In this document: in pieces, positions 1 through 56,111 of the stretch
Layout: every line of letters starts with the position of its first letter
How positions within the stretch are numbered: the first letter of the stretch is position 1
Origin: a virus
IMG/VR virus record: IMGVR_UViG_3300027712_000037
Span: 1-56,111 of that record
Reading direction: 5' to 3' (one strand)
Length of the DNA: 56,111 nt
Program-made: the position numbers and the translations under genes
Notes under the pieces: model-generated
Databases searched by the model: none
What the model saw: the letters and a program-made list of their open reading frames with translations, nothing else
What the model was told of the DNA's origin: nothing

Positions 1-493
1 TTTGAAAAACAATAATACCAATAAAAGCATTAATGATACTGGCAATGACAATAGCAATAAGACCAATAAACATAAACTTACCCATGCTATCAAGATTGCT
101 TTTAGTAAAGTATCCATAAAAACTCATTACTCCAAATAATACCGCTGCACCCATAAAAGCAGTAATAATACTACCCATTTGAAATACAGCAAAAATCGTA
201 GCAAAACTTAGACCCATTATGGCAGCGAATCCATGCAGCATAAACATTGCCATTTCTTTGGATGGTCTGCGAGATAGTGCATATGTAATAGCAAAAATAG
301 CAAGTAATGGTGCAAACATTACTATCCATTTCATTACGCCGGTAAAGAAAAATGCTAGCAACTGTGGTGATGTACCGACAAAATAACTAACAAGCATACT
401 CACCAAAACTGCAAGACTCATGTTTTTATAAACACCAGCCATTGCTGTATTAATTGCAGTTGCATCTGGGTAAACTCTAGCTGTATAATACAT
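1..493 (-). CDS. Bax inhibitor-1 family membrane protein (C-terminus beyond window)
   Basis: The frame opens with ATG at 491-493 and runs off the left edge; about 164 residues are visible. It has at least five hydrophobic segments, with the family-like stretches LSRRPSKEMAMFMLHG, GVMSFYGYFTKSNL and DSMGKFMFIGLIAIV. These resemble the C-terminal half of bacterial YbhL/YccA (UPF0005) proteins, integral inner-membrane proteins linked to membrane protease FtsH or to ion leak. A phage copy could protect the membrane or modulate host proteolysis during infection; that is inference. The gene follows the 96-residue gene with only a 2-base gap, so it is probably co-transcribed. The end of the protein is not visible. 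Confidence 0.82.
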   Translation of the reverse strand, partial: MYYTARVYPDATAINTAMAGVYKNMSLAVLVSMLVSYFVGTSPQLLAFFFTGVMKWIVMFAPLLAIFAITYALSRRPSKEMAMFMLHGFAAIMGLSFATIFAVFQMGSIITAFMGAAVLFGVMSFYGYFTKSNLDSMGKFMFIGLIAIVIASIINAFIGIIVFQ

Positions 494-495
494 AA

Positions 496-786
496 TTAAC
501 TCCTTAATGTTTCAAAACTAATAATTTTTCCCAACTCTTCGCCGAGGTCTTTATCCTCAGTAACAATGTGTAATTTATGTTCACCGCGGTCACGGTGTCT
601 ATCGTATTGGTGATATTCAACGATGAATCCACCATTTGCTTTGTACACCGTGAAGTTCATACCAAATGAATTTAGGTTAGAGGTCTTGGGTGAGCCACCA
701 ATAGTCGGGGTTGCATAAACTGCAACATCAGCATCTTTCAAAGAACGATTAAATTTTTTGTTAAGCCAACGAATAATAAATTGCAT
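496..786 (-). CDS. conserved T4-like phage protein of unknown function (96 aa)
   Basis: A small soluble protein abutting the co-chaperonin gene at 787. It has a basic N-terminus (IIRWLNKKFNRS), a GGFIVEYHQYDRHRDR segment and a C-terminal LHIVTEDKDLGEELGKII helix. I recall similar small proteins in marine T4-like phages, always uncharacterised. There is no enzyme motif, signal peptide or membrane segment. Context, between a chaperonin cofactor and a membrane protein, does not define a role. Confidence 0.75.
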   Translation of the reverse strand: MQFIIRWLNKKFNRSLKDADVAVYATPTIGGSPKTSNLNSFGMNFTVYKANGGFIVEYHQYDRHRDRGEHKLHIVTEDKDLGEELGKIISFETLRS

Positions 787-1140
787 TTAGATTACCTTAT
801 CACCCATAGTATGGTCTAGCACAGGCTCGTCACTGACCATTAAAATGTCATTATTATCTATTTTGCGTATAGTATGCTCACCTGTACTATCTTCTATTGT
901 AATACCACGAGTCCACCGACCGTGACTAATTAGAATATATTGACCAACTTTAACATCTTTTTGTTCAGGCCCAATTGCATATACACGCCCCCAACGAGGT
1001 CTAATACCTGAGTTTTTCATATCATCATTGAGAATTATGATTCCTCCTGCACTAATACGCTCATCAAATGCCATGTCTGACACTATAACACTGTCATGCA
1101 ATGCCCGTAAATTATTGATCTTGTGTGCTTGTATTGTCAT
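787..1140 (-). CDS. 31: GroES/gp31-like co-chaperonin
   Basis: Predicted to form the lid that works with host GroEL to fold virion proteins, as T4 gp31 does for the capsid protein. The GroES pattern is visible: LRALHDSVIVSDM, the mobile-loop region ISAGGIIILNDD, then WGRVYAIGPEQKDVKVGQYI and a C-terminal strand NNDILMV. I chose ATG at 1138-1140 over the upstream TTG (1176) because AAGGAG lies 13 bases upstream; the TTG would lengthen the overlap with the preceding gene. The length (117 aa) suits gp31 (111 aa) and GroES (97 aa). The gene overlaps the 126-aa gene by 29 bases. Confidence 0.82.
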   Translation of the reverse strand: MTIQAHKINNLRALHDSVIVSDMAFDERISAGGIIILNDDMKNSGIRPRWGRVYAIGPEQKDVKVGQYILISHGRWTRGITIEDSTGEHTIRKIDNNDILMVSDEPVLDHTMGDKVI

Positions 1141-1492
1141 TTGTATTATTAATCTCCTTAGCTTTAATTTGTTCAACTTCTAAATCATCTTCGAACTCAG
1201 CGTCAAGTTCTTTTTCAAGTTCCGTTAATTCTTCTTTAACTATATCAGGTTTAACTTTGTTTCTTTCAATGGGCTCAGGAGGTCTCCTAACTATATTAGC
1301 TGAACGGTTACCTACAGTTTTTGAATAGTTGTCATTAACTCTATTAGTGACGGGTTTAATTACTTTTCCTGTAGAATCAATCGTGTCGCCACGAGCATTA
1401 ACTTTCATGTTACCAACGGCTCTTGCTTTTTCGTTTTTAGCAGCTAATACTCCCATATCTACCACTTTTCCCATTGCTGTTTTATATTTCAT
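1112..1492 (-). CDS. conserved charged phage protein, unknown function (126 aa)
   Basis: Starts MKYKTAMGKVVDMGVLAAKN behind a good AAGGAG site (1502-1507 region) and a late-promoter-like AATAAATA at 1514-1521. The N-terminal half carries VGNMKVNARGDTIDSTGKVI, a stretch I recall from other marine T4-like phages. The C-terminal half is very acidic and probably disordered (ELTELEKELDAEFEDD). No known domain. Its own late-type promoter suggests a virion or morphogenesis role, but that is inference. Confidence 0.75.
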   Translation of the reverse strand: MKYKTAMGKVVDMGVLAAKNEKARAVGNMKVNARGDTIDSTGKVIKPVTNRVNDNYSKTVGNRSANIVRRPPEPIERNKVKPDIVKEELTELEKELDAEFEDDLEVEQIKAKEINNTNDNTSTQDQ

Positions 1493-1513
1493 AATGAAAC
1501 TCCTTATATAGAA

Positions 1514-1521
1514 TATTTATT
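1514..1521 (-). promoter_or_regulatory. T4-type late promoter core AATAAATA
   Basis: AATAAATA on the minus strand, 21 bases before the start codon at 1492, overlapping the stop codon of the DnaE-like gene (1517-1519). One mismatch to the T4 consensus TATAAATA. A predicted start about 6 bases downstream leaves a short leader containing AAGGAG. Confidence 0.5.
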
Positions 1522-2023
1522 TTAAGAATTCGTCGATTGATAAATCGTAATATAATGAATTAATTCTATGGACACCTATCAAAAATAACACGAAACTGGC
1601 TACACTGCTTCCCCTGCCCACTCCCCATACTATATTATTTGCTCTCATAGTATCTACCAAATACTTAAGATAACGTAATAAATCAAACATTTCACGCTCT
1701 TGGAACAGTATTAATTCTTCACCAACTCGTTGTAATTCTGTGTTATTTTGACATAAATCTAGTACATATTTAGCAATATCAAAATTCTTATATTCTTCAG
1801 GCATTAACCAATTATTTTGCAAATTGCTATCAAATTCTTTTACGGTTAATTTAGGATCAGAATACAGTATAGTATTTGGTATATCAAATAATTCTAAGTT
1901 GTCTGAAAATTTTATAGGAGTTTCTACCCAAACTTCTTTTAATTTTCGTAAAGGATCTTTCAAATATAATCCACAGAGATCATCTTCTGTGTAAATTTGT
2001 TGCCCATACAAATCTGTTTTCAT
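1517..2023 (-). CDS. DnaE-like DNA polymerase III alpha fragment, front part
   Basis: Family C polymerase similarity is clear only in the last 60 residues: an aromatic/leucine-rich helix (MFDLLRYLKYLVDTMRANNI) leads into GVGRGSSVASFVL (residues 134-146), aligning with the GPGRGSAAGSLVAY motif of bacterial DnaE. Then YYDLSIDEFLK matches the DnaE segment just before the catalytic PDFDIDF motif. The protein stops there (168 aa). PHP, clamp-binding and OB regions are absent. The continuation is encoded separately at 49273-49893. I start at ATG 2021-2023; a GTG at 2041 is also open. I recall similar short ORFs annotated as Pol III alpha in other marine T4-like phages. Activity is unknown. Confidence 0.78.
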   Translation of the reverse strand: MKTDLYGQQIYTEDDLCGLYLKDPLRKLKEVWVETPIKFSDNLELFDIPNTILYSDPKLTVKEFDSNLQNNWLMPEEYKNFDIAKYVLDLCQNNTELQRVGEELILFQEREMFDLLRYLKYLVDTMRANNIVWGVGRGSSVASFVLFLIGVHRINSLYYDLSIDEFLK

Positions 2024-2060
2024 AACTGATTGTAACACCACTTAAGGTAAACATCAAGAG

Positions 2061-2660
2061 TTATTTGTCCAAATTTAAAAAAACAATCTCATTGTCTGTA
2101 GAAGAATCTTTTTGTTTCCAAGCTAATCCCAAATCAATCCAATCATTGGTTTCTTTTTTTAGCTCGACTATTTTATCTTTTTTATTTAGTTTCTTTGCCC
2201 AATCTGTAATACAAGGTCCAGAATTATTCCACCAAGAAACATTTCTATTCCAAAAGTCAACATGTTCATCATGGGTAACATAAAATTCCACATCATCAGA
2301 AATCAATGATGAAATTTTTATTTGTGTAACATACAATTTACTATCGGTAATAGTATTAATCTTTTTTAATAATACTAATGCTACAATTTGATCGTATGGT
2401 TCTTCAGGCAATGTGCAAACTTTTAATCCTGCCTTAATATAATTTTCAATTACATTCTTATTAGTTTCGTGTACAAAAACACAATTATCCACACCATTAA
2501 TAAACAAATGTTTAATGCGATCTAATGCAATGTTTTGTATTGATATATCTTCAACGGTTACTTCCATGTAAAGCCTAATATTATAGGTATTAATTAGGAA
2601 TTTATTTTCATAATATAAGCCTGCTTGAAAAGCAAAATCTTTTGATACTCTAGCGCTCAT
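2061..2660 (-). CDS. conserved phage protein of unknown function (199 aa)
   Basis: Starts MSARVSKDFAFQAGLYYEN and lies directly upstream of the DnaE-like front fragment, 37 bases apart, so the two are probably co-transcribed. It seems to be a mixed alpha/beta soluble protein with several beta-like runs (VTVEDISIQNIALD, CVFVHE) and a tryptophan-rich segment DFWNRNVSWWNNSGPCITDW. I recognise no catalytic motif. Adjacency makes a partner role with the polymerase fragment possible but unproven. Confidence 0.7.
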   Translation of the reverse strand: MSARVSKDFAFQAGLYYENKFLINTYNIRLYMEVTVEDISIQNIALDRIKHLFINGVDNCVFVHETNKNVIENYIKAGLKVCTLPEEPYDQIVALVLLKKINTITDSKLYVTQIKISSLISDDVEFYVTHDEHVDFWNRNVSWWNNSGPCITDWAKKLNKKDKIVELKKETNDWIDLGLAWKQKDSSTDNEIVFLNLDK

Positions 2661-2886
2661 TTTGTTTCTTTATGTCAATCTTTGAACTAATATTTTGCTT
2701 TTTTATCATTTCATCCATTTTCTTTTGATATTCGGCTTTATAGCTGTCAATTACCATTTGTATTTGATGAATTAGCGGACCATTTCCAGTCTTATAAGCA
2801 AAATTTAACTTTCCAGTAAGATCGGATATCGTAGTTTGTAACTCTTCTAATTTTTTATCAGATAAATTATTTATAAATGGATGCAT
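2650..2886 (-). CDS. small coiled-coil phage protein (78 aa)
   Basis: MHPFINNLSDKKLEELQTTI is followed by a long charged helix (YKAEYQKKMDEMIKKQ), consistent with a coiled coil. It overlaps the 199-aa gene by 11 bases and follows the 422-aa virion gene after four bases. Similar N-termini occur in other T4-like phages as hypothetical proteins. No function can be assigned. Confidence 0.68.
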   Translation of the reverse strand: MHPFINNLSDKKLEELQTTISDLTGKLNFAYKTGNGPLIHQIQMVIDSYKAEYQKKMDEMIKKQNISSKIDIKKQNER

Positions 2887-2890
2887 TTAT

Positions 2891-4159
2891 TTACCATGAA
2901 TTTAAAGGAATTCTTCTCCAAATATCGGATCCTACATATATATTAGCAGTTGTTGCGGTACTATTAGAACTTAATGTTATTGCTGTATCCGCTACACCAT
3001 TTGTTCTAGATTGACTAATTGTTATGTTGGGGCTAGAAACAGTTTTAATATAGTAAACAGTATTAGCAACTATTTCTGCAATATTTGCTGTAAAAATTAT
3101 AGGAGCATTAACTACTAAATTAGTAGTATTATTTAATGTAATGTTATTAGTTGTTACTGTGGTTGATATAACATTTTTTGTGTATACTGTAGCATCATAA
3201 TTATCAGTAGAAATATACAAATATCTTACAGGATTAGCATACATTGTGCCAGATGAACCTGATAAGTTTGCATTAGCGCCACCTAAAGTAGATGATACGG
3301 TAAATGTATTACTTGATACCACATTTCTAACATAGTATGTATTTCCAGATACGATGTTAGCTTCGAAACTTGTGCCCGTAAATACTATAGGTTGATCTTT
3401 ATACAACTGTAGAGTATTTCCAGTAGTAGTAAAATAATCCGCTGCATTGCTACTAGTAATTACCAGTTGATTAATACTAGGATCAACTGATACTGTTCCT
3501 GCTACATCACCTTGAAATCCAGTGGGAGCAGGACTTCTTTGTTGAATTTGTGTAGATTGAGGTGATCTATTATATGGTTCAATCGTAATTGTATTACCGC
3601 AATCTAATGTACTTAGTCTATAATCTAATTGAGATATATTATAAGGAACAGAAATATTTGAAGTACCGGTAATATAATTTTCTAACCCAGTTAGTCCAAA
3701 ATTATTATTTGATGCTATTACCTGACTAGGCCAAGTGATTACTGCATTTGCATTACTAATTGCTAGCTGTAACTGAACATTACTCTGCGTTCCGGTAGGA
3801 GCCCAACTACCAAATTGAAATGTGGTATTAGCTGCTATTGTTCCGTATTGTACATCACCCAATGAAACATCAACTAATACGGTGCCTGATAAACTATTAC
3901 CTAAATTAAAAGTAGTTGCTCTAAAACTTCTTGTACTAGCATTACTAATCAATGTATTAGCCATATCATTGTTTACAGTACTATTGGTTAACGCAGACTT
4001 TACAACAACTTTGTTTTGTAGATCACTTATCTCCGTTCCGGCAGTATCAATATTAGTTTTTATAGCATTAAAATTATTTCTAAATCCTTGGCTACTATTA
4101 TTTTGCCCAGGTATAGGATAATTAACATCTATTCCATTTGTATTAATTGCGCTGCTCAT
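2891..4159 (-). CDS. virion/tail-fibre-type structural protein (422 aa)
   Basis: Begins MSSAINTNGIDVNYPIPGQN and continues GFRNNFNAIKTNIDTAG then ISDLQNKVVVKSALTNS, an N-terminal signature I associate with adhesin or fibre proteins of marine T4-like phages. The rest is Thr/Asn/Ser-rich beta structure with two copies of a short module (NTYYVRNVVSSNTFTVS and NTVYYIKTVSSPNITIS) shared with other virion proteins in this window. The end (IWRRIPLNSW) looks like a fibre tip. A late-promoter-like ACTAAATA precedes it at 4178-4185. Confidence 0.75.
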   Translation of the reverse strand: MSSAINTNGIDVNYPIPGQNNSSQGFRNNFNAIKTNIDTAGTEISDLQNKVVVKSALTNSTVNNDMANTLISNASTRSFRATTFNLGNSLSGTVLVDVSLGDVQYGTIAANTTFQFGSWAPTGTQSNVQLQLAISNANAVITWPSQVIASNNNFGLTGLENYITGTSNISVPYNISQLDYRLSTLDCGNTITIEPYNRSPQSTQIQQRSPAPTGFQGDVAGTVSVDPSINQLVITSSNAADYFTTTGNTLQLYKDQPIVFTGTSFEANIVSGNTYYVRNVVSSNTFTVSSTLGGANANLSGSSGTMYANPVRYLYISTDNYDATVYTKNVISTTVTTNNITLNNTTNLVVNAPIIFTANIAEIVANTVYYIKTVSSPNITISQSRTNGVADTAITLSSNSTATTANIYVGSDIWRRIPLNSW

Positions 4160-4177
4160 AATTCATTTCCAATATAG

Positions 4178-4185
4178 TATTTAGT
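4178..4185 (-). promoter_or_regulatory. late-promoter-like core ACTAAATA
   Basis: ACTAAATA on the minus strand overlaps the stop codon of the 839-aa gene, 19 bases before the ATG at 4159. Two mismatches to TATAAATA, but the same variant and position occur at the gp16 gene (14803-14810). The predicted leader holds GGAAAT. Confidence 0.35.
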
Positions 4186-6700
4186 ACTGTGATTCATCAG
4201 GCAAAATTGTTTGGCGAGGGAATAATACATAAAAATCTTTACTATCTAGTGGACTAGGTGTCGGTGTTGCACTGGGTAATCCAGTCCATGCAGGGGGAAC
4301 CAAACTATTGTCATAATCATATGTCATACTCTTGTTTACACTAAATCTATCAATTTTAAAATTAATCATATTCAATGTATACGGCATTCCATCTTCTTGT
4401 TTCCAATTATTATTGATATTATTTTTTATAATTTCAGCACATCCGGGTTTAGTATAACATATTACCCATGCTTGAGTATATCCCAATGTACTACCGTTTT
4501 GTTGCTGACTAGTCATCCATAACGGCAATAATTTACTATTATTTTCTTGTCCTAATACTTGTCCTACTCGTTTACGCATATTAAATAAACTATTTGGATA
4601 TAAAGTGCGAACATATCCCGGACTTAAACTAGTGTAGTAATCAACTCCTAGAACAGTTTCATAGCTAGTAAATATATTTGTTACACTAGTATACCATGGA
4701 CCTTGATTTAAATTAATTAATTCCGGCCAATATATAGAACTCTCTACACTGATTCCCTGTGAATTAACTAAATTGTCAATAACTTGACTATAAACTACTT
4801 CATATATTATATTACCATTTTCATCTTTTGCTACAGCGGTTTTTAATTCACCTAATGTAATATTTCTCCAATAATGATTTCTAGTTACTGCTGCAATATA
4901 TTCATTTATATCACTAGCAAATATTCCATATGCATGTTCGTAAATAACACTGCTTGCTTTTCCAAAATATATATCATTGGGACGGAACAATAATTCAGGC
5001 GGGATTAATAAATCGTCATTTAATAAAGAAGCAATGATTTCTCTATCTTGCACACTAGGAGCAGCTTTAATGTATAAAATATCTGTGGGCTGATTAAATT
5101 CCTGTACTACGGTTAGTGTAAATGTCTTATTAGAAGCTACTATAGGATAGATAGGAGAATATGCTTGGATTGTAAAGGTAAATAAGGTTTCGGCGCCTAG
5201 TTCTAGTATATTAGTAGTAGGCTGATCTGCCGTATAACCAGTTATTTCTCCATTGCTTAGTAATGTTAGATTTGGTGGAAGTTCCCCGTCTACTATTCTA
5301 TATTCTAAATCTACATCTGATGTTGCTAATACACTTTTTGTACTTAGTTCCCCGTTATAAATATTTCCTAAATTACTTAGAGTAACCCAAGTAATTACAC
5401 CGGTTACCATATTTGATAAATTAAATGAGAAGTTAAATACAGGGCTTTGTATTGTTGGGTTGGCAGTTTTACAAACAGCAACACCAAAATTAAATTGATC
5501 AATTCCTGTGCTTGATAATGTAGGAGTTCCCGTTATCCAACCCGTACTACTATTTCCAGTAAGTGATGGGGGCAAATCTGAAAACAAATAAGTAAATTGA
5601 TTGCCGTCAAAATCATATCCAATGATTTTAAATGCAAAATAATTATTACTTTCCACTGTTCCTATAAAGGCATATTTGGTTGGAGGGTAAGTATCATATA
5701 TACTATCTGCCGGTGGTAGCACATAATAGCCATAATATTGTTCAGAATCTGTTATAATAAATGATTGCGGTCTAGTATTAAATATAGCAGGTTTTCTACT
5801 ATTTGCTGGAAATCCCGGACCTCCTTGACTTTTGGGGGTATTTTGATTTATTATAGTTATACCGTATGATCCTGAATTACCTCCTAAAGAACTAATTATT
5901 TTTAATGTAAAATTATATGTCCTAATAGCTGGTTGCCCTGTTGATATAGAAGGTAAGGTAACACTCATTATTCCGCTACCAGCAGAAAGCACAGTAGTAG
6001 GACCATTTTGGGTAGCGCTTATTGTAAAAGTAGTGTTATCTATTATACTTTTAATATAATATGTGACATTATTTTCTACTCCCCCAAATAGAGAACTTCC
6101 TGAAAATGTAACCGGTCTACCTTCAATAAATTGGTTTGTAGTTAAGCAGGTGAACACATTAGTATTGTTGGCTGTTGCAACTGCAACGGTGACAACTTGG
6201 GGTGCATATATAAATTCAACAGGAGGTTGTGCATAACCTCTTATCAACCCTGTTTCGTTTATTTCTAATCCCGGCGGTAGCTCACCTCCTGTTAGTAAAA
6301 CATTTACTTGATTATTTGGATCAGGATTTAAATATCCAATTTGAAGTTCTACCCAAGTACTATCATTTGATGTTAAAATAATACCATTTGGGGTGGTAAA
6401 TTTAGGTATGGCAGAACCAATAATAGATATAGAAAAACTTCTATCTTTGATATTTCCCAAATTATCAGTGGCTCTAATTGTGAAAGTAGATATGGTTTCT
6501 TTCGTTACCAATGAGGGAGTTCCAAAAATAAGTCCTGAATTATTAATTGATAATCCTTCAGGTAAACTTGCACTTAATAATTGATAAGTTACACTAATAG
6601 CAGGTAATACAGGTATTGCTAAAACTTGTGTACTAAGATAAATTCTTGAAGGGAAAGATCCTAATGTACCTGCAGGTGTAGTCCAAATTGGTTGGGCCAT
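4181..6700 (-). CDS. large virion protein with putative Ig-like (He_PIG) repeats (839 aa)
   Basis: At least four copies of the He_PIG signature are visible: LPEGLSINNSGLIFGTPS, LPPGLEINETGLIRGY, LPPSLTGNSSTGWITGTPT and LPPNLTLLSNGEITGY. Such beta-sandwich repeats are common in surface and adhesion proteins. A YYIKSIIDNTTFTIS module shared with other virion proteins is inserted after the second Ig unit. The C-terminal 250 residues are different: helical and aromatic (YWRNITLGELKTAVAK, LPLWMTSQQQNGSTLGY), ending FPRQTILPDESQY. It may be a baseplate-attached or fibre protein. It lies between the endolysin and the 422-aa fibre-type gene. Confidence 0.78.
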   Translation of the reverse strand: MAQPIWTTPAGTLGSFPSRIYLSTQVLAIPVLPAISVTYQLLSASLPEGLSINNSGLIFGTPSLVTKETISTFTIRATDNLGNIKDRSFSISIIGSAIPKFTTPNGIILTSNDSTWVELQIGYLNPDPNNQVNVLLTGGELPPGLEINETGLIRGYAQPPVEFIYAPQVVTVAVATANNTNVFTCLTTNQFIEGRPVTFSGSSLFGGVENNVTYYIKSIIDNTTFTISATQNGPTTVLSAGSGIMSVTLPSISTGQPAIRTYNFTLKIISSLGGNSGSYGITIINQNTPKSQGGPGFPANSRKPAIFNTRPQSFIITDSEQYYGYYVLPPADSIYDTYPPTKYAFIGTVESNNYFAFKIIGYDFDGNQFTYLFSDLPPSLTGNSSTGWITGTPTLSSTGIDQFNFGVAVCKTANPTIQSPVFNFSFNLSNMVTGVITWVTLSNLGNIYNGELSTKSVLATSDVDLEYRIVDGELPPNLTLLSNGEITGYTADQPTTNILELGAETLFTFTIQAYSPIYPIVASNKTFTLTVVQEFNQPTDILYIKAAPSVQDREIIASLLNDDLLIPPELLFRPNDIYFGKASSVIYEHAYGIFASDINEYIAAVTRNHYWRNITLGELKTAVAKDENGNIIYEVVYSQVIDNLVNSQGISVESSIYWPELINLNQGPWYTSVTNIFTSYETVLGVDYYTSLSPGYVRTLYPNSLFNMRKRVGQVLGQENNSKLLPLWMTSQQQNGSTLGYTQAWVICYTKPGCAEIIKNNINNNWKQEDGMPYTLNMINFKIDRFSVNKSMTYDYDNSLVPPAWTGLPSATPTPSPLDSKDFYVLFPRQTILPDESQY

Positions 6701-6701
6701 T

Positions 6702-7322
6702 TTATCCTTGAAGCATGTTCAATGCAATTTGATAATGATGCTTTCTGTCTTCTAAACCAATGGTTCCGCCATTAATTCTCTTAGTCAATGTAACAAAATC
6801 ATCACGGTCACAATATTGATTTAATTTATTATTATCCCAAAACCATGCTGCACTAACCAGTGCTCCATTTGGAGTTTCTAAGTATGCAATGGTGTCTTCT
6901 ATACTCATGTTTAATGCCTGTGCAAACTTAGTATAGTTGTCTCTTCCTGTTAATTGTATTAACCCACGACCACAAAAACGATAACCATCACCAGACGCTT
7001 CATCACCGTTTTTCATTCTATTAGCATAGACACGGTTAGCTATCTTTTCTGGTTTTTTCTCGTATTGTTTTGCGGTAGCTTCATCAGGAAAATACTTTTT
7101 AAAAGTAGTCATTAATCCCTTAGCACTATAATTCAAATTTTCTTTTATAGCAGTAAATCCACCTGATTCATGTGCTACCTGTGCTAAAAATCCTGCTATT
7201 CTTTTTGGATTTTCAAACATCTCATAATACTCGCCCACAGTATTAATTGGTTCTACATATTTTTCTAAAATTGTAGGTTTTGTTTTTGGACAAATTGTTT
7301 TTAGTATATTTAAAGTTATCAT
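6702..7322 (-). CDS. GH19 chitinase-like endolysin
   Basis: Predicted muralytic enzyme that cleaves the glycan backbone of peptidoglycan at lysis or during entry. GH19 features: [12 protein letters not shown] (His51-Glu52 as the catalytic HE), a second acidic site near [30 protein letters not shown] and a helix with [10 protein letters not shown] chose ATG at 7320-7322 because GGAG stands nine bases upstream and the ATG overlaps the previous stop as ATGA; this gives 206 aa. There is no signal peptide, so release needs a holin or the enzyme is virion-associated; the fibre-gene neighbourhood leaves both open. Confidence 0.88.
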
Positions 7323-10300
7323 ATTGTTCCACTCCACCATTGTAATGTGTTACTACACCAAAGTTGCCTAGAAGTATTAGCCGCAGCCGTTACTGATGCA
7401 TTAGCTGATAGCGTATTAATTTTGCCGGTAGCTGGCGGAAATATTGACAAAGTACTATTACCGATATTAGTAACATAAAATACTGCCCCCACAGGTCCCT
7501 GTGGTAATATTACAGCGTTAGAACCACTAACGGATGTTACCATATTAATATCATAAGTTCCTAAAGTAGTAGTAGTATTAGCTATAGTAGTACCGGATGC
7601 TGTTACATTTCCTACTTTTCTTATAATATTTCTACCAGATGTAATACTATTGGCACTAATATTTCCAGTAGTAGTGTTATTTCCTGTTGTACTTAAATCC
7701 CCAAATATGTTTACACCAGTGCCAGTAATTGCTGTAGTAAGATTTCCAACTGCTGTTAAGTTAATATTACTATTGGTACTAATAGTAATATTACTATTAC
7801 CATTACTAAGATTCCCTATTAAAGTAGTCGCACTTATAACATTACAACCAGTAATATTACCACTTGAACCACCACCAATAGTAAGTACATTGGCGCTAGC
7901 GTTGAAAACTAATCCTGTAGTACTTACTTTTCCTGCTTGTCCGGCGCCAGCTGCACCTACCATAACTGGATACAATGGAGAAGTAGAAGTATCATTAGAT
8001 GTTGTCAATGTAGATCCACCCGGGGCACCGCTATAACCTGAATATCCACTGGTCCCAGTATAACCACTTATACCTGAAACACCTGAATAGCCACTAGTAC
8101 CTGTATATCCGCTAAGTCCAGAAAAACCACTTACACCAGTATATCCACTTGTACCTGAAGTACCCGAAAAACCACTAATACCTGAAAAACCACTAATACC
8201 TGAAAAACCACTAGTACCTGAAAAACCACTAGTACCTGAAAAACCACTAGTACCAGTATATCCTGAAGTACCTGAAAAACCACTAGTACCAGAATATCCT
8301 GAAGTACCTGATGTACCACTAGTACCTGAAAATCCACTAGTACCTGAAGTACCACTAGTACCTGAAGTACCTGAAAAACCACTAGTACCAGTGTATCCTG
8401 AAGTACCTGAAAAACCACTAGTACCAGTGTATCCTGAAGTACCTGAAAAACCACTAGTACCAGTATATCCTGAAGTACCTGAAAATCCACTAGTACCAGA
8501 ATATCCTGAAGTACCTGAAAAACCACTAGTACCAGTATATCCTGAAGTACCTGAAAAACCACTAGTACCAGAATATCCTGAAGTACCTGAAAAACCACTT
8601 CTACCTGATGTACCTGAGTAGCCACTTACACCTGATGTACCTGAAGTACCGCTAGTACCAGAATATCCTGAAGTACCTGAAGTACCACTAGTCCCTGAAG
8701 TACCTGAAAAACCACTTACACCAGTATAACCACTAATACCCGAAATACCGGAAAACCCTGAAGGACCTCTAACGGGCCCAATATTAGAATATGTGTTATC
8801 CCCATTACTTAATGCACCATCTCCTGCATTATAACCGCCACCGGCATTTAATACAATGTACAGGTATCCTGCAGGTTGCCCAGTTGGTAGAAAAGTATAG
8901 TTGGTTACAGATCCTTGAATAGCGACTGATTCACCTGAGTATCCACTTATGCCTGAAGTGCCACTAGTGCCTGAAGTTCCACTTATGCCTGAAGTACCAG
9001 TATAGCCCGATATGCCACTAGTTCCTGAAGTACCGGTATATCCCGATATACCACTTGTACCTGAAATACCCGAAGTACCAGTATAGCCCGATATGCCACT
9101 AGTACCTGAAATACCCGAAGTACCAGTATAGCCCGATATGCCACTAGTACCTGAAAATCCACTTGTGCCTGATGTACCACTCGTGCCTGATGTACCTGTA
9201 TATCCACTTACACCGGTATATCCTGATATACCGCTTGTTCCTGAAGTACCAGTATATCCCGATATACCACTTGTACCTGAAATACCCGAAGTACCAGTAT
9301 AGCCCGATATGCCACTCGTACCTGAAGTACCTGTATAGCCCGATGTGCCACTAGTACCTGAAGTACCTGTATAGCCCGATGTGCCACTAGTACCTGAAGT
9401 ACCTGTATAGCCCGATGTACCACTTGTTCCTGAAAATCCACTAGTACCTGAAGTGCCGCTAGTACCTGAAAATCCACTAGTACCTGAAAATCCACTAATA
9501 CCCGATGTGCCACTCGTACCTGAAGTACCTGTATAGCCCGATGTGCCACTAGTACCTGAAGTACCTGTATAGCCCGATGTACCACTTGTTCCTGAAAATC
9601 CACTAGTACCTGAAGTGCCGCTAGTACCTGAAAATCCACTAATACCCGAAGTACCACTTATACCTGATGTACCACTAATACCTGAAAATCCACTAGTACC
9701 CGAAGTACCACTAGTACCCGAAGTACCACTCGTACCTGAAAATCCACTCGTACCTGATGTACCACTAGTACCTGATGTACCACTAGTACCTGAAAATCCA
9801 CTAGTACCTGAAAATCCACTAGTACCTGAAAATCCACTAGTACCTGAAAATCCACTAATACCCGAAGTACCACTTATACCTGATGTACCACTAGTACCAG
9901 TATAGCCCGATATGCCACTAGTACCTGATGTACCACTAGTACCTGAAAATCCACTAGTACCTGAAAATCCACTAGTACCTAAAAATCCACTAGTACCTGA
10001 AAATCCACTAGTACCTGAAAATCCACTAATACCCGAAGTACCACTTATACCTGATGTACCACTAGTACCAGTATAGCCCGATATGCCACTAGTACCTGAA
10101 AATCCACTCGTACCTGATGTACCACTAGTACCTGAAAATCCACTAGTACCTGAAAATCCACTAGTACCTGAAAATCCACTAGTACCTGAAAATCCACTAG
10201 TACCTGAAAATCCTGAAGTACCAGTATAACCACTTCTACCTGAAGTACCACTAGTACCTGAAAATCCACTAGTACCTGAAGTACCACTAGTACCTGAAAA

Positions 10301-11170
10301 TCCACTAGTACCTGATGTGCCGCTTGTTCCTGAAACACCAGTATACCCCGATATTCCACTTGTACCTGTATATCCACTTACACCAGTGTAGCCCGATATG
10401 CCACTTACACCAGTATACCCTGATTTTCCACTTGTACCTGAGTATCCTGAAAAACCCGAAACTGTAATAGAACTAGGTGACGCCCAAAATACTCCTGAAC
10501 CGGTCGCGGTCAACACATATCCACTAGTTCCGCCAGATATAAGAATATTAGATGTATTTCCTAAATTAATAGTGCTAACATTAGCAAAATTAGCGCTGCT
10601 AGATACATTCAATGTTCCTGTAGTGATTGCTCCGTTAGCTGTAATATTTGCTCCGATAATATTAGCAGTAGTAACAATATTACCTGTTGCAGAAACTTTA
10701 ACTACTGATGTATTTCCTATAACATTAAGATCATTATTTAAATTAGCATAATTGGCTACTAAATTGCTTAGAGTAGAAGTTCCGTTAACTTGAAGATTAC
10801 CTGCAATATTGGCATAACCATTTAAAATAATATTATTTACATTGGAAATAGTAGTTGGTAAATCTACCCATAAAGTTTGCGAACTAGAAGTAATAGTAGC
10901 GTCTTGACTACCATTAGAATCTCTACCTATACTTAATGTACTGGTATGAACTTGTACACATGCAATATTAGCGGTAACAATAACATTACCAGTTGGTCCG
11001 TTTACAGTAATACCGGCACCAGGTAATCTATTTACTGATGATACAGCCGCACCCTCAAGACCTTTAAAAACTTGTGAAAAGTTTTCTTGTACTTTCTGAA
11101 AAGCCGTCCTTATCGCATCCGCGTTTGGATCATCAGGAAAGGTACCAAAGTCTATATTTTGCTGGCTCAT
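7319..11170 (-). CDS. collagen-like Gly-X-Y repeat tail fibre (1283 aa)
   Basis: The N-terminal 230 residues ([20 protein letters not shown], then [17 protein letters not shown]) resemble virion-attachment regions of T4-like fibre proteins. About residues 235-1050 are nearly pure Gly-X-Ser/Thr triplets (GTS, GFS, GYT, GIS, GVS) with almost no proline, a collagen-like triple-helix pattern. It is broken once, at about residues 740-805, by a globular insert ([20 protein letters not shown]). The C-terminal 230 residues are beta-rich and end [18 protein letters not shown], a probable trimeric tip. Late promoter GATAAATA at 11194-11201; stop overlaps the endolysin start. Likely role is host recognition or a spacer. 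Confidence 0.85.
8020..10470. repeat. in-gene tandem repeats of 9-18 bp encoding Gly-X-Y triplets
   Basis: Short degenerate units such as CCACTAGTACCTGAAAAT (plus strand) recur for about 2.4 kb, with one unique interruption near 8755-8955. They encode the collagen-like triplets of the fibre gene on the minus strand. The repetitive composition also produces long spurious frames on both strands. Repeat number is likely to vary between strains by slippage or recombination. Confidence 0.9.
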
Positions 11171-11193
11171 CCTATCATTACCTCTTATTTTAT

Positions 11194-11201
11194 TATTTAT
11201 C
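11194..11201 (-). promoter_or_regulatory. late promoter core GATAAATA for the collagen-like fibre
   Basis: GATAAATA on the minus strand, 24 bases before ATG 11170. It lies downstream of the terminator at 11228-11258, so the fibre-lysin block has its own transcription start. Confidence 0.55.
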
Positions 11202-11227
11202 GTTTTAAGATAAACAATTCTATAGCC

Positions 11228-11258
11228 AAAAAAATACCCAGCTAGCTGGGTATTTTTT
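11228..11258. terminator. bidirectional Rho-independent terminator
   Basis: A perfect palindrome AAAATACCCAGC / GCTGGGTATTTT around a TA centre, with A and T tracts on both sides, sits 12 bases after the stop of the 793-aa gene. It should end minus-strand transcription before the collagen-like fibre gene. Confidence 0.85.
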
Positions 11259-11269
11259 ATTAGTTACTT

Positions 11270-13651
11270 TTATTTTATTCCTGCTAATTTTTTCCAATCA
11301 GCTACATAATTTTCATTGACCCCGGTACGCTGACCCTGATGAGCAATCACCGGAATAGTTGTCTGACCAGTTGATTTTTGTTTATTCAACCCACCTGAAA
11401 TGACTTTAGTCATAAATGCAATGTCTTGCTCAAATCCCGCATCTGTTCCTTTGCCTGAACCTCCACCAACTTGATTAGCCCATTCATTGACATTTTGGAA
11501 TTCATCGTCTGTAGCAATTGCTTGATCTTCCTCAGCCTCGGCGTTTTCATCAGCGGTTGTTTCTGCTGCACCTGAATCAGGAAGATTATCTTCCGCTACA
11601 TTATAAGTCATTTGATCTTCTGATTCAACTTCATCAACCATTTCTTTGTTGTCACATTGGCAATCGCTTTCCATGTAACCACACTCATTACACTCTTCTT
11701 CATGATCTCCGTGGTCATGATCATGCTCTTCTTCATAATCTCCATCACTGATTGATGTATCACCGCCTGTTAATTTTTTCATTAACGCCATCATACCATC
11801 ATGGTCATCAACTACTTCAATACCACCTGGTGCTGTTCTAGGAGTTTCTTCACCTGGTGCAAAACCTTTGCTTTCATCTCCACCAAACAAACCTAAGCCT
11901 GCTGATTTGATTAAGCCTAACAATTGGTCGGCTTCACCATCTTGTGCTGATACGCTTACCGAATCAGGAGAACCTTGATGACCTTTAGAGATAGAAACTG
12001 TCATACCTTCATTAACTTCTTTACCTTCTAAGATAGCAGTTAATTGCTTATCCCATGATTCAAAAGCAAATTCATCTAGTACATCACTATCTTTGAAAGT
12101 TTGACCAAACGCTTTGAATGTATCCTTAGGAGACTTAATTGCCTGTTGCTTCATGTAAGAAGTTTTATCCATTTCGTACATGTCATCTTCTTCTAAGCCA
12201 TGAGCACCGTAACTAGCCATTGTGTCAACTACATCATGTTGTGATTCTTCACCAACATAACCTAAAATAGGTTGTTGGCCATAGCACTCATCAAGACCGC
12301 ACTTGTAACCTTCATGATATTGTCTTGCTTCTTCCATATCGTCATGACGACAGTTATATGCTTGTTTGCTTAAACCATGTGCCTTACCTTCATGATACGC
12401 TGCTCTTAAATGATGGTCTCTACCTTCTTTAACAGCCTTCTTTTTCTTGTCGGCAGCTGCCTTACGCATTGACTCTTTCTTGTCACCATCTTTATCTAAA
12501 TCAATATAGTCCGGCTTAGCGGCTTCTTTTACTGACTTCTTTTTCATATCGTATTCAATGTCCTTAGCAACTTTTTTACCCGTACGTTCTGCTTTATTAT
12601 CTTCAGCACCGCGCTTTTTACCATGTATGCCATCTTTTACTTTTTCATCATACTCAATATCTTTAGCGACTTTCTTGCCTGCTTTTTCAGCCTTATCATC
12701 TTTCTTTGCTGCTGCATCAGCTTTTTTCTTTGCTTCGCTAATAGGACTCATTAAACTATCATTTGGTGGAATATCAGCCTCATCTGTTTTTTTACGAAGC
12801 TTTCCTAAAGTTTTTGCAAGATTTGCTTGCTTTTCAGTGCTAGCAGGATAATCTTCTTTATTAGATAATACTTTACTAGCAAATGAAGATGTACTCATTC
12901 CATGTGATTTTGCTTTTTTAGTGAAAGCACCTGGATGCTTGATAGCACCTTTGATCCACTTTTCATCACCTTCTTCATCTAGTGGCTCAGTTGTACCAGG
13001 CTTTGTTAATTGCACTTGTCCAGTGTTAACTAAATCACCTAATTTTTTAACTTGGTCTGCTGAACCTACTGCTATAGTTTGACCTGTTTGTGTAGTCATT
13101 GTTGCAGGAGGCTTTTGACCAGCAGGCTGACCAGGCTTTACCATTACTTTCTGTGAGGAATTAGGTGCAGTAGCAGTTGATGTTGTGGTAGCAGTATTTT
13201 CTGCTAATACGCTTTCTACTCTTTCAACCCAATCTTTTAAACTTTTCTTTTTAATAGATTCATTTGCTTCTTTATCTTGAGGAGATTTATGTACTGTACC
13301 TTTTTTACCCGGTAATGATTTAGGCATTTTACCAATCATAACATTTTGAAGGTCTTTGGCACCAGAGTATCTATCTTTAGTATCTGCCGCTCCACCTGCT
13401 TTCTTAGGACGACCACGACCACGTTTCTCTGCACTAGCAGTGGTATCATCATCAGGATCTTGATCAGGATCACCTAACTCATCTGAAGTTTTTCCATATT
13501 TACCTACCTTACCGGCAACTGGTGTGCCTCTTTTCATATTAGGCTTATCACTAAAATCACCAGTCTTACCTACACGGTATGATGGTGAATAGCTTGCTTC
13601 TTTAGCCTCATTAAGCTGAGCCATTTTTGATAATAAATCTTTCATGTCCAT
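11270..13651 (-). CDS. long charged prohead/core-like protein (793 aa)
   Basis: Mostly low-complexity and highly charged. From the N-terminus: MDMKDLLSKMAQLNEAKEAS; an AT-hook-like KRGRGRPKK (residues 76-84); two near-copies of GKKVAKDIEYD; an EF-hand-like DYIDLDKDGDKKESM; a His/Cys-containing helical part; a Cys-rich EECNECGYMESDCQC; and an acidic C-terminal third ending NENYVADWKKLAGIK. The composition suits an internal or scaffold protein, perhaps DNA- or metal-binding. I cannot name a T4 counterpart. It starts ATG 13651 after AAGGAAC and ends at a strong terminator. Confidence 0.72.
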   Translation of the reverse strand: MDMKDLLSKMAQLNEAKEASYSPSYRVGKTGDFSDKPNMKRGTPVAGKVGKYGKTSDELGDPDQDPDDDTTASAEKRGRGRPKKAGGAADTKDRYSGAKDLQNVMIGKMPKSLPGKKGTVHKSPQDKEANESIKKKSLKDWVERVESVLAENTATTTSTATAPNSSQKVMVKPGQPAGQKPPATMTTQTGQTIAVGSADQVKKLGDLVNTGQVQLTKPGTTEPLDEEGDEKWIKGAIKHPGAFTKKAKSHGMSTSSFASKVLSNKEDYPASTEKQANLAKTLGKLRKKTDEADIPPNDSLMSPISEAKKKADAAAKKDDKAEKAGKKVAKDIEYDEKVKDGIHGKKRGAEDNKAERTGKKVAKDIEYDMKKKSVKEAAKPDYIDLDKDGDKKESMRKAAADKKKKAVKEGRDHHLRAAYHEGKAHGLSKQAYNCRHDDMEEARQYHEGYKCGLDECYGQQPILGYVGEESQHDVVDTMASYGAHGLEEDDMYEMDKTSYMKQQAIKSPKDTFKAFGQTFKDSDVLDEFAFESWDKQLTAILEGKEVNEGMTVSISKGHQGSPDSVSVSAQDGEADQLLGLIKSAGLGLFGGDESKGFAPGEETPRTAPGGIEVVDDHDGMMALMKKLTGGDTSISDGDYEEEHDHDHGDHEEECNECGYMESDCQCDNKEMVDEVESEDQMTYNVAEDNLPDSGAAETTADENAEAEEDQAIATDDEFQNVNEWANQVGGGSGKGTDAGFEQDIAFMTKVISGGLNKQKSTGQTTIPVIAHQGQRTGVNENYVADWKKLAGIK

Positions 13652-13662
13652 TTTGTTGTTCC

Positions 13663-14289
13663 TTATCTATTGAACTTAGCGCCAGTCGCTGGTTTATTTG
13701 GTCTAGTAATCTTGCTCATTGGGCTATTATCACCTCTAGGATCTTGAGGTATAACTTTGAATGGATCAAATGCTGGTTGAGTTTTTTGCCCTGCATAAGT
13801 AATATCAATTTCATTATCCTTCATTTGATCTTTAACGCTTGTCAAATATGACTCACCATATGCTTTACTAGCCTCTTTACTACCCGGTGCTGAACCCATT
13901 TCATTTTTAGTAAGCAATGGGCTTTCTTTCATTTGATTAGCATACTCATCTGATTCTGTATTAATACTGTCATTAAAATTTGTACTAATTAAACGGACCA
14001 TGTTAACATTATACCCACATAATTGTGCTATTTGCTGGATCATAGGTTCTGTAGCTGGATATCTAAATTTACATTTAAGTATAGTTACAGATTCATTGCT
14101 TAAATTAGGAAAACCATATGGATCTTTTTGAATAGGCGTGGTTGTAGGAGCACTGATATCAATAGGATCAAACTTACTTAGATTGTATTTAAACAAATCT
14201 AAAAAGTTTTTATCAACATCACCTGCAATTTTAATAGTGCAGTTATATGTATGCACACTTTCGGTAATATATGTTTTAAGGCTTTTCAT
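13663..14289 (-). CDS. conserved T4-like head/core-associated protein (208 aa)
   Basis: Starts MKSLKTYITESVHTYNCTIK, then GDVDKNFLDLFKYNLSKFDP, a region I recall as conserved beside the gp16/gp4 genes in marine T4-like phages. The C-terminal half is polar and Pro-rich (PRGDNSPMSKITRPNKP) and likely disordered. It has its own late promoter (14309-14316) and stops 12 bases before the 793-aa gene. Probably structural or prohead-related; no biochemical role can be read from the sequence. Confidence 0.7.
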   Translation of the reverse strand: MKSLKTYITESVHTYNCTIKIAGDVDKNFLDLFKYNLSKFDPIDISAPTTTPIQKDPYGFPNLSNESVTILKCKFRYPATEPMIQQIAQLCGYNVNMVRLISTNFNDSINTESDEYANQMKESPLLTKNEMGSAPGSKEASKAYGESYLTSVKDQMKDNEIDITYAGQKTQPAFDPFKVIPQDPRGDNSPMSKITRPNKPATGAKFNR

Positions 14290-14308
14290 TGCATGTTCCC
14301 GTATCTAG

Positions 14309-14316
14309 TATTTATC
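14309..14316 (-). promoter_or_regulatory. late promoter core GATAAATA for the 208-aa gene
   Basis: GATAAATA on the minus strand overlapping the end of the gp16-like gene, 20 bases upstream of ATG 14289. The leader carries GGGAAC as a weak ribosome-binding site. Confidence 0.5.
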
Positions 14317-14797
14317 ATTCTTCGTTCTTTTTACCTGCTAGAATTTTTAATAACTCATTTCTATCTAAAGCCTTACCTTCACCCAATGGAGTATTTGATA
14401 TTTCTTCTACAGCAGGATTTAATTTATGATCTAATGTAGCTTTCTTTAATTGTAGTTCTATCATTTTAAGTTTTTTGTTAATTTTAGCCGTTTTAGCAGT
14501 AATGGCATGATTTAACATATTACTAGCAACACTAAATATTTCACTGCTAAATCTACTGTCTACTTGCATACCTAAATCCATAAGGTCTTTATAACTATTA
14601 GTAGCTAAATCAGCTAAACTATCCATCTCAATATCTGCAACTTCTAAACCCCGTACTTGAGGTAAAGCATTTTCTATTTTTTCTAAATTAGTTAATGCTT
14701 CTTTAGTAATTTCTATTGCATTTTCAGGAATAGGTTTAGATAAAGATTCTATATCTGCTTCTGGTAGTTCAAATAATTCTTCTAATTTTTTTGTCAT
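14315..14797 (-). CDS. 16: terminase small subunit, gp16-like
   Basis: At 160 residues it matches T4 gp16 (164 aa) in length and in its helical core: an acidic N-terminus (LEELFELPEADIES), then FSSEIFSVASNMLNHAITAK and a long charged helix INKKLKMIELQLKKATLD, ending ALDRNELLKILAGKK. gp16 forms a ring that regulates the packaging motor gp17. It sits just downstream of gp4. The start has no ribosome-binding site, but a late-promoter-like core ends so that transcription would start at the ATG itself, suggesting a leaderless mRNA. Assignment is by pattern, not strong identity. Confidence 0.62.
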   Translation of the reverse strand: MTKKLEELFELPEADIESLSKPIPENAIEITKEALTNLEKIENALPQVRGLEVADIEMDSLADLATNSYKDLMDLGMQVDSRFSSEIFSVASNMLNHAITAKTAKINKKLKMIELQLKKATLDHKLNPAVEEISNTPLGEGKALDRNELLKILAGKKNEE

Positions 14798-14802
14798 AAT
14801 AA

Positions 14803-14810
14803 TATTTAGT
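14803..14810 (-). promoter_or_regulatory. late-promoter-like core ACTAAATA at leaderless spacing
   Basis: ACTAAATA on the minus strand; the A of ATG 14797 is the sixth base after the core, the same spacing as at 21526, 26872 and 42661. It overlaps the gp4 stop codon. Two mismatches to consensus. Confidence 0.4.
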
Positions 14811-15247
14811 TAGGGTTGGTTACCATTTCTAAATAAATCCTTTTCTGTAATTACTCTAAAAGTATATCCTTGACTTTTACAATATCCCATAGCTGCGGCC
14901 CATTTAGCATGATTTATAGCAACAATCATTCTGTCCTTTGCAGTAGCTGCTTTACTTTCAATAATACTTTGTTTTTGTGGTTTTATTTCTACTACTTCTG
15001 CTACTTTTTTGCCAAACTTGTTTTCATAAACTACAAAAAAATCAGGGACATATATGGTTGGTTTACCTGTAAAAGGATGCTTATATGGAATTCGTAATGC
15101 TTCACTGGCCCAATATAGTACATTATTGTGAGTATCACAAAATGTCATAAACGTAAGTTCCCAACCTGAACGATACTTAGGAGAATGTTTTCCTATATAT
15201 TTTTGAGGGTTTTTTGGGGTATAAAAACCTTGTGCCCATTTTCCCAT
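14810..15247 (-). CDS. 4: head completion protein gp4 (TnsA-like nuclease fold)
   Basis: Follows the T4 gp4 (gp50/65) pattern: GFYTPKNPQKYIGKHSPKYR, SGWELTFMTFCDTH, WASEALRIPY, TIYVPDFFVVYEN, then VAEVVEIKPQKQ, a PD-(D/E)XK-like strand pair (PDFF and EIKPQKQ). gp4 acts with gp2 and the neck proteins to finish filled heads before tail joining. At 145 aa it is close to T4 gp4 (150 aa). It is followed at once by the gp16-like gene. Confidence 0.85.
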   Translation of the reverse strand: MGKWAQGFYTPKNPQKYIGKHSPKYRSGWELTFMTFCDTHNNVLYWASEALRIPYKHPFTGKPTIYVPDFFVVYENKFGKKVAEVVEIKPQKQSIIESKAATAKDRMIVAINHAKWAAAMGYCKSQGYTFRVITEKDLFRNGNQP

Positions 15248-15248
15248 A

Positions 15249-15611
15249 TCATTGTACTATATTTCTCGCTACAGGTATATTAGGCCTAGGAACAATGCTT
15301 ATTCCATACAAAGAAGTTTTCGACTTTAAACTATTTAAATAAAAACAAATTTTTTTATTCATTTGTAATTTACTACCGCTACCCTGTAGTTCATCTAACA
15401 AGTCTAATACATTTAATCCGGTTTCGGTAGCCGCTCTAAATAAAACTGCTGTAAAATTTTGTGCTATGCTATTAGTTGCACATACACTAGAAAAATATCC
15501 ATATACAATATCAAATTGGTCAGCACCAACTATTACATCAGTAGAATAAAAAGAATCAAAAATTCTAATAGTTCGATCTATGCTGGATCTATTATCTATT
15601 ATTCTAGCCAC
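15249..15611 (-). CDS. conserved T4-like virion-cluster protein (120 aa)
   Basis: ARIIDNRSSIDRTIRIFDSF, then FDIVYGYFSSVCATNS, TGLNVLDLLDELQGSGSKLQ and KTSLYGISIVPRPNI: a helical protein I recall from the gp4-to-tail-tube interval of marine T4-like phages. I prefer the GTG at 15609-15611 (AGGTG six bases upstream) to the GTG at 15620. It overlaps the 90-aa gene by 8 bases. Likely baseplate or head-tail assembly, unproven. Confidence 0.68.
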   Translation of the reverse strand: MARIIDNRSSIDRTIRIFDSFYSTDVIVGADQFDIVYGYFSSVCATNSIAQNFTAVLFRAATETGLNVLDLLDELQGSGSKLQMNKKICFYLNSLKSKTSLYGISIVPRPNIPVARNIVQ

Positions 15612-15876
15612 TAGTTGCACCTATATATGTTACTTGAGAACCTGCATAAGGATATAGCCCCACTCCCTTAGGATATTGAATTGCTAACATTGTGGGATAT
15701 CCAGCACCTGGATTGGGTGTGGATTGACCTACAGGATATAAAGTAGATATATTTCTATTATAATTTGGATTATTTCTTAATGTTACTGACAATGCTGCCA
15801 CAGATTGTAATGGATCTGAAGTAACTAACCCAGGTGTTTTTTGATAGTTATAAGCTACGTTTGGATTATTTAACAT
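15604..15876 (-). CDS. small conserved structural-cluster protein (90 aa)
   Basis: MLNNPNVAYNYQKTPGLVTS, with YPVGQSTPNPGAGYPTMLAI and a Tyr/Gly-rich end (GLYPYAGSQVTYIG). It starts after AAGGGTATAAC and lies between the gp54-like gene and the 120-aa gene. No recognised domain. Position suggests a virion component. Confidence 0.65.
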   Translation of the reverse strand: MLNNPNVAYNYQKTPGLVTSDPLQSVAALSVTLRNNPNYNRNISTLYPVGQSTPNPGAGYPTMLAIQYPKGVGLYPYAGSQVTYIGATSG

Positions 15877-15890
15877 GTTATACCCTTTTA

Positions 15891-16847
15891 TTATTGATTC
15901 ATATAACCACCGGCCGGTGGAATATAATTACTGTTTCCTGCAACAGGACTATTATTACCCTTCGGCGTAATAGGACTTAATATTGTGTCGTATGATTCAG
16001 TTAAACCAAATCCTTGAACAATATTTCCAGGGGTTTTGCCATCCATAGCACCTGCATTATAAACTACAGTTTCATATCCTAAATCCATTTGAATATCCAT
16101 TGTACCACCGCCTTCTGCATAGCTATATGTATCATGATTCAATGAATTAATAATTGGATTAATTAGTGTATATGCAGTAAATTTATGTTGATTAAATCCA
16201 AATATAGTAATATTTTTAAAAAAAGGAATTTTAATTAAACTAGGGTTAGGACTTTCTCCCCAATAACCCCAATTATTATTACCAACAATATTATCTGTAT
16301 TTGTGTAAATGTTTCTATAATTGTAATTAGCATCTGTTGCTGATTGCACAGACTCGTCTCCGCCCTGAGTTGGTCTAGCAATTCCGCCTCTAGCACCTTG
16401 AAAGACAGCACCAAAATTTGAACCATCTTTATAATAGTATGTATAATATGCATCCCATAAACTGGTAATCATATTATCATTATCATCATGAAAATTAATA
16501 GTAACAGGATTATATTTGATTTTAGTTTGTACGATTCTTTTTCTATTGTATTGATTAAGTTCAACCGTGTTTATTTGATAGCTAGGTAATTTAACACTTT
16601 TAACTACAAGGCCAAAATTGTCACCAGTACTTATATTTTGATCATATGCTGGTTGATTAATTTCAAAATACACATGAAATAAAAATTTAAGTTTAGGTGC
16701 CCTTTGATAAACACCAGTTCTAAATATTTTTGCTGCGTGTTGTGCATCACGCAGATTTGCACCAGCAGGAGAATAAGTTTTACCGTCATTGGAAGGACTG
16801 GGTTTACCAGTCCTTCTTTGTAAGTTCTCCCCGTTAGAATTGGCCAT
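15891..16847 (-). CDS. baseplate tail-tube-type protein (gp54/gp48-like)
   Basis: Residues 45-135 (RAPKLKFLFHVYFEIN, FGLVVKSVKLPSYQINTVEL, VQTKIKYNPVTINFHDDNDN, SLWDAYYTYYY) have the tube-protein fold pattern of gp19, gp48 and gp54. The length, 318 aa, equals that of T4 gp54 (320 aa), the baseplate tube initiator. The C-terminal part has a Gly/Tyr-rich stretch (HDTYSYAEGGGTMDIQMDL) typical of second tube-like proteins in marine T4-like phages. It lies just downstream of gp19. gp48 or a paralogous tube protein are alternatives. Confidence 0.65.
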   Translation of the reverse strand: MANSNGENLQRRTGKPSPSNDGKTYSPAGANLRDAQHAAKIFRTGVYQRAPKLKFLFHVYFEINQPAYDQNISTGDNFGLVVKSVKLPSYQINTVELNQYNRKRIVQTKIKYNPVTINFHDDNDNMITSLWDAYYTYYYKDGSNFGAVFQGARGGIARPTQGGDESVQSATDANYNYRNIYTNTDNIVGNNNWGYWGESPNPSLIKIPFFKNITIFGFNQHKFTAYTLINPIINSLNHDTYSYAEGGGTMDIQMDLGYETVVYNAGAMDGKTPGNIVQGFGLTESYDTILSPITPKGNNSPVAGNSNYIPPAGGYMNQ

Positions 16848-16858
16848 GCGTTACCTTA

Positions 16859-17491
16859 TTAGGCTACGCTTGTAGCTGTATCTGTTGGGTTTCTTTGTGG
16901 TTGTGCTACCTGTCCTACGCCTTCTTCGACTCCATTGTATCCTGTTTGGATAGCGTTGTCGAATTGTACTGTCAATGCTATTTTGATATCTTCGCTAGTG
17001 CCGTAGTTAACTGTGTTATAGTTAACTGCTTCTAGGTAACAGCCAACTAAATACCATGTTTCAAGTATTTGCGGTGTTGCAATTCCATTACCACCGTCTA
17101 AAATTTCTAAAGTCATTGAAAACTTATAGTCACTTGAAGAAGCAGCACTGGCTTGTTCTGCCATATCTAATTGTCTTTGCAATTGCGCACCGATCGCTCT
17201 AGATACTGCACCTGAAGCATCATCACGCACATTTATAGACATTGTTTGCCATGTATGCTTGCCTGCCATGTAAATGGTAGAGTTGTATACTGGTAGTGTA
17301 ATCTTAGCAAATGAAAGGTTTGGTCTGGAACAATCAACAACTTGGCGTGTTAATTCGAGACCATCTCCAAGACCAAAATTGAAAAAGTTTAGACGGTATC
17401 TAAACTGTAACTTTGGCATCAACAATGTCTGATTACTAGCATTGGTATCACTTGCTGACAGATTAACTAGTGTTTGTGAGGCTATCGCCAT
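16859..17491 (-). CDS. 19: tail tube protein gp19
   Basis: Subunit of the inner tail tube through which DNA passes. Clear gp19 pattern: LMPKLQFRYRLNFFNFG, LTRQVVDCSRPNLSFAKITL, VYNSTIYMAGKHTWQTMSIN, VRDDASGAVSRAIGAQLQ and KFSMTLEILDGGNG, then ILETWYLVGCYLEAVNY and KIALTVQFDNAIQTGYN. Length 210 aa against 163 in T4; the extra residues are an N-terminal extension and a C-terminal tail. It follows gp18, as in T4, with a hairpin and a late promoter between them and AGGAG before the ATG. Confidence 0.93.
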   Translation of the reverse strand: MAIASQTLVNLSASDTNASNQTLLMPKLQFRYRLNFFNFGLGDGLELTRQVVDCSRPNLSFAKITLPVYNSTIYMAGKHTWQTMSINVRDDASGAVSRAIGAQLQRQLDMAEQASAASSSDYKFSMTLEILDGGNGIATPQILETWYLVGCYLEAVNYNTVNYGTSEDIKIALTVQFDNAIQTGYNGVEEGVGQVAQPQRNPTDTATSVA

Positions 17492-17512
17492 TATAATTTC
17501 TCCTGTTAATAT

Positions 17513-17520
17513 TATTTATC
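17513..17520 (-). promoter_or_regulatory. 19: late promoter core GATAAATA for gp19
   Basis: GATAAATA on the minus strand, 22 bases upstream of ATG 17491, with AGGAG in the short leader. It follows the hairpin at 17525-17550 directly. Confidence 0.6.
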
Positions 17521-17524
17521 TTTT

Positions 17525-17550
17525 ATTAAGGGGCATTTCTACCCCTTAAT
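17525..17550 (-). terminator. hairpin after the tail sheath gene, possible terminator
   Basis: Inverted repeat ATTAAGGGG / CCCCTTAAT with an 8-base loop, five bases after the gp18 stop. The minus transcript lacks a clear U-tract (AAAAGA follows), so it may be a weak terminator, a 3'-end stabiliser or a processing site separating gp18 and gp19 messages. Confidence 0.55.
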
Positions 17551-17554
17551 TTTC

Positions 17555-20500
17555 TTATAGAGCTGCTAACTCACCTGTATTCAAAATACGAACTGGGATG
17601 TAGATGAATTCAACAGCCTTAACCGGCTCAATCGCAACGTCTACCCAAAGCTCATTTCTATCAATTCTAGCAGGAGTGTTGTTTGACTCATCACATACAA
17701 CTAGATAATCATATATACCACGTTTTGCTTGTAAATCAAGCATTAACGATGTTACTACGTTTGCAATTTGACCTCTAGTAAATGCATCGTTAGGTTCAAA
17801 TACGAACGGCCGTGCTGCAATAGTTAGTTGACGACGAATGTACGCAATTAATCTTGCAACGTTAGTTCTATCTAATGCACTTTGTGAATCAAAGCTTGTT
17901 TTATTACCATAATTCAATAAACCATTTCCGGTAAAGAAAACCAAAGGATTTATGAAGTTAAGATATAATACATCACGAATTCCTATTCTAGTTTTAGTAG
18001 GTTCAAATTCACCTGTAGTTCTATTTACATAGCCAATGTTTGCTGCATTGTCAATAATGCCTCTTCTTGTACCTGCTGCTGCTAACCAAGGATAAGCAAT
18101 AGTATCATTGCGTAAGAAAGTACGCAACATCATGTGTGATGCAGGAACCGCTACTTCATTACCTGCTAAATCAAATGCTATTCCACTTGGATAAAACAAA
18201 CCTAAGAAAGTATTGCGTGTTACACAACCTTCTTCACCTGTACTTGTTGCACCTGCTGCATTTGTAGCCCAAGCTTGAATAGCGGTTGCACTATCAGGTA
18301 ATCCTAATGGTGTATCACCTAATATGTAAGCTGTTTCCCCGCGATCGGCATTTAACACTACCATATTAGGTTGTAATTCAGGATAATTAGGAGTAGCCAT
18401 TAAGCTAAAGTAGTTGTCTTCATCACGAATATTAGGATTAGTATCAATCGTAGATCTTAATGATTCTACTACCATTGCTCTTTGAGCCTTACGACCCATA
18501 TATGGGCTACCATTAAATTGTAATCCGCTAGCTGATACCCATGCGTCCCTTTCAGTAGGCAGTGATTCACCAGGGAAACTAGTCGAATTAAAATAATTAA
18601 CCCTATATTGTTTAACATTATAACCTGAACGGCGTGTATTAAACAATAACATTCCTACTGGATATGTGCTTGGACTTGGCGCATCCAAATCTAAATAATT
18701 ACTGAGTAACAAACTTGCTATTGATGCAATAGGATCGTCTGCTGGATTAACATTACCATTGGTTGCCCAACGAGCATCAGCAAATACTATACCGGTACTA
18801 TTAACTTGATCCGTATTGTCTATTAGTACCCACATATCTTCTCCGTCAACTTGTTGCCAACGAGAAATTACAGGATAATCTTCTAGATTAGTAGTGTCGA
18901 TCCAAAGATCACCGTAAACTAACGGTGTACCATCACTTTGTACAATTGGTTCAGTTGGGGTTACAATGGGACCAGCTGGATCAGTAGTATTACTTCCCGA
19001 TATCGGGAATCCATTAGAATCATAGTTAATATTCCTGTAGCCGCGCCATCCGTTTGTAGTATTTACCATAATGTCAACTTGATTTACTACACTATAAAAC
19101 CAATTTGTGTTATTAGCAGGTGCTGCTACTGGTGCACCTTCATTAGCTGTGTAATCAAAATCAACCCAATTACTTAATTCTATGAGATTAGCTACAGCAG
19201 GTATACCACCACTATAGGCTACTGAGATTAACCCGCCTCCGTCAACTTCAGCAACTTTTAGTAATAAGTCATTTGCAGGGGATTGACCACCGAGATTGGT
19301 TCCTAAAACCCTAATATTATCACCTACAGCATATCCAGATCCTTGGTTATTACCAATAGAAATATCTGAATAGCTCCCCCATGCTGTAACATTTAATTTA
19401 GCGTCCGCCCCTGATCCACCTGTAACAGGGACATCAACAAATCGATTAAATAAAGTAGGTCCAACTTTAACACCTATATCTCCAATATTAAATCCAGCTT
19501 CTACTACTAAGCCAGAAGATGTACCTTGGAGTTGATTTCTAATTGAACCTACTTCAAATGTAAGATCATTTGTGGTGAGTATTCCGCCTAAATTATTTCC
19601 GGCAATGGACAGCGTGTCACCGACAGCATAACCTGTACCTGAATTAACAATTGTTATTGTGGTGTTACTGCTAGTATAAGTTGTACTATTTCCTGTTTTA
19701 ACTACGATAGCAAAAGCTCCAGAACCAAGACCTGACTCTGTAATAACAGGTACATTAGCATATATTCCAGGTCCTGGAATACTAGTTCCTGCAATACTTC
19801 CAGAATTTACTGTCGCCAGCAAACCAAGCACATTAACTACATAATAATCATTCAAAATGATTACACCGCCCTCAGTATGTGTTAATTGAATCGCGCCATT
19901 ACTTGCTACACTAGCAGTAGTATACAAAATATTTGCTGCCGACCATGCAGTAACAAACTCAGTAGCGTCTGCATTATCTCCTAAATTTACAATATATGAA
20001 CTAGATAATCCAGATGCACCAGGGATAGAAACGTTTACCTGAAAGCTATAGGGTCCATTGGTAAAAAGCGGAGAAGTATTTGTACCAGTAATTACTGTAG
20101 GACCGGTAGCATATCTTTCCCAAAAATATACAGAATTAGTTGTCGCTAAACCATCACTATTATAATATTGAGAATATATTGTCCCTGCAGGAATTTTTTT
20201 ACCACCTGTGGGGTCCAATACTGCACACGCTTCCCAGTCACTGGTAAATAAAGTTGCATTTTTGTTAATCCAAGATGCGGTTACTGCGTCATATTGAGAA
20301 ATATTTGGTAGTAGTCCATTACCCGCAGATCCAACTTTTACCCATACTGAACCAGTAGGTCTAGGAAAGGCTTGTCCAGTTTGCCACAATGGTTGCTGTG
20401 CTGAAGTTCCCCACTGTAATAAAGGTGGCAAATAATTACCTTGATTAATTCCTAAATCATCAAGTACTGTACCCGTAGGTCCAGATATTTGAACAGTTTG

Positions 20501-21415
20501 AGAGTTTGGAGATCCATTATATAGTGCATTCGAATAAATAGTTAATTTTCCGTTTGGTGCGGCAGCACTCAACTGTGCCCATCCTAAACTATTAATGGCA
20601 GCCGTTATGACATTGACATTTGATTGGCCTCCGCCTGAATTAGGAACAGTAATAATAACAGAAGTTGCTGCAATACCATTGTCCACTAAGGTAATAGTGA
20701 AGGTATCTCCGGCTGTTAAAACAGGATTAGATTGAGTACCTTGAATGGTAGGCCAACTCTGTGCCCATTGGGGTGATCCAAGAGGTACCCAAGTGTTAGC
20801 AGGTGTTTTATAAAAAATTTCTTGATTAAATACTGAAGTTAGTTGGCTAGCTATTACTGCATAATCACCAATATTTCCTAGACTAGGAATTGGTACGCCT
20901 CCATTTAAATTAATCGGATTTGTAATTACGATAGGATTCTGTAAAGTAAATTGTCCAGTTGTAGCATTAAATTGATTTATACCCCATGTTGAGTTTGTAG
21001 TATCTAACCACCATGAACCATTCTCAGGTGCACCAGTTGGGCGACCTGTTTGTCCTACTAAACTAGCTAAATCAATATCTGCTCTTAATACATAACAACG
21101 GTTAGTGACACCCAATAATGAGTATGCTGCTAATAATCCATATTCATTGAGTTCGTAACCCTGAATAGGAGTACCTGCAGTTGTTGTATAGAAGAAAGGA
21201 TTACCATATAATGTAACAAGATCGCGTTGGCTTGTTACTTGATATAATTTACCTGCATTTGCTGTTGTAGTAGCAACTGCTACTCCCGTACCAGTTGGGT
21301 CAGCTTTGTTTTGTGCTGTTGCTACTAATACGAAAGGTACGGAACCGGTTGCGGCTGGAAGATATTGACTTTGATCAATGATTGTAACTTCAACGCCAGG
21401 ACTTGTTAATGCCAT
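17555..21415 (-). CDS. 18: tail sheath protein gp18, greatly enlarged (1286 aa)
   Basis: Contractile sheath subunit. The N-terminus (SPGVEVTIIDQSQYLPAATG, then SVPFVLVATAQNKADPTGTG and GLLAAYSLLGVTNRCYVLRAD) and the last 380 residues (PYMGRKAQRAMVVESLRSTI, then FLGLFYPSGIAFDL, NFINPLVFFTGNGLLNYGNK, ARLIAYIRRQLTIAARPF and AVEFIYIPVRI) are conserved sheath parts. About residues 130-900 are an expansion of beta-rich, Trp-containing segments (NGSWWLDTTNSTWGINQ, GDLWIDTTNLEDYP) absent from the 659-aa T4 protein. These probably form outward-facing domains. Late promoter at 21470-21477, AAGGAA before the ATG. Confidence 0.92.
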   Translation of the reverse strand: MALTSPGVEVTIIDQSQYLPAATGSVPFVLVATAQNKADPTGTGVAVATTTANAGKLYQVTSQRDLVTLYGNPFFYTTTAGTPIQGYELNEYGLLAAYSLLGVTNRCYVLRADIDLASLVGQTGRPTGAPENGSWWLDTTNSTWGINQFNATTGQFTLQNPIVITNPINLNGGVPIPSLGNIGDYAVIASQLTSVFNQEIFYKTPANTWVPLGSPQWAQSWPTIQGTQSNPVLTAGDTFTITLVDNGIAATSVIITVPNSGGGQSNVNVITAAINSLGWAQLSAAAPNGKLTIYSNALYNGSPNSQTVQISGPTGTVLDDLGINQGNYLPPLLQWGTSAQQPLWQTGQAFPRPTGSVWVKVGSAGNGLLPNISQYDAVTASWINKNATLFTSDWEACAVLDPTGGKKIPAGTIYSQYYNSDGLATTNSVYFWERYATGPTVITGTNTSPLFTNGPYSFQVNVSIPGASGLSSSYIVNLGDNADATEFVTAWSAANILYTTASVASNGAIQLTHTEGGVIILNDYYVVNVLGLLATVNSGSIAGTSIPGPGIYANVPVITESGLGSGAFAIVVKTGNSTTYTSSNTTITIVNSGTGYAVGDTLSIAGNNLGGILTTNDLTFEVGSIRNQLQGTSSGLVVEAGFNIGDIGVKVGPTLFNRFVDVPVTGGSGADAKLNVTAWGSYSDISIGNNQGSGYAVGDNIRVLGTNLGGQSPANDLLLKVAEVDGGGLISVAYSGGIPAVANLIELSNWVDFDYTANEGAPVAAPANNTNWFYSVVNQVDIMVNTTNGWRGYRNINYDSNGFPISGSNTTDPAGPIVTPTEPIVQSDGTPLVYGDLWIDTTNLEDYPVISRWQQVDGEDMWVLIDNTDQVNSTGIVFADARWATNGNVNPADDPIASIASLLLSNYLDLDAPSPSTYPVGMLLFNTRRSGYNVKQYRVNYFNSTSFPGESLPTERDAWVSASGLQFNGSPYMGRKAQRAMVVESLRSTIDTNPNIRDEDNYFSLMATPNYPELQPNMVVLNADRGETAYILGDTPLGLPDSATAIQAWATNAAGATSTGEEGCVTRNTFLGLFYPSGIAFDLAGNEVAVPASHMMLRTFLRNDTIAYPWLAAAGTRRGIIDNAANIGYVNRTTGEFEPTKTRIGIRDVLYLNFINPLVFFTGNGLLNYGNKTSFDSQSALDRTNVARLIAYIRRQLTIAARPFVFEPNDAFTRGQIANVVTSLMLDLQAKRGIYDYLVVCDESNNTPARIDRNELWVDVAIEPVKAVEFIYIPVRILNTGELAAL

Positions 21416-21469
21416 TTTATTTTTCCTTATTGTAAAATTATGAGGTTTACCACCTAGTTTGCATAATAT

Positions 21470-21477
21470 TATTTATT
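21470..21477 (-). promoter_or_regulatory. 18: late promoter core AATAAATA and 5' stem-loop for gp18
   Basis: AATAAATA on the minus strand, with a leader of about 50 bases. The leader folds near its 5' end: ATTATG pairs with CATAAT, with AGGT/ACCT inside, before AAGGAA. A 5'-terminal stem-loop could stabilise this abundant message. Confidence 0.5.
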
Positions 21478-21525
21478 TTATTTTTTAAAAAACAGCCATT
21501 TAGACGAACCTTCGAAGGTAAAGAT

Positions 21526-21533
21526 CATAAATA
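21526..21533 (+). promoter_or_regulatory. late promoter core CATAAATA, leaderless spacing
   Basis: CATAAATA on the plus strand; the A of ATG 21539 is the sixth base after the core and there is no ribosome-binding site. Transcription would start at or next to the start codon. Confidence 0.5.
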
Positions 21534-21538
21534 ATAAT

Positions 21539-21892
21539 ATGATACTGAAAAGACCTATTTGTAATACTTGCAACAAAAATTATTGTGCCATAAATTACAA
21601 AAGAAATGATATTACCCATTACCGTAGTATATGTGATGGATGTGGGAAGATTAAAACTAAGAAAAGACCTAGAGTTTATAATTGGGAAAAGGCAGGATAT
21701 AAGAAAAAACCCACATGCGATTTATGTGGATTTCGTAGTATATTTTTAACACAAATTACCGTGTTTCATATCGACGGCAATTTAGAAAACACAATGCTAA
21801 GTAATCTTCGTAGTATATGTTTAAATTGTGTTGAAGTTGTAAAGAAAAAAGAAGTTACTTGGAAACGTGGCGACTTACAAGTTGATTATTGA
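21539..21892 (+). CDS. zinc-binding HNH-like small protein (117 aa)
   Basis: Three Cys pairs are visible: CNTCNKNYC near residue 8, CDGCGK near 33, and a C-terminal CDLCGF ... VFHIDGNLENTMLSNLRSIC, then LNC. The last part follows the HNH order (His-Ile-Asp-Gly-Asn, then Asn-Leu-Arg) between zinc-binding Cys pairs. I recall similar proteins in marine T4-like phages. It may be a structural zinc protein or a DNA-binding or nicking enzyme. It overlaps the dNMP kinase gene tail to tail by 18 bases. Confidence 0.75.
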   Translation: MILKRPICNTCNKNYCAINYKRNDITHYRSICDGCGKIKTKKRPRVYNWEKAGYKKKPTCDLCGFRSIFLTQITVFHIDGNLENTMLSNLRSICLNCVEVVKKKEVTWKRGDLQVDY

Positions 21893-22510
21893 TTCGATTT
21901 TTTTATGAAGATCGTCTATTGTTCCATCATTTGCAATAATATTATCGTACTCTAAGCCAACGCTACTATATTCGCTAGCATGAATACCCAGTTTTTCTAG
22001 ATGGTGCCTACCAACAGCCCAACTATAATTACTATTTTCACCTTTATTAAAATTTATTGCATGTGTATACCATTCAGGATTAGGTCCCCTTTCAACTCTA
22101 ATAGTGATTCCACCGGCATTTTTAATAGCAGCAACTTCATTGGCAAAACGACAATCTGTTATTACAATACTATCAGTAGAGGTTCTTAGTTTATTTTCTA
22201 CTGAAGCCACCCAAATATCCGTGTGAAATGCATCACGACAAACTTCTGTTCCCCAATATTGTAGAATCCATCTAGGGGTAAGATGAGGGATACCTAAACG
22301 TTCTGCCCACCAATGATCAACCTGTTCACGCCATTCTCTACTTGACTTAGTAGTACCCTCTAGCATTTCACGATCCCAATTAAATACCGCTGCTACAGCA
22401 TCTTTTAGAGAAGCGGCAAAACTTAATCTTTTAAAACCATGAAATGTAGTTAGATAATCTGCAATAGTGTCTTTGCCAGAATTTATTAACCCGGTAATTC
22501 CAATGATCAT
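21875..22510 (-). CDS. 1: deoxynucleoside monophosphate kinase, gp1-like
   Basis: Phosphorylates dNMPs to dNDPs for phage DNA synthesis. The P-loop is IGITGLINSGKDTIADYL (residues 3-20); further family features are FAASLKDAVAAVFNWDREML, WILQYWGTEVCRDAFHTDIW, SIVITDCRFANEVAAIKNAG and ITIRVERGP. Length 211 aa, near T4 gp1 (241 aa). The ribosome-binding site AGGAG is the downstream arm of a perfect 13-bp hairpin (22515-22552), so translation from long transcripts may be blocked. Confidence 0.9.
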   Translation of the reverse strand: MIIGITGLINSGKDTIADYLTTFHGFKRLSFAASLKDAVAAVFNWDREMLEGTTKSSREWREQVDHWWAERLGIPHLTPRWILQYWGTEVCRDAFHTDIWVASVENKLRTSTDSIVITDCRFANEVAAIKNAGGITIRVERGPNPEWYTHAINFNKGENSNYSWAVGRHHLEKLGIHASEYSSVGLEYDNIIANDGTIDDLHKKIESIINL

Positions 22511-22514
22511 GTGG

Positions 22515-22552
22515 TAAGCTCCTGTAAATATATATTATATTACAGGAGCTTA
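22515..22552 (-). promoter_or_regulatory. hairpin sequestering the dNMP kinase RBS, TATAAT in its loop
   Basis: TAAGCTCCTGTAA and TTACAGGAGCTTA form a perfect 13-bp stem with a 12-base AT loop. On the minus strand AGGAG lies in the 3' arm, nine bases before ATG 22510. The loop reads TATAATATATAT, containing a perfect -10 hexamer. A transcript started there would lack the 5' arm and expose the site; read-through from the upstream gene would hide it. Confidence 0.6.
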
Positions 22553-22572
22553 ACAAAATAAAGTATTTAGGT

Positions 22573-22986
22573 TCAATAATCTTCTTCTGATTCACCACTC
22601 TCACCATAATGTTCAGATTTAACTGAACCTATATAAGCAGGTATAGTATCATAGCCTAATTTAGCATACGCATTTGCGCGGTGTGTGCCATCAATAATAG
22701 AATTCTGAATTGGGTCAAACACTATGGGAGGCATTGTGTGTTTTGACTTCATTATTTGAGCAATATGGTCTGCTACTAAATCTTCATCTATGTCCCATTC
22801 ATTCAAATTTAATTTAGATAAAGGCAAGTCAACTAATTTATATTGATCAAACCAAAAGATTCTGTCAGATAAATCCCCTTCACCAAAGTCATTATAATTT
22901 CGGTGAATTTTTTTTGCTAATGTATATATGTGGTTAGAGTCAACTATGGGTTGATTACTTTCTCTAAGTAATTCCCCGATTTTCAT
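22573..22986 (-). CDS. ParB/sulfiredoxin-like domain protein (137 aa)
   Basis: The region MPPIVFDPIQNSIIDGTHRA followed by NAYAKLGYDTIPAYIG has the ParB N-terminal (Srx-like) motif, with the xxDGxHR core that in relatives binds nucleotides or acts as a nuclease. N-terminal 80 residues are charged and helical. It starts at ATG 22986 right after the gp13-like stop. In phages such proteins are seen as DNA-binding proteins or nucleases of uncertain role. Confidence 0.75.
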   Translation of the reverse strand: MKIGELLRESNQPIVDSNHIYTLAKKIHRNYNDFGEGDLSDRIFWFDQYKLVDLPLSKLNLNEWDIDEDLVADHIAQIMKSKHTMPPIVFDPIQNSIIDGTHRANAYAKLGYDTIPAYIGSVKSEHYGESGESEEDY

Positions 22987-22987
22987 T

Positions 22988-23773
22988 TTAACCTTGAATC
23001 CAAGTCAATGGTTGAGAATAGTCTTGATACTTTCTTAAATCATCTAACAGTGCTTCTTGCAATGCTTTGGATTCAGCTTTCATCGCTGTACCATTCAAGG
23101 TAGATCCTCCTCCTGGACCTGCAATACTGCCAAATTTTTCACGGGCTTCACCAATAATGCCCTTCAATGTTGCAAGGGTAAAGTCACCTATCCAAACTCC
23201 AGCACCTGGATCTTGTAATAAAACTTCGACGGGCCGTTGTACATCAGCCCAAACTAATATGCGTTCTCCGGTGCCCTTAAAGTCTCTAACTACTCTAAGT
23301 ACTTTAGTTACTGGGTCAAATGTATAATTAACATAGCCTCCAAACATTCTTGCTGCCAATTCTACATAACCTGCATAAAAATCATATGTTGCCATACCTC
23401 CGGTATAGTTATAATTTAACAAGTAAGTATTAAGAATAGCGCTTGAAAAGGGATCAAATGATGAAGAACTAGGACCTGTTTCGAGTCCCACGGTTCTACG
23501 AAATAATGCCCTTACATTTATAAATTCTTGAGGTAATGTATAAGTATCAACATTTTGAATAACTGTCATTAATGTATACGATTCAGCAGTGGCATTTTGT
23601 GCCCGTTGACGGTATAGTTTAATAGTATAATTTAATGCGGCTTCATAATGTTGAGGATCTAATTCAATGTCTATAATACCATCACCCAATCTTAATCTTA
23701 GGTTAGTGAATAGTGCTTCTTTTAATTCATCTAAATTTAGATTAGTAGGTGTCGATAGTATATTTGCAGTCAT
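22988..23773 (-). CDS. 13: neck protein gp13-like (head-tail connector)
   Basis: N-terminal connector pattern: LDELKEALFTNLRLRLGDGI, then DIELDPQHYEAALNYTIKLY and YTLPQEFINVRALFRR. A middle segment AAYNYTFDPV-like (GGYVNYTFDPVTKVLRVVRD) is followed by a C-terminal helix LKGIIGEAREKFGSI. In T4, gp13 and gp14 close the filled head and join the tail. Length 261 aa against 309 in T4. gp14 and gp15 types lie on the other strand at 26885-29959. It is preceded by a hairpin-embedded late promoter. The gp13 name is by pattern. Confidence 0.62.
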   Translation of the reverse strand: MTANILSTPTNLNLDELKEALFTNLRLRLGDGIIDIELDPQHYEAALNYTIKLYRQRAQNATAESYTLMTVIQNVDTYTLPQEFINVRALFRRTVGLETGPSSSSFDPFSSAILNTYLLNYNYTGGMATYDFYAGYVELAARMFGGYVNYTFDPVTKVLRVVRDFKGTGERILVWADVQRPVEVLLQDPGAGVWIGDFTLATLKGIIGEAREKFGSIAGPGGGSTLNGTAMKAESKALQEALLDDLRKYQDYSQPLTWIQG

Positions 23774-23777
23774 TTTT

Positions 23778-23810
23778 GTAATCCTGATATATGTTATTTA
23801 TCAGGATTAC
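23778..23810 (-). promoter_or_regulatory. late promoter nested in a 12-bp inverted repeat before gp13
   Basis: GTAATCCTGATA and TATCAGGATTAC form a perfect 12-bp stem with a 9-base loop. On the minus strand GATAAATA (23795-23802) spans the 5' arm and loop. Predicted transcription starts at about 23789, the first base of the 3' arm, which holds AGGA eight to nine bases before ATG 23773. The repeat also overlaps the MazG stop codon. Confidence 0.65.
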
Positions 23811-24247
23811 AAGTCATTCTCTTTTCTATTTTCACTATGAGTTACATCAAATACACCGCCGGGATACCTACTCATTAATTTGTCAACATTACCTTCAATT
23901 ACCTTGTTAGGATCAAGTCCAAGTGCTCTACATGTATTAATCCAATACCACATAATATCACCTAATTCACGCTCCATGTGAAATAGATTTTCTTTAGTTA
24001 AAGGTTTACCTTGAAAAAGCATTTTCTTTACTATTTCATTAAATTCACCGCACTCAGAACTAAGTCCTAGCGCCCCTGTAATTAGCAAAGGCATATTAAC
24101 CGTAGGACCATATTCTTCTATAGAATCATCATGATTATCTGATAACTGATCTAGTCTATTAATAAAGTCAGTCAAATAATTACTAGGTCTACTAGTGATT
24201 GCCTCTACAAAATCTTTGTATTTGTTTAAATCAATTTGTTGTGTCAT
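23807..24247 (-). CDS. mazG: MazG-like nucleotide pyrophosphohydrolase
   Basis: All-alpha NTP pyrophosphatase. The metal-binding pattern is visible: LGLSSECGEFNEIVKKMLFQ (E65, E68) and HMERELGDIMWYW (E94, D97), followed by LMSRYPGGVFDV. Phage MazG proteins are thought to adjust dNTP or (p)ppGpp pools; the substrate cannot be read here. At 146 aa it is a single-domain form. A CATAAATA core at 24258-24265 overlaps the preceding SGNH stop, giving a leader of a few bases. Confidence 0.88.
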   Translation of the reverse strand: MTQQIDLNKYKDFVEAITSRPSNYLTDFINRLDQLSDNHDDSIEEYGPTVNMPLLITGALGLSSECGEFNEIVKKMLFQGKPLTKENLFHMERELGDIMWYWINTCRALGLDPNKVIEGNVDKLMSRYPGGVFDVTHSENRKENDL

Positions 24248-24257
24248 TTTAGTTCCT

Positions 24258-24265
24258 TATTTATG
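24258..24265 (-). promoter_or_regulatory. late-promoter-like core CATAAATA before mazG
   Basis: CATAAATA on the minus strand, 11 bases before ATG 24247. The predicted start leaves a leader of about five bases; AGGAA lies between core and start and would be lost from such a transcript. Confidence 0.4.
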
Positions 24266-25019
24266 GGAGTGTTAGCAGGTTATTTTTAGTAATATACTCA
24301 AAAAGGTGCTCTGCATAAAGTTGATGCGGTACCTCGTCATGATGAAAATATTTTGCTTTTGTGTTTTTGTATCCTAAATTAGCATACTTGAAATAAAACG
24401 ATTCAGCATTATTATCAAATTCTAAGAATCGTTTACGGTCGATCTGATCCTTATACCATTTCAACGTATCATGCTCTTGTGTAAACATTTGTAATGTATT
24501 GACAAACAAATACTTGACCTTGTGCATCTTTAAGAAATATTGAAGTTGCAACACATACGTTACACTTAGAATTTCTAGGTACAACTCGTTGTCAGCCATG
24601 AACCTATGATAGCCTTCAATAAAATCTTGTTCTTTAGATCCATTTCCTTTGTAACCCATATTGATTCTAATGTAGTCATCGTGTGTAGGGCTATACCAGT
24701 CAGCATATTTGTCCCATTCTTTATTATACCATGTCTTTTGATAGAATGGTACTTCCATTCTTATGCCGTCAGCCCAACCCACAATCACATATACATCACC
24801 ATCGGTAGTATAATTGTGATTAAACCAATCTAAAACGCTCCTAACTATTCCTCCATTTGAAGATCCTGAGATAGCGATATTCACTGGTTCATATCCTAGC
24901 TTTTGTGCCAATAGATTACCAAAACTATGTTGACGGTTATATGGGCTATCACATGAACCATCAATTTCAGATCCTGCAGGATCACTTCCACCTGCAATTA
25001 ACATTATTTTTTTACTCAT
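24261..25019 (-). CDS. SGNH-hydrolase-fold protein 1 (252 aa)
   Basis: Block I-like MLIAGGSDPAGSEIDGS, block II-like NIAISGSSNGGIVRSVL, a strand VYVIVGWADGIRME, and a C-terminal HHDEVPHQLYAEHLFEYI with the Asp-x-x-His spacing of SGNH/GDSL esterases. The substrate may be an ester on host polysaccharide or lipid, but catalysis is not certain because block I is GGS rather than GDS. It overlaps the second SGNH gene by eight bases; GAGGAT precedes the ATG. Confidence 0.7.
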   Translation of the reverse strand: MSKKIMLIAGGSDPAGSEIDGSCDSPYNRQHSFGNLLAQKLGYEPVNIAISGSSNGGIVRSVLDWFNHNYTTDGDVYVIVGWADGIRMEVPFYQKTWYNKEWDKYADWYSPTHDDYIRINMGYKGNGSKEQDFIEGYHRFMADNELYLEILSVTYVLQLQYFLKMHKVKYLFVNTLQMFTQEHDTLKWYKDQIDRKRFLEFDNNAESFYFKYANLGYKNTKAKYFHHDEVPHQLYAEHLFEYITKNNLLTLP

Positions 25020-25602
25020 TAATTATCCTCAATTTTTCTAGAACAGATTCATATACGATTTTATTTCCAATATCAGTATAGTGATTTACCAAACCTCTAT
25101 GTTTTAGAAATATATCCTTAAAATTTACAAAGTTCTTAAACTTATACAGATTCTTCCAATCAATGTGCGAAATGTGCAATGTCTTTATTGTACAATATTC
25201 CTCAATTTCTTGTAGAAGTAAATTATGCATGTGTTCTGCATATTCAACATCAAAATACTTTTCAAAGTATTCTATAATCGGGTTTAATTCAGGGAAATTG
25301 GGCAAATGTTCTAAAACATCACTATATAACAAACAACTATTTTTATGTAACTTATCCTCATAATGCACGGGGTGTTCATTTACATATAAGCGAAAAGGAC
25401 TGGTGTGTGACACTAGCACTAACTCAAATTTATTTATGTCTATGGACTGTAATTGCTTTAGAATTTTGTATTCGCTACAACCTGCTTGAGAAAGATTAGT
25501 TATTTTATAATCTTTCTCAAGTAAATTGACCCAACCCCTTTCTGTATATTTAATCGTCCAATCAGCAGCAAAACTATCACCACAAATTAAAAGTTTAGTC
25601 AT
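25012..25602 (-). CDS. SGNH-hydrolase-fold protein 2 (196 aa)
   Basis: Canonical GDS nucleophile block LLICGDSFAADW at the N-terminus, block II-like KITNLSQAGCSEYKI, strand LVLVSHTSPFRLYV, and a C-terminal HRGLVNHYTDIGNKIV that may carry the Asp/His pair. I start at ATG 25602, which overlaps the upstream stop by one base (TGATG). It is a diverged paralogue of its neighbour and of 39561-40310. Substrate unknown. Confidence 0.68.
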   Translation of the reverse strand: MTKLLICGDSFAADWTIKYTERGWVNLLEKDYKITNLSQAGCSEYKILKQLQSIDINKFELVLVSHTSPFRLYVNEHPVHYEDKLHKNSCLLYSDVLEHLPNFPELNPIIEYFEKYFDVEYAEHMHNLLLQEIEEYCTIKTLHISHIDWKNLYKFKNFVNFKDIFLKHRGLVNHYTDIGNKIVYESVLEKLRIINE

Positions 25603-26801
25603 CAAAATGCTTTTAATATAATCATATGTTCATTAAACCTTCCTGTAGGGGTAACAGACACTGCTTTAATTTCTTTAAAATATTTACGAGCAGCTGGCTT
25701 GCTACCCATAATTTCTTTAATTTGCTCTGCTGGCTTACGCAGTGTTTTACACTCACTTTGAGTAGTATCAAACCCTAATAAAGTATTACCTTTAACAGTA
25801 AAGTATTTACTATATTCATCGGCAACATAATGATGCAGTTTACGCCTTGAAGTATCGTATACCCAAGCTTCACTTGCGCCATGTAATTTAGTTGGATGTA
25901 AACTTGTTAAATTAAGTTTAGCAGCCGCGTCTACAAATTCACGCAAATATTTTAGTTTAGATACTTGCTTTTCAACTGGAACTGCTTTATGCTTGCGAGG
26001 AGCTTTATTAACTTTTTTAACGGTAACATAACTACCGATTTCGCTAAGAACTAATTCAATAAACTTAATAATATTTTTGACTTGTTGTTTACTCAACTGC
26101 ATGTAACCTTGTACAAGTTGGTCATCTTTACCTTCTTGTACCTCGGTAAACTCAATGAGTTTTTTATTCCAAGTTTCAACCATGAAACTAACATGCTGGG
26201 GCAATACATTCTTTTTAGCCAATTCATCAATTGGACGATATGTATGCTTAGTAAGCGCACCTGCACTAATGAAATCATCTAGCAAGCCTTCCAATTCACC
26301 TGCGGCTTCGCTAGCCTTTTCCCGCATGATTTCTTGTACGTTGGGCCTATTTACAACAGGTGCTTCAGACTTGACTGGACCACCTGTACGACTAGCCTCT
26401 TTGACTTCGGGTTTGTAAATGGTATTCAACAACCTACCGATTTCATTCTCCAAGGTCTGTTTTTCATATTCTACTAATACTAGACCACGGAGAGTCATAC
26501 GAGACAACCACCCAATCGTTGGGATGATTTCATTGTCAGCAACACGCCTAATAGTTTTGGCTTCGGTAGTTTTGGTATTCAAGTCTAGGTACTGTGCCAA
26601 AAATTCTTTGGCGTCTTTCTTGTTATAAAATTTATTGTACCAATTGAATGCTCGGGCTAATGCTATCCCGCGATTCTCCTCAGTAGGCTGAATCAGGAAT
26701 GAGGGCTCTTCACCAAAATATTTGGCATCCTCATCTTTGGGGGTAAGACTACGGACCAACCCAGCTTCTTCTACAACTTTTTTGCTAGCTTTCCTAACCA
26801 T
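25602..26801 (-). CDS. conserved T4-like phage protein, early gene, unknown function (399 aa)
   Basis: Largely helical. The C-terminal 130 residues carry VPVEKQVSKLKYLREFVDAA, SEAWVYDTSRRKLHHYVADE, LLGFDTTQSECKTLRKPAEQ and IKEIMGSKPAARKYF, segments I recall from other marine T4-like phages with no known function. ATG 26801 is chosen because AGGAG lies five bases upstream. A consensus sigma70 promoter (26832-26860) drives it, so it is probably expressed early with host polymerase, together with the SGNH genes downstream. Confidence 0.75.
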   Translation of the reverse strand: MVRKASKKVVEEAGLVRSLTPKDEDAKYFGEEPSFLIQPTEENRGIALARAFNWYNKFYNKKDAKEFLAQYLDLNTKTTEAKTIRRVADNEIIPTIGWLSRMTLRGLVLVEYEKQTLENEIGRLLNTIYKPEVKEASRTGGPVKSEAPVVNRPNVQEIMREKASEAAGELEGLLDDFISAGALTKHTYRPIDELAKKNVLPQHVSFMVETWNKKLIEFTEVQEGKDDQLVQGYMQLSKQQVKNIIKFIELVLSEIGSYVTVKKVNKAPRKHKAVPVEKQVSKLKYLREFVDAAAKLNLTSLHPTKLHGASEAWVYDTSRRKLHHYVADEYSKYFTVKGNTLLGFDTTQSECKTLRKPAEQIKEIMGSKPAARKYFKEIKAVSVTPTGRFNEHMIILKAF

Positions 26802-26831
26802 GATCACTCCTATTCAACTATCTATATATCA

Positions 26832-26860
26832 ATGATACACGATCTTCCATTTATTGTCAA
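26832..26860 (-). promoter_or_regulatory. early sigma70 promoter, TTGACA-17-TATCAT
   Basis: On the minus strand a perfect -35 TTGACA (26855-26860) is 17 bases from TATCAT (26832-26837), one mismatch to TATAAT. The predicted start near 26825 leaves a leader with AGGAG. It is the strongest host-type promoter I see in the window. Confidence 0.8.
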
Positions 26861-26871
26861 GCCGTGTGCGT

Positions 26872-26879
26872 GATAAATA
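26872..26879 (+). promoter_or_regulatory. 14: late promoter core GATAAATA for gp14, leaderless spacing
   Basis: GATAAATA on the plus strand; the A of ATG 26885 is the sixth base after it, and there is no ribosome-binding site. It lies 12 bases from the divergent early promoter, so early and late units share one short intergenic region. Confidence 0.6.
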
Positions 26880-26884
26880 CATAT

Positions 26885-28576
26885 ATGCCAAAACTTAGCC
26901 TCTACCGTTCCAATAAACAAAATGACTATAGGTTTTTAGATAGAACTATATCGGAAATGTTAACTGTTGGTGGGACCGATTTATACATACATAAATATTT
27001 AGGTCCAACTAATCAAGGCGATAGTGTTGATTATACTCAACCTGATTATTCTACATTAAATCCCACTAATATACAAGATTTATTGTTTTTAGAAAACCGC
27101 GATAGAACATACGATACTAATATATATCGTTTGCGCGGACATTATAATGTGCAAAACTTGGATTTTGATTTAAGTCAATTTGGATTGTTTTTGAATAATG
27201 ACATTATCTTTATTACAGTACATTACAATGACATGATTGAACTTATAGGTAGAAAGTTAATGGTAGGTGATGTATTAGAATTACCGCATTTACTTGATTA
27301 TAATCCATTAAAAGAAACAATACCTGTAGCATTAAAAAGATTTTATCAGATAACTGATTCCAATTATGCTAGTGAGGGATTTTCTGTAACATGGTATCCT
27401 CATTTATGGCGTATTAAATGTGAACCGTTAGTAGATAGTCAAGAATTTAGTCAAATACTTCAAGAGCCTATTAATCAAGATAATTACTTAGGTTTGTGGG
27501 ATAAGGATAAAACTTATCCATCCGGCTATATAATTAGTTATGGCGATAAAAATTATGAATCGATCACTAATGTTCCTGCTGGAATTTATCCACCAAACCC
27601 AACATATTGGAAATTGTCGTCTGAGCAAAACCTTAAAGATATACTTGCTACATACAATAAGAATTTAGACATTAATAATGCTGCATTACAAGAAGCTGCT
27701 AGAATTGTTCCCTTAGCAGGTTATAACCGTAGTAGTTTATATATTTCACCTACATATGGGGAATACGAATCAAACGGTGTATTATCAGGGAAAAATGATC
27801 AGCCCTCTCCACCTACTAATTTGGTTACTAGTTCAAGCGGAGGACCTACTACTGGCACAGTAGCAATGATTCGTAATCCTAATTACAAAATTGCAAACCC
27901 TGTAGTCAAAATATCTAAACAAGCATTGCAAAGTATATGGGATGTAACAGTAGATGCTATAAATGTTTCTACTCAAATTAATTTAGAAGTACTACAATTA
28001 GCACCAAAAAGAATAGGTAATAATTCAGGACAGGTTGAAGGCGATATGATTCTTTCTGTAGAATCTACAGGACCAATAACCGGTCCATATGGCACTTCAG
28101 ACAATACATATGCAACCGGTGATCAAAACCCAGTAGCACCTGGATTTACTGGTACTGTTACTCAACAAATGGATTACCGTGCTGATTGTGATCCTGCATT
28201 TCAATATATTGCTAGATCAAGTCCTAGAACATTTGGTTATAGTGCGGGTTATCTAACAGGTACCGCTGTACCACCAAACGGATATCCAGTTGGAACAGGT
28301 ATATCATTCCCACAAAATCCACAAGTAGGTGATTATTTCTTAAGAATCGATTATCTACCTCAATTACTATATAGATGGAATGGTAAATTATGGATAAGAA
28401 TTTCTGAAAATGTTAGAACCGATACCGGATTTACTGCTGAAGATAGGTCTTTATTATCTGGATTCATCAATGATTCAAATGTAACAAGATTAACTAACGG
28501 TACAGTTATTCCTGAAGCACAACCGCTATCTTCAATACTGCAACCACCACTAGATCCTATTCCACCGATTACATAA
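26885..28576 (+). CDS. 14: neck protein gp14-like (564 aa)
   Basis: The first 270 residues follow the gp14 pattern of marine T4-like phages: MPKLSLYRSNKQNDYRFLDR, GGTDLYIHKYLGPT, IQDLLFLENRDRTYDTNIYR, DLSQFGLFLNNDIIFI, LIGRKLMVGDVLELPHLLDY and CEPLVDSQEFSQIL. gp14 joins the neck to the completed head. T4 gp14 is 256 aa; the extra 300 residues form a beta-rich tail (YGEYESNGVLSGKNDQPSPP, YLPQLLYRWNGKLWIR) probably exposed on the virion. I start at ATG 26885, not GTG 26864, because of the promoter position. gp15 follows after 15 bases. Confidence 0.72.
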   Translation: MPKLSLYRSNKQNDYRFLDRTISEMLTVGGTDLYIHKYLGPTNQGDSVDYTQPDYSTLNPTNIQDLLFLENRDRTYDTNIYRLRGHYNVQNLDFDLSQFGLFLNNDIIFITVHYNDMIELIGRKLMVGDVLELPHLLDYNPLKETIPVALKRFYQITDSNYASEGFSVTWYPHLWRIKCEPLVDSQEFSQILQEPINQDNYLGLWDKDKTYPSGYIISYGDKNYESITNVPAGIYPPNPTYWKLSSEQNLKDILATYNKNLDINNAALQEAARIVPLAGYNRSSLYISPTYGEYESNGVLSGKNDQPSPPTNLVTSSSGGPTTGTVAMIRNPNYKIANPVVKISKQALQSIWDVTVDAINVSTQINLEVLQLAPKRIGNNSGQVEGDMILSVESTGPITGPYGTSDNTYATGDQNPVAPGFTGTVTQQMDYRADCDPAFQYIARSSPRTFGYSAGYLTGTAVPPNGYPVGTGISFPQNPQVGDYFLRIDYLPQLLYRWNGKLWIRISENVRTDTGFTAEDRSLLSGFINDSNVTRLTNGTVIPEAQPLSSILQPPLDPIPPIT

Positions 28577-28591
28577 AAAAAGGTAATTCAA

Positions 28592-29959
28592 TTGGCACAA
28601 TTTTTTTACGATAACCAAATTCGCAGATTTTTAATTCAATTTGCAAAAATATTTTCCAATTGGTATGTGACTAAAGGTAAAGATCCGGCTGGTAATACAA
28701 TATATGTAAGAGTTCCTATCATGTACGGTGATAGTAGTAGACAGGCTGCTACCATAATTGCTAATAACTCGGCTAGTAATTTGCCATCAGCACCTTTAAT
28801 AACCTATTACATAAGTGGATTAGAGTATAATCAAAGTAGAACTCAGAATCCCTCATTTGTTGAAAAAACTCAAATTCGACAACGGGCATATAATTCTGAT
28901 TCACAATCATATGAAACTACACAAGGTCAAGCATTTACTGTTGAAAGACTAATGCCAGTGCCTTATACATTAAGAGTCACTGTAGATTTTTGGACTACGA
29001 ACTATAATCAAAAACTAGAAATTATTGAACAATTAGGAACTCTTTTTAATCCTGGACTAGAAATTCAAAGTACAGATAACTTCTTAGATTGGACTTCTTT
29101 AAGTGTAGTATATCAAGACGGATTAACATTTACTAGCCGTAGTATACCACAGGGTACAGGAAATCCAATTGATGTTATGACTTGGAAATTCTATATGCCT
29201 ATATGGTTAAGCACATCAAGTAAGCTTAAGAAAATGGGAGTTATTCAAAAAATTATCTATAGTATTTTTAAAGGACATGCCCTACAAGATATACAAGATG
29301 ATGATTTATTATTAGGTACTAGACAAAAAATTAGTCCATATGGATATCAAGTTTTGTTATTAGGTAATACACTACAACTACTACCGGCAAATCAACCGTT
29401 TCAACCACCCAATGATTCATTTGATATTCCTGAACCCCCAAATACTTCGCTATACTGGACTGCATACTTAAATGCATATGGCGTAATTAAACCAGGAATC
29501 TCACAAATATGGTTGCAAAATCCATATATGGATACAGAGATAGTGGGAACAATTGTCCCTGATCCGCTAGATGACAGATTCTTAATTTATAATATAGATC
29601 CAGATTCACTACCGCAAAATACTTTAGATCCTATAACTAGTATAATTAATCCACAATTGACTGGCCCTAATGCAGGATTGCCGGGACCTGTTAATGGCAG
29701 AAGATATTTAATCGTAGAAAGTATAGGAGGAGATTCTCCTACTGTATCATGGGGAAGTTTAAAAGCCAATGCCAATGATATAATACAATTCAACGGTAGT
29801 TTAGGGATATGGCAGGTTGTATTTAATTCTGAAAATACTGCTACCACTGAGTATGTTACTAATTTGACTACTAATATTCAATACCGTTGGACAGATGGTA
29901 ATTGGGTAAAATCAGTTGACGGTTGGTATAATGAAGGTGACTATAGTATTGTAATCTAA
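28592..29959 (+). CDS. 15: proximal tail sheath stabiliser / tail terminator gp15-like (455 aa)
   Basis: N-terminal 250 residues fit gp15 of marine T4-like phages: FFYDNQIRRFLIQFAKIFSN, VPIMYGDSSRQAATII, FTVERLMPVPYTLRVTVDFW, QKLEIIEQLGTLFNPGLEIQ, STDNFLDWTSLSVVYQ and a final KMGVIQKIIYSIF. gp15 caps the tail tube and sheath for head joining. T4 gp15 is 272 aa; the C-terminal 200 residues (NGRRYLIVESIGGDSPTVSW, IQYRWTDGNWVKSVDGWYN) are an added beta domain, as in the gp14 neighbour. The start is TTG 28592 with AAAGG upstream. Confidence 0.8.
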   Translation: MAQFFYDNQIRRFLIQFAKIFSNWYVTKGKDPAGNTIYVRVPIMYGDSSRQAATIIANNSASNLPSAPLITYYISGLEYNQSRTQNPSFVEKTQIRQRAYNSDSQSYETTQGQAFTVERLMPVPYTLRVTVDFWTTNYNQKLEIIEQLGTLFNPGLEIQSTDNFLDWTSLSVVYQDGLTFTSRSIPQGTGNPIDVMTWKFYMPIWLSTSSKLKKMGVIQKIIYSIFKGHALQDIQDDDLLLGTRQKISPYGYQVLLLGNTLQLLPANQPFQPPNDSFDIPEPPNTSLYWTAYLNAYGVIKPGISQIWLQNPYMDTEIVGTIVPDPLDDRFLIYNIDPDSLPQNTLDPITSIINPQLTGPNAGLPGPVNGRRYLIVESIGGDSPTVSWGSLKANANDIIQFNGSLGIWQVVFNSENTATTEYVTNLTTNIQYRWTDGNWVKSVDGWYNEGDYSIVI

Positions 29960-29968
29960 TATATTATA

Positions 29969-29977
29969 TGATATAAT
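29969..29977 (+). promoter_or_regulatory. extended -10 promoter TGATATAAT for the Nudix gene
   Basis: TGATATAAT matches the extended -10 consensus TGnTATAAT. Six bases separate it from ATG 29984, so transcription should begin on the start codon. The core lies in a short palindrome, ATTATAT-G-ATATAAT. No ribosome-binding site is present. Confidence 0.5.
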
Positions 29978-29983
29978 TTCCAA

Positions 29984-30400
29984 ATGAACAATGTGTCGGC
30001 TGGAATATTCTTTTACAGTAAAAACTCTAAACGGTTTTTATATCTACTTAGAACTGATGCGAAAAACCCCGGTAATTGGGGTATACCGGGTGGCAAAATA
30101 GAAAATGATGAAACTTTATTAGATGGTTTACAACGAGAATGTGTGGAAGAAATTGGATATTGGCCTGATAGTCCTAAATTAGTCCCTATTCAAAAATTTG
30201 TTAACAATACCTTTACATATCATACCTTTTTTTCTCAAATAGAAAAAGAATTTATACCAATTCTAAATAAAGAACATTGTGGATATGCTTGGGTAGGTGA
30301 AAGTCAATATCCCAAACCATTACATCCTGGATTGTTTAGTACAGTAAATTTTGATGTTGTGCAGAAAAAGTTAAAGACGTTAATAAAAAAGGGACTATAA
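29984..30400 (+). CDS. Nudix hydrolase
   Basis: The Nudix box is complete: G37-K-I-E-N-D-E43 then seven residues and R51-E-C-V-E-E-I-G58, matching Gx5Ex7REUxEExG. Such enzymes hydrolyse nucleoside diphosphate derivatives such as oxidised dNTPs, nucleotide sugars or capped ends; the substrate is not predictable. At 138 aa it is a single domain. Its stop codon lies in the terminator loop at 30385-30411. It has its own host-type extended -10 promoter. Confidence 0.92.
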   Translation: MNNVSAGIFFYSKNSKRFLYLLRTDAKNPGNWGIPGGKIENDETLLDGLQRECVEEIGYWPDSPKLVPIQKFVNNTFTYHTFFSQIEKEFIPILNKEHCGYAWVGESQYPKPLHPGLFSTVNFDVVQKKLKTLIKKGL

Positions 30401-30411
30401 GTCCCTTTTTT
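30385..30411. terminator. bidirectional terminator between convergent genes
   Basis: AAAAAAGGGACT / AGTCCCTTTTTT around an ATA loop, T-tracts in both directions. The Nudix stop codon is in the loop, and the stop codon of the opposing 103-aa gene overlaps the other edge, so one element ends both transcripts. Confidence 0.88.
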
Positions 30412-30721
30412 ATTTTAACAATTTTGCTACTGTATCGAATCCCATAGAGCCGACAACTATACCTGCCCCCATTAACATCCAACGCCACTTTTCTAATGCA
30501 CTAATCTTATCAGTTAATAACTTATGAGAAGTATCATTAGATAGTTGTAGTTCCTTGATTAGTTTGTGAGTTTCTTCCGCATTTTTGTCAAGGCATTCAT
30601 GCACTTCCTTCAAGTCATCTTTTAATTCATTGATTTTTGTTTCAATGTTATTAACTTGAACTTGAAGGACAGCAATATCAGTATCTGATGTATTAACGGA
30701 TAATGCTCTGGTGTTTGCCAT
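30410..30721 (-). CDS. coiled-coil protein with C-terminal membrane segment, possible holin-like (103 aa)
   Basis: About 75 residues of heptad-like helix (LQVQVNNIETKINELKDDLK, then EVHECLDKNAEETHKLIKEL) followed by one hydrophobic segment WRWMLMGAGIVVGSMGF near the C-terminus. This layout resembles XhlA-type holin-associated proteins of phages and could assist lysis with the endolysin at 6702-7322. It follows the 460-aa structural gene by two bases, so it is a late product. Other roles, such as a membrane-bound spanin partner, are possible. Confidence 0.55.
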   Translation of the reverse strand: MANTRALSVNTSDTDIAVLQVQVNNIETKINELKDDLKEVHECLDKNAEETHKLIKELQLSNDTSHKLLTDKISALEKWRWMLMGAGIVVGSMGFDTVAKLLK

Positions 30722-30723
30722 GA

Positions 30724-32106
30724 TTAGGTATTATTAATAGTAACTATCGGGTTAGGTTGTCCTGAATATGTGTTAGCAGCATAAGCCGTATCGAATGTTG
30801 CAATAACATCAGGGTTAGCCGTAGTCAATATCGCAGTACCTGTTCCTGAACCAGTTGCTGTTGCAACGAATGATACACCAGTTATGTTAGCAGAAGCACC
30901 AACTGCTGTCCAGTTTGTAGTACCTACACTAAGAATTGTATAAGCTGTACCGGCTGATATTGACCCAGCAGCCACAGTAGTTTCAAATAGTTCTGATTGA
31001 TAATTATTGACTGACTGAACATATACTGTTGCTGGAGTTGCTGTTGTTGCAGTAACACTCATTGTATTTGGTGTTAATGCTGTATTAGCCACATTAGCTG
31101 TTGTACATTGAGCGGTTAAGCCAGATGTTAGACCTGTTACCAAATATTTTTGTTTGCCTTTTTGACGAACAATGTAACCTGCCTCATCATTAGCATAAAC
31201 AAATGCAGCATTTGCATAAGAAGTAGTGGCTGCACCTGATAATATGATACGATCTTGAACAGCATAAGAAGTAGCATTTTGGTTAGATAATCCAACGTTT
31301 GGGCCACCTGCGTCTAATGAAACACTAAATGCAGTAGTGTTGGCAATTGTTTTAACGAAATAAGTAGTACCTGCTACTAAACCACCGATATTAGCTGATA
31401 ATACAACCGGTTTGCTTGCAAACAATAATTGTGCATTACCTACTGTGGTTAAGAAATTACCAGTTGCAGTAGCATTTGAAATCTCAATATTTGCATAACC
31501 ACTGTTAGTTGCAATAAAACCTAAATTAACATAGTCTGTGCTACCATTAGTATTTGCAACTGCAACTTGAATTGCAGAACCAACTGAAGTAGTATTAGCG
31601 AAATCTGTACCTGTTCCGAATACGTTAGCATTGCCACTAAGAGCATATAGTGTACCAGTACCATTAATACCAATAGCAACTTGTGCTAATACTTGTGAGC
31701 CATAAATTGTTGTATTACCACCAACTACACCATAACTTGCGCCAGGGTTTGTTGAAGTATTACCTGATTGTGCTGTAGAATCAGGATTTTGAAATCCAGT
31801 GTCTACTACGCCAACTGACATTTTAACTGTAACTGGACCAGCTGTTGATAGGTTAACCTTAGTATAACTAGGATTAGCACTTGGTACTGTAGCCGATACT
31901 GTAAAAGTATTCGCTGTTAGTACTTGTAGAATCCAGTATGTTGTACCTGCTGTTAAACCACCTGTTGTAGTAGCAATTACAAAAGGCATTCCTGCGATAA
32001 CATTTAGAGTATTTAGATTTTCACTAACTGTAACAACTTCAGTTGTTCCATCTGTTGCGGTCAATGTTAATACTACCGCTTTGGCAATCTTTAAAGGGCG
32101 TCCCAT
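30724..32106 (-). CDS. abundant-type virion structural protein (460 aa)
   Basis: Starts MGRPLKIAKAVVLTLTATDG, then almost entirely Thr/Ala/Gly/Asn-rich beta structure. It holds two copies of the recurring module (GLTAGTTYWILQVLTANTFT and GLVAGTTYFVKTIANTTAFS) and a C-terminal YTILSVGTTNWTAVGA block seen in many phage virion proteins. A highly structured, late-promoted leader precedes it (32107-32197), suggesting strong expression. Perhaps a head decoration or tail-surface protein; I cannot tell which. Confidence 0.72.
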   Translation of the reverse strand: MGRPLKIAKAVVLTLTATDGTTEVVTVSENLNTLNVIAGMPFVIATTTGGLTAGTTYWILQVLTANTFTVSATVPSANPSYTKVNLSTAGPVTVKMSVGVVDTGFQNPDSTAQSGNTSTNPGASYGVVGGNTTIYGSQVLAQVAIGINGTGTLYALSGNANVFGTGTDFANTTSVGSAIQVAVANTNGSTDYVNLGFIATNSGYANIEISNATATGNFLTTVGNAQLLFASKPVVLSANIGGLVAGTTYFVKTIANTTAFSVSLDAGGPNVGLSNQNATSYAVQDRIILSGAATTSYANAAFVYANDEAGYIVRQKGKQKYLVTGLTSGLTAQCTTANVANTALTPNTMSVTATTATPATVYVQSVNNYQSELFETTVAAGSISAGTAYTILSVGTTNWTAVGASANITGVSFVATATGSGTGTAILTTANPDVIATFDTAYAANTYSGQPNPIVTINNT

Positions 32107-32197
32107 TTGTTTTTCTCCTTATTATGTGTGGGTTCTAGCCACTACGCGGCGGGGACCGCATAAACTCTTACTATAAGAGTATATGAATATATTTATC
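32107..32197 (-). promoter_or_regulatory. late promoter and structured 5' leader of the 460-aa virion gene
   Basis: GATAAATA at 32190-32197 (minus) predicts a start near 32184. The roughly 78-base leader can form three successive stems: ACTCTTA/TAAGAGT (32164-32180), GCGG/CCGC (within 32145-32160) and GTGG/CCAC (within 32126-32142), then AAGGAG six to ten bases before ATG 32106. The GC-rich stem is striking in this AT-rich region. Upstream, 32198-32386 has only AT-rich sequence and one inverted repeat, GTACAG/CTGTAC (32286-32305). Confidence 0.6.
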
Positions 32198-32386
32198 ATC
32201 TTACTCAAAAATTTTGTCTATTGATTTATCAGTACCCATACTATATAAAAGTATAATTTATTTATAAAAATCACTGAAATTTTAGGTACAGCTAAATATC
32301 TGTACGGTAATTATATTCTACAACATCAAATTATACAGTAATCTCAATTTAACTGGCTCACACCCACACATAAAATATCTATTAAT

Positions 32387-33457
32387 ATGGCTAAAGTTTA
32401 CGAATTTAACAATAGACCAAATTCAACTAGTTTTTACAAAAATACAAATGATATAATATATTATACTAGTGAACCACTTGAGCTGGGTATACGTGAACGT
32501 GAATGGTTAAATAATTTAAAAATAGAAATAGAGAATACTTCTACATATGAACATAATGTATTAGTTAATCTTACTTGGTTTAACTGTAATTGGGACGCTT
32601 CAAAACCACTAATAGATTTAGTCGAAAGATTGGGTACGGATAATAATGTAAAATTATGGTACGCTTGTAGTATTGACGGCGGATATAGTATTACATATAC
32701 ATATATAGAGTTTTATCATTATCTTAAGAATAAAGGATATAAACAATCATTTGTCGGGTTTTCAGACGAACATTGGCATTCATGGATACCTAAATGGTTC
32801 ATTGATAATAACTCGGGTTTTGATACTAATAATATTATGTTAAACAGGGCACCGCAACACTTATATTTGTCATATAATAGAAAACCCAGAATACATCGTG
32901 AATGGTTAATTAATTCCTTAATAGAAAATAATTTGTTAGATAGAGGGTGGGTGACGTTTGAAAGGGGTCATTATCCCCAAATAGATAATAGAACCCAATT
33001 TACAGACCAAGACAAACATACCACCGATTTGAGATTTACTAGACCGGAAGACATATGTTCTATCGGTGACCTAAACACATGGCGTGATAGTTATATGATC
33101 GTTGTAAGTGAAACTGACCACGGTGATCCATGGCAATTGTCAGAAAAAACTTGGAAACCTATATTTGGATTGAGACCTTTTCTAATCAACGGTAGAAGAG
33201 AGGTATATAGAATACTAGAAAAATTAAATATGTACACACCAAAAGACTTATTTAAGAATATTGACTTAGATTGTCATTATGAAAGTGTCGTAAAACAAAT
33301 TCAGGTACTTTACAACAAAACGCCTGAAGAATTATACAAACTATGGGAAAATCAATTTGAAATGCTATTATACAATCGTAAGAGAATGTTTGAAATAGCT
33401 GATTCTGATCCTACTAAAATTTTAAATTGGCCTCAAGCTGTTCCTGTATCAGTATGA
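32387..33457 (+). CDS. glycosyltransferase-like protein, GT10-like C-terminus (356 aa)
   Basis: A globular protein with strands HNVLVNLTWFNCNWD and NVKLWYACSIDGG, then QHLYLSYNRKPRIHREWLIN and a C-terminal region SYMIVVSETDHG, WQLSEKTWKPIFGLRPFLIN, GRREVYRILEKLNMYTPKDL. The SEKTWKPI...RPFLI pattern recalls the C-terminal nucleotide-sugar site of fucosyltransferase-like GT10 enzymes found in marine T4-like phages. It could modify phage or host glycans. The N-terminal half is not recognised. It converges on the 184-aa gene with no visible terminator in the 45-base gap. Confidence 0.5.
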   Translation: MAKVYEFNNRPNSTSFYKNTNDIIYYTSEPLELGIREREWLNNLKIEIENTSTYEHNVLVNLTWFNCNWDASKPLIDLVERLGTDNNVKLWYACSIDGGYSITYTYIEFYHYLKNKGYKQSFVGFSDEHWHSWIPKWFIDNNSGFDTNNIMLNRAPQHLYLSYNRKPRIHREWLINSLIENNLLDRGWVTFERGHYPQIDNRTQFTDQDKHTTDLRFTRPEDICSIGDLNTWRDSYMIVVSETDHGDPWQLSEKTWKPIFGLRPFLINGRREVYRILEKLNMYTPKDLFKNIDLDCHYESVVKQIQVLYNKTPEELYKLWENQFEMLLYNRKRMFEIADSDPTKILNWPQAVPVSV

Positions 33458-33502
33458 GTGGCTTTTAAACTAGTTATACCGAATGCACCCCCTATACCTA
33501 CA

Positions 33503-34057
33503 TTAATTAGGTCCGCCTGCGCTAGGAGTAGCTAAAACTCCATTAGTGCCTGTATTAGCGTGTGCAGCACCCAATTCCGTAATAGTAAATGCGGTAGATG
33601 TTACGCCGCTTACTTCCACAAAAGATACTATATTTCCTTGACCTACAATAATACTATTTGCAACTGTATTAGCAGGAATAATTGTACTATTAGCAGTAGC
33701 TACAGTGTAGGCCACACCATACGGATTATATCTCGCTGTTGCTCCGCTAATCGCTACTGCTGCATTTGCAGTTAATGTTAAACTAGTATTATTAGCTATA
33801 GCTTTAACAATCCCAACTGTAGCACCAGTTGTATTGCCTATCCAAGCCCCAATATTTAACTGAGTAGTAAATGCAGTTCCTGAACCGGTGACTGTATTAC
33901 TATTAGTAGCACAGGTCACTGTTCCAGTTAATGCAACATTTGGAAAACTAGTCGTATATTGAATAGGACTACTAGTAGTTGATATCATGACTTTATCTGT
34001 AGCGATATTTCCTGATGTTGCTACTGCTGAACTTGCTGTATATGAATATGATGCCAT
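33503..34057 (-). CDS. small virion structural protein (184 aa)
   Basis: Thr/Ala/Ser-rich beta protein starting MASYSYTASSAVATSGNIAT. A module TVTGSGTAFTTQLNIGAWIG, then VGIVKAIANNTSLTLTANAA is one I recall as a repeating unit in phage virion proteins. It lies 17 bases downstream of the propeller fibre gene and is probably co-transcribed. It may decorate or complete the fibre. Confidence 0.68.
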   Translation of the reverse strand: MASYSYTASSAVATSGNIATDKVMISTTSSPIQYTTSFPNVALTGTVTCATNSNTVTGSGTAFTTQLNIGAWIGNTTGATVGIVKAIANNTSLTLTANAAVAISGATARYNPYGVAYTVATANSTIIPANTVANSIIVGQGNIVSFVEVSGVTSTAFTITELGAAHANTGTNGVLATPSAGGPN

Positions 34058-34073
34058 TTTTTTATTCCTGTTA

Positions 34074-37000
34074 TTATAATCTACCTATAGCGATTTCGAT
34101 GATACCCTCGCCTGAAAAATTCTCTAATGCCTTACCAATTACCGTGCCCATTATAGGGTTATTTGTAGGTCTTGCATATCCATTTCCACCGCTGATCATC
34201 ATATCGCCTTTACGAATTGTACCTCTTACTTTGCAAGGAACTCTTCCCTGTAGAGCAATAGGAACCGCTATACCTTGACAAGTAGCATTCATTACATATG
34301 CAGGATTAGAAGATACTACACCTGCTACTCTCATCGTTTCATCAGTAGCTATTGTAACTTCTTTATCTCCGCCAAACTCTAAAACGGTGCCCGGTTCGTA
34401 ATCATAATCTGCTTCATAGTATTCTGCCAAGTCAGCATATGTTGCATTTAATCTAGATCCTGCCGTTAAAGTCCAATTTCCCGTTATATTTCCTTGTGTA
34501 GTATTAGCACCGGTTGTTAAAATTGTAGTATTAACAACTCCGGTTGAAAAATTACTAATAAAGTATCTAATTACAGTATTGGCAGTATAATTTGTTACAT
34601 AAACAAATCTACCTGTTGGGTCTACTACTACACCGTTCGGATTAATTCCACTGGCAATTGCAGTTGTAATACTAGTTAATGCACCGGTTGATTGATTAAT
34701 ACTGTATTGGCTTACTGTACTGCTATTATAATTTGTTACATAAACGAACCTACCGCTAGGATCTACTGTTATTCCACCAGCATTGGTCCCACTAGCGATT
34801 GCAGTTGTAATACTAGTTAATGCACCGGTTGATTGATTAATACTGTATTGGCTTACTGTACTGCTATTATAATTTGTTACATAAACGAACCTACCTGTAG
34901 GATCTACTGTTATTCCTATAGGACTAGTTCCAGTAGCAATTGCAGTTGTAATACTAGTTAATGCACCGGTTGATTGATTAATACTATATTGGCTTACTGT
35001 ATTATCATTATAATTTGCGACATAAACAAACCTACCTGTTGGATCTACTGCTATTCCTCTTGGGGCAGTTCCGCTATTAGCCAAAGATCCATAGGATAAT
35101 ACGCCGGTTGATTGATTAATACTATATTGATATATATTGTTGCTACTAGAGTTTGTTACATAAACAAACCTACCTGTTGGGTCTACTGCTATACCGTACG
35201 GATTAGTTCCACTAGCAGTTGCAGTCGTAATACTAGTTAATGCACCGGTTGATTGGTCAATACTGTAAAAATTTATAGTGTTACCAGTATAATTTGTTAC
35301 ATAAACAAACTTACCGGTTGGTTCTACTACTATTCCTTGGGGACTAGTTCCAGTAGAAATTGCAGTTGTAATACTAGTTAATGTGCCAGTTGATTGGTCA
35401 ATGCTAAATTGACTTACGGTATTGCTAGCATAATTTGTGACATAAACGAACCTACCCGTTGGATCTACTGCTATTCCTTGGGGATTAGTTCCAGTAGCAA
35501 CAGTAGTCGAAGTATTAACCAATACACCTGTACCTAAATTTATTATTCTTTCGGGTACTACTGTAGGGTAAGGACTTTGTAAAAATTTTCCATATAATAA
35601 ATTGCTACTTATTGAATTAGCACCTGATAAATTACCTGATAAATTACCTGATATATTACCTGCTGTAATATTACCAGTAACTGTTAGAGATGTTAATGTA
35701 CCAACACTTGTAATATTAGGTTGTGCAGCAGTGGTTAAAGTACCGGTCAAGTAGTTAGAACTTACTAAGTTACCACCTGATATATTACCTGCTGTAATAT
35801 TACCAGTAACTGTTAGAGATGTTAATGTACCAACACTTGTAATATTAGGTTGTGCAGCAGTGGTTAAAGTACCGGTTAATAAAGTTGATGATAAAGTGCC
35901 TGTACCCACATCGAAAGCTAATACAGAATTTGCATTTAATGCACGGTTAGCAGTACTACTACCGTTTACAAATGGTATATAATAAACTCCCGTAGTTTGT
36001 GCGGTTACTACTCCAAAATCACTAACATTAGCATATTCTACACTTAAATTAGTTACACGGGTAGTACTAGTTACTGTTAAAGGAGCAGTACCGGTAGTTA
36101 CATTGGAAGTCAATGTACTAGCCACTACCCCATTAGTAGCATTAAAATTATTAGCATTAGTATTTCCTGTTACTGTTAAATATCCTGCTACATTTACGCC
36201 GGTACCTGTAACTACAGCAATATTTGCATTACCTACCGCACTTAAATTTATGTTTCCATTAGCAGCAGGAATACTGATATTGCTGTTACCATTGGCAAAT
36301 GGTCCGATAATATTACCTGAAACAGTCAAATTGCCGGCAACTACTGCCACTCCGGTTGAAAAATTACTAATAAGGTATCTAGTTACTGAAGTGGAACCAT
36401 TATTTACGACATAAACAAATCTACCTGTGGGATCAACTAATATTCCTATTGGTAAGGATCCACTAGCAATTGCAGTTGTGATACTAGTTAATGCGCCAGT
36501 GGATTGATTAATACTATATTGGCTTACTGTACTGCTAGCATAATTTGTTACATAAACAAATCTACCGGTGGGGTCTGATGCTATGAAATTGGTACCATTT
36601 CCAGCAGCAATTGCAGTTGTGATACTAGTTAATGCGCCAGTTGATTGATTAATACTATATTGGCTTACTGTATTATCATTAAAATTTGCGACATAAACAA
36701 ACCTACCTGTTGGGTCTACTGCTATACCTCGAGGTGAGGCTCCACTAGCAATTGCAGTTGTAATACTGGTTAATGCACCAGTTGATTGATTAATACTATA
36801 TTGGCTTACTGTATTACTAGTAATATTTGTGGCATAAACAAATCTACCTGTGGGATCTACTGCTATACCTCGAGGTGAGACTCCACTAGCAATTGCAGTT
36901 GTGATACTAGTTAATGCGCCAGTTGATTGATTAATACTATATTGGCTTACTGTATTATCATTAAAATTTGCGACATAAACAAACCTACCTGTTGGGTCTA

Positions 37001-38831
37001 CTGCTATTCCTACAGGATTAGTTCCACTAGCAATCGCAGTCGTAATACTAGTTAATGCACCGGTTGATTGATTAATACTATATTGACTTACTGTATTACT
37101 AGTAGAATTTGTTGCATAAACAAATCTACCTGTTGGATCTACCGCTATTCCTTGGGGATTAGTTCCACTAGCAATCGCAGTTGTAATACTAGTTAATACA
37201 CCGGTTGATTGGTCAATGCTAAATTGACTTACAGTGTTGCCAGTATAATTTGCGACATAAACAAACCTACTTGCTGAATCTACCGCTATTCCTTGGGGAC
37301 CAGCTCCAGTAGCGACGGTAGGCGAAGTACTAACCAATACACCTGTACCTGAATTTATTATTCTTTCGGGTGCTATAGTAGGATAAGGACTTTGTAAAAA
37401 TTTCCCATATAATAAATTGCCACTTACTAAATTAGCACTTACTAAATTAGCACCTGACAATTGTGATGCACTACCACTCATCGAAATATTGCCATTTGCG
37501 GCTAAAGTAACCGTTCCAGTAGGGCTAACATTAAATTGACTTGTACCACCAACCTGTAAATCTAGTAAAAGACTACCGCTTGCACTGGCAGTATTTGTAA
37601 TATTTTCTCTAATACCAGTGAATATTACACTACTGTTATTCCAAGTCTGAGTAAATGATACAGGTGCTGTAGCAGTAATGATGCCACTAGCAACACTTAA
37701 TCCAGTTAATGTACCAACACTAGTAATATTAGGTTGTGCAGCAGTAGTTAAAGTACCTGTTAATAAAGTTGCTGATAAATTTCCAGTTGCTGCATTAAAT
37801 GATAAGTTAGCATTTGATCCTAATGCATAATTAGCAGTAGTATTACCATTTGCAAATACTGGATAAAAGGTGCCGGTTGTTTGAGTTGTAACAACTTCAA
37901 AATCACTTACATTAGCATAGTTTACATTTAAATTAGCTACACGAGTAGTACTAGTTACTGTTAAGGGAGCAGTACCTGTAGCTATATTAGAAAATAGTCT
38001 AGTAGCGGTAACAACTCCAGTAGCATTAAGATTTCCTACATTGGCGTTACCATTTAATGTTAATATATTATTTACATAATCCCAAGTAAAATCAGAATCA
38101 CCAGACAATAGATTGTTATTATTAAATTGAATTGTTGTATTAGATCCGCCGGCTGCACCGCCCCCGCTACCTCCAAGAGCTGAAACAGCTCGGCCCCCGC
38201 TAGTATATGTCGAGTATCCTGTAGAATTTACAGGAACAGTTAACGAAGGATCTGAATATAATGAAAAAGTATTAGCAGTAAGAACATTAGCATAATAACT
38301 ATTGCCATTAACTTGAGTCATTCCTACTACATTCGTAATAGTAATTGACAAGCCTTTAGTAAAAGAATTATTTGCTGATGTAGTAACTACTGCCGGATTG
38401 GCTTTGGTTATATTACTAATATTTGCAGTAATTACCCCTTTAGAGGCCCAACTTAAATTACCTGCACCATCAGTTTCTAATACATAACCAATAGCACCGC
38501 CATCGATTTTAACATTACTGACATCACCTAATGTGATTAATCCACCGGCACCTCGACCTCTATTAATCCAGTCTGTACCATTATAAGTAAGTAGTTGACC
38601 ATCAGCAACGGTAGAACTATTAATGTCTAAATTTCCGGTAGCACCGGTTATTTGATTAAAATCAATGTTAGAATAAGAAGTTAATACTTCGATATTTTCA
38701 TTAGGATCGGATTTACCTATAAAAAGCTGTTTAGCATCTGATGCCCAACCAAATTCTGCTTCATCTAGCTGGGGTAAATCAACGATATTACCTGATCGTT
38801 GCTGTATTTTGCTGATCTGTATTATAGCCAT
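34074..38831 (-). CDS. giant tail fibre with two seven-bladed YVTN beta-propellers (1585 aa)
   Basis: N-terminus MAIIQISKIQQRSGNIVDLP, then LDEAEFGWASDAKQLFIGK is a virion-attachment motif of T4-like fibres. Residues about 487-825 and 1097-1428 each hold seven blades of the form PxGIAVDPTGRFVYVTN...VSQYSINQSTGALTS, each starting near ERIIN and closing at ISNFSTG. Between them are fibre repeats (LTTAAQPNITSVGTLTSLTV). The last 130 residues (ADLAEYYEADYDYEPGTVLE, VAGVVSSNPAYVMN) resemble the peptidase-G2-like or chaperone tips of tail spikes. Probably a host-binding adhesin. Late promoter at 38856-38863. Confidence 0.85.
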   Translation of the reverse strand: MAIIQISKIQQRSGNIVDLPQLDEAEFGWASDAKQLFIGKSDPNENIEVLTSYSNIDFNQITGATGNLDINSSTVADGQLLTYNGTDWINRGRGAGGLITLGDVSNVKIDGGAIGYVLETDGAGNLSWASKGVITANISNITKANPAVVTTSANNSFTKGLSITITNVVGMTQVNGNSYYANVLTANTFSLYSDPSLTVPVNSTGYSTYTSGGRAVSALGGSGGGAAGGSNTTIQFNNNNLLSGDSDFTWDYVNNILTLNGNANVGNLNATGVVTATRLFSNIATGTAPLTVTSTTRVANLNVNYANVSDFEVVTTQTTGTFYPVFANGNTTANYALGSNANLSFNAATGNLSATLLTGTLTTAAQPNITSVGTLTGLSVASGIITATAPVSFTQTWNNSSVIFTGIRENITNTASASGSLLLDLQVGGTSQFNVSPTGTVTLAANGNISMSGSASQLSGANLVSANLVSGNLLYGKFLQSPYPTIAPERIINSGTGVLVSTSPTVATGAGPQGIAVDSASRFVYVANYTGNTVSQFSIDQSTGVLTSITTAIASGTNPQGIAVDPTGRFVYATNSTSNTVSQYSINQSTGALTSITTAIASGTNPVGIAVDPTGRFVYVANFNDNTVSQYSINQSTGALTSITTAIASGVSPRGIAVDPTGRFVYATNITSNTVSQYSINQSTGALTSITTAIASGASPRGIAVDPTGRFVYVANFNDNTVSQYSINQSTGALTSITTAIAAGNGTNFIASDPTGRFVYVTNYASSTVSQYSINQSTGALTSITTAIASGSLPIGILVDPTGRFVYVVNNGSTSVTRYLISNFSTGVAVVAGNLTVSGNIIGPFANGNSNISIPAANGNINLSAVGNANIAVVTGTGVNVAGYLTVTGNTNANNFNATNGVVASTLTSNVTTGTAPLTVTSTTRVTNLSVEYANVSDFGVVTAQTTGVYYIPFVNGSSTANRALNANSVLAFDVGTGTLSSTLLTGTLTTAAQPNITSVGTLTSLTVTGNITAGNISGGNLVSSNYLTGTLTTAAQPNITSVGTLTSLTVTGNITAGNISGNLSGNLSGANSISSNLLYGKFLQSPYPTVVPERIINLGTGVLVNTSTTVATGTNPQGIAVDPTGRFVYVTNYASNTVSQFSIDQSTGTLTSITTAISTGTSPQGIVVEPTGKFVYVTNYTGNTINFYSIDQSTGALTSITTATASGTNPYGIAVDPTGRFVYVTNSSSNNIYQYSINQSTGVLSYGSLANSGTAPRGIAVDPTGRFVYVANYNDNTVSQYSINQSTGALTSITTAIATGTSPIGITVDPTGRFVYVTNYNSSTVSQYSINQSTGALTSITTAIASGTNAGGITVDPSGRFVYVTNYNSSTVSQYSINQSTGALTSITTAIASGINPNGVVVDPTGRFVYVTNYTANTVIRYFISNFSTGVVNTTILTTGANTTQGNITGNWTLTAGSRLNATYADLAEYYEADYDYEPGTVLEFGGDKEVTIATDETMRVAGVVSSNPAYVMNATCQGIAVPIALQGRVPCKVRGTIRKGDMMISGGNGYARPTNNPIMGTVIGKALENFSGEGIIEIAIGRL
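34545..35540 (-). repeat. seven tandem blade repeats, propeller 2 (about 140 bp each)
   Basis: Seven units of roughly 135-141 bp encode the second YVTN propeller. Adjacent units share long near-identical stretches, suggesting recent duplication or gene conversion with the first array at 36350-37372. Confidence 0.8.
36350..37372 (-). repeat. seven tandem blade repeats, propeller 1 (about 140 bp each)
   Basis: Seven units encode the first YVTN propeller. Some blades differ by only a few bases, for instance the two containing VANFNDNTVSQYSINQSTGA. Flanking sequence (ERIIN and ISNFSTG ends) matches that of the second array, so the whole propeller was probably duplicated. Confidence 0.8.
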
Positions 38832-38863
38832 AAATGTAATCTTCTCAATTACATTTATTTATC
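38832..38863 (-). promoter_or_regulatory. late promoter with leader hairpin before the propeller fibre
   Basis: GATAAATA at 38856-38863 (minus) is followed by AAATGTAAT / ATTACATTT (9-bp stem, 7-base loop, 38832-38856) up to the ATG at 38831. The predicted late start removes most of the 5' arm, so only longer read-through transcripts would form the hairpin. The loop contains TGAGAAG, the only ribosome-binding candidate. Confidence 0.5.
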
Positions 38864-38870
38864 ACAAATA

Positions 38871-39557
38871 TCAGATGAATTGCATGTAGTACTGTTCTAC
38901 TCGGTTAAACCATTTGTCTGTATAAACATCAAAATCAGTACCTTCAAGAACAAATTCTTGATATTCGTTAGCTGCTGAACACATAAAAATAACGCCTTTA
39001 CGAATTTTTGTACCATATAATTCGTTGTGTGCATTAGCATATGCTGCCAATTGTACAAAATAGTCTTCTATCCATTCACGTTTTTTAGGCTTATTTGTTT
39101 GTTTGTGGTCCATAATAGATTCTGAACCTTCATGTAACCCTACCAAATCTGTCGTACCTGCATAAATTTTAGGAAAATATAGCGTTACTTCTGTTCCCCA
39201 AAATTCATTACATTTACTTAGACCTTGATCAATAATTGACCTAGCCATTTGATGACTTTGAATACTGTATGGATTAGTACCTGGTTCGCCCATTGCGCCG
39301 GTTTTAATATAATCCTCAAGCCATTTATGCATTCTTGTGCCACGGCCCGCTGCTTCTGTAGTAATTTCTTGTGCTTTGGCATGTCCTACACGCTTACGCC
39401 AATTAGCTAATGCTTGTTTACTTTCTTCTGATTTTGTTGCGTCTAGAATAGTTGTTACACTAGGCAATTTTTCTCCATCGGGAGTTGCATAACGGCGTTT
39501 GCCCTCAACTTCTACCCTAGACATAGAAATATAATTAAATTTATCAGGTTTATACAT
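38871..39557 (-). CDS. PD-(D/E)XK family exonuclease (RecB/Cas4-like, 228 aa)
   Basis: Start RRYATPDGEKLPSVTTILDA is followed by a helical part with TEAAGRGTRMHKWLEDYI, then the nuclease core AGTTDLVGLHEGSESIMDHK (D and D-x-K) and the helix EDYFVQLAAYANAHNELYG, matching the RecB motif order (GTRMH, D, DxK, Q...Y). I recall such enzymes as possible exonucleases in marine T4-like phages. Likely in DNA degradation or recombination. It is separated by three bases from the third SGNH gene. Confidence 0.8.
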   Translation of the reverse strand: MYKPDKFNYISMSRVEVEGKRRYATPDGEKLPSVTTILDATKSEESKQALANWRKRVGHAKAQEITTEAAGRGTRMHKWLEDYIKTGAMGEPGTNPYSIQSHQMARSIIDQGLSKCNEFWGTEVTLYFPKIYAGTTDLVGLHEGSESIMDHKQTNKPKKREWIEDYFVQLAAYANAHNELYGTKIRKGVIFMCSAANEYQEFVLEGTDFDVYTDKWFNRVEQYYMQFI

Positions 39558-39560
39558 TAT

Positions 39561-40310
39561 TTAAATCCAAGTAGAGTCTATGGGAACAGGGTAAGCATCT
39601 ATTTTACTGTATTCTAGTAATGTCATGAATTTTCCATCTATTGGTGTTATTTCATCGTATTCTTTAATTAAATAATTGTATATAAAATCAGCTAAAGCAA
39701 TCTGCGCCTCGGGACCATCATGTCCGCATGGTAATGCAGGATAAAGACCCGCTACTTGGTAGAAGTTGAGATTAGTAATGGGAGTTTTATTTAAATATTC
39801 CAGTGTATTTGGAAATTTATGTGCCAATAAAGAGGTGATATCTTTTTCATTACCTGAAAAGAACGAAGACAAATAAGGTACGTGTCTAGATTTGAAAAGA
39901 CTATCTAGTGACAATCTATATAAAATTGTTTTTCTGTGAAAGTCCTCTTCAGACCAATTATCAAGTAAAGAATACTCTGCATGATTCTCAGGTTTGTCGG
40001 TAGGAAGCGTAATTCCAACATACCCAGCTTTTTTCCTATAATATTCTTTATTCCATATTTCTCGACGCCAAAATTGAGACCAAGCTATTATGTATAACGG
40101 TTTGTTGTTATTAGGGAGGTCCTCAAAAAAATATTCATATGTTCTTCTGTGGATAGTATCGTTACCTGAACCTTTTATTGCTAAATTTACAACAGGTACT
40201 TTTAACTTGTTTGCTAGTAAGGCAGGCCAACCCTGTTCTTTAGGATTGTCTAATCCTTGACAATATGTCCAACTGCAACCATTTACTACTAAGTGAGTGA
40301 TATCTATCAT
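39561..40310 (-). CDS. SGNH-hydrolase-fold protein 3 (249 aa)
   Basis: Block I-like LVVNGCSWTYCQGLDNPKEQ, GWPALLANKLKVPVVNLAIK, block II-like KGSGNDTIHRRTYEYF, strand PLYIIAWSQFWRREIW and a C-terminal PCGHDGPEAQIALADFIYNYL. The arrangement matches the two proteins at 24261-25602, but the GDS block is GCS and the Asp/His order at the end differs (GHDG). It may be an inactive or altered member. Substrate unknown. Confidence 0.62.
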   Translation of the reverse strand: MIDITHLVVNGCSWTYCQGLDNPKEQGWPALLANKLKVPVVNLAIKGSGNDTIHRRTYEYFFEDLPNNNKPLYIIAWSQFWRREIWNKEYYRKKAGYVGITLPTDKPENHAEYSLLDNWSEEDFHRKTILYRLSLDSLFKSRHVPYLSSFFSGNEKDITSLLAHKFPNTLEYLNKTPITNLNFYQVAGLYPALPCGHDGPEAQIALADFIYNYLIKEYDEITPIDGKFMTLLEYSKIDAYPVPIDSTWI

Positions 40311-40319
40311 ACTAAAATT

Positions 40320-40640
40320 TTATATTCTAAAACTTTCGCCACAACCACAACGATCCTTTTCCTGAGGATTAATGAATTCAAACCCTTCATTTAACCCGTG
40401 TTTTGCGTAATCTACAATTAAGCCATTTAAATATACTATATCTTTAGGACTTACCCAAATCATAATATCATTAGACTCATATACAGCGTAGGTAGCATCT
40501 GGTTGATCTATAAATTCTAGAGTGTAAGCTAATCCACTACAACCAGTAGTTTTCACGCCTACTTTAATTCCTAGACCCTTTCCTCTTTTTTCTAAAAAAT
40601 ATTTTATTTTATCGGCTGCAGTAGGAGTAGCGCTTATCAT
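40320..40640 (-). CDS. iscA: A-type iron-sulfur carrier (IscA/ErpA/HesB-like)
   Basis: Carries the three conserved cysteines of A-type carriers: Cys34 in VKTTGCSGLAYTLEF and Cys98/Cys100 in DRCGCGESFRI at the C-terminus; GFEFINP precedes them as in the family. Length 106 aa is typical. These proteins deliver Fe-S clusters to targets. As a phage-encoded auxiliary gene it may support host or phage Fe-S enzymes in infection; the target is not known. Start overlaps the upstream stop by four bases (ATGA). Confidence 0.9.
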   Translation of the reverse strand: MISATPTAADKIKYFLEKRGKGLGIKVGVKTTGCSGLAYTLEFIDQPDATYAVYESNDIMIWVSPKDIVYLNGLIVDYAKHGLNEGFEFINPQEKDRCGCGESFRI

Positions 40641-40972
40641 TTTTGCATGTTGGTAACAGCTTGATTTGCCATTTGTTTAACAATTTGTTTACCTTGTTCT
40701 TGGTCAGGAGCTTCAGGAGAATTAATATTTTTAAATATTATTTTATCTGATTGGATGTTACTAATTATTTTATTAAGTGGTGGTTTTTTAATCATTTTGT
40801 ATAGATCAGTTTTATCCAATACTATATCATATTTTTGAAGGTATTGCAATAGTTCTTCGGTAGTCATATCAGGATCAGTTTCACCATTTAATAAATCGGT
40901 GTGCAACTGATCCGAAACTGCAATTAATTTTACTAATAACGGGTCTGAACTATATATTTCAAAGAGGCGCAT
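40637..40972 (-). CDS. conserved phage protein, unknown function (111 aa)
   Basis: MRLFEIYSSDPLLVKLIAVS is followed by an acidic linker (LNGETDPDMTTEELLQYLQK), a basic KMIKKPPLNKIISNIQ segment and a Gln-rich end. It has AGAGG before the ATG and overlaps iscA by ATGA. It lies between iscA and the 237-aa core-like gene. There is no recognised domain; an internal head or core role is possible. Confidence 0.68.
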   Translation of the reverse strand: MRLFEIYSSDPLLVKLIAVSDQLHTDLLNGETDPDMTTEELLQYLQKYDIVLDKTDLYKMIKKPPLNKIISNIQSDKIIFKNINSPEAPDQEQGKQIVKQMANQAVTNMQK

Positions 40973-40974
40973 AT

Positions 40975-41685
40975 TTACCTCTTTGCTCGACCAACTCCAG
41001 CAACAGCTTTTGGCTCAGGAGCTTCAATTTCTTCCTCTTCAGCACCTAAATCGGCACCCAAATCAGCGCCCATTTCTGCACCTAAATCGGCACCAATATC
41101 TGCGCCCATTTCTGCATCATTAGCAGGTGGCTCATTAAATGCCATACCCGCATCTTGTCCAGTTAAACCACTAACTGCGGATTTCAATCCTGCCATTGAC
41201 TCTTTTAAAGTAGCACTTAATGCGTCTAACTGCTGAGTCACTTGTTCGTTGAAAGTTTGGCTTTCGTTAACTCCAATCTCGCTTTCGATACTTGTTACTA
41301 ATGCAGGTAATTCTTTGACTTGCATTTGCCCTACATCTTCTAGCATTTTTTGAACGGTATCTACTAAATCCTGTGCGGCTAAGTAAACTTGTGATTCTTC
41401 TATTTTTTCATTCTCTACTACAATTCTTGTAGAAGGCTTTGACATTAATTGGTTATGATGAGTAACCAAAGCTTGTTCCATAAACACCAATTTCATGTAA
41501 GATGGATTGGACTGGTCTTTGTAAAAATCAGGTGCTTGTTTAGCCTCATTAGCCAATGAGCGTACTTTCTTGAGCATTGCTTTAGTTTCTATCAATGACA
41601 TTTTGTTAAGGTTAAATGCCATTTTATAATTTTCTTTCAATGCTTGGGTAGCATTAACTTTATTGTTTAAGTCGTTTAATCTCAT
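40975..41685 (-). CDS. conserved core/scaffold-like phage protein (236 aa)
   Basis: Helical: MAFNLNKMSLIETKAMLKKV, SNPSYMKLVFMEQALVTHH, STRIVVENEKIEESQVYLAA, QDLVDTVQKMLEDVGQMQVK, then VNESQTFNEQVTQQLDALSA. The C-terminal 50 residues are acidic GADLGAEMGADLGA-type repeats. I recall this family in prohead-gene clusters of marine T4-like phages. I start at ATG 41685 (MRLNDLNNK) rather than TTG 41700. Late promoter GATAAATA at 41712-41719. A prohead-core role is inferred from composition and late control. Confidence 0.7.
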   Translation of the reverse strand: MRLNDLNNKVNATQALKENYKMAFNLNKMSLIETKAMLKKVRSLANEAKQAPDFYKDQSNPSYMKLVFMEQALVTHHNQLMSKPSTRIVVENEKIEESQVYLAAQDLVDTVQKMLEDVGQMQVKELPALVTSIESEIGVNESQTFNEQVTQQLDALSATLKESMAGLKSAVSGLTGQDAGMAFNEPPANDAEMGADIGADLGAEMGADLGADLGAEEEEIEAPEPKAVAGVGRAKR

Positions 41686-41711
41686 AGTTTTTGATTCCAA
41701 ACTTTATATAG

Positions 41712-41719
41712 TATTTATC
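41712..41719 (-). promoter_or_regulatory. late promoter core GATAAATA for the 236-aa core-like gene
   Basis: GATAAATA on the minus strand, 27 bases before ATG 41685, in the 45-base gap after the 158-aa gene. Predicted leader about 21 bases without a strong ribosome-binding site. Confidence 0.55.
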
Positions 41720-41730
41720 TTGTTGGCTAT

Positions 41731-42207
41731 TTATTTTGTTCTTTCAGCAAATTGTTGTGTTTGCCAAATTTTAGAATCGTTAAGATATCTATCAAATTCT
41801 TTTAACATATGCTTTCGTTTTTCTTGTTCTTCTGTTAATTTAGCCAAATAAATTATTTTTGAATTCAAATCTTTAGTCTTTTTTATTAATTTTTTATGCA
41901 TTTCTATCGATACATCTATCCCGGTTATCATGCGGTCTAGATGAGCAATTCTATTAGCTGTTTGAATCTTATTTCTTTTATCAAAAATGCACCAAGTAAT
42001 AGCATGTTTTGTTGAAGAAAACAATAAAGAGTCATCGTTATTTTTACTATTAACTACACAATCTTGACCGTGATTAGATAAAGTATATATGTTAAATACC
42101 TGATAGGAGCCATCGTCATTTCTAAAAATAGAAATCCCGCCTGCTCTGTTTAAAATTTCTTTGGACAAGAAATTTGTTATTTTATCTAGTGCCTTTTTAT
42201 CATCCAT
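41731..42207 (-). CDS. conserved T4-like phage protein, coiled coil (158 aa)
   Basis: The N-terminal half looks globular (SKEILNRAGGISIFRNDDGS, YQVFNIYTLSNHGQDCVVNS, KHAITWCIFDKRNKI); the second half is a long charged helix (HKKLIKKTKDLNSKIIYLAK, then LTEEQEKRKHMLKEFDRYLN). I recall the ITWCIFDKRNKI region from other marine T4-like phages. It overlaps the upstream 151-aa gene by eight bases. Function unknown; late expression is likely. Confidence 0.7.
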   Translation of the reverse strand: MDDKKALDKITNFLSKEILNRAGGISIFRNDDGSYQVFNIYTLSNHGQDCVVNSKNNDDSLLFSSTKHAITWCIFDKRNKIQTANRIAHLDRMITGIDVSIEMHKKLIKKTKDLNSKIIYLAKLTEEQEKRKHMLKEFDRYLNDSKIWQTQQFAERTK

Positions 42208-42655
42208 GCTGTATAGTAAAAAATATATTTCGTAGTTCAGGTGAAGTGTCTAAAAAAGATGGAAGTTTATTCCATTCAGTTCCGCATAATATCATAGGAA
42301 CACCGTCACAATCACTGTATAACGCTCCTAATTCAGTCACACCATCATCAAACACACTAGGATGTTGTACATCAAAGTCAAATGTCCAACATGGGTATAA
42401 TTCATCTTCAATCTGTTCAAATAAAAACCCAAAGTTCTCAAAATTGTCAAATCTAATTTCTATTAGAGAAGGCACATTAATTATTTCAGGTTGTGATCTT
42501 AACGATATAACTTGTAATACTGTATCAAAATTACATTGGGTATTTCTCTTTATTACCCACTCATTCAAATCTTGACCTTCATTGGGTTTGGTTCTATTTA
42601 ATACCCCAGTTTGTGTAATATCAAATAATGTGTAACAAGAAATTCTATAACTCAT
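42200..42655 (-). CDS. conserved phage protein, unknown function (151 aa)
   Basis: Starts MSYRISCYTLFDITQTGVLN, then EWVIKRNTQCNFDTVLQVIS and LIEIRFDNFENFGFLFEQIE, ending SPELRNIFFTIQHG. I choose ATG 42655: the terminator at 42675-42703 excludes the longer frame, and a perfect late core TATAAATA ends six bases upstream, so the mRNA should be leaderless. No recognised domain. Confidence 0.7.
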   Translation of the reverse strand: MSYRISCYTLFDITQTGVLNRTKPNEGQDLNEWVIKRNTQCNFDTVLQVISLRSQPEIINVPSLIEIRFDNFENFGFLFEQIEDELYPCWTFDFDVQHPSVFDDGVTELGALYSDCDGVPMILCGTEWNKLPSFLDTSPELRNIFFTIQHG

Positions 42656-42660
42656 ACACA

Positions 42661-42668
42661 TATTTATA
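42661..42668 (-). promoter_or_regulatory. perfect late promoter core TATAAATA, leaderless spacing
   Basis: Exact T4 late consensus TATAAATA on the minus strand. The A of ATG 42655 is the sixth base after it and no ribosome-binding site exists. Confidence 0.65.
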
Positions 42669-42674
42669 ATGGTA

Positions 42675-42703
42675 AAAAACCCGAGAATAAATCTCGGGTT
42701 TTT
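42675..42703 (-). terminator. Rho-independent terminator after the 136-aa gene
   Basis: AAAAACCCGAGA / TCTCGGGTTTTT with a 5-base loop, 17 bases after the stop at 42720. T-tracts on both strands. It isolates the 136-aa gene from the late promoter downstream. Confidence 0.88.
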
Positions 42704-42719
42704 ATATACTGAACTAAAA

Positions 42720-43130
42720 TTAGTTTGTAAATGTAGCTGTTGCACCGCCAGTTGTTGTATTAGCAACTGAAGCTGCTGTTAATGCTGCGTTAACCGCAGC
42801 AACAACATTAGCGCTAGCACCTAATGAATTGTCTACTGCCCATGCACCTGTTGGGTACACTGCGAAAGCCAATGAGTTTGTGCTTGCATCGTTGTACTCA
42901 TAGATATAAACAGTAGCTAGTTGCTGAACTGTTTGTATAATGAGGTTAACTTGAGTTGTACTGAATGTTGTGCCACTAGCTGCTGAAATTGTGAAATAGT
43001 CTAGCTTTGGGCCTTGTGGCTGAACTGATACGTTAGCTGTTACTGCATTAACTGCACCGACTGTATAAGCAGGTGAGTCATAGTTCATTACTGGTTGAAA
43101 GTCACCATGTGTACGGGTAAATTGTGCCAT
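42720..43130 (-). CDS. small abundant-type virion protein (136 aa)
   Basis: MAQFTRTHGDFQPVMNYDSP, then a Val/Thr/Ala-rich beta protein (VSVQPQGPKLDYFTIS, LIIQTVQQLATVYIYEYNDA) ending TTTGGATATFTN. It forms its own transcription unit with late promoter, 5'-terminal stem-loop, AAGGAA and a strong terminator, as for a highly expressed structural protein such as a decoration protein. The exact location in the virion is not known. Confidence 0.7.
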   Translation of the reverse strand: MAQFTRTHGDFQPVMNYDSPAYTVGAVNAVTANVSVQPQGPKLDYFTISAASGTTFSTTQVNLIIQTVQQLATVYIYEYNDASTNSLAFAVYPTGAWAVDNSLGASANVVAAVNAALTAASVANTTTGGATATFTN

Positions 43131-43152
43131 TTTAAAAATTCCTTATGTTTGT

Positions 43153-43183
43153 TGAGACCTACTGTCTCATACAATTATTTATG
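43153..43183 (-). promoter_or_regulatory. late promoter CATAAATA with a stem-loop at the mRNA 5' end
   Basis: CATAAATA at 43176-43183 (minus) predicts a start at 43170. The stem TGAGAC/GTCTCA (43153-43169, 5-base loop) begins at the next base, so the transcript would start with a hairpin, a known way to protect messages from decay. AAGGAA follows before ATG 43130. Confidence 0.55.
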
Positions 43184-43209
43184 CCAAATTAAAAAAATAC
43201 CGATTTTGG

Positions 43210-44370
43210 TTACGCTCTTCCAGCTAAATTTTGTCTACTGAAACCCATTCTGTCTACAAACTTAAGCCCATTAGAAACGAACCCTTCTTGGGTTTGCGTA
43301 CCATCTTGAAGATATCCTTTTACAGGGCTAGCTTCAGCGGCGGTGTTTAATTGCTGAACTACATTCATCTTAAGATTGTATATATCTATCCATATAGTAA
43401 ATGCACCAATCAACCCTTCTTTATTAGCTTCTAAATGTTCATCTATCTTGGCTCGCATCTTATCAGTCATTGGTCTAGAAGAAACAAATTCTATAAATCC
43501 TTCTAGTAAATTATTTAAATCTCCCTGAACGATCCGTTTGTTTACATATACAGTAAACAATTGATTAAATGTATTTCTAGCTTGAGGAGCAGTATTCATT
43601 AACTGATGAACGGCCTGACCATATTGAGAAATATCCTGTTTAGCTTTGGCTAATAGTTTTTGGTCCATTTTTAAAGTAGGAGTAATAGGCATCTTACTAG
43701 GAATAATAGCAACATTACTGTTGTTTTTTAGTTGACCTATTGTGCCATCTAACGGCGCCGCAGCATCAGTGTTTGGTGCTTCAGGTTCTATATACTGATG
43801 CACTGCAATGCCAGCAGTTTTACCTGTCATTAATTTACCAGTTTCGCTGTCAACATCTACTGTATATGTTATGCCGTTAGGGTTAGCTTTAAATTTGTAT
43901 AAACCATTAACGTCTTTCAATGGTTGGCTAAACAACAAGTCACCCCAATAATACCCCTGAGTACCAGCACTTGCTTTTTCTAGCCCAGGCCATATCTCTG
44001 CCATTAAATTATGTAGGCCAGACCGGTCTACCTCACGGGCTAAATCATACTCTCTAAATTGCTTAGGACTATAAACTTGTCTGCCTGTGCCGTCTTTTTT
44101 ATTAAACATATGTTTGTCCATGATACTAAATCTACCTTTAGAATCACGACCAAATATGAGTGCAGGATAACCATCCCACTTAATAGAAACAGTTTTTGGA
44201 TTTGAAACTGTTTTTACAATAGCATCTACCGCTTTTTGAGCACCTGCAACATCTCCCAAAAATATCAAATCTTCAGGATGATCTAAATGACCTTTATCTT
44301 CAGTCAACGGCGGCAGAGATAAAGTCTCTAACTTACTTTTAAGTAAAGCCAAAGACTCAGAAAGATTCAT
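43210..44370 (-). CDS. KxDG nucleotidyltransferase/ligase-like phage protein (386 aa)
   Basis: The segment VSIKWDGYPALIFGRDSKGR (KWDG at residues 64-67) matches motif I of covalent nucleotidyltransferases, where Lys is adenylated or guanylated. FSIMDKHMFNKKDG and GYYWGDLLFSQPL follow at ligase-like spacing. The C-terminal half is helical (LLEGFIEFVSSRPMTDKMRA). I recall this family from T4-like phages as uncharacterised. Motifs IV and V are not clear, so catalysis is a hypothesis. ATG 44370 overlaps the upstream stop as ATGA and follows TTGGGG, so I prefer it to TTG 44382. Confidence 0.6.
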   Translation of the reverse strand: MNLSESLALLKSKLETLSLPPLTEDKGHLDHPEDLIFLGDVAGAQKAVDAIVKTVSNPKTVSIKWDGYPALIFGRDSKGRFSIMDKHMFNKKDGTGRQVYSPKQFREYDLAREVDRSGLHNLMAEIWPGLEKASAGTQGYYWGDLLFSQPLKDVNGLYKFKANPNGITYTVDVDSETGKLMTGKTAGIAVHQYIEPEAPNTDAAAPLDGTIGQLKNNSNVAIIPSKMPITPTLKMDQKLLAKAKQDISQYGQAVHQLMNTAPQARNTFNQLFTVYVNKRIVQGDLNNLLEGFIEFVSSRPMTDKMRAKIDEHLEANKEGLIGAFTIWIDIYNLKMNVVQQLNTAAEASPVKGYLQDGTQTQEGFVSNGLKFVDRMGFSRQNLAGRA

Positions 44371-45401
44371 TTTTGACCCCAATACTTTACCGGTTTCTTT
44401 TTATTTTCTGTTACTTTTGATGCCCATGAATCACTTGGGGCATTATTAGCCGGCGCCGCAGGAGCTGCTGCAGGACTACTAGCAGGTTGCTGAGTAGGTT
44501 GGGGTTGATTAGGTTCTTTAGGTGATGTATCTTGGGCATATGATACAGCATACAAATCATTTGCTAATTTTGTAAGTGCTGCTTTACCCTTGTCTTTACT
44601 ATAAGTATCTTCTACATTTTTAATTAAACTCTTAATATGATTAACTGAATTAGCATCACCAAAGCTAGTACCAGCCATATACTGTTTGACCCATTTTGTC
44701 AAAAATTGAGATATGGTTTCTACCCCTGTTGGTGTGGGTGCTGCTGTTGGTGTGGGTGCTGCTGTAGGTGTGGGTGCTGCTGTAGGTGTGGGTGCTGCTA
44801 TTGGATCAGCCTCACCTATAATGCTTTCAAAAATTGCATTTAATTTATCATAAGTTGAACTTTCGCTAAACCCTGCTCGGCGCATTTGTGCAATCTGTGC
44901 GGGTGTCCTTTTGTCTGCTGCAAAAGTTTTTTTGGTTGGTGGAGGCATATTAGCCACCCTTTTGTCTCTAGCTACATTGTTCTGCATAGACTTTATTTGC
45001 ATAGCATGTATTGGAGTATTACCAATGGTAGGTCTACTTGGAGGAGCTGTTGTAGGTGCGATAGAAGGTTTAGATGCTGCTGGTGCAGTAGGTGTAACAG
45101 GCTGTGCTTCCGGTGCAGCTGGCTGTGTAGCAGGCTGTGTAGCAGGCTGTGCTGCTGGTGTTACATTTGTTGTTATTCTACCACTAGTGATACCTGAATT
45201 TAATGTAGCACTTGCACGGCCTAAAAAGTTTTGAAGAAACTTTTCTTTAGCCATTTTATCTTGAATGGACATTGCACCTTCAGGTTTACCGGTTATTCTA
45301 TTTCCTAACTGCTTTGCAGCAGCCGCGCCGTAATCACCAATCCAATTACTTAAAGCCTCTTCTAACCTACGAACTTCATCATCAATACTACGGCGCTTCA
45401 T
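44367..45401 (-). CDS. Pro/Ala/Thr-rich phage protein, internal or scaffold-like (344 aa)
   Basis: Helical N-terminus (SIDDEVRRLEEALSNWIGDY, then AMSIQDKMAKEKFLQNFLGR), then long Pro/Ala/Thr linkers (PATQPATQPAAPEAQPV and PTPTAAPTPTAAPTP) around a helical segment with SKPSIAPT. A second helical block (ISQFLTKWVKQYMAGTSFGD) follows, and a basic end NKKKPVKYWGQK. The layout resembles flexible internal head or core proteins, but no T4 homologue is recognised. It overlaps the 82-aa and KxDG genes. Confidence 0.65.
   Translation of the reverse strand: MKRRSIDDEVRRLEEALSNWIGDYGAAAAKQLGNRITGKPEGAMSIQDKMAKEKFLQNFLGRASATLNSGITSGRITTNVTPAAQPATQPATQPAAPEAQPVTPTAPAASKPSIAPTTAPPSRPTIGNTPIHAMQIKSMQNNVARDKRVANMPPPTKKTFAADKRTPAQIAQMRRAGFSESSTYDKLNAIFESIIGEADPIAAPTPTAAPTPTAAPTPTAAPTPTGVETISQFLTKWVKQYMAGTSFGDANSVNHIKSLIKNVEDTYSKDKGKAALTKLANDLYAVSYAQDTSPKEPNQPQPTQQPASSPAAAPAAPANNAPSDSWASKVTENKKKPVKYWGQK
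44731..44802 (-). repeat. four 18-bp tandem repeats encoding PTAAPT units
   Basis: Four copies of GGTGTGGGTGCTGCTGTT (plus strand, one or two changes) encode the PTAAPT linker of the 344-aa protein. Copy number probably varies by slippage. Confidence 0.85.
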
Positions 45402-45636
45402 GATTCTTCCTTATGCTTTTAGCAAATCTATTTTGATCTTTTCCCTTTATAGCACTTAAAAGTTTACGCTCCAATACTTCAGAGGTATTCTTATCATAAT
45501 GTTTATTAATCAATTCAATTAAATTAATTGCACTAGTGATAATATTATGAGCCCTATTTTCTATAACATGTGTCATATCACGGTTACTTCCAATAGATTC
45601 TAGTTCTTCCAAAAGGCTACGGGTTTTCTTTTGCAT
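45388..45636 (-). CDS. small conserved T4-like phage protein (82 aa)
   Basis: All-helical: MQKKTRSLLEELESIGSNRD, THVIENRAHNIITSAINLIE, LERKLLSAIKGKDQNRFAKS. I recall similar proteins in marine T4-like phages, unassigned. Late core CATAAATA at 45656-45663 and AGGAT precede it. Overlaps the 344-aa gene by 14 bases. Confidence 0.7.
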   Translation of the reverse strand: MQKKTRSLLEELESIGSNRDMTHVIENRAHNIITSAINLIELINKHYDKNTSEVLERKLLSAIKGKDQNRFAKSIRKNHEAP

Positions 45637-45655
45637 ATATAATATATCCTAATAC

Positions 45656-45663
45656 TATTTATG
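45656..45663 (-). promoter_or_regulatory. late promoter core CATAAATA for the 82-aa to KxDG unit
   Basis: CATAAATA on the minus strand between the helicase stop (45676) and ATG 45636. The predicted leader is about 14 bases and begins with AGGAT. Confidence 0.5.
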
Positions 45664-45675
45664 CCCATTTAATAA

Positions 45676-47079
45676 TTATTTCTTTAATCCGTTCAATATG
45701 CCCTTTAATCTAGATTCAGCAGTAGTTGCTATAACTCTTTTACTTTCAGGCTCTACTGTAGAATGTACAATGTCATTTACTGTAGATTGTGTTTTAATTT
45801 TATTAATAATATCGTTAGGAGTAGGAGCGGGTGGTCTATATGTATTAGCTTCAGGATCGGGGTCGGTAATTCGCAGTGTTTCTACATTAAACTCTAATTC
45901 GATTTTTTGACCTACGCCACTACTGCTTCTAGTTTTCATTAATTGCAATTGATATTGACCACGCTCACGCATACTGCGACTTGTAAAAATACCAAATACA
46001 TTATCTGCTGTATTAATTTTACTAATACCACCACTAATATGACTATGATCAAATTCAATTTCTTCAACCGCACTACGGTTCAATTGACTCGCCGTTACGA
46101 ACAATACATTTAATTCTTTTGCTAAGTTACGCAATTCTTCTGAGACATACTTGTCCTTAACAAACAAATCTGAAGGACTTACCTTTGCACTAACAGGCAT
46201 AAGCAAATCCAAATAATCTACACATAAAAAGTCTATTTTAACTCCTGTCTGTATTTGCAATTCTTTACAATATGCTCGCAAATCGTTAACTGTACTTTGT
46301 GCAGGCATATATTTGATGCGTAACTTGCCTGCCTTTTTGGCAAGCATTTTGATTTTCATTTCAACATTGTCAATATCTTTAAAGATATCTCGACTACTAG
46401 TATCAGTCATCATGCTATCTATACGCATACTACACAGACCTTCACTAAGTTCTAATGTAATATAAGCTCCATTCAACCCTGCTTGAGTCCAATTTACCGC
46501 AAGATTTTGCATGAATAAACTTTTACCAGAACCCGATCCCCCGGCGAAAATTTGCAATTCGCCCCTATTAAATCCTCCATAAAGTTTTTGATCCATGCTA
46601 GGCCAACCTGTACTATTCTGTCCATTATTACTTTTAAGCTGAGAAAGTCTAGCCCTAGGGTCAGCAAAATAATCTGTACCCATGTCTTTTTGTAAACTAA
46701 TTTGCACGGCATCTTTAATTAATTTTTCAACTGGACCAAAATCTCCCTTCTCTAACAAGTCAGCACTTTTAAGAATTGCTCTTTCTAGCTCTTGCCTTTT
46801 TGTGAATTTTTCAAATTCATCTAAAAACCAGTCATAATGCCCATCATCAAGTTCAGGAATAATATCTACAGATATTCCTGTAGATGCTTTGATTTGCGTA
46901 GGATCAGGCATTATATTATATTTTTTACTGTGCTCAACTAAAAAGTCTGCTACAGGTTTTAAATTGCGATCAAAATTACTAGAATTCATTATATTCATAA
47001 CTCTAGTATATAATTCTGCGTTAGTAACCATCATACGCAAAAACAATAATTGCATATCATTATTATATTCGTTGCTCAA
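45676..47079 (-). CDS. 41: replicative DNA helicase gp41 (DnaB family)
   Basis: Hexameric 5'-3' helicase that unwinds the fork and partners the primase. RecA-fold motifs: Walker A FAGGSGSGKSLFM (residues 178-190), AYITLELSEG, Walker B FLCVDYLDLL (Asp288), VTASQLNRSA and a final Arg-rich IFTSRSMRERGQY. Length 467 aa against 475 in T4. The start is TTG 47079 with AAGGAG five bases upstream. It overlaps gp61 by 17 bases, as expected for a primosome operon. Confidence 0.93.
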   Translation of the reverse strand: MSNEYNNDMQLLFLRMMVTNAELYTRVMNIMNSSNFDRNLKPVADFLVEHSKKYNIMPDPTQIKASTGISVDIIPELDDGHYDWFLDEFEKFTKRQELERAILKSADLLEKGDFGPVEKLIKDAVQISLQKDMGTDYFADPRARLSQLKSNNGQNSTGWPSMDQKLYGGFNRGELQIFAGGSGSGKSLFMQNLAVNWTQAGLNGAYITLELSEGLCSMRIDSMMTDTSSRDIFKDIDNVEMKIKMLAKKAGKLRIKYMPAQSTVNDLRAYCKELQIQTGVKIDFLCVDYLDLLMPVSAKVSPSDLFVKDKYVSEELRNLAKELNVLFVTASQLNRSAVEEIEFDHSHISGGISKINTADNVFGIFTSRSMRERGQYQLQLMKTRSSSGVGQKIELEFNVETLRITDPDPEANTYRPPAPTPNDIINKIKTQSTVNDIVHSTVEPESKRVIATTAESRLKGILNGLKK

Positions 47080-48034
47080 GTTTTCTCCTTTGAATTTCTA
47101 TTTTGACTCTATTACTAGTAGCACATTGTAAAATACTTAACAATGTAGGTAGTTTACCATATTTTACTACTGCATCATTAACATCTTTTACATCAGAATC
47201 CCATTTTGGAATACTAACACTATATCCCAACTCTAAAGCCCTATTACAAGTTTCTAATCCAGTTTTATCACGATCCGGAACAAAAATAATTCGTCTGTTT
47301 AATTGGCTTAATAGTTCTACCTGATCATCATTGATTGTGTTATGTGTCAACGCACAACAATTCAAACTCAATGCATCAAAAATACCTTCTACCAATATAC
47401 AAACTTCATACTCAGGCTTTTGAAAATCAATACCAAATACATAACCCGACTGTTGTTGATTTATATATTTAGGTGTTTTATTATCTAAGAAACGACTAGT
47501 GTAACCTACTACTTTATTTTCATAAGTATAGGGAATGATTATTCTATTGCCTTGCCGCCCCTTTGCATTTGGAGTAATTATGAATGGATAATCACTAACA
47601 TTTATGCCCCTAGATCGTACATAATCAACATATACTTTGTGTGAGGGATTTTTAGTATCAAGTATTTCACCCTCAGGTAAAGTTTCTTCTTTAAATTTAA
47701 TTTTTTTCTTAGATTTTTTGATCTGTATAAAATCTAATATATCTTTTTTCTGTAGACTTTCTAAGCTCCAACGCTGTATTTGAGACTCATCTATACCACA
47801 CCATTGTAAGAAATTTTTTGTATTTTTTGTAATACTTTTTCCTAAAGTGAACCCGCACTTGAACCCACAATTAAAGCAATGCATACTCCAGTTTGGTCCA
47901 TCGATTCGTAGACCAGCACGACCTCTTTTATCTGCTTTGTGTCCACGGTGATGACAACACACAGCATTGAATCCATGCCAACCGCTTTGTGTTAGTTTTT
48001 TCTTACCCGGAACTATAGTTAGTATTTCAAACAT
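47063..48034 (-). CDS. 61: DNA primase gp61
   Basis: Makes RNA primers with gp41. N-terminal zinc-binding region NAVCCHHRGHKADKRGRAG, MHCFNCGFKCGF (Cys26/27, Cys53, 56, 60). The TOPRIM domain follows: CILVEGIFDALSL (Glu216), FVPDRDKTGLETC (Asp254, Asp256) and DSDVKDVNDAV. Length 323 aa against 342 in T4 gp61. The ATG lies six bases from an extended -10 promoter TGCTATAAT and inside an inverted repeat (48032-48056), so the local transcript is predicted leaderless. Confidence 0.9.
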   Translation of the reverse strand: MFEILTIVPGKKKLTQSGWHGFNAVCCHHRGHKADKRGRAGLRIDGPNWSMHCFNCGFKCGFTLGKSITKNTKNFLQWCGIDESQIQRWSLESLQKKDILDFIQIKKSKKKIKFKEETLPEGEILDTKNPSHKVYVDYVRSRGINVSDYPFIITPNAKGRQGNRIIIPYTYENKVVGYTSRFLDNKTPKYINQQQSGYVFGIDFQKPEYEVCILVEGIFDALSLNCCALTHNTINDDQVELLSQLNRRIIFVPDRDKTGLETCNRALELGYSVSIPKWDSDVKDVNDAVVKYGKLPTLLSILQCATSNRVKIEIQRRKLEQRI

Positions 48035-48056
48035 ATTATGATTATAGCATAATATG
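48032..48056 (-). promoter_or_regulatory. extended -10 promoter inside an inverted repeat at the primase start
   Basis: CATATTATG and CATAATATG flank ATTATAG (plus strand), a 9-bp stem with a 7-base loop. On the minus strand the loop is CTATAAT, preceded by TG (extended -10), and the ATG at 48034 ends the 3' arm. Spacing predicts transcription starting at the ATG. A repressor operator is an alternative reading. Confidence 0.5.
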
Positions 48057-48077
48057 CAGTAAAATACAATAACTAGG

Positions 48078-48857
48078 TTACCTTGCCAATATGTTAGTTA
48101 TTGCACCGGTATTGCTAACAAATTGCATACGGATATATGGATGAAATCCGCGAATGGTATAACCAAAAGTATCAGATACATTACTATAAGTTGAAGTAGT
48201 TATGGGGTACCAATCAGCATCTACAATAGTAGAACCTTCTATAGTAACATCTCCATTGAATTGATAGTAATGGGCCTGAATGGTAAGTATTGGATTAGAA
48301 TCGGTGTTGATTACGCTACTATAGTATGTATTAGCATTTGGTAATGCATTTTGTATGCTATTGTTAGAATCAATGTTTGGAAAAGGCTGTCCTGTAGGAA
48401 TAGTAATATTTGAACTTGGTACAAATGATGGCAAAACGCTATTAACGATATTCATATCACCACGAGCTCCTGCATTTTGATCAACAAACACAGGAAAATT
48501 AAATTCACCTACTGGTATTTCTAATGAATAGTGAGCCTGTTGTGCAGGAATATCTTCTACTTCTGCTGCATTTAATATTAATGCTGCAATACCAGTAGCC
48601 GGTAGTTGAAGTGTTAATGCCTTTCTAAGTAACACTTCAGTGCCATTATAATTAATAATTCTACAGGAAATTTCTTTACCTGTAATATCTACCGGCTTTT
48701 GCTCCTGATTTAAGAATTGAAATTGTATTTGATTATCAACTCCCTTATTTAAAGTTAATGGCTTAGAATATACAGGCATATATCTCCTCGGTGAAGTGCC
48801 GGTTAAAAGTACAACAATTTGACGCTGAGTATAAAGAAATACAGCAGTTGAGTACAC
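48078..48857 (-). CDS. conserved virion-type protein (259 aa)
   Basis: I accept the GTG at 48855-48857 because a strong AGGGAG lies seven bases upstream and the segment TQRQIVVLLTGTSPRRYMPV is of a kind I recall in relatives; ATG 48779 with GGAG is the alternative. The core LTLNKGVDNQIQFQFLNQEQ, KPVDITGKEISCRIINYNGT and VFVDQNAGARGDMNIVNSVL resembles BppU-like beta-sandwich baseplate proteins. The C-terminal half has WYPITTSTYSNVSDTFGYTI. Likely structural. Confidence 0.68.
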   Translation of the reverse strand: MYSTAVFLYTQRQIVVLLTGTSPRRYMPVYSKPLTLNKGVDNQIQFQFLNQEQKPVDITGKEISCRIINYNGTEVLLRKALTLQLPATGIAALILNAAEVEDIPAQQAHYSLEIPVGEFNFPVFVDQNAGARGDMNIVNSVLPSFVPSSNITIPTGQPFPNIDSNNSIQNALPNANTYYSSVINTDSNPILTIQAHYYQFNGDVTIEGSTIVDADWYPITTSTYSNVSDTFGYTIRGFHPYIRMQFVSNTGAITNILAR

Positions 48858-48948
48858 AATTTAGCTCCCTTTGTGTATTTAGTCCCAAAATATTAAATTA
48901 TTATATAATTGGTTGCCCGATTAAATAGAATGTATTGTAAAAATAATA

Positions 48949-49329
48949 ATGATTCAAAATGAATTTTTTAAAAAACTTAGCGAAACACATCCGTTTATAA
49001 CGGTATGTTCCTATGCCAATCAGGATTATGTAGGAATAATTCAGAATAAAGATGATAGCATTACTACTATATATGATTATGGATCAATAATAGATAGTAA
49101 TGTTAGAACTAGATTTTTAGAATTAGGGGATACATGGTGGTGGGAATCAAATAGATTGATTCCCATTAATTTATTCTTAAAAGAAGAATGGCTGCCTTTT
49201 AAACCTTATTTGAGGACCTTTACTAACAAAAGTTTAATAATATTGCACGGACCAGTATGCAGCATGAATGAATTACACAAGCGTAGAAGTAAGCGCAGAA
49301 GTATCACTCTTGTCAAAAGAATGCCTTGA
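48949..49329 (+). CDS. conserved phage protein, unknown function (126 aa)
   Basis: One of few plus-strand genes here. MIQNEFFKKLSETHPFITVC, then FLELGDTWWWESNRLIPINL and a basic C-terminus NELHKRRSKRRSITLVKRMP. I recall the GDTWWWESNRLIPI region from other phages, unassigned. It has no clear ribosome-binding site; a 6/8 late-like core TGTAAAAA lies at leaderless distance. It converges on the DnaE-like rear fragment, overlapping it by 57 bases. Confidence 0.65.
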   Translation: MIQNEFFKKLSETHPFITVCSYANQDYVGIIQNKDDSITTIYDYGSIIDSNVRTRFLELGDTWWWESNRLIPINLFLKEEWLPFKPYLRTFTNKSLIILHGPVCSMNELHKRRSKRRSITLVKRMP

Positions 49330-49893
49330 TTCTTCTAACAAGTTCATATGAACTCCAACTAGAGTAGCATAAGAAATTGCATGTGCTTTTTTAAACTGAT
49401 ATCCATCATCGGCTTTATCCCATACTGTTTTACTTATTTCTGACCAAAATTTACCAATTAAATGTTTTTTGGCAGGACGAATCAATGCTAAAAACATTGC
49501 TAGTCTAGGAATACTATTAACAGGCTCAGGCATTTTCTGCAATGATTGATAATGATTTCCTAGATGAATCAATTTTTCCACAAACTCTTTATTTTTTAAG
49601 TTATCCCAATTTGGATTACGCATTAATTCAACTAAATGTAGTTCATCCTTGACTTGATTATATACATGAACATTCAACAAATCTAACTTAAAATACCCGC
49701 GCTGTTCAGCATCTGAATAGTCAATAGCTGCCATATCATTAACAGGGTCATATGGAATTTGAGTGACATGTATACCTGTAGCATGTTTACGCTGTGGTTT
49801 AACTTTACGCATTGCGGCGGGGATATACTTAATATGTTGGAGAATCTTTTCTCTATCCCCAAAATCAATATCAACATCCGATTGAATTTTCAT
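49273..49893 (-). CDS. DnaE-like DNA polymerase III alpha fragment, rear part
   Basis: Continues where the 1517-2023 protein stops. SDVDIDFGDREKILQHI (residues 5-21) matches the DnaE catalytic PDFDIDF motif, with D6 and D8 at the positions of E. coli D401 and D403. KHATGIHVTQIPYDP matches the KHAGGVVIAP region. GYFKLDLLNVHVYNQV places D71 at E. coli D555. FLALIRPAKKHLI and YQFKKAHAISYATLVG match the later RPGP and FNKSHAAAYAL motifs. It is 206 aa with long deletions and no C-terminal domains. ATG 49893 overlaps the upstream stop (ATGA). Together the two pieces keep the palm residues. Confidence 0.8.
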   Translation of the reverse strand: MKIQSDVDIDFGDREKILQHIKYIPAAMRKVKPQRKHATGIHVTQIPYDPVNDMAAIDYSDAEQRGYFKLDLLNVHVYNQVKDELHLVELMRNPNWDNLKNKEFVEKLIHLGNHYQSLQKMPEPVNSIPRLAMFLALIRPAKKHLIGKFWSEISKTVWDKADDGYQFKKAHAISYATLVGVHMNLLEESRHSFDKSDTSALTSTLV

Positions 49894-50582
49894 TGATTGC
49901 TTTTCCAAATATTGTCAATATTTCTTACATCCTCAATTATATCATTGTCTAGATAATGAAGCAATAGAGCAGGTCTTGATTTGGGTAATGGATTAGGCAT
50001 ACTACTGTGTAAAACTCTACAATTATAAAATAGTACCGTGCCTTTTGGCATATTAGGTTGTATACTATGCTCTAAGAAAAAATCATTATATAATCCTTCG
50101 TAGCACAAATTAATATTAAAATCTTTTAATTGACTTTGAGGGACTAACCCTGTACTAGCAGAATTTTTATCGATATCGGTTAATGAAATAATACATTGTA
50201 TTCCCAATAGTCTTTTATCGTAATTGTATTTTTTAAATCTATGAGGTGTATCAATATGCGGGTTTAACCAAATACTTTCTTTTTCAATTACGACAATATC
50301 GCTAGAATAAAATTCCGCATTAGGTAAATAATTTTTAATTAATGGATTTAATAGTTTTTCTATTTCTAAAACTTCGGGCCAATTAATAACAGTTTGTGAC
50401 CACCAAACCGCTATGTCAGGTAAGTTTTTAATATCTTCTTTTTCAGCATATTGCATCGTGCTACTAGACGCACGAACTGGTGAAATTTCATCTAACCTAT
50501 TAACTACATTGTCAATTAATTCTTCTGAAATAAAATTTTTAGCTAAAATATAGCCGCTACCATCTATTAATTCATTATGCAT
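49890..50582 (-). CDS. 2-oxoglutarate/Fe(II) dioxygenase, phytanoyl-CoA hydroxylase-like
   Basis: A double-stranded beta-helix oxygenase. The iron ligands are visible as H109-x-D111 in WLNPHIDTPH and H192 in NCRVLHSSMPNPL, and R203 in SRPALLLHYL should bind 2-oxoglutarate. IISLTDIDKNSASTGLVPQS between them is typical of PhyH-type enzymes. Its substrate is unknown; phage 2OG oxygenases have been linked to DNA or protein modification and to metabolism. Overlaps the DnaE-like rear fragment by four bases. Confidence 0.8.
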   Translation of the reverse strand: MHNELIDGSGYILAKNFISEELIDNVVNRLDEISPVRASSSTMQYAEKEDIKNLPDIAVWWSQTVINWPEVLEIEKLLNPLIKNYLPNAEFYSSDIVVIEKESIWLNPHIDTPHRFKKYNYDKRLLGIQCIISLTDIDKNSASTGLVPQSQLKDFNINLCYEGLYNDFFLEHSIQPNMPKGTVLFYNCRVLHSSMPNPLPKSRPALLLHYLDNDIIEDVRNIDNIWKSNQ

Positions 50583-50583
50583 A

Positions 50584-50850
50584 CTAAGTAAACTTTAATA
50601 AAAACATGACATATTTTTTTTCATCCACTACTTCGTAACCATCAGTAATTTTTCCACCCATTAGGTGCATTTTAATGCCATATACATTTGTTATATATTC
50701 TTCAAATTCATATGCGTCAAAATTTGTTTTATCAGCAAGATATTCTGCCCTGATTTTTTTAAGTGCGTTCCAATAATTCCAACGATTATTTCTACGGTCT
50801 ATTTCAGGATCGTCATCATCATAATCTTTAAAGGATTTAATTATTGTCAT
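50584..50850 (-). CDS. small protein, diverged FxLRW family member (88 aa)
   Basis: Acidic and tyrosine-rich (FKDYDDDDPEIDRRNNRWNY, then YEFEEYITNVYGIKMHLMGG), ending EVVDEKKYVMFLLKFT. The end matches the C-terminal F-x-L-R/K-W/F motif of the neighbouring tiny genes. It lies one base before the oxygenase gene and five after the next member. Function unknown. Confidence 0.65.
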   Translation of the reverse strand: MTIIKSFKDYDDDDPEIDRRNNRWNYWNALKKIRAEYLADKTNFDAYEFEEYITNVYGIKMHLMGGKITDGYEVVDEKKYVMFLLKFT

Positions 50851-50854
50851 AAAA

Positions 50855-51082
50855 TTAACTCCATTTCAACATAAACCAAGTAACATCACTTTCATTTTCA
50901 AAATGCCAAGTATACGAATCAAATTGATGTGGACCTCCCCAAAAAGTACACCAAGTGCCATTTCTATTCTTAATAGCGTCCCACCTAGGTCCAAATTGTT
51001 CAGTACACCATTGAGTAGCTTCCCAATGATTTGCCTTTTTAGTCAAAACCAAATGCCAATCTAATGTTGGTGATCCTCTCAT
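50855..51082 (-). CDS. small FxLRW family protein (75 aa)
   Basis: MRGSPTLDWHLVLTKKANHW, then EATQWCTEQFGPRWDAIKNR and an end WHFENESDVTWFMLKWS. The WCxxxFGxRWD segment recurs in the 81-aa member (WCRRNFGQRGDGWD). ATGA overlap with the PsiE-like gene upstream. Rich in Trp (8 residues). Confidence 0.68.
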   Translation of the reverse strand: MRGSPTLDWHLVLTKKANHWEATQWCTEQFGPRWDAIKNRNGTWCTFWGGPHQFDSYTWHFENESDVTWFMLKWS

Positions 51083-51477
51083 GATGAAAATTTACTACTC
51101 GATAATCTAATTAAAAACAAACTAATAGACAGTACCAAAGTAGCTCCAGCTAATATTAATACATTCATCATTTGTTCATGACCAATGGCTATTAAATCTA
51201 CCATGTGTCTTGTTAGTGCTGTAATAGCAATATATATCAGAAAACGCACTGGCATGTGATTAGTTTTAAAATAGATACCAACCATAGCACCAATTTCTAA
51301 ATAAATGAACAACAATAATAGATCATTTATATTAGCCCGATTTTGAGTAAACATCTCTAAAAAGCTAGTACCGGCGCTCCATACAGTAGCAGTACCAATA
51401 CCGAATAATGCTAGTCTATGAAATATGCCTACTAAGACATTTCCTATATTATCTACACGGTCTAATTGTTTTTCCAT
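51079..51477 (-). CDS. psiE: PsiE-like phosphate-starvation-inducible membrane protein
   Basis: About four transmembrane segments. The C-terminal part LLLLFIYLEIGAMVGIYFKT, then HMPVRFLIYIAITALTRHMV and a final ATLVLSISLFLIRLSS matches the PsiE family (YLEVGQMV...PVRF...YIAI pattern). PsiE is induced by phosphate starvation in enterics; its function is unknown. A phage copy could act in phosphate stress or membrane physiology. It interrupts the run of FxLRW genes and overlaps one by ATGA. Confidence 0.85.
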   Translation of the reverse strand: MEKQLDRVDNIGNVLVGIFHRLALFGIGTATVWSAGTSFLEMFTQNRANINDLLLLFIYLEIGAMVGIYFKTNHMPVRFLIYIAITALTRHMVDLIAIGHEQMMNVLILAGATLVLSISLFLIRLSSSKFSS

Positions 51478-51478
51478 T

Positions 51479-51673
51479 TTATCCCCATCTTAACATAAAC
51501 CAATTAGTATGGCTAGGTTCACGAAATGTCAACACCATACCTTCTCTAGGATGATAGCCTAATGTTTGCCAACACCATTCATCCATATCTTCAGTGGTAT
51601 CTCCATCAAAAAATTCATAGTCTCTTATGATGACTACTAGGCTGTCGGCTTGATTGGCTTTTAATAGTTTCAT
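51479..51673 (-). CDS. small FxLRW family protein (64 aa)
   Basis: Start ATG 51673, not the upstream TTG, because the ATG overlaps the upstream reading frame stop in the repeated seam. MKLLKANQADSLVVIIRDYE, then DMDEWCWQTLGYHPREGMVL, ends LTFREPSHTNWFMLRWG. Its last codons again place GGGG before the next start (51477). Function unknown. Confidence 0.65.
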   Translation of the reverse strand: MKLLKANQADSLVVIIRDYEFFDGDTTEDMDEWCWQTLGYHPREGMVLTFREPSHTNWFMLRWG

Positions 51674-51694
51674 CCCCATCTCAATATAAACCAA
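51669..51694. repeat. 26-bp seam repeat, copy 1
   Basis: Identical to 51952-51977. It encodes WFILRWG-stop on the minus strand and the start ATG of the next gene (51673). Repeat copies join the end of one cassette to the start of the next. Confidence 0.85.
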
Positions 51695-51723
51695 TTACAT
51701 AGAAGTTTAATTAATTCATCCAT
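51670..51723 (-). pseudogene. 17-codon remnant ending in the FxLRW motif
   Basis: The reading MDELIKLLCNWFILRWG lies mostly out of frame with the 81-aa gene, overlapping its end, and stops in seam copy 1. It looks like the 3' end of a lost paralogue; it could also be a tiny translated peptide. No ribosome-binding site is evident. Confidence 0.45.
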
Positions 51724-51956
51724 AATTCGTACATTGTAATAAGTTTACTAGACCAAATAGTTATTTGAACATGTTTAGTTCCAGCCATAAAATCCCAGCC
51801 GTCACCACGCTGTCCAAAATTTCTACGACACCATTGAATAATTTCTTTATGTTTGTCTTTAACGACAAATGTAATTCCTGTATGGTCTCGTGGATTTTTG
51901 TATTCTATCATGTCAACACATTCAATGATAGGTGATAAGTGATTAAATTCGTTCAT
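51711..51956 (-). CDS. small FxLRW-related protein with degenerate C-terminus (81 aa)
   Basis: Start ATG 51956 overlaps the previous stop (ATGA) inside seam copy 2. MNEFNHLSPIIECVDMIEYK, then KEIIQWCRRNFGQRGDGWDF and an end TIWSSKLITMYELWMN. The end aligns with the family (KLASWFILRWG) but lacks the consensus. A bona fide family end lies just downstream in another frame. Confidence 0.62.
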   Translation of the reverse strand: MNEFNHLSPIIECVDMIEYKNPRDHTGITFVVKDKHKEIIQWCRRNFGQRGDGWDFMAGTKHVQITIWSSKLITMYELWMN

Positions 51957-51977
51957 CCCCATCTCAATATAAACCAA
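51952..51977. repeat. 26-bp seam repeat, copy 2
   Basis: Identical to 51669-51694, 283 bp away. It covers the last codons and stop of the 70-aa gene and the start of the 81-aa gene. Confidence 0.85.
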
Positions 51978-52165
51978 CTTGCTAGTTTAGCATCTTTAAA
52001 AGTAAATTCACATTTTTTTGGAACTTCGCCTGTCATATAATCCCAAGTATTGTGAAAATACCTAAACTCATAATGCTCATTAGCAACCAATCCATGTGAT
52101 TTTAATTCACCAAGTATTAAACTAATTTCATTACTGGTTTTATTGTATACTGTAACAGTGTTCAT
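51953..52165 (-). CDS. small FxLRW family protein (70 aa)
   Basis: ATG 52165 overlaps the upstream stop (ATGA). MNTVTVYNKTSNEISLILGE, then HYEFRYFHNTWDYMTGEVPK and an end FTFKDAKLASWFILRWG, the clearest form of the family C-terminus. No membrane segment or known fold. Unknown function. Confidence 0.68.
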   Translation of the reverse strand: MNTVTVYNKTSNEISLILGELKSHGLVANEHYEFRYFHNTWDYMTGEVPKKCEFTFKDAKLASWFILRWG

Positions 52166-52410
52166 GACCAACGCAAAACAAACATTAAGTAGTCCCGCTC
52201 ATATCGAAATTTAAAATTGAATGTGTCATTGGTTATCATCCATCTAGCATGTCTTTCACACTTTTCAATGTGATTGTAAACCCAATCTATAATTGATTCA
52301 ATATATTTAAGTTCTTGCGGGACTGAGGTGTGTAATGGTAATTTACATTCATACCAACCTGGTTTACATTCTTCCCATTGTTTTAATGATTCAATGTTAT
52401 AATAGTGCAA
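52162..52410 (-). CDS. small FxLRW family protein (82 aa)
   Basis: MHYYNIESLKQWEECKPGWY, then SIIDWVYNHIEKCERHARWM and an end FKFRYERDYLMFVLRWS. It follows the protease gene after six bases. The mid-protein helix with W/Y and Cys, then beta strand, then FxLRW end is the pattern of the group. Confidence 0.66.
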   Translation of the reverse strand: MHYYNIESLKQWEECKPGWYECKLPLHTSVPQELKYIESIIDWVYNHIEKCERHARWMITNDTFNFKFRYERDYLMFVLRWS

Positions 52411-52416
52411 GATTAA

Positions 52417-54432
52417 TCAAAAGGTTTTTGTAAGTTTGAATCCTACAGCCATGTCATTTTGACCCAGTTGACCACGATAATTCTGCCGAGCCTCTACAAA
52501 TGCCATAGTGTTAAACTCCTTAGAGTTTTGAAACTTATGATAAACACCTGTTCTAAGTTCATGTACATCTGCGGCTAGGTTAACACTACTATTCTGAATG
52601 ATATTGAATGAACTATCCAATCCAACAGGGGCGACCAAATCAGCATTAGCACGGTAGACACTAACAGGTTGATATACCATAACACCAACAGTGTTGTTGA
52701 TATTTAGTTTTTGCTCAAGACCTGCGGTCCATGCGTAACTTAGGACACTTCCGATTTTCTGAATGTTTTCACTGTGCGAGTTGGTCTTTGTGATACCATG
52801 GATAAAATTAGCATACAGGTTAGTACCAGTGTCAAATGCTTTGTTCATCTCAACACCAGCAAACTGTGTAGTGCTGTTATTGTTTTTACCATCACCTACA
52901 AAACTACCTACACTATTACCCAACCAGGTGTTAGTTTCGTTAAAGAATCCACCTGAAAACTTAACACTAGTATCACCAAATTGTTTAGTGTAAGCCAGTT
53001 CCAACATCATAGGTGATGTTTCTAAAAAGTTTGTGGTGTCACGGTAAATGCTCATCTCATATGAGCCTACTTGTACATTGGTTCGGTCATAGTATGTATT
53101 GAACAATGTATAAGGGTTGTGTGACTCATAGGGCATCATTGCCTGATGAGGATTGAAAGGATCGTCTTTCTTGTGTGCGGTAAACGATTTTCCATTGAGA
53201 TAGAAATCACGCTCAAAACTATCCACTACCATGATGCCACTTAGTTTACCTGTGCTAGCACTACCAGTCGCCGTATAGACAAGTGGTCGTGCGCTAGCAA
53301 GAGTAGTGCCAGCCAATCGACCTGTAGTTGGAATACCAACTGAACCAACTGGGCTAGTTGCTTTATCAAGATCCATTAGACCTTGACCCATAGTGTATAG
53401 ACTGTAGCCAGGCAGATTCTTGTTAGCAGTAACAAGCAACAACCTTACAATGTTAGCACCTGTCATCTGTGGCCACATCTGATGAATTAGTGCGGCGCCA
53501 CCTGAAACAGCGGGTGCTGCCATAGATGTACCGGACATTGTAACCAATCCAGTTGGATTGATAGGAGTCTTAAGTCCAGTGCTAATAATGCTAGTACCGG
53601 GAGCCATTAGAAAAAAGTCATATGCCTTGTACTTATCTTGGCAAACTGAATTCACCATAACTTGGCATAGATGCGCCGCGCCATTGGTTGATGGCCCAAC
53701 TGTTTTGTTGGTAACACTGTTCCAATTGCCTGCAATAATCATTCGACCACCCAACAACAAATTACCATTTGCGTCAGTAGCAGTAGCCAATTGAGTAATA
53801 CTATTAGACCATGCTGTAGCCTCATTACCTGCGGCTACAACCATTACCATTTCACCTTTAGTAGCACTAGCCCATACCTTAGCATCAAAGTCATAGGGCA
53901 ATTTGCCAGTGTTAGTATAAGATGTTTTATAGATACCCGGGGCAATCAATACAGGGGTAATTGTGTTACGGCTAATAGGGAATGTAACGCTCATATTAGC
54001 AACATCAGCGCCTAAAGTTGCTGCCCAATTAGCGGCAGTAAGAACTGTTGATGTGTTCATAGCACCATTATCAGTAATTTTGCCAATAATCAAACTAGCA
54101 TCATACGCAACACCTTGAACACCTACACCATTTTTTGCTGCTGCTGCAATGCCAGCAACATGAGTACCATGACCAACGCGGTCAACTATAGTTTTACTAT
54201 TAGTAAAATCTTTAATAGCTAGGATTTTATTTTTAAACTCATCATTACTAGTATCGATACCGGTATCTAAAATAGCAATTACACTACCTTTACCTGTATA
54301 TCCACGTGCATATGCTCCACTGGCATTAATTAAAGGTAAAGTACGACTAAGAGAATATTCTGTAGTGGTTTGGGAGTAGGATAAACTAGAACAAGCCAGT
54401 GCTACACTTGCAACCAACATTTTAAATTTCAT
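52417..54432 (-). CDS. secreted subtilisin-like (S8) protease with C-terminal beta-barrel-like domain (671 aa)
   Basis: A signal peptide is plain: MKFKMLVASVALACSSLSYS, cleavage near residues 20-21. Catalytic triad: Asp56 in AILDTGID, His88 in GHGTHVAGIAA, Ser303 in SGTSMAAPAVSGG, with oxyanion Asn203 in VAAGNEA. After residue 390 the sequence becomes alternating beta strands with aromatics and ends MAVGFKLTKTF; a terminal Phe is usual in outer-membrane barrels, so an autotransporter layout is likely. It lies among FxLRW genes. In a phage this is unexpected; it may act on host surface or competitors, or came from a host. Start follows AAGGGTG. Confidence 0.85.
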   Translation of the reverse strand: MKFKMLVASVALACSSLSYSQTTTEYSLSRTLPLINASGAYARGYTGKGSVIAILDTGIDTSNDEFKNKILAIKDFTNSKTIVDRVGHGTHVAGIAAAAKNGVGVQGVAYDASLIIGKITDNGAMNTSTVLTAANWAATLGADVANMSVTFPISRNTITPVLIAPGIYKTSYTNTGKLPYDFDAKVWASATKGEMVMVVAAGNEATAWSNSITQLATATDANGNLLLGGRMIIAGNWNSVTNKTVGPSTNGAAHLCQVMVNSVCQDKYKAYDFFLMAPGTSIISTGLKTPINPTGLVTMSGTSMAAPAVSGGAALIHQMWPQMTGANIVRLLLVTANKNLPGYSLYTMGQGLMDLDKATSPVGSVGIPTTGRLAGTTLASARPLVYTATGSASTGKLSGIMVVDSFERDFYLNGKSFTAHKKDDPFNPHQAMMPYESHNPYTLFNTYYDRTNVQVGSYEMSIYRDTTNFLETSPMMLELAYTKQFGDTSVKFSGGFFNETNTWLGNSVGSFVGDGKNNNSTTQFAGVEMNKAFDTGTNLYANFIHGITKTNSHSENIQKIGSVLSYAWTAGLEQKLNINNTVGVMVYQPVSVYRANADLVAPVGLDSSFNIIQNSSVNLAADVHELRTGVYHKFQNSKEFNTMAFVEARQNYRGQLGQNDMAVGFKLTKTF

Positions 54433-54452
54433 ATAACACCCTTAATGAAAAA

Positions 54453-54677
54453 TTATTCCCAACGAAGCGAAAAGTAAATTGCGTCTTGACTATCAACAAA
54501 CAAAAAATCCATATAGTCTTGAGTTAGTGATGTTACATATTTAGATCCCGGTGTACCATAATTTTCAAGTGCCCAAATACAAACTTCATCCCAATCTGAT
54601 AATTCCATATTCTTACGCCAAGGAATGCGGACCTTGAATTTATAATCCGATTGCAATAAGTAATTCCTTAACATCAT
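54453..54677 (-). CDS. small FxLRW family protein (74 aa)
   Basis: MMLRNYLLQSDYKFKVRIPW, then LSDWDEVCIWALENYGTPGS and an end FLFVDSQDAIYFSLRWE. The start is uncertain: ATG 54677 or 54674, or a TTG at 54656 that has AAGGA eight bases upstream. It overlaps the zinc-finger gene and precedes the protease gene by 20 bases. Confidence 0.62.
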   Translation of the reverse strand: MMLRNYLLQSDYKFKVRIPWRKNMELSDWDEVCIWALENYGTPGSKYVTSLTQDYMDFLFVDSQDAIYFSLRWE

Positions 54678-55341
54678 TGACTACTTTTGGGTCGCGCCTG
54701 AATCTTAAAGTCCACTGCTCGGGACTTATGTAATCAATGATAAGTTTAACATGGTCTGGATTTATTGTATCTAGAAAATGGACACCTGACGCACTTTGGT
54801 ACAATAACCATGGGCTAATTTTCCCTTTTGTGACGGCATAGCAAATTTTATTTTTATTGCCATATCTTAAATAATCTTTATGTTGGATTCTTTCTATCTC
54901 GGCAAATTGCATAGTAGTTTCTACACTTCTATGAATAGCATCAAATGGATCTTCACTACGCAAGTATTCTATTAAAAATTTGGTATATACTACGTCAGAA
55001 CACCATTCATCAATTTTAATTTGATCTTTTAATAACCAATCTAAGTATCTACTTACATTGATAGCATTAATGTCGGTACAATATAAACCAAATTTTGAAA
55101 AAGCTGTATAATAAGGATTACGGATAAATTCTTCGTAGGTTTTATATTTTTTAGATGCACTATTTTTCTTATAGAATTCTATCCAAGCTTGAAAACCTAT
55201 TCTATTACTTTGTTTATCTTTTTCTAACCATCGATGTTTATATTCACATATATGTTTTAATACCGTGGTTTCACGAATAAACTCTCGTTTGCAAAATTCG
55301 CAACTAAATTTAGGTTTAGTCGTTTCCTCTGTCTTTTTCAT
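54640..55341 (-). CDS. C2H2-type zinc-finger phage protein (233 aa)
   Basis: N-terminal zinc finger FSCEFCKREFIRETTVLKHI, with C-x2-C and then H-x3-C or H-x5-H, followed by CEYKHRWLEKDKQSNRIGFQ and AWIEFYKKNSASKKYKTYEE. The C-terminal part has QWTLRFRRDPKVVNDVKELL. I recall such proteins in marine T4-like phages beside replication genes. Function unknown; DNA binding is plausible. ATG 55341 is chosen over TTG 55350. Overlaps gp62 by 26 bases. Confidence 0.74.
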   Translation of the reverse strand: MKKTEETTKPKFSCEFCKREFIRETTVLKHICEYKHRWLEKDKQSNRIGFQAWIEFYKKNSASKKYKTYEEFIRNPYYTAFSKFGLYCTDINAINVSRYLDWLLKDQIKIDEWCSDVVYTKFLIEYLRSEDPFDAIHRSVETTMQFAEIERIQHKDYLRYGNKNKICYAVTKGKISPWLLYQSASGVHFLDTINPDHVKLIIDYISPEQWTLRFRRDPKVVNDVKELLIAIGL

Positions 55342-55906
55342 ACTGCTCAATATCCATGTCTGTTATTAATTGATTTAATACCTCTATATCTTCTATTTTA
55401 TAGTTAGGATATAGTTGACTAAGATATATTTTTCTTTTTTGATTGACCACAAAATCAGTAGCTAATTCTTGTAAAGTGTCTTTATTTAATTTAGGATATA
55501 TTTTTGCATAGTAGTCGTTAATATCTTTAACTTTAGCCGCTATTTTTAATTTACTAATACTAGGACTAATATTGGGAATCCATTGATGAAACTGTTTACC
55601 AAGACTCGGACTAGCAGCACAAAGCATTAGCCATTGTAATTTGGGATGTTTTTGCACATTTTCATTAAACATATATTTGTTGGCATAGTAATCAGTACTA
55701 CTAACATAATAATTTTGTAAATCTTTATTACCCTTAACCGCACTCATCCACATCAACAACATATAAGGAACAAATTTCTTTTGTTGTTCCTGAGTAAGCC
55801 TATCATAGTATCCATAGTCTTTTTTATCTAATGCAGCCAAAGCATTAAACAAATCAAAGTCATGGTTTTCAAATTTTTCGTCAATTGGAACTACAGATTT
55901 TTTCAT
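55316..55906 (-). CDS. 62: clamp-loader small subunit gp62
   Basis: Works with gp44 to load the gp45 sliding clamp. The alignment with T4 gp62 is visible by eye around KKFVPYMLLMWMSAVKGNKD, YYANKYMFNENVQKHPKLQW and LMLCAASPSLGKQFHQWIPN, which matches the MAAVPRGKRYGKW region of T4. Length 196 aa against 187 in T4. ATG 55906 overlaps the upstream stop as TAATG. Confidence 0.78.
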   Translation of the reverse strand: MKKSVVPIDEKFENHDFDLFNALAALDKKDYGYYDRLTQEQQKKFVPYMLLMWMSAVKGNKDLQNYYVSSTDYYANKYMFNENVQKHPKLQWLMLCAASPSLGKQFHQWIPNISPSISKLKIAAKVKDINDYYAKIYPKLNKDTLQELATDFVVNQKRKIYLSQLYPNYKIEDIEVLNQLITDMDIEQYEKDRGND

Positions 55907-56111
55907 TAGAATGATTGATTGTAATCTACTATTTCACAATTTCTACTAACTTCTTTTACAAAAAAAACACATCTGGGTTTATGCCCATCTTCAATAGGTA
56001 CACAAAGAAACTGTCCGTTTTTTAATCTAGGAGCATACCAAGTTACATCATGATATACATCTATAATTTCAATTGGTTGAAATGATGGTCTAAATGAACT
56101 TAATGGATTAA
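55906..56111 (-). CDS. unknown protein, C-terminal fragment (start beyond window)
   Basis: An open frame entering from the right edge, ending in TAA that overlaps the gp62 start. About 67 residues are visible: FRPSFQPIEIIDVYHDVTWY, then APRLKNGQFLCVPIEDGHKP and RCVFFVKEVSRNCEIVDY. It does not look like the C-terminus of clamp loader gp44, which usually precedes gp62. Identity unknown. Confidence 0.55.
   Translation of the reverse strand, partial: NPLSSFRPSFQPIEIIDVYHDVTWYAPRLKNGQFLCVPIEDGHKPRCVFFVKEVSRNCEIVDYNQSF

What the first reader, a model, noticed from the sequence alone, without database searches (positions are those of the whole stretch)
49273..49893. Rear half of a split DnaE-like polymerase keeps all three catalytic aspartates
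The protein begins almost exactly at the DnaE catalytic motif (SDVDIDF for PDFDIDF) and shows D6, D8 and D71 at the positions of E. coli D401, D403 and D555, plus the KHAxG, RPxxx and FxKxHAxxYA motifs. It lacks everything before this point. The missing GRGS-containing part is a separate gene at the other end of the window. A family C polymerase cut at its palm, in a phage type that normally uses a family B gp43, suggests either a two-subunit mini-polymerase or nucleotidyltransferase, or a repurposed factor acting on the host replisome.
Basis: partly seen in the sequence, partly recalled or inferred. Interest (0 to 1): 0.87.

Follow-up and report, generated by a model that had tools for sequence, protein, structure and literature searches.

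The report
Split two-gene mini bacterial DNA polymerase
This phage fragment carries, as two separate small genes about 47 kb apart, the two halves of a stripped-down bacterial-type (Pol III/DnaE) DNA polymerase active site with every catalytic residue kept; the arrangement is real and odd, but it was already reported for large phages in 2021 and nobody is known to have tested it.

Summary
Window 49273-49893 (-) encodes a 206-aa protein homologous to the DnaE region from the catalytic PDxDxDF motif to the FxKxHAxxYA motif. D6, D8 and D71 correspond to E. coli D401, D403 and D555, and K69, R139 and H171 to K553, R639 and H760. The GRGS half is a separate 168-aa gene at 1517-2023 (-). It aligns to DnaE 317-392 and ends 8 residues before D401. 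Profile-profile comparison gives 97% probability for each half (reversed controls: nothing). Confident AlphaFold2 models (pLDDT 95 and 93) match mainly DnaE, at modest scores. Across 180 non-redundant C-halves and 125 N-halves all catalytic and GRGS residues are invariant. None of 264 + 169 ORFs is fused. Both halves occur together in every complete genome checked, always with a family B gp43, and the C-half gene sits beside primase and DnaB. Iyer et al. 2021 (PMC7824862) already described this split minimal Pol III alpha in 'group 2.2' jumbo phages, so this is a further member. New here: invariance statistics, models, metagenomic spread, a 141-kb carrier, conserved neighbourhoods. Most likely it is a two-subunit, low-processivity polymerase for short synthesis (primer extension or gap filling) beside gp43. 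Activity and partnership remain untested.

The parts
49273..49893 (-). DnaE C-half (206 aa): rest of palm with the catalytic aspartates and a shrunken fingers region; thumb missing
   Evidence: phrog_11778 E=1.5e-54; hhalign to DnaE 97.4%; AF2 pLDDT 95.1; Foldseek top 10 all DnaE
49870..49878 (-). codons of D6-V7-D8 (= E. coli D401, D403)
   Evidence: translation; D6 and D8 invariant 180/180
49681..49683 (-). codon of D71 (= E. coli D555)
   Evidence: hhalign; invariant 180/180
1517..2023 (-). DnaE N-half (168 aa): first part of palm with GRGS; residues 1-91 phage-specific in place of PHP
   Evidence: PF07733 above cut-off; phrog_11127 E=2.6e-41; hhalign 97.7% to DnaE 317-392; AF2 pLDDT 92.9; Foldseek top 12 all DnaE
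1607..1618 (-). GRGS motif (residues 136-139 = E. coli 361-364)
   Evidence: only GRGS in six-frame translation of the window; invariant 125/125
48949..49329 (+). convergent 126-aa ORF (phrog_11637) overlapping the 3' end of the C-half gene by 57 nt; conserved neighbour of unknown function
   Evidence: found next to the C-half in 241 of 262 loci, always on the opposite strand
47063..48034 (-). DnaG-type primase (T4 gp61-like), conserved neighbour of the C-half gene
   Evidence: phrog_47 E=1e-37; Toprim_2; in 218 of 262 C-half loci
45676..47079 (-). DnaB-like replicative helicase (T4 gp41-like), conserved neighbour
   Evidence: phrog_19 E=1.6e-71; in 107 of 262 C-half loci, many of which end before it
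787..1176 (-). GroES-like co-chaperonin by sequence reading, conserved neighbour of the N-half gene (not confirmed by a family search)
   Evidence: translation; homologue in 161 of 167 N-half loci

Best explanation
The 206-aa and 168-aa proteins are the two subunits of one minimal family C (DnaE/Pol III alpha-like) DNA polymerase. The N-half supplies the GRGS loop, which in DnaE contacts the incoming nucleotide. The C-half supplies the three metal-binding aspartates, the catalytic-site lysine and a reduced fingers region. They meet at the same loop where DnaE has its FL-NPERVSM-PDFDVDF linker, so the break falls inside the palm and only the assembled pair has a complete active site. PHP, thumb, clamp-binding and OB/tau regions are absent, so the enzyme should be distributive or depend on other replisome proteins. 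The most likely job is short synthesis beside the family B gp43, such as extending primase primers or filling gaps. Shown: homology, residue mapping, invariance, co-occurrence, absence of fusion, confident folds. Inferred: that the halves bind each other, that the complex polymerises, and the priming or gap-filling role.
For: D6/D8/D71/K69/R139/H171 invariant in all non-redundant C-halves, and GRGS in 125/125 N-halves, down to 29% and 24% identity to the window copy. hhalign 97.4% and 97.7%, reversed controls null. All 9 PDB sequence hits of the C profile are DnaE, with motifs collinear, though each is weak alone. Foldseek: first 10 (C) and first 12 (N) hits all DnaE chains, although no E-value is below 0.001. 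The N-half ends 8 residues before D401; the C-half starts 5 residues before its equivalent. 264 C- and 169 N-ORFs, none fused. 58 of 60 listed phage records with the C-half also list the N-half; of the two others, Slicko01 has it by PF07733 and the 109-kb PP728206 was not followed up. Strong purifying selection: dN/dS about 0.1 for near pairs. Conserved order with primase and DnaB helicase. gp43 present in all 8 complete or near-complete genomes tested.
Against: No biochemical data are known for any member. No two-chain model could be computed. The thumb, which grips DNA in DnaE, is missing, and a polymerase without it is unusual. The genes lie in different gene groups, mostly 35-52 kb apart and 119 kb in one contig. 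gp43 already provides a replicase, so a second polymerase is not obviously needed. Foldseek TM-scores are modest (at most 0.48 of the query).
Confidence: 0.7

Rival explanations
1. A template-independent or specialised nucleotidyltransferase: the pair keeps the Pol beta-type catalytic core but, lacking thumb and most fingers, adds nucleotides to a primer, an end, a protein or an RNA rather than copying template.
For: Catalytic residues are kept, but the thumb and about three quarters of the stretch between the RP and FxKxHA motifs are lost (R139-H171 32 residues versus R639-H760 121 in E. coli).
Against: The fingers residues associated with nucleotide and template handling in DnaE (RP, FKKxHAxxYA) are about as invariant as the aspartates. 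The gene neighbourhood is primase and helicase.
Confidence: 0.13
2. A non-catalytic or regulatory remnant: each half acts separately, for instance as a replisome adaptor or an inhibitor of the host Pol III that mimics part of DnaE.
For: The halves are encoded far apart; each folds confidently on its own; gp43 is present as the replicase.
Against: Strict invariance of all metal- and nucleotide-binding residues in both halves and near-perfect co-occurrence are not expected of a decoy or remnant. No PHP, clamp-binding or tau-binding part is present to contact the host replisome.
Confidence: 0.12
3. Trans-splicing: the halves are joined into one chain by a split intein, as in cyanobacterial DnaE.
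For: Precedent of split DnaE genes in cyanobacteria (established knowledge).
Against: No intein-sized extension on either protein: the N-half ends at the DnaE-homologous FLK and the C-half starts 5 residues before the catalytic Asp. ORF lengths are uniform across homologues (mostly 180-209 aa and 160-179 aa).
Confidence: 0.01
4. Assembly error or frameshift breaking an ordinary DnaE gene.
For: None found.
Against: The halves lie about 47 kb apart, and are likewise separate in hundreds of independent contigs and in isolated complete phages.
Confidence: 0.002

Closest known systems
Split minimal DNA polymerase III alpha of 'group 2.2' jumbo phages (Iyer et al. 2021, PMC7824862); PHROG 11778 (C) and 11127 (N)
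   Different: Nothing essential. The window is a 56-kb fragment whose own gp43 is not in view; one carrier found here (Slicko01, 141 kb) is below jumbo size.
Bacterial DnaE / Pol III alpha (E. coli DnaE, PDB 2HNH, 5FKV; Taq 2HPI, 4IQJ; M. tuberculosis 7PU7)
   Same: GRGS loop, three catalytic Asp, active-site Lys, HxxG, RP and FxKxHAxxYA motifs in the same order and aligned by profile.
   Different: One chain of about 1160 aa with PHP, thumb, full fingers, clamp-binding and OB domains; here two chains of 168 and 206 aa without these.
Single-chain phage mini-DnaE without PHP (e.g. 570-aa ORF in contig G007, 574-aa ORF in LR756508)
   Same: Reduced DnaE core, no PHP domain.
   Different: Unsplit; keeps more residues between PDxDxDF and HCGG; occurs in G007 in addition to the split pair and gp43.
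Cyanobacterial split-intein DnaE
   Same: DnaE encoded by two separate genes.
   Different: There the break is elsewhere and repaired by protein trans-splicing (established knowledge); here no intein sequence exists and the break is right next to the catalytic Asp.

Membership tests
Split minimal Pol III alpha of large T4-like phages (Iyer 2021) | N (GRGS) and C (Asp triad) parts on separate, distant genes | tested here: met
   1517-2023 and 49273-49893; none of 433 homologous ORFs fused
Split minimal Pol III alpha of large T4-like phages (Iyer 2021) | Belongs to the same sequence families as the named phages | tested here: met
   phrog_11778 and phrog_11127; 47-49% identity to the Atu_ph07, Phosso and PA5oct C-halves; Atu_ph07 is named in group 2.2
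Split minimal Pol III alpha of large T4-like phages (Iyer 2021) | Accompanied by a family B DNA polymerase | tested here: inconclusive
   Not in the 56-kb window; present in 8/8 complete or near-complete relatives and in 9/14 large contigs, the other 5 ending before the expected place
Split minimal Pol III alpha of large T4-like phages (Iyer 2021) | Genome larger than 200 kb | not testable with these tools
   Window is the whole 56-kb record, likely a fragment
Family C DNA polymerase (DnaE) | Three catalytic aspartates and GRGS loop | tested here: met
Family C DNA polymerase (DnaE) | HxxG, KxD, RP and FxKxHAxxYA motifs in order | tested here: met
Family C DNA polymerase (DnaE) | PHP domain | tested here: not met
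   Residues 1-91 of the N-half have no DnaE or PHP match
Family C DNA polymerase (DnaE) | Thumb between D403 and HAGG | tested here: not met
   29 residues against 108 in E. coli
Family C DNA polymerase (DnaE) | Clamp-binding, OB and tau-binding C-terminal part | tested here: not met
   Protein ends 30 residues after the FKKAHAISYA motif
Family C DNA polymerase (DnaE) | Template-directed DNA synthesis | not testable with these tools
   Needs biochemistry
Split-intein DnaE | Intein N- and C-fragments at the break | tested here: not met
   No extra sequence at either end

The most novel reading that the evidence does not exclude
A phage replisome runs two unrelated replicase families at once: a two-subunit mini Pol III with a composite active site extends primers or fills gaps and hands over to the family B gp43, a viral parallel of B. 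subtilis DnaE-to-PolC or eukaryotic Pol alpha-to-delta hand-off, with an exceptionally small family C catalytic core.
Probability: 0.3. Interest if true: 0.75.

Novelty: new member of a known kind. Interest (0 to 1): 0.42.

Why it matters
If the pair is active, it would be an exceptionally small family C polymerase core whose active site is built from two separately encoded chains. It would give a simple system for asking which parts of DnaE are essential for catalysis, and why large T4-like phages keep a bacterial-type polymerase besides their own. It also bears on whether the full Pol III grew from a small core (as Iyer et al. propose) or this is a reduced form. The paper search found no experiment on any member.

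Tried and rejected
Single-sequence searches of the C-half against Pfam and PDB gave nothing (only chance hits), so DnaE kinship rests on profiles and folds. Split intein: rejected (no intein sequence). Fused versions: none in 433 ORFs; a long N-type ORF in L286 is an open upstream frame, and no ORF matches both models. A weak second PF07733 hit in the Vibrio phage (618-aa frame) reads like a tail-spike-type protein, a chance match. A weak one in GAP32 contains two stops and was dropped. Absence of gp43 in 5 of 14 contigs was checked: the contigs end before the place where it lies in the others (roughly 14-43 kb past the N-half), so it is not evidence of loss. Tree congruence or residue coevolution between the halves was not run: too few paired genomes. 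The bacterial and archaeal genome hits are in metagenome-assembled bins and are probably phage contigs binned with them; not followed up.

Full report
Observation. The gene at 49273-49893 is on the minus strand and encodes 206 aa, starting MKIQSDVDIDF. Its ATG overlaps the stop of the upstream gene (ATGA), supporting this start over the TTG five codons earlier. By itself it has no Pfam match and only chance PDB sequence matches, but it belongs to PHROG 11778 'DNA polymerase' at E=1.5e-54. The only GRGS in the six-frame translation lies in a second ORF at 1517-2023 (-), 168 aa, which matches PF07733 (Pol III alpha) above its cut-off and PHROG 11127.

Homology. I gathered relatives from IMG/VR, isolated phages and genome bins and built alignments A6 (89 C-halves) and A7 (97 N-halves). 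Against an alignment of E. coli DnaE with phage and plasmid DnaEs, hhalign gives 97.4% (E=1e-11) for the C-half and 97.7% (E=1.8e-12) for the N-half; the reversed DnaE alignment gives nothing. The C-half maps H37-H511, K69-K553, D71-D555 and R139-R639, and in a second, weak but collinear segment its FKKAHA motif onto FNKSHS around H760. The DVD at 6-8 corresponds to D401-D403 by motif and by the profile matches to solved DnaEs, although this short motif scores weakly alone. All nine PDB hits of the C profile are DnaE. The N-half covers DnaE 317-392 and stops 8 residues before D401. Together the halves tile the DnaE palm around one loop.

What is missing. D8 to H37 is 29 residues against 108 in E. 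coli, so the thumb is gone. R139 to H171 is 32 against 121, so most of the fingers is gone. The protein ends about 30 residues after the FKKAHAISYA motif, so clamp-binding and OB parts are gone. The first 91 residues of the N-half match no DnaE or PHP sequence.

Structure. AlphaFold2 models are confident: C-half mean pLDDT 95.1, N-half 92.9. Foldseek against PDB ranks DnaE chains first for both: the first 10 hits of the C-half and the first 12 of the N-half (3.2-3.3 A over about 104 columns for the M. tuberculosis enzyme). E-values are only 0.004-0.05 at best and TM-scores modest, so this supports rather than proves.

Conservation. At under 90% identity, D6, D8, D10, H37, G40, K69, D71, W96, R139 and K142 are identical in 180/180 C-halves and H171 in 179/179; GRGS, R99 and E103 are identical in 125/125 N-halves. 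Pairwise dN/dS is about 0.1 for near relatives. None of 264 C-type and 169 N-type ORFs is fused.

Distribution and context. Of 60 listed phage records with the C-half, 58 are in the listed N-half set. Slicko01 has an N-half by PF07733 and the 109-kb PP728206 was not followed up. Eight complete or near-complete genomes (PA5oct, Phosso, Atu_ph07, Slicko01, 121Q, SCTP-2, GAP32, Vibrio 2.275.O) all carry N-half, C-half and a family B polymerase. Among 14 large IMG/VR contigs, 13 have C, 12 have N and 9 have gp43; the gaps in N and gp43 fall where the contig ends. The distance from C to N is typically 35-52 kb, 119 kb in one, 47 kb here. The C-half gene sits in a conserved order: C-half, a convergent overlapping small ORF (241/262 loci, always opposite strand), a virion-type gene, primase (218/262), DnaB helicase. 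The N-half gene sits with a GroES-like gene (161/167).

Mechanism. Strict invariance of residues that in DnaE contact metal, nucleotide and template, spread over two proteins that occur together, is best explained by one composite active site. Without thumb and clamp-binding parts it should make only short stretches alone. The primase/helicase neighbourhood and the presence of gp43 point to primer extension or gap filling. This last step is inference.

Prior work. Iyer, Aravind and colleagues (Viruses 2021, PMC7824862; [quoted passage not shown] The searches found no later experimental work, but only open-access full text was searched. The window is therefore a further member of a described kind; interest is moderate because the central question, whether the pair is a working polymerase, is open and testable.

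Noticed in passing
L454:4857-6566 (contig G007, 54856-56565): A third polymerase: a single-chain 570-aa DnaE-like ORF (TRGSAGSS ... DLPDIDLDF) about 1.6 kb from gp43, in a contig that also holds both split halves.
   Followed up: partly
records W03, W04, G009, G014: The family B polymerase gene itself appears as two open frames (about 577 + 420 aa, or 578 + 322 aa) in several relatives, and is interrupted by a gap of about 2.5 kb in PA5oct (W01).
   Followed up: no
L005 (Alishewanella phage Slicko01, 141 kb): Both halves plus gp43 in a genome well below jumbo size, so the split polymerase is not confined to jumbo phages.
   Followed up: partly
window 48949-49329 (+): Small ORF of phrog_11637 convergent with and overlapping the DnaE C-half gene; the arrangement is conserved in 241 of 262 loci, function unknown.
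   Followed up: partly
window 52417-54432 (-): 671-aa secreted subtilisin-like serine protease, with what reads like a signal peptide and an autotransporter-like C-terminal half, unusual cargo for a phage (phrog_3677 protease).
   Followed up: no
window 49890-50582 (-): PhyH-type (phytanoyl-CoA dioxygenase-like) oxygenase, its stop overlapping the start of the DnaE C-half gene; found in only 25 of 262 related loci.
   Followed up: partly
plasmid hits H156-H159: dnaE genes of enterobacterial and Acinetobacter plasmids interrupted by NUMOD4/HNH homing endonuclease genes: a different kind of split DnaE.
   Followed up: no
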